A stretch of DNA of 5,060 nt from a bacterium (GTDB lineage Bacteria; Patescibacteriota; Minisyncoccia; Minisyncoccales; Minisyncoccaceae), in the NCBI GenBank assembly GCA_023229485.1, contig JALNZJ010000069.1, forward strand, positions 1-5,060. The letters run 5' to 3'. Shown here piece by piece: positions 1 to 5,060 of this stretch. Position 1 is the stretch's first letter. Each line of letters starts with the position of its first letter. Below the pieces are notes generated by a model. The model was not told the origin of the DNA and searched no databases. It saw only the letters and a list, made by a program, of their open reading frames with translations. Position numbers and translations under genes: made by a program.

Positions 1-54
1 TTGCAACAAAGAGATATCTTAGAGAGTAATCAATGGCGGATATATCCGCTTTGA
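1..54 (+). CDS. Possible C-terminal end of an upstream gene (partial)
   Basis: Frame 1 is open from the first base to a TGA at 52-54, giving 17 residues that end NQWRIYPL. The other two forward frames meet stops within about 30 bases. The stop codon abuts the first base of the tRNA at 55, so a gene directly followed by the tRNA is plausible. The fragment is too short to identify, and an open frame of this length occurs by chance, so this is a weak call. Confidence 0.3.
   Translation: MQQRDILESNQWRIYPL
36..49. repeat. 14-bp perfect palindrome just upstream of the tRNA
   Basis: GCGGATATATCCGC is a perfect palindrome, extendable by a G-T wobble at 35/50. Its centre, TATATC (41-46), lies at about the right distance to serve as a -10 element for a transcript starting near the tRNA 5' end at 55. 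No convincing -35 is visible. It could be an operator-like site, part of the tRNA promoter, or chance. Confidence 0.35.
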
Positions 55-125
55 TGCGGGATCTGCTAATGGTAGGCAAAAGGACTCTGAATCCTTGAAT
101 CTTGGTTCGAATCCAAGTCCCGCAA
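55..125 (+). tRNA. tRNA-Gln (anticodon CUG)
   Basis: A full cloverleaf can be drawn. The acceptor stem is TGCGGGA (55-61) with TCCCGCA (118-124), seven perfect pairs. The D-arm is TGC/GCA (64-66/76-78) with GG at 71-72 in the loop. The anticodon stem is AAGGA/TCCTT (80-84/92-96) with loop CTCTGAA, placing CTG at 87-89. The variable loop is short (97-100), and the T-arm is CTTGG/CCAAG around TTCGAAT (106-112). The U1-A72 pair and the UC after the acceptor stem are also seen in E. coli tRNA-Gln, supporting glutamine identity. The discriminator base is A125. CCA is not encoded (CAT follows), so a CCA-adding enzyme would be needed. The 3' end is repeated downstream (see 151-389). Confidence 0.93.
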
Positions 126-128
126 CAT

Positions 129-167
129 AAAAACTAAAGCACCCCATAAAGGGGTGCTTTAGTTTTT
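129..167. terminator. Intrinsic terminator behind tRNA-Gln, 17-bp perfect stem
   Basis: The left arm AAAAACTAAAGCACCCC (129-145) and right arm GGGGTGCTTTAGTTTTT (151-167) pair perfectly around the loop ATAAA. The stem is G+C-rich at the loop end and A/T at the base, so the right arm ends in T5 on the + strand and the left arm gives T5 on the - strand. It can therefore act in both directions. It begins four bases after the tRNA. Its right arm is also the first element of the tandem units at 151 and 270. Confidence 0.85.
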
Positions 168-269
168 AGTTCGGGGCTTGAATGAGAAGGCGTAGGCACG
201 ACTGGTGCCGAGCCAGGCCTCTAAAAAATTTTAGTAAAAATTTATTTAGAGGCGAATCCAAGTAACATT
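151..269 (+). repeat. Tandem 119-bp tRNA-associated unit, copy 1
   Basis: This unit aligns with 270-388 at an offset of exactly 119 bases and with no gaps through base 263. The first 66 bases differ at two positions; the next 36 differ at about twelve. It starts with the terminator right arm GGGGTGCTTTAGTTTTT and ends with CGAATCCAAGT (253-263), a copy of the tRNA T-arm 3' side. After that it reads AACAT, as the tRNA 3' flank does once CCCGC is removed. Internal pairing includes GGCAC/GTGCC (195-199/205-209), an outer GGC/GCC (189-191/212-214) and GCCTCTAAA/TTTAGAGGC (217-225/245-253). It may be a structured RNA, a recombination scar or a spreading repeat. No protein-like signal is seen. Confidence 0.8.
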
Positions 270-389
270 GGGGTGCTTTAGTTTTTAGTTCGGGGCTTGG
301 ATGAGAAGGTGTAGGCACGACTGGTGCCGAGCCAGACCGTAAAAATTTTCCAGCAGAAAAATATTTAGAGCCGAATCCAAGTCCCGCAA
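270..389 (+). repeat. Tandem 119-bp tRNA-associated unit, copy 2, ending in an 18-bp tRNA 3'-end copy
   Basis: This is the second copy of the unit. It ends in CGAATCCAAGTCCCGCAA (372-389), identical over 18 bases to tRNA-Gln positions 108-125. Its segment CGGGGCTTGGAT (291-302) pairs with ATCCAAGTCCCG (375-386) over 12 bp with a single G-U, enclosing 72 bases. Inside, GGCAC/GTGCC (314-318/324-328) is retained, and the outer GGC/GCC pair becomes GGT/GCC, a change compatible with pairing. The CCTCTAAA/TTTAGAGG stem of copy 1 is lost. The exact tRNA 3'-end duplication resembles an attachment site for a tRNA-targeted integrative element, but no integrase is in view. Confidence 0.8.
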
Positions 390-455
390 GCTTTGGAGTT
401 AAGGCCGAAAAGTATGCAGAATTATCTTTTTGTTATATATTTAATTTAGTCAAAA

Positions 456-484
456 TTAAAAGGTAAGAATAAAAGATTTATAAT
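456..484 (+). promoter_or_regulatory. Promoter of ung, predicted to give a leaderless mRNA
   Basis: TATAAT at 479-484 matches the -10 consensus exactly. TTAAAA at 456-461, 17 bases upstream, is a weak -35 (4 of 6). The -10 ends only five bases before the ATG at 490, so transcription should start at or beside the start codon. No Shine-Dalgarno sequence precedes the ATG. The stretch 390-455 between the tandem repeats and this promoter is AT-rich and shows nothing else. Confidence 0.65.
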
Positions 485-489
485 ACAAT

Positions 490-1158
490 ATGGACGTACG
501 AATTGAGCCATCATGGAAAAAAGCACTTCAGGACGAATTCGAAAAAGAATATTTTAGGAATCTAACAGAATTTGTAAAAGATGAATACAAGGCAGGGACT
601 GTTTATCCGCCACCAAAATTCATTTTTCATGCATTTGAATTATGTCCATTTGATAAAGTTACGGTTGTTATCCTTGGACAGGATCCTTATCATGGCTTGG
701 GGCAAGCACATGGGCTTTGTTTTTCTGTTCCTGAAAATATTACCGTCCCTCCATCACTGCGAAATATTTATTTAGAAATTATAAATGATCTTGGTGGAAA
801 AATCCCTACGCATGGAAATTTAGAGCATTGGGCGGAGCAAGGAGTGTTGCTATTAAATGCAACATTGACGGTGCGAAGTGGACAGGCTGGATCTCACCAG
901 CATAAAGGATGGGAAGAATTTACCAATGCGGTTATTCGTACTATTTCTGAAAAAAAAGAAAATGTCGTTTTTATTCTTTGGGGAAGATATGCAAAGGAAA
1001 AAAAAGAGTTGATTGATGAAACTAAGCACTTAATACTTGAAGCAGCACATCCTTCGCCTTTTTCGGCATATGGCGGATTTTTTGGCTGTAAGCATTTTAG
1101 TAAAACAAACGACTATCTAAAGGTGTATGGCAAAAAACCAATTTTGTGGCTTGGATAA
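490..1158 (+). CDS. ung: Uracil-DNA glycosylase, family 1 (UNG)
   Basis: This enzyme removes uracil from DNA by cleaving the N-glycosidic bond, the first step of base-excision repair of deaminated cytosine or misincorporated dUMP. It acts in the cytoplasm on the chromosome. The 222-residue product has the normal length for the family and carries all its signatures: the water-activating loop GQDPYHG (63-69, Asp65), the uracil-stacking Phe78 in LCFSV, the uracil-specific Asn123 in LLLNATLTV, and the DNA-intercalating and catalytic loop HPSPFSA (187-193, His187). PPPKFIFHAF (40-49) fits the N-terminal pocket region. No truncation or frameshift is visible. The ATG at 490 directly follows its -10 box. 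The gene stands alone: a terminator follows at 1207, and the neighbours are unrelated to repair. Confidence 0.97.
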   Translation: MDVRIEPSWKKALQDEFEKEYFRNLTEFVKDEYKAGTVYPPPKFIFHAFELCPFDKVTVVILGQDPYHGLGQAHGLCFSVPENITVPPSLRNIYLEIINDLGGKIPTHGNLEHWAEQGVLLLNATLTVRSGQAGSHQHKGWEEFTNAVIRTISEKKENVVFILWGRYAKEKKELIDETKHLILEAAHPSPFSAYGGFFGCKHFSKTNDYLKVYGKKPILWLG

Positions 1159-1206
1159 TAAAATAATATTGATAGAATAAAAATGCTTAATTTAAATGAA
1201 TAAACG

Positions 1207-1237
1207 CAAGGGATTAAATTCCTTGTTTTTATTTTTT
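1207..1237 (+). terminator. Intrinsic terminator after ung
   Basis: CAAGGGA (1207-1213) pairs with TTCCTTG (1219-1225) over seven positions including one G-U, with loop TTAAA. It is followed by TTTTT, an A, and TTTTTT. Located about 50 bases after the ung stop, it separates ung from the hydrolase gene. Confidence 0.7.
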
Positions 1238-1241
1238 GAGA

Positions 1242-1258
1242 TATAATGAATGTATAAT
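1242..1258 (+). promoter_or_regulatory. Two overlapping -10 boxes for the hydrolase gene
   Basis: TATAAT occurs exactly at 1242-1247 and again at 1253-1258, 23 and 12 bases before the ATG at 1271. No good -35 is seen at 16-18 bases from either, although the preceding T-rich stretch (the terminator tract) could contribute. The downstream box would give a leader of only about six bases. No Shine-Dalgarno sequence is present. Confidence 0.5.
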
Positions 1259-1270
1259 TTTATTTAACTT

Positions 1271-2101
1271 ATGAAAATGAGGTTTCAAAAAAAAGAAACC
1301 ATTAATAACGGAAAAAAAGTTTTTTATTGGGAGAAAAACCTTTCGCAGAAAAAGGTGATGATTTTTTTACATGGATTTCCGGGAAGTCATGGTGGACTTA
1401 TGGATATGGCAAATGCTTTTGAGGATTATAGGCTTATAATACCTGATTTGCCAGCTTGCGGAGAATCGGAGCCATTTGACGGGAAGCATAATTTAGAAAA
1501 TTATTCGAAATGGTTAAATATTTTTTTGGATCAACTAGGTATTAAAAAAGTAATCTTAGTTGGCCATTCTTTTGGCTCAAGAATTGGGCTTTATTTCAGT
1601 AGCCACTATCAAGGCAAGGTAGATAAGTTAGTTCTCATAACTCCAGTAGTTAGAGTTGAGGGGATGATTGTGAGACTAGCTGCACTTAATTATAAGAATG
1701 CTGAATATTTGCCAAAATCCTTGCAGAAGAAGTGGCTAGCAAATCCTGTTTATCGTACAGCTGGACATATAATTGTTTTTAAAACTTCTAGTCGTAAGAG
1801 GAGACAGTATTTGATCGCAAAAGATGTAAAGGAATTTAATCGTCTTGATCCGCGTGCTACTATCGAATTATTTGAAGAGTTTTATGCGTCTGATTTGGTT
1901 GAACTTGGGAGTAGGATTAAAGTTGATTCCTTGATTATTGCGGGAGAAAGAGATGAGATTGCTCCATTGAATTCGGTAGAAAAATTGGCTGATCAATTAT
2001 CTAAAGTGGAAATGGTTGTGATGAAGGGAGAGGGCCATATCGTAGTAGCGGAAAGTCCTTTGTCGACTGCAACTATTATCAAAAAGTGGATTGGGAAATA
2101 A
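1271..2101 (+). CDS. Alpha/beta hydrolase (serine hydrolase fold)
   Basis: This 276-residue protein has the classical alpha/beta-hydrolase layout. The oxyanion-hole segment is HGFPGS (34-39), followed by the strand and turn LIIPDLPACGES (55-66). The nucleophile elbow is GHSFGS (98-103), with Ser100 as the presumed nucleophile. The acid is probably Asp228 in GERDEIAP, and the base is His256 in GEGHIVV. All three catalytic positions are present and in order. A lysine/arginine-rich cap region lies around 140-190. There is no signal peptide, so it is likely cytoplasmic. Substrate cannot be told from sequence: esterase, lipase-like, epoxide- or C-C-bond-hydrolase activities share this motif set. 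The start at 1271 lies close behind a -10 box; a second ATG at 1277 is an alternative. No terminator follows before the attenuator region, so its transcript may run to the terminator at 2239. Confidence 0.92.
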   Translation: MKMRFQKKETINNGKKVFYWEKNLSQKKVMIFLHGFPGSHGGLMDMANAFEDYRLIIPDLPACGESEPFDGKHNLENYSKWLNIFLDQLGIKKVILVGHSFGSRIGLYFSSHYQGKVDKLVLITPVVRVEGMIVRLAALNYKNAEYLPKSLQKKWLANPVYRTAGHIIVFKTSSRKRRQYLIAKDVKEFNRLDPRATIELFEEFYASDLVELGSRIKVDSLIIAGERDEIAPLNSVEKLADQLSKVEMVVMKGEGHIVVAESPLSTATIIKKWIGK

Positions 2102-2102
2102 T

Positions 2103-2131
2103 TTGACTTCGGATAATATTTCTGATAAATT
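2103..2131 (+). promoter_or_regulatory. Putative promoter of leader module 1
   Basis: TTGACT (2103-2108) matches the -35 consensus at five of six positions and begins two bases after the hydrolase stop. TAAATT (2126-2131), 17 bases downstream, is a weaker -10 (4 of 6). Transcription would start near 2138, about six bases before the leader ATG at 2144, consistent with the short leaders of neighbouring genes. Confidence 0.45.
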
Positions 2132-2143
2132 TAATTTGCGATT

Positions 2144-2215
2144 ATGAAAAATATACAAATCAAAAACATTTATATTTTGTTTTGGGCTCAACGAAGAGTC
2201 ATTTTTGATTTGTAG
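2144..2215 (+). CDS. Leader peptide 1 (23 residues, contains ILFWAQ)
   Basis: This short ORF starts MKNIQIKN, has the core ILFWAQ (residues 11-16) and ends VIFDL before TAG. A paralogous ORF follows at 2287 with a similar start and the same ILFWAQ. The matching bases ATTTTGTTTTGGGCTCAA are in the same reading frame in both copies. After CAA the two diverge: the next conserved bases, GAGTCATTTTTG, are read in different frames because the spacer is 4 bases here and 6 in copy 2. So the peptide is conserved up to Gln and the RNA beyond it. The stop lies inside the left arm of the antiterminator hairpin, as expected of a regulatory leader. A small hydrophobic toxin or membrane peptide is the alternative. 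No Shine-Dalgarno sequence is seen. Confidence 0.6.
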   Translation: MKNIQIKNIYILFWAQRRVIFDL

Positions 2216-2266
2216 GAAATCTATTACTTCTATAAAACAAAGCTGACTCTTGCGAGTCGGCTTTTT
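2185..2266 (+). promoter_or_regulatory. Attenuator 1: competing antiterminator and terminator folds
   Basis: Four segments can pair in alternatives. Segment 1, GGCTC (2185-2189, within the Trp-Ala-Gln codons), can pair weakly with segment 2, GAGTC (2196-2200). Segment 2, AAGAGTCA (2194-2201), pairs perfectly with segment 3, TGACTCTT (2244-2251), extended by an inner stem between 2205-2217 and 2228-2240 with one A-A mismatch. Segment 3 also forms the left arm of the terminator with segment 4, GAGTCGGC (2254-2261). The 2:3 and 3:4 pairings exclude each other, the architecture of leader-peptide attenuators such as trp. A ribosome halted near Trp14 should favour 2:3 and read-through. One reaching the stop at 2213 would cover segment 2 and favour termination. 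Confidence 0.6.
2239..2266 (+). terminator. Intrinsic terminator of attenuator 1
   Basis: AAAGCTGACTC (2239-2249) pairs with GAGTCGGCTTT (2254-2264) over 11 positions with one G-U, around the loop TTGC, and ends in T5 (2262-2266). It is also the first terminator downstream of the hydrolase gene. Confidence 0.85.
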
Positions 2267-2279
2267 AAATTGATATAAA
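2250..2279 (+). promoter_or_regulatory. Putative promoter of leader module 2 (leaderless)
   Basis: TATAAA at 2274-2279 places a start site at about 2286-2287, exactly at the leader ATG at 2287. TTGCGA (2250-2255), 18 bases upstream, is a weak -35 (4 of 6) lying in the loop and stem of terminator 1. A second TATAAA at 2280-2285 is too close to the ATG to be used for it. If this promoter is inactive, module 2 would depend on read-through of module 1. Confidence 0.4.
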
Positions 2280-2286
2280 TATAAAA

Positions 2287-2373
2287 ATGAAAAAAATAAT
2301 AATCAAAAAAAATTATAGCTTGTTTATTTTGTTTTGGGCTCAAACATTCGAGTCATTTTTGTTTTGTGGATAA
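2287..2373 (+). CDS. Leader peptide 2 (28 residues, contains ILFWAQ)
   Basis: This is the paralogue of the leader ORF at 2144. It starts MKKIIIKKN, carries ILFWAQ at residues 14-19 (Trp17, codon 2335-2337) and ends SFLFCG before TAA. The N-terminal half is basic and the rest hydrophobic. The conserved ILFWAQ codons overlap segment 1 of the attenuator. Although its frame after Gln differs from copy 1, its stop falls within the same left arm of the antiterminator stem, four bases later in the alignment. No Shine-Dalgarno sequence is present, and the ATG follows a -10 box by seven bases. It may sense tryptophan supply, another tRNA, or an inhibitor that stalls ribosomes; a single Trp codon makes simple tryptophan sensing uncertain. 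Confidence 0.6.
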   Translation: MKKIIIKKNYSLFILFWAQTFESFLFCG

Positions 2374-2422
2374 TGTAATATTGTCCATAAAACAAAGCTG
2401 ACTCGAAAGAGTCAGCTTTTTT
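2337..2422 (+). promoter_or_regulatory. Attenuator 2: 28-position antiterminator hairpin versus terminator
   Basis: Segment 2, TTCGAGTCA (2347-2355), pairs with segment 3, TGACTCGAA (2399-2407), over nine bases. The helix continues through one mismatch (2356/2398) and two pairs into a 16-bp stem, TTGTTTTGTGGATAAT (2359-2374) with 2380-2395, closed by the loop GTAAT. The hairpin spans 2347-2407. Segment 3 can instead pair with GAGTCAGC (2409-2416) to make the terminator. Segment 1, GGCTC (2337-2341), can pair with GAGTC (2350-2354), but only over five positions with a G-U. The gene at 2449 begins 26 bases after the terminator T-tract with no room for its own promoter, so the choice of fold should decide its expression. 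Confidence 0.65.
2394..2422 (+). terminator. Intrinsic terminator of attenuator 2
   Basis: AAAGCTGACTC (2394-2404) pairs perfectly with GAGTCAGCTTT (2409-2419) around the stable tetraloop GAAA, followed by T-rich sequence to 2422. The stem is 11 bp with T6 at 2417-2422. It stands directly in front of the coding region at 2449. Confidence 0.87.
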
Positions 2423-2433
2423 AGTTCTTTGAA

Positions 2434-2443
2434 AAGAAGGTGA
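2434..2443 (+). promoter_or_regulatory. Strong ribosome binding site deciding a TTG start
   Basis: AAGAAGGTGA differs at one base from the ideal AAGGAGGTGA complement of the 16S 3' end. With this site the in-frame TTG at 2449 has a normal spacing of five bases. The in-frame GTG at 2440 overlaps the site and cannot use it. Among the full-length genes here this is the only clear Shine-Dalgarno sequence, as expected for a gene translated as a downstream cistron. Confidence 0.6.
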
Positions 2444-2448
2444 ATAAT

Positions 2449-3426
2449 TTGTGTTATTACATACATGAAAGTAAGGACTTAGCCTCAGCGATTGAGGCAA
2501 GGCAAGAAAAACAGGAACAGATTGCAGAAAAGATTGATGAATGGGTTTTTTCAAAATGGGGAATTGCTAATTTTTCACATTTATTTGAAAGCTCATTGAA
2601 ATTGCCCCAAAGTTATACTTATGGAACTCTTTGTCGGCAAGTAGCAACTGCACGAATAGAAGAAGTAAGTTTTTCTTTAACGTGCAAATCATTAGGATTA
2701 AAACCGTTGGATTTAACTTATCATGAAGATGCCTTCAGTACTAATAATGGAGATAAAGTCCATTTAATAAAATTGCCCTTAATTACTGGGCATTCAAAAA
2801 ATGGCAGTCCCATTGTAAAGTATAAGAAGATCGTTGATTTTCCTCAAGCAGGAATGTTGTTGAATAAAATTTCAATTGATGGAAATGGAACAAATCTTCC
2901 TAAGTATCATCGTAATTTAAGAGAAGACACTTTTGGGAATGATATTCCTCTTGAAATTGATATTGGCTCAACTTTTAAAAAATATCTTCGTGATTGCACC
3001 AGTCAGCCAGAATATCTTTATGAAGATATTGATGGGATTAGGGTTAAAAAAAATGTTTCTGACGGGTACGAATTATCGCGATCAAATCCTCCTGCGGATT
3101 GGTATTATCCTTTGTATCTACTTGGATTTATGACTGGCAAGATGGTTCTGTTTGAAACTTACGAAAACCCAAAGGGCAATGTGTGTGACATAAAGAAGCA
3201 TTTTTGCTGTGCAATGGATATGATCAAAGAAGAGATTGGATTATATCCTTTGGTGGTAGAAATTCCTCCGTTGCAATTACCTATGATGTATATTAATGAA
3301 GCATTAATAGAAAAGGATAATTGGCAAACCGAATTAATTTATCCTTCGATAGGGAAAAACAGCAGAATTATTGAAGTATTTCAAAATTTTGCTGATCAAA
3401 CAATATCTTTAAGGAAAAACACATAG
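2449..3426 (+). CDS. Unrecognised 325-residue protein downstream of tandem attenuators
   Basis: I do not recognise the family. With the TTG start chosen from the Shine-Dalgarno spacing, the product begins MCYYIHESKDL and is 325 residues; starting at GTG 2440 adds three. There is no signal peptide or clear membrane segment, so it is probably soluble. A charged, likely helical stretch covers residues 10-35. Later landmarks are DGNGTNLPKYHRN near 145-155, a hydrophobic aromatic patch WYYPLYLLGFMTGKM near 218-232, a Cys/His cluster CDIKKHFCC at 246-254, and PLVVEIPPLQLPMM near 267-280. If the initiator Met is removed, Cys2 would be N-terminal, which is suggestive of but not evidence for an N-terminal nucleophile. 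The frame is intact. Its expression seems to depend on read-through of the terminator at 2394, implying induction under a translation-related signal. The 3' end lies within a perfect hairpin. Confidence 0.85.
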   Translation: MCYYIHESKDLASAIEARQEKQEQIAEKIDEWVFSKWGIANFSHLFESSLKLPQSYTYGTLCRQVATARIEEVSFSLTCKSLGLKPLDLTYHEDAFSTNNGDKVHLIKLPLITGHSKNGSPIVKYKKIVDFPQAGMLLNKISIDGNGTNLPKYHRNLREDTFGNDIPLEIDIGSTFKKYLRDCTSQPEYLYEDIDGIRVKKNVSDGYELSRSNPPADWYYPLYLLGFMTGKMVLFETYENPKGNVCDIKKHFCCAMDMIKEEIGLYPLVVEIPPLQLPMMYINEALIEKDNWQTELIYPSIGKNSRIIEVFQNFADQTISLRKNT

Positions 3427-3443
3427 TGTTTTTCCTTAAAGAT
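3405..3443. terminator. 18-bp perfect hairpin across the stop codon
   Basis: The segment 3405-3422 is the exact reverse complement of 3426-3443, with a three-base loop ATA, so the stem covers the last six codons and the TAG at 3424-3426. It is A/T-rich with GG and CC in the middle, followed by TTATTATTTT. It likely terminates or stabilises the 3' end of the transcript, and being symmetrical it could act on both strands. Confidence 0.6.
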
Positions 3444-3444
3444 T

Positions 3445-3450
3445 TATTAT
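3445..3450 (+). promoter_or_regulatory. Possible -10 box for the M28 peptidase gene
   Basis: TATTAT matches TATAAT at five of six positions and would place the start about ten bases before the ATG at 3467. No -35 is recognisable because the upstream bases belong to the hairpin at 3405-3443. A Shine-Dalgarno sequence is absent. Confidence 0.3.
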
Positions 3451-3466
3451 TTTAAAATGAAAAAAT

Positions 3467-4411
3467 ATGGAATTTAGTATGGTAAAATTTATTGAGAAGA
3501 TTATTGGTTTTGGAGAAAGGCAGGGCGAGATAGAGAAAAAAGTCGCTGATTTTATTATTGAAATTTTGAAGCAAAATGGAATCGAATATTATTTGCATAA
3601 GTTTGAAACGGAAATACCCGAGATAAAAAAATCAATTTTAATGGCTGACTCTAAGTTAATTGATTCAAAAGCAACATCGTTTGTTTCGGGAAAAATAGTG
3701 GAGAAGGGTAGTCTTGTGAGCTCATTGATCCCATCAAGATTTCTTTTGGATTATCAAAATATAAATTTTAACCCTGCTTGCGATGCTATTTCACAAAGTA
3801 ATTTTTATTTTTCGCCATCGCTTGCGATAGCAAAAAAAGATTTGGTCAGTATTATGAATGCGGATAATATTTTTGCAGAAGTTTTGGTTGAAAGAAAAAA
3901 GCATGAGTCAAAAAATATTTTAGTTGGAAATAATAAAAATCCGTATAATATTATTTTTGCTCATTATGATTCGGTTTCCATTGGAGCAACTGATAATGCT
4001 TCGGGAGTGGCAGTTGTAATGAATACTGTCCTTTCTAATAATGAGTTACTTGAAAAAAATTTATTTGTTTTTTCTGGCAACGAAGAACTGTCTTATGATA
4101 AGCCAACTTATTGGGGGCATGGTTTTCGTGCTTTTGAAGATAGCTATTTTGAATTATTGAAAAATGCTAGAGGAATATTTGTTATTGATTGTGTTGGAAA
4201 TGGAAAAACAGTTTTGACAAATAATCTTGATATTGGCCAGCTGGCATTTCCGATAAAGAATAAGACTATCTTAACTGATAAGATATTTATTATGCATTCG
4301 GATATAGAGAAGTTATTTAAAGTTTATCACTCTGAGCTGGATGATTTGTCGCAATTGGGCGAAAAAGACTTGGCAGAAGCTTATGATCTGCTTATTGGTG
4401 AATTAAAATGA
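3467..4411 (+). CDS. M28-family zinc peptidase (aminopeptidase-like)
   Basis: Peptidase family M28 enzymes are co-catalytic two-zinc exopeptidases that remove N-terminal residues. All expected metal and catalytic positions appear in order: His166 and Asp168 in AHYDSV, the bridging Asp176 in GATDNASG, the catalytic and metal pair Glu206-Glu207 in SGNEELS, Asp241 in FVIDCVGNG, and His288 in VYHSELDD. The N-terminal helix region GERQGEIEKKVADFIIEIL (16-34) resembles the usual opening of the fold. At 314 residues the length is ordinary for a single-domain member. No signal peptide or membrane anchor is seen, so it is probably cytoplasmic. Glutaminyl cyclases share the fold but bind one zinc, and the complete two-metal set argues for a peptidase. 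ATG at 3467 was chosen; the in-frame ATG at 3479 is equally possible since neither has a ribosome site. The stop is a tandem TGA TGA. Confidence 0.88.
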   Translation: MEFSMVKFIEKIIGFGERQGEIEKKVADFIIEILKQNGIEYYLHKFETEIPEIKKSILMADSKLIDSKATSFVSGKIVEKGSLVSSLIPSRFLLDYQNINFNPACDAISQSNFYFSPSLAIAKKDLVSIMNADNIFAEVLVERKKHESKNILVGNNKNPYNIIFAHYDSVSIGATDNASGVAVVMNTVLSNNELLEKNLFVFSGNEELSYDKPTYWGHGFRAFEDSYFELLKNARGIFVIDCVGNGKTVLTNNLDIGQLAFPIKNKTILTDKIFIMHSDIEKLFKVYHSELDDLSQLGEKDLAEAYDLLIGELK

Positions 4412-4476
4412 TGATTGAATAAGCAAATCGCTGGTTTTTTTGGAAGAAATAAAAGGACTGTTTTAAACGATTATTT

Positions 4477-4492
4477 TATGATAAAGTATATT
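4477..4492 (+). promoter_or_regulatory. Candidate -10 boxes upstream of the HIT gene
   Basis: TATGAT (4477-4482) and TATATT (4487-4492) each match the -10 consensus at five of six positions, 25 and 15 bases before the ATG at 4508. No convincing -35 is present at the right distance. The second would give a leader of about nine bases, like the other genes here. Confidence 0.35.
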
Positions 4493-4507
4493 AAAAGATA
4501 AGAACAT

Positions 4508-4924
4508 ATGGAAAACTGTATTTTTTGTAAAATAATATCTGGGGATATCCCTTGTTATAAGGTATTCGAAAATGATAAGATTTTTGCTTTTTTGGATATA
4601 AGTCCAATTGCAGAAGGGCACACTTTAATCATTCCCAAAAAACATTTTTCGAATATATTTGAAATAGATAATGATTATTTACAAGAATTAATTTTAGTGG
4701 CTAAAGAATTAGCTATAAAGATGAAGCTTAACTTGGGAGCTGCGGGAGTAAATATTTTTCAGTCTAATGGAATAGAAGGCGAACAGACGGTATTCCATTT
4801 TCATTTGCATTTGATACCAAGAAAAGATAATGATGGTATTAATTTTTCTGAGGTGTTGGTTAAGAATATAAAAAAACTTGAAAGCGAGAGATTTGAAGAG
4901 GTAAAAAATATATTTATAAAGTAA
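4508..4924 (+). CDS. HIT-family nucleotide hydrolase (Hint/Hit-like)
   Basis: Histidine-triad proteins hydrolyse nucleoside phosphoramidates and related nucleotide conjugates through a covalent nucleotidyl-histidine. This 138-residue protein has the usual length. The signature is HFHLHL (97-102), with His99 as nucleophile, followed by IPR. The N-terminal CIFCKI gives Cys4 and Cys7, which with His46 (KKHFSN) and His97 match the zinc site of bacterial Hit proteins. Typical conserved pieces are FLDISPIAEGHTLIIPKKH (28-46) and the N-S/N-G stretch NIFQSNG (82-88). It is cytoplasmic, with no signal peptide. The physiological substrate is not known for most bacterial members. The gene has its own putative promoter and no Shine-Dalgarno sequence. 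No terminator is obvious after it. Confidence 0.95.
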   Translation: MENCIFCKIISGDIPCYKVFENDKIFAFLDISPIAEGHTLIIPKKHFSNIFEIDNDYLQELILVAKELAIKMKLNLGAAGVNIFQSNGIEGEQTVFHFHLHLIPRKDNDGINFSEVLVKNIKKLESERFEEVKNIFIK

Positions 4925-4953
4925 CTATATTTAGAAATAATTGGAAAATACGA

Positions 4954-4959
4954 TATAAA
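4954..4959 (+). promoter_or_regulatory. Possible -10 box before the terminal small ORF
   Basis: TATAAA lies 14 bases before the ATG at 4974 and would place a start about eight bases upstream of it. TTAGAA (4931-4936), 17 bases upstream, is only a poor -35. The rest of 4925-4973 shows no structure. Confidence 0.3.
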
Positions 4960-4973
4960 ACTAGCCTAAAAAA

Positions 4974-5054
4974 ATGACAACGAAAAAGAAAACAATCAAA
5001 AAAGAGGTTTCTTCTCAAGGCAAGAAAATATTAAAAAGAAAGAGGTATCAGTGA
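4974..5054 (+). CDS. Lysine-rich 26-codon ORF, possibly coupled to the next gene
   Basis: The ORF starts MTTKKKTIKKE and ends KRKRYQ before TGA; nearly half the residues are Lys or Arg. Its TGA (5052-5054) overlaps a GTG (5051-5053) in the GTGA arrangement typical of translational coupling. It has no ribosome site but follows a -10-like box. It could be a small basic protein, a regulatory upstream ORF, or the N-terminal tail of a gene interrupted by a frameshift near the window edge. It is too short to decide. Confidence 0.35.
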   Translation: MTTKKKTIKKEVSSQGKKILKRKRYQ

Positions 5055-5060
5055 AGAAGA
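5051..5060 (+). CDS. Possible start of a gene running off the right edge
   Basis: GTG AAG AAG begins at 5051, preceded at 5039-5046 by AAAGAGGT, a reasonable Shine-Dalgarno sequence with about four bases of spacing. Only three codons are in view, so the product cannot be named. The start overlaps the stop of the 26-codon ORF. Confidence 0.35.

Follow-up and report, generated by a model that had tools for sequence, protein, structure and literature searches.

The DNA analysed here, a 5,060-nt stretch that we refer to as the window, carries on its + strand, in this order, ung, an alpha/beta hydrolase gene, two leader modules, an open reading frame (ORF) of 328 amino acids without an assigned family, an M28 peptidase gene and the gene for a HIT protein. 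The modules begin just 3′ of the hydrolase stop codon at 2101, and each contains a short ORF followed by RNA with two alternative pairings, in which segment 3 joins either segment 2, forming an antiterminator, or segment 4, forming an intrinsic terminator. The elements are as follows.

2103–2131, + strand: promoter-like site, TTGACT-17-TAAATT with TG before the -10 element (9 of 12 consensus matches)
2144–2215, + strand: leader ORF 1, ATG at 2144, 23 codons plus stop codon (2213–2215), peptide MKNIQIKNIYILFWAQRRVIFDL, no Shine-Dalgarno sequence
2174–2191, + strand: ILFWAQ codons of leader 1, with Leu 16, Phe 13 and Trp 10 nt before segment 2
2196–2249, + strand: predicted antiterminator 1, segment 2 (2196–2206) paired with segment 3 (2239–2249), plus an inner helix
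2239–2264, + strand: intrinsic terminator 1, segment 3 (2239–2249) paired with segment 4 (2254–2264), then a T tract; −15.2 kcal/mol
2287–2373, + strand: leader ORF 2, ATG at 2287, 28 codons plus stop codon (2371–2373), peptide MKKIIIKKNYSLFILFWAQTFESFLFCG, no Shine-Dalgarno sequence
2326–2343, + strand: ILFWAQ codons of leader 2, with Leu 18, Phe 15 and Trp 12 nt before segment 2
2350–2404, + strand: predicted antiterminator 2, segment 2 (2350–2360) paired with segment 3 (2394–2404)
2394–2419, + strand: intrinsic terminator 2, segment 4 at 2409–2419; −16.8 kcal/mol
2435–2440, + strand: Shine-Dalgarno sequence AGAAGG of the structural gene (hybridisation −6.0 kcal/mol, versus 0.6 at both leaders)
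2449–3426, + strand: regulated gene, about 325 amino acids (328 if from GTG 2440), no family in Pfam, NCBIfam or PHROGs
3467–4411, + strand: M28-family metallopeptidase gene; HYDS, DNxSG and EELSYD are invariant in nine aligned sequences (the window and eight others)

The promoter-like site predicts a transcription start at about 2138–2141, leaving leader 1 a 5′ untranslated region of only about 3–6 nt. Aligned with each other, the modules are identical in 104 of 137 columns, for which a tandem duplication is the simplest reading. Leader 2 has no promoter of its own, the sole fitting promoter being the one that precedes module 1; because leader 2 lacks both a Shine-Dalgarno sequence and a nearby 5′ end on the read-through transcript, its translation is hard to explain. 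For the structural gene, the start is likely TTG 2449 rather than GTG 2440, given the homolog N termini and the overlap of the GTG with the Shine-Dalgarno sequence. In an Rfam scan of 2102–2448, no amino-acid leader family (Trp_leader, Leu_leader, His_leader and others) matched at E ≤ 1, nor did the T-box riboswitch model anywhere in the window at that threshold. Two miRNA models fell on the module 2 hairpin with 27.4 and 25.4 bits (cut-offs 54 and 63) and were taken as chance.

Several further features lie elsewhere in the window. A tRNA gene at 55–125, whose anticodon by eye is CTG and which is hence a tRNA-Gln gene, is directly followed by a 113-nt direct repeat (151–263 and 270–382, 87% identical); both copies finish in text resembling the 3′ end of the tRNA, which points to duplication of tRNA 3′ fragments. 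The Rfam Phe_leader model scores 25.2 bits at 130–247, against a cut-off of 55. Ahead of ung, a promoter-like TTAAAA-17-TATAAT within 456–490 ends at 484, 5 nt before the ATG, and, judged from this spacing, the ung transcript may be leaderless too. An 18-bp hairpin (3405–3443) with T-rich flanks on both strands spans the stop codon of the 328-aa gene; it may be a terminator between this gene and the M28 peptidase gene and thus may limit co-transcription of the latter.

Reading the DNA upstream of homologs of the regulated gene revealed the same layout, comprising a short ORF, a segment 2 that matches segment 4, a terminator and usually a promoter-like site, at 13 other Patescibacteria-type loci (L001, L002, L003, L007, L010, L011, L012, L017, L021, L026, L027, L028 and L033), which with the window make 14 loci and 15 modules. 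A contig search gave three loci with homologs, and overlapping genome samples contained homologs in 5 of 247 genomes for one order, 15 of 383 for the class and 10 of 379 for the phylum. Relatives of the 328-aa protein occur in Candidatus Paceibacterota, in other Patescibacteria and in records named only ‘bacterium’, so that the host is likely a Patescibacterium; none was found in viral contigs. The counts leave out L034 (E = 6e-4), a second gene copy in genome G212 about 50 nt behind the first, and repeats of loci already included (L004–L006 and L025, which equal L001–L003, and L024, L029, L030 and L035–L038, which equal others). A promoter with 8–12 of 12 matches stands at the corresponding place in 12 of the 13 relatives, L028 having none by the motif used. 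A combined pattern scan recovers 13 of the 15 modules with the intended start, missing window module 2 and L028, and in these 13 the leader starts 5–24 nt after the -10 element (12 nt for leader 1). Shine-Dalgarno hybridisation averages −1.9 kcal/mol at the 15 leader starts and −8.6 kcal/mol at the structural genes, a comparison in which the L021 structural start is misplaced (weakening the difference), the window gene is counted twice and L017 and L033 have no structural value; weak Shine-Dalgarno-like sites occur in the leaders of L002 (−5.2 kcal/mol) and L003 (−5.4 kcal/mol).

Divergent paralogs of the regulated protein were also covered: scanning as far as 450 nt ahead of 12 distinct genes of this kind (13 scans, L008 and L009 having reached one shared copy) yielded no leader match. 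All but one of these paralogs (L008/L009, L013–L016, L018, L019, L022, L023, L031 and L032, with L020 the exception) adjoin a gene for a multi-TM protein in which a YSH-containing, YYSHIPT-like stretch occurs. Cys-rich ORF ends, some of them DCxxPDxCPPN-like, lie directly upstream of the paralog in L014, L018, L022, L031 and L032. Short ORFs and alternative pairing, whose lack at homologous loci the first-pass annotation of this DNA had named as evidence against an attenuator, are both present at all 14 loci, and the 12 paralogs without a leader match belong to other gene neighbourhoods.

This distribution bears on two simple accounts of the locus. Terminator-like sites are common in the window (10 found against 2.8 expected in shuffles) and the modules directly follow the hydrolase stop, so that they might be plain back-to-back terminators behind that gene, with ORFs arising by chance. 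However, the promoter-like site separates the hydrolase gene from leader 1, the ORF and segment 2 recur in 14 loci, 13 of which have a promoter-like site, and the scan ahead of the 12 paralog genes gave no match, all of which makes this account highly improbable. The ORFs might instead encode small hydrophobic proteins with a function of their own, such as type I toxin-like ones, with the hairpins as their terminators, a reading that suits short hydrophobic peptides with adjacent hairpins; yet the peptides vary in both sequence and length, some cores (CLCC) are not membrane-like and the ORFs precede one gene family in 14 loci, leaving it barely plausible.

Loose settings of the pattern scan gave 40 rows in 341,898 b of genome G002, whereas under strict settings (terminator ≤ −14, ATG start, promoter of at least 9 of 12) only the leader of G002 itself remains. 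A scan of 738,749 b taken from seven genomes of the set, with a promoter of at least 9 and a terminator ≤ −10 required, returned 11 distinct ORFs, comprising two before amino-acid genes, four unassigned ones and five family leaders, which lay on stretches fetched for holding the family or came from the same genomes. Four candidates that pass middling settings (L047, L058, L059 and L060) were taken as chance, as three precede unrelated genes and one has no gene within 350 nt. The scan is incomplete, having missed L096, a leader found by eye.

We then considered the RNA folds. Each whole module of the window folds better than all 200 of its dinucleotide shuffles (z = −4.65 for module 1 and −7.02 for module 2), and in both modules an antiterminator and a terminator that share segment 3, and hence exclude each other, are predicted. 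RNA that runs from segment 2 and is cut before segment 4 is predicted to form the antiterminator (−17.0 and −28.4 kcal/mol for modules 1 and 2), while hiding the RNA as far as 14 nt beyond the first stop-codon base, to mimic a ribosome parked there, leaves only the terminator to form (−15.8 and −17.4 kcal/mol). For the full RNA of the window modules, the best fold consists of the terminator together with the inner portion of the long hairpin. Once segment 4 is included, 14 of the 15 modules reach a more stable fold (in the window by 4.0 and 5.1 kcal/mol), and in one, L012, stability is equal. Because the equilibrium fold thus favours the terminator in the window, antitermination must be kinetic, occurring during transcription; the trp leader switch likewise acts while transcription proceeds.

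The pairing is consistent across the family. Compared with 1,000 dinucleotide shuffles of the upstream sequence, the duplex between segments 2 and 3 gives a combined p of about 1e-12 over the 15 modules, a value that overstates independence, as do the other p-values, because the two modules of the window are copies of each other, L002 is related to L003, and loci, start codons and terminators were picked by eye. Single p-values range from 0.001 to 0.20 and are ≤0.054 in 12 modules; the weakest outside the window are L028 (0.20) and L027 (0.09), and the window modules (0.054 for module 1 and 0.09 for module 2) become strong only with the relatives added. The 1:2 helix has p = 0.048 and 0.07 in the window, falls below 0.05 in 3 of 15 modules and combines to p = 0.005. 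In ten modules, including both of the window (6 and 10 nt), the stop codon lies at most 12 nt beyond segment 2, a position that fits masking by a terminating ribosome. In the other five (L003, L010, L012, L026 and L027) it lies 16–24 nt past that end, and a ribosome waiting there may fail to cover segment 2. The first-pass annotation had read from the window alone two modules, each with a short ILFWAQ ORF and with a hairpin and a terminator drawn from shared bases; both ORFs and the predicted terminators and antiterminators are confirmed, as are the leader stops inside the left antiterminator arm (2213–2215 and 2371–2373). Its proposal of a leader-peptide attenuator with exclusive 2:3 and 3:4 pairing gains from the consistent 2:3 duplex, and its suspicion that masking of segment 2 at the stop matters more than the weak 1:2 helix agrees with the contrast between the two helices.

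These same observations would also suit a general sensor of translation speed or initiation, in which any slow or absent leading ribosome frees segment 2, the identity of the codons is minor and the U-rich stretch keeps the RNA open: ribosome-free RNA cut before segment 4 is predicted to form the antiterminator in both window modules, the 1:2 helix is weak and unconserved, and a U-rich region lies ahead of segment 2. The leader codons argue otherwise. Codons for W, C, F, Y, I, L, V or M make up 77 of the 108 lying 6–27 nt before segment 2, compared with 66 of 183 at greater distance (p = 8e-9) and with a baseline of 37% in 16 proteins of these loci; the share is highest at 15–17 nt from segment 2, where 14 of the 15 modules have a hydrophobic or Cys codon. 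Cys (12 codons against 1.8 expected) and Trp (5 against 1.3) are both enriched in the 6–27 nt region. This excess is a property of the reading frame (71% in frame, 52% and 53% off frame) and exceeds base composition, since shuffling the bases yields 61.7 ± 3.7 hydrophobic codons and none of 2,000 shuffles reaches the observed 77. Together with the cognate codons in leaders ahead of amino-acid genes described below, this makes a sensor indifferent to codon identity unlikely.

The residues themselves differ from locus to locus, and leaders of different species are too dissimilar in sequence for a covariance model. ILFWAQ, found twice in the window, which the first-pass annotation had taken as the core, is absent from all 13 other leaders, whose cores are WYFLFIIFSS, ACLCC, ACFCCIIC, ICFVLIL, YKWLKHF, YFCWMLFIIVLFY, MLICVLIIV, CTKKTF, SCLCC, NYWHSM, WFILFMIMLFVM, WYALAC and LISVILL; CLCC or CFCC occurs in L002, L003 and L021. 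Leaders of similar build ahead of amino-acid genes indicate which codons may count. In all four such leaders, a cognate codon lies 16–18 nt before segment 2: Ile for citramalate synthase and for a gene of isopropylmalate-synthase (IPMS) type, Leu for LeuA and, as a putative match, Phe for an aminotransferase. The citramalate synthase leader has Ile at 7 of 27 residues (p = 0.002), that of the IPMS-type gene (L096) at 8 of 26 (p = 0.0002), the LeuA leader (L097) has Leu at 6 of 30 (p = 0.07) and the leader of the aminotransferase operon F, Y or W at 8 of 32 (p = 0.014). Three predicted attenuators lie within about 5 kb of one genome, G555 (L064 6567–12851, G555:C1): an Ile leader ahead of citramalate synthase (TIGR00977, 744.6 bits with the cut-off at 450), one before the aminoacyl-tRNA synthetase-like (aaRS-like) and M28 genes, and a Phe/Tyr/Trp leader ahead of two genes, one for a 277-aa protein present in 1 of 285 genomes and the other for the aminotransferase (Aminotran_1_2; the top NCBIfam match, hisC, is below its cut-off). 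Among eight citramalate or IPMS-type loci, leaders precede three (G555, L096 and L097); the other five gave no match in the pattern scan and were viewed by eye over one stretch each, which for L094 is almost wholly intragenic. L096 (NF002085, 622 bits against 517) shows no promoter by the motif used, and its Ile-rich leader would not be strictly cognate if L096 is a true LeuA; L097, a leuA interrupted by frame breaks in its database record, has a weak terminator (−7.1) behind its Leu-rich leader.

In the window, the slot corresponding to these cognate codons holds Leu (16 nt) in module 1 and Phe (15 nt) or Leu (18 nt) in module 2; Ile, Tyr and Trp lie nearby and, unlike in Trp or His leaders, no single amino acid dominates. 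Trp occurs in 8 of the 15 modules, but in the window it lies 10–12 nt from segment 2, closer than the cognate codons at 16–18 nt in the amino-acid-gene leaders. From these positions we infer that the window leaders are mixed hydrophobic sensors rather than Trp sensors, and a sensing role for Trp-Ala-Gln, the codons to which the first-pass annotation pointed, is not supported. Because cognate codons also stand at 5–11 nt in three of the four amino-acid-gene leaders, Trp may still play a part in the window.

A nascent hydrophobic peptide that stalls the ribosome on a drug or metabolite would operate the same RNA switch, and leaders of the erm and TnaC types work as such arrest peptides. In nearly all leaders here, the residues encoded ahead of segment 2 include hydrophobic, aromatic or Cys ones, and in the window Trp is single and no amino acid forms a run; the upstream hydrolase is faintly like macrolide esterase models, at 30.4 bits against a cut-off of 420, far below any call. 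Arrest peptides require particular residues, however, and the peptides here differ between loci (ILFWAQ, ACLCC, ICFVLIL and NYWHSM), while in similarly built leaders the codons match the Ile, Leu or aromatic genes that follow. Moreover, a scan of five window proteins found no drug-resistance or tryptophanase family above cut-off. We therefore regard peptide-induced arrest as a minor possibility.

The regulated protein has a structure model that resembles the cores of BshC and class I aminoacyl-tRNA synthetases, a similarity of fold only, with 10–11% identity to BshC and class I lysyl-tRNA synthetase. A plain Foldseek search returned no match at E ≤ 1e-3, and a sequence search of the PDB nothing credible. 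An M28 peptidase gene lies 3′ of the regulated gene in 11 of the 14 leader-bearing loci, the exceptions being L011, L026 (an amidohydrolase) and L033.

Sequence and computation show that both ORFs and a promoter-like site are present, that the predicted pairings exclude each other and that the layout recurs with differing peptide cores. We consider it probable, from these sequence features, that the window carries two serial ribosome-mediated transcription attenuators, which would turn on the aaRS-like protein, and probably the M28 peptidase, when amino acids of the hydrophobic codons are scarce. Transcription would begin a few nucleotides ahead of leader 1, and a ribosome would load immediately on the near-leaderless ORF. 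A ribosome running freely to the stop codon would cover segment 2, leaving segment 3 to pair with segment 4 and terminate transcription. If the ribosome instead paused at the Ile-Leu-Phe-Trp stretch for lack of charged tRNA, it would halt with its edge just before segment 2, and the exposed segment 2 would capture segment 3 before segment 4 exists, allowing the polymerase to pass. The polymerase would next meet the duplicated module 2, such that expression would need passage of both; two modules in series would reduce leakage.

More tentatively, and as a possibility that we do not favour outright, Patescibacteria, presumed scavengers, may carry home-grown, near-leaderless attenuators by which an operon for an enzyme of aaRS fold, usually with a cytosolic M28 peptidase, serves as a shared starvation response, each species rewriting the leader core for its own scarce amino acid (Cys; Ile, Leu or Val; or aromatic) and the window stacking two modules for a sharper switch. 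Little is known of how these reduced bacteria, most of them uncultured, sense nutrients. If the starvation-attenuation reading is right, leader codons of a gene family without an assigned function could be read from a genome to name the amino acid that each species is short of, amino-acid sensing in Patescibacteria would become testable with reporters, and there would be a lead to the function of the aaRS-like protein usually kept beside an M28 peptidase.

Classical ribosome-mediated attenuators include the trp, his, leu, ilv and pheST leaders of Proteobacteria, and the Mtb ilvB1 leader has a biosynthetic target. The modules described here share with the classical attenuators the short ORF, the alternative of 2:3 and 3:4 pairing, a stop codon near segment 2 and a terminator before the structural gene. 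They differ in that most lack a run of one amino acid, the 1:2 helix is unconserved, the start is predicted to be near-leaderless, the target is neither a known biosynthetic enzyme nor a canonical aminoacyl-tRNA synthetase, and in the window the modules are in tandem. In Actinobacteria, a comparative study reports such leaders before amino-acid and aminoacyl-tRNA synthetase genes, with trpS and leuS among the targets (PMC1262725). Passages on mycobacteria describe leaderless polycysteine short ORFs that attenuate (Canestrari et al. 2020, as cited in PMC9031893 and PMC13236596), with cysteine supply regulating translation of the downstream genes (PMC9031893). As those passages present them, they have in common with the present leaders a short ORF that is leaderless or, here, by prediction nearly so and, in L002, L003 and L021, the CLCC or CFCC motif; in contrast to them, the leaders here come with a terminator and antiterminator pair and most are not Cys-rich. 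For Mtb ilvB1, the corresponding passages give a Rho-independent terminator preceded by a predicted leader peptide that contains BCAA codons (PMC13236596), an arrangement resembling the one here except for the 166-nt length of the ilvB1 leader.

Among the matches listed in our literature search, which were judged mostly by title and did not extend to subscription papers or preprints, none concerned attenuation or leader-peptide control in Patescibacteria or CPR bacteria. The text of a 2024 perspective on Patescibacteria has neither ‘attenuat’ nor ‘leader’ (PMC11665869), and ‘leader peptide’ in the excerpts of PMC7143001 refers to bacteriocins. The type that the first-pass annotation had called unfamiliar would operate as classical ribosome-mediated attenuation; what would be new, as far as these searches reach, is the lineage, the near-leaderless build combined with a terminator, the target, the variation among species in the leader amino acids for one type of operon, and the tandem pair.
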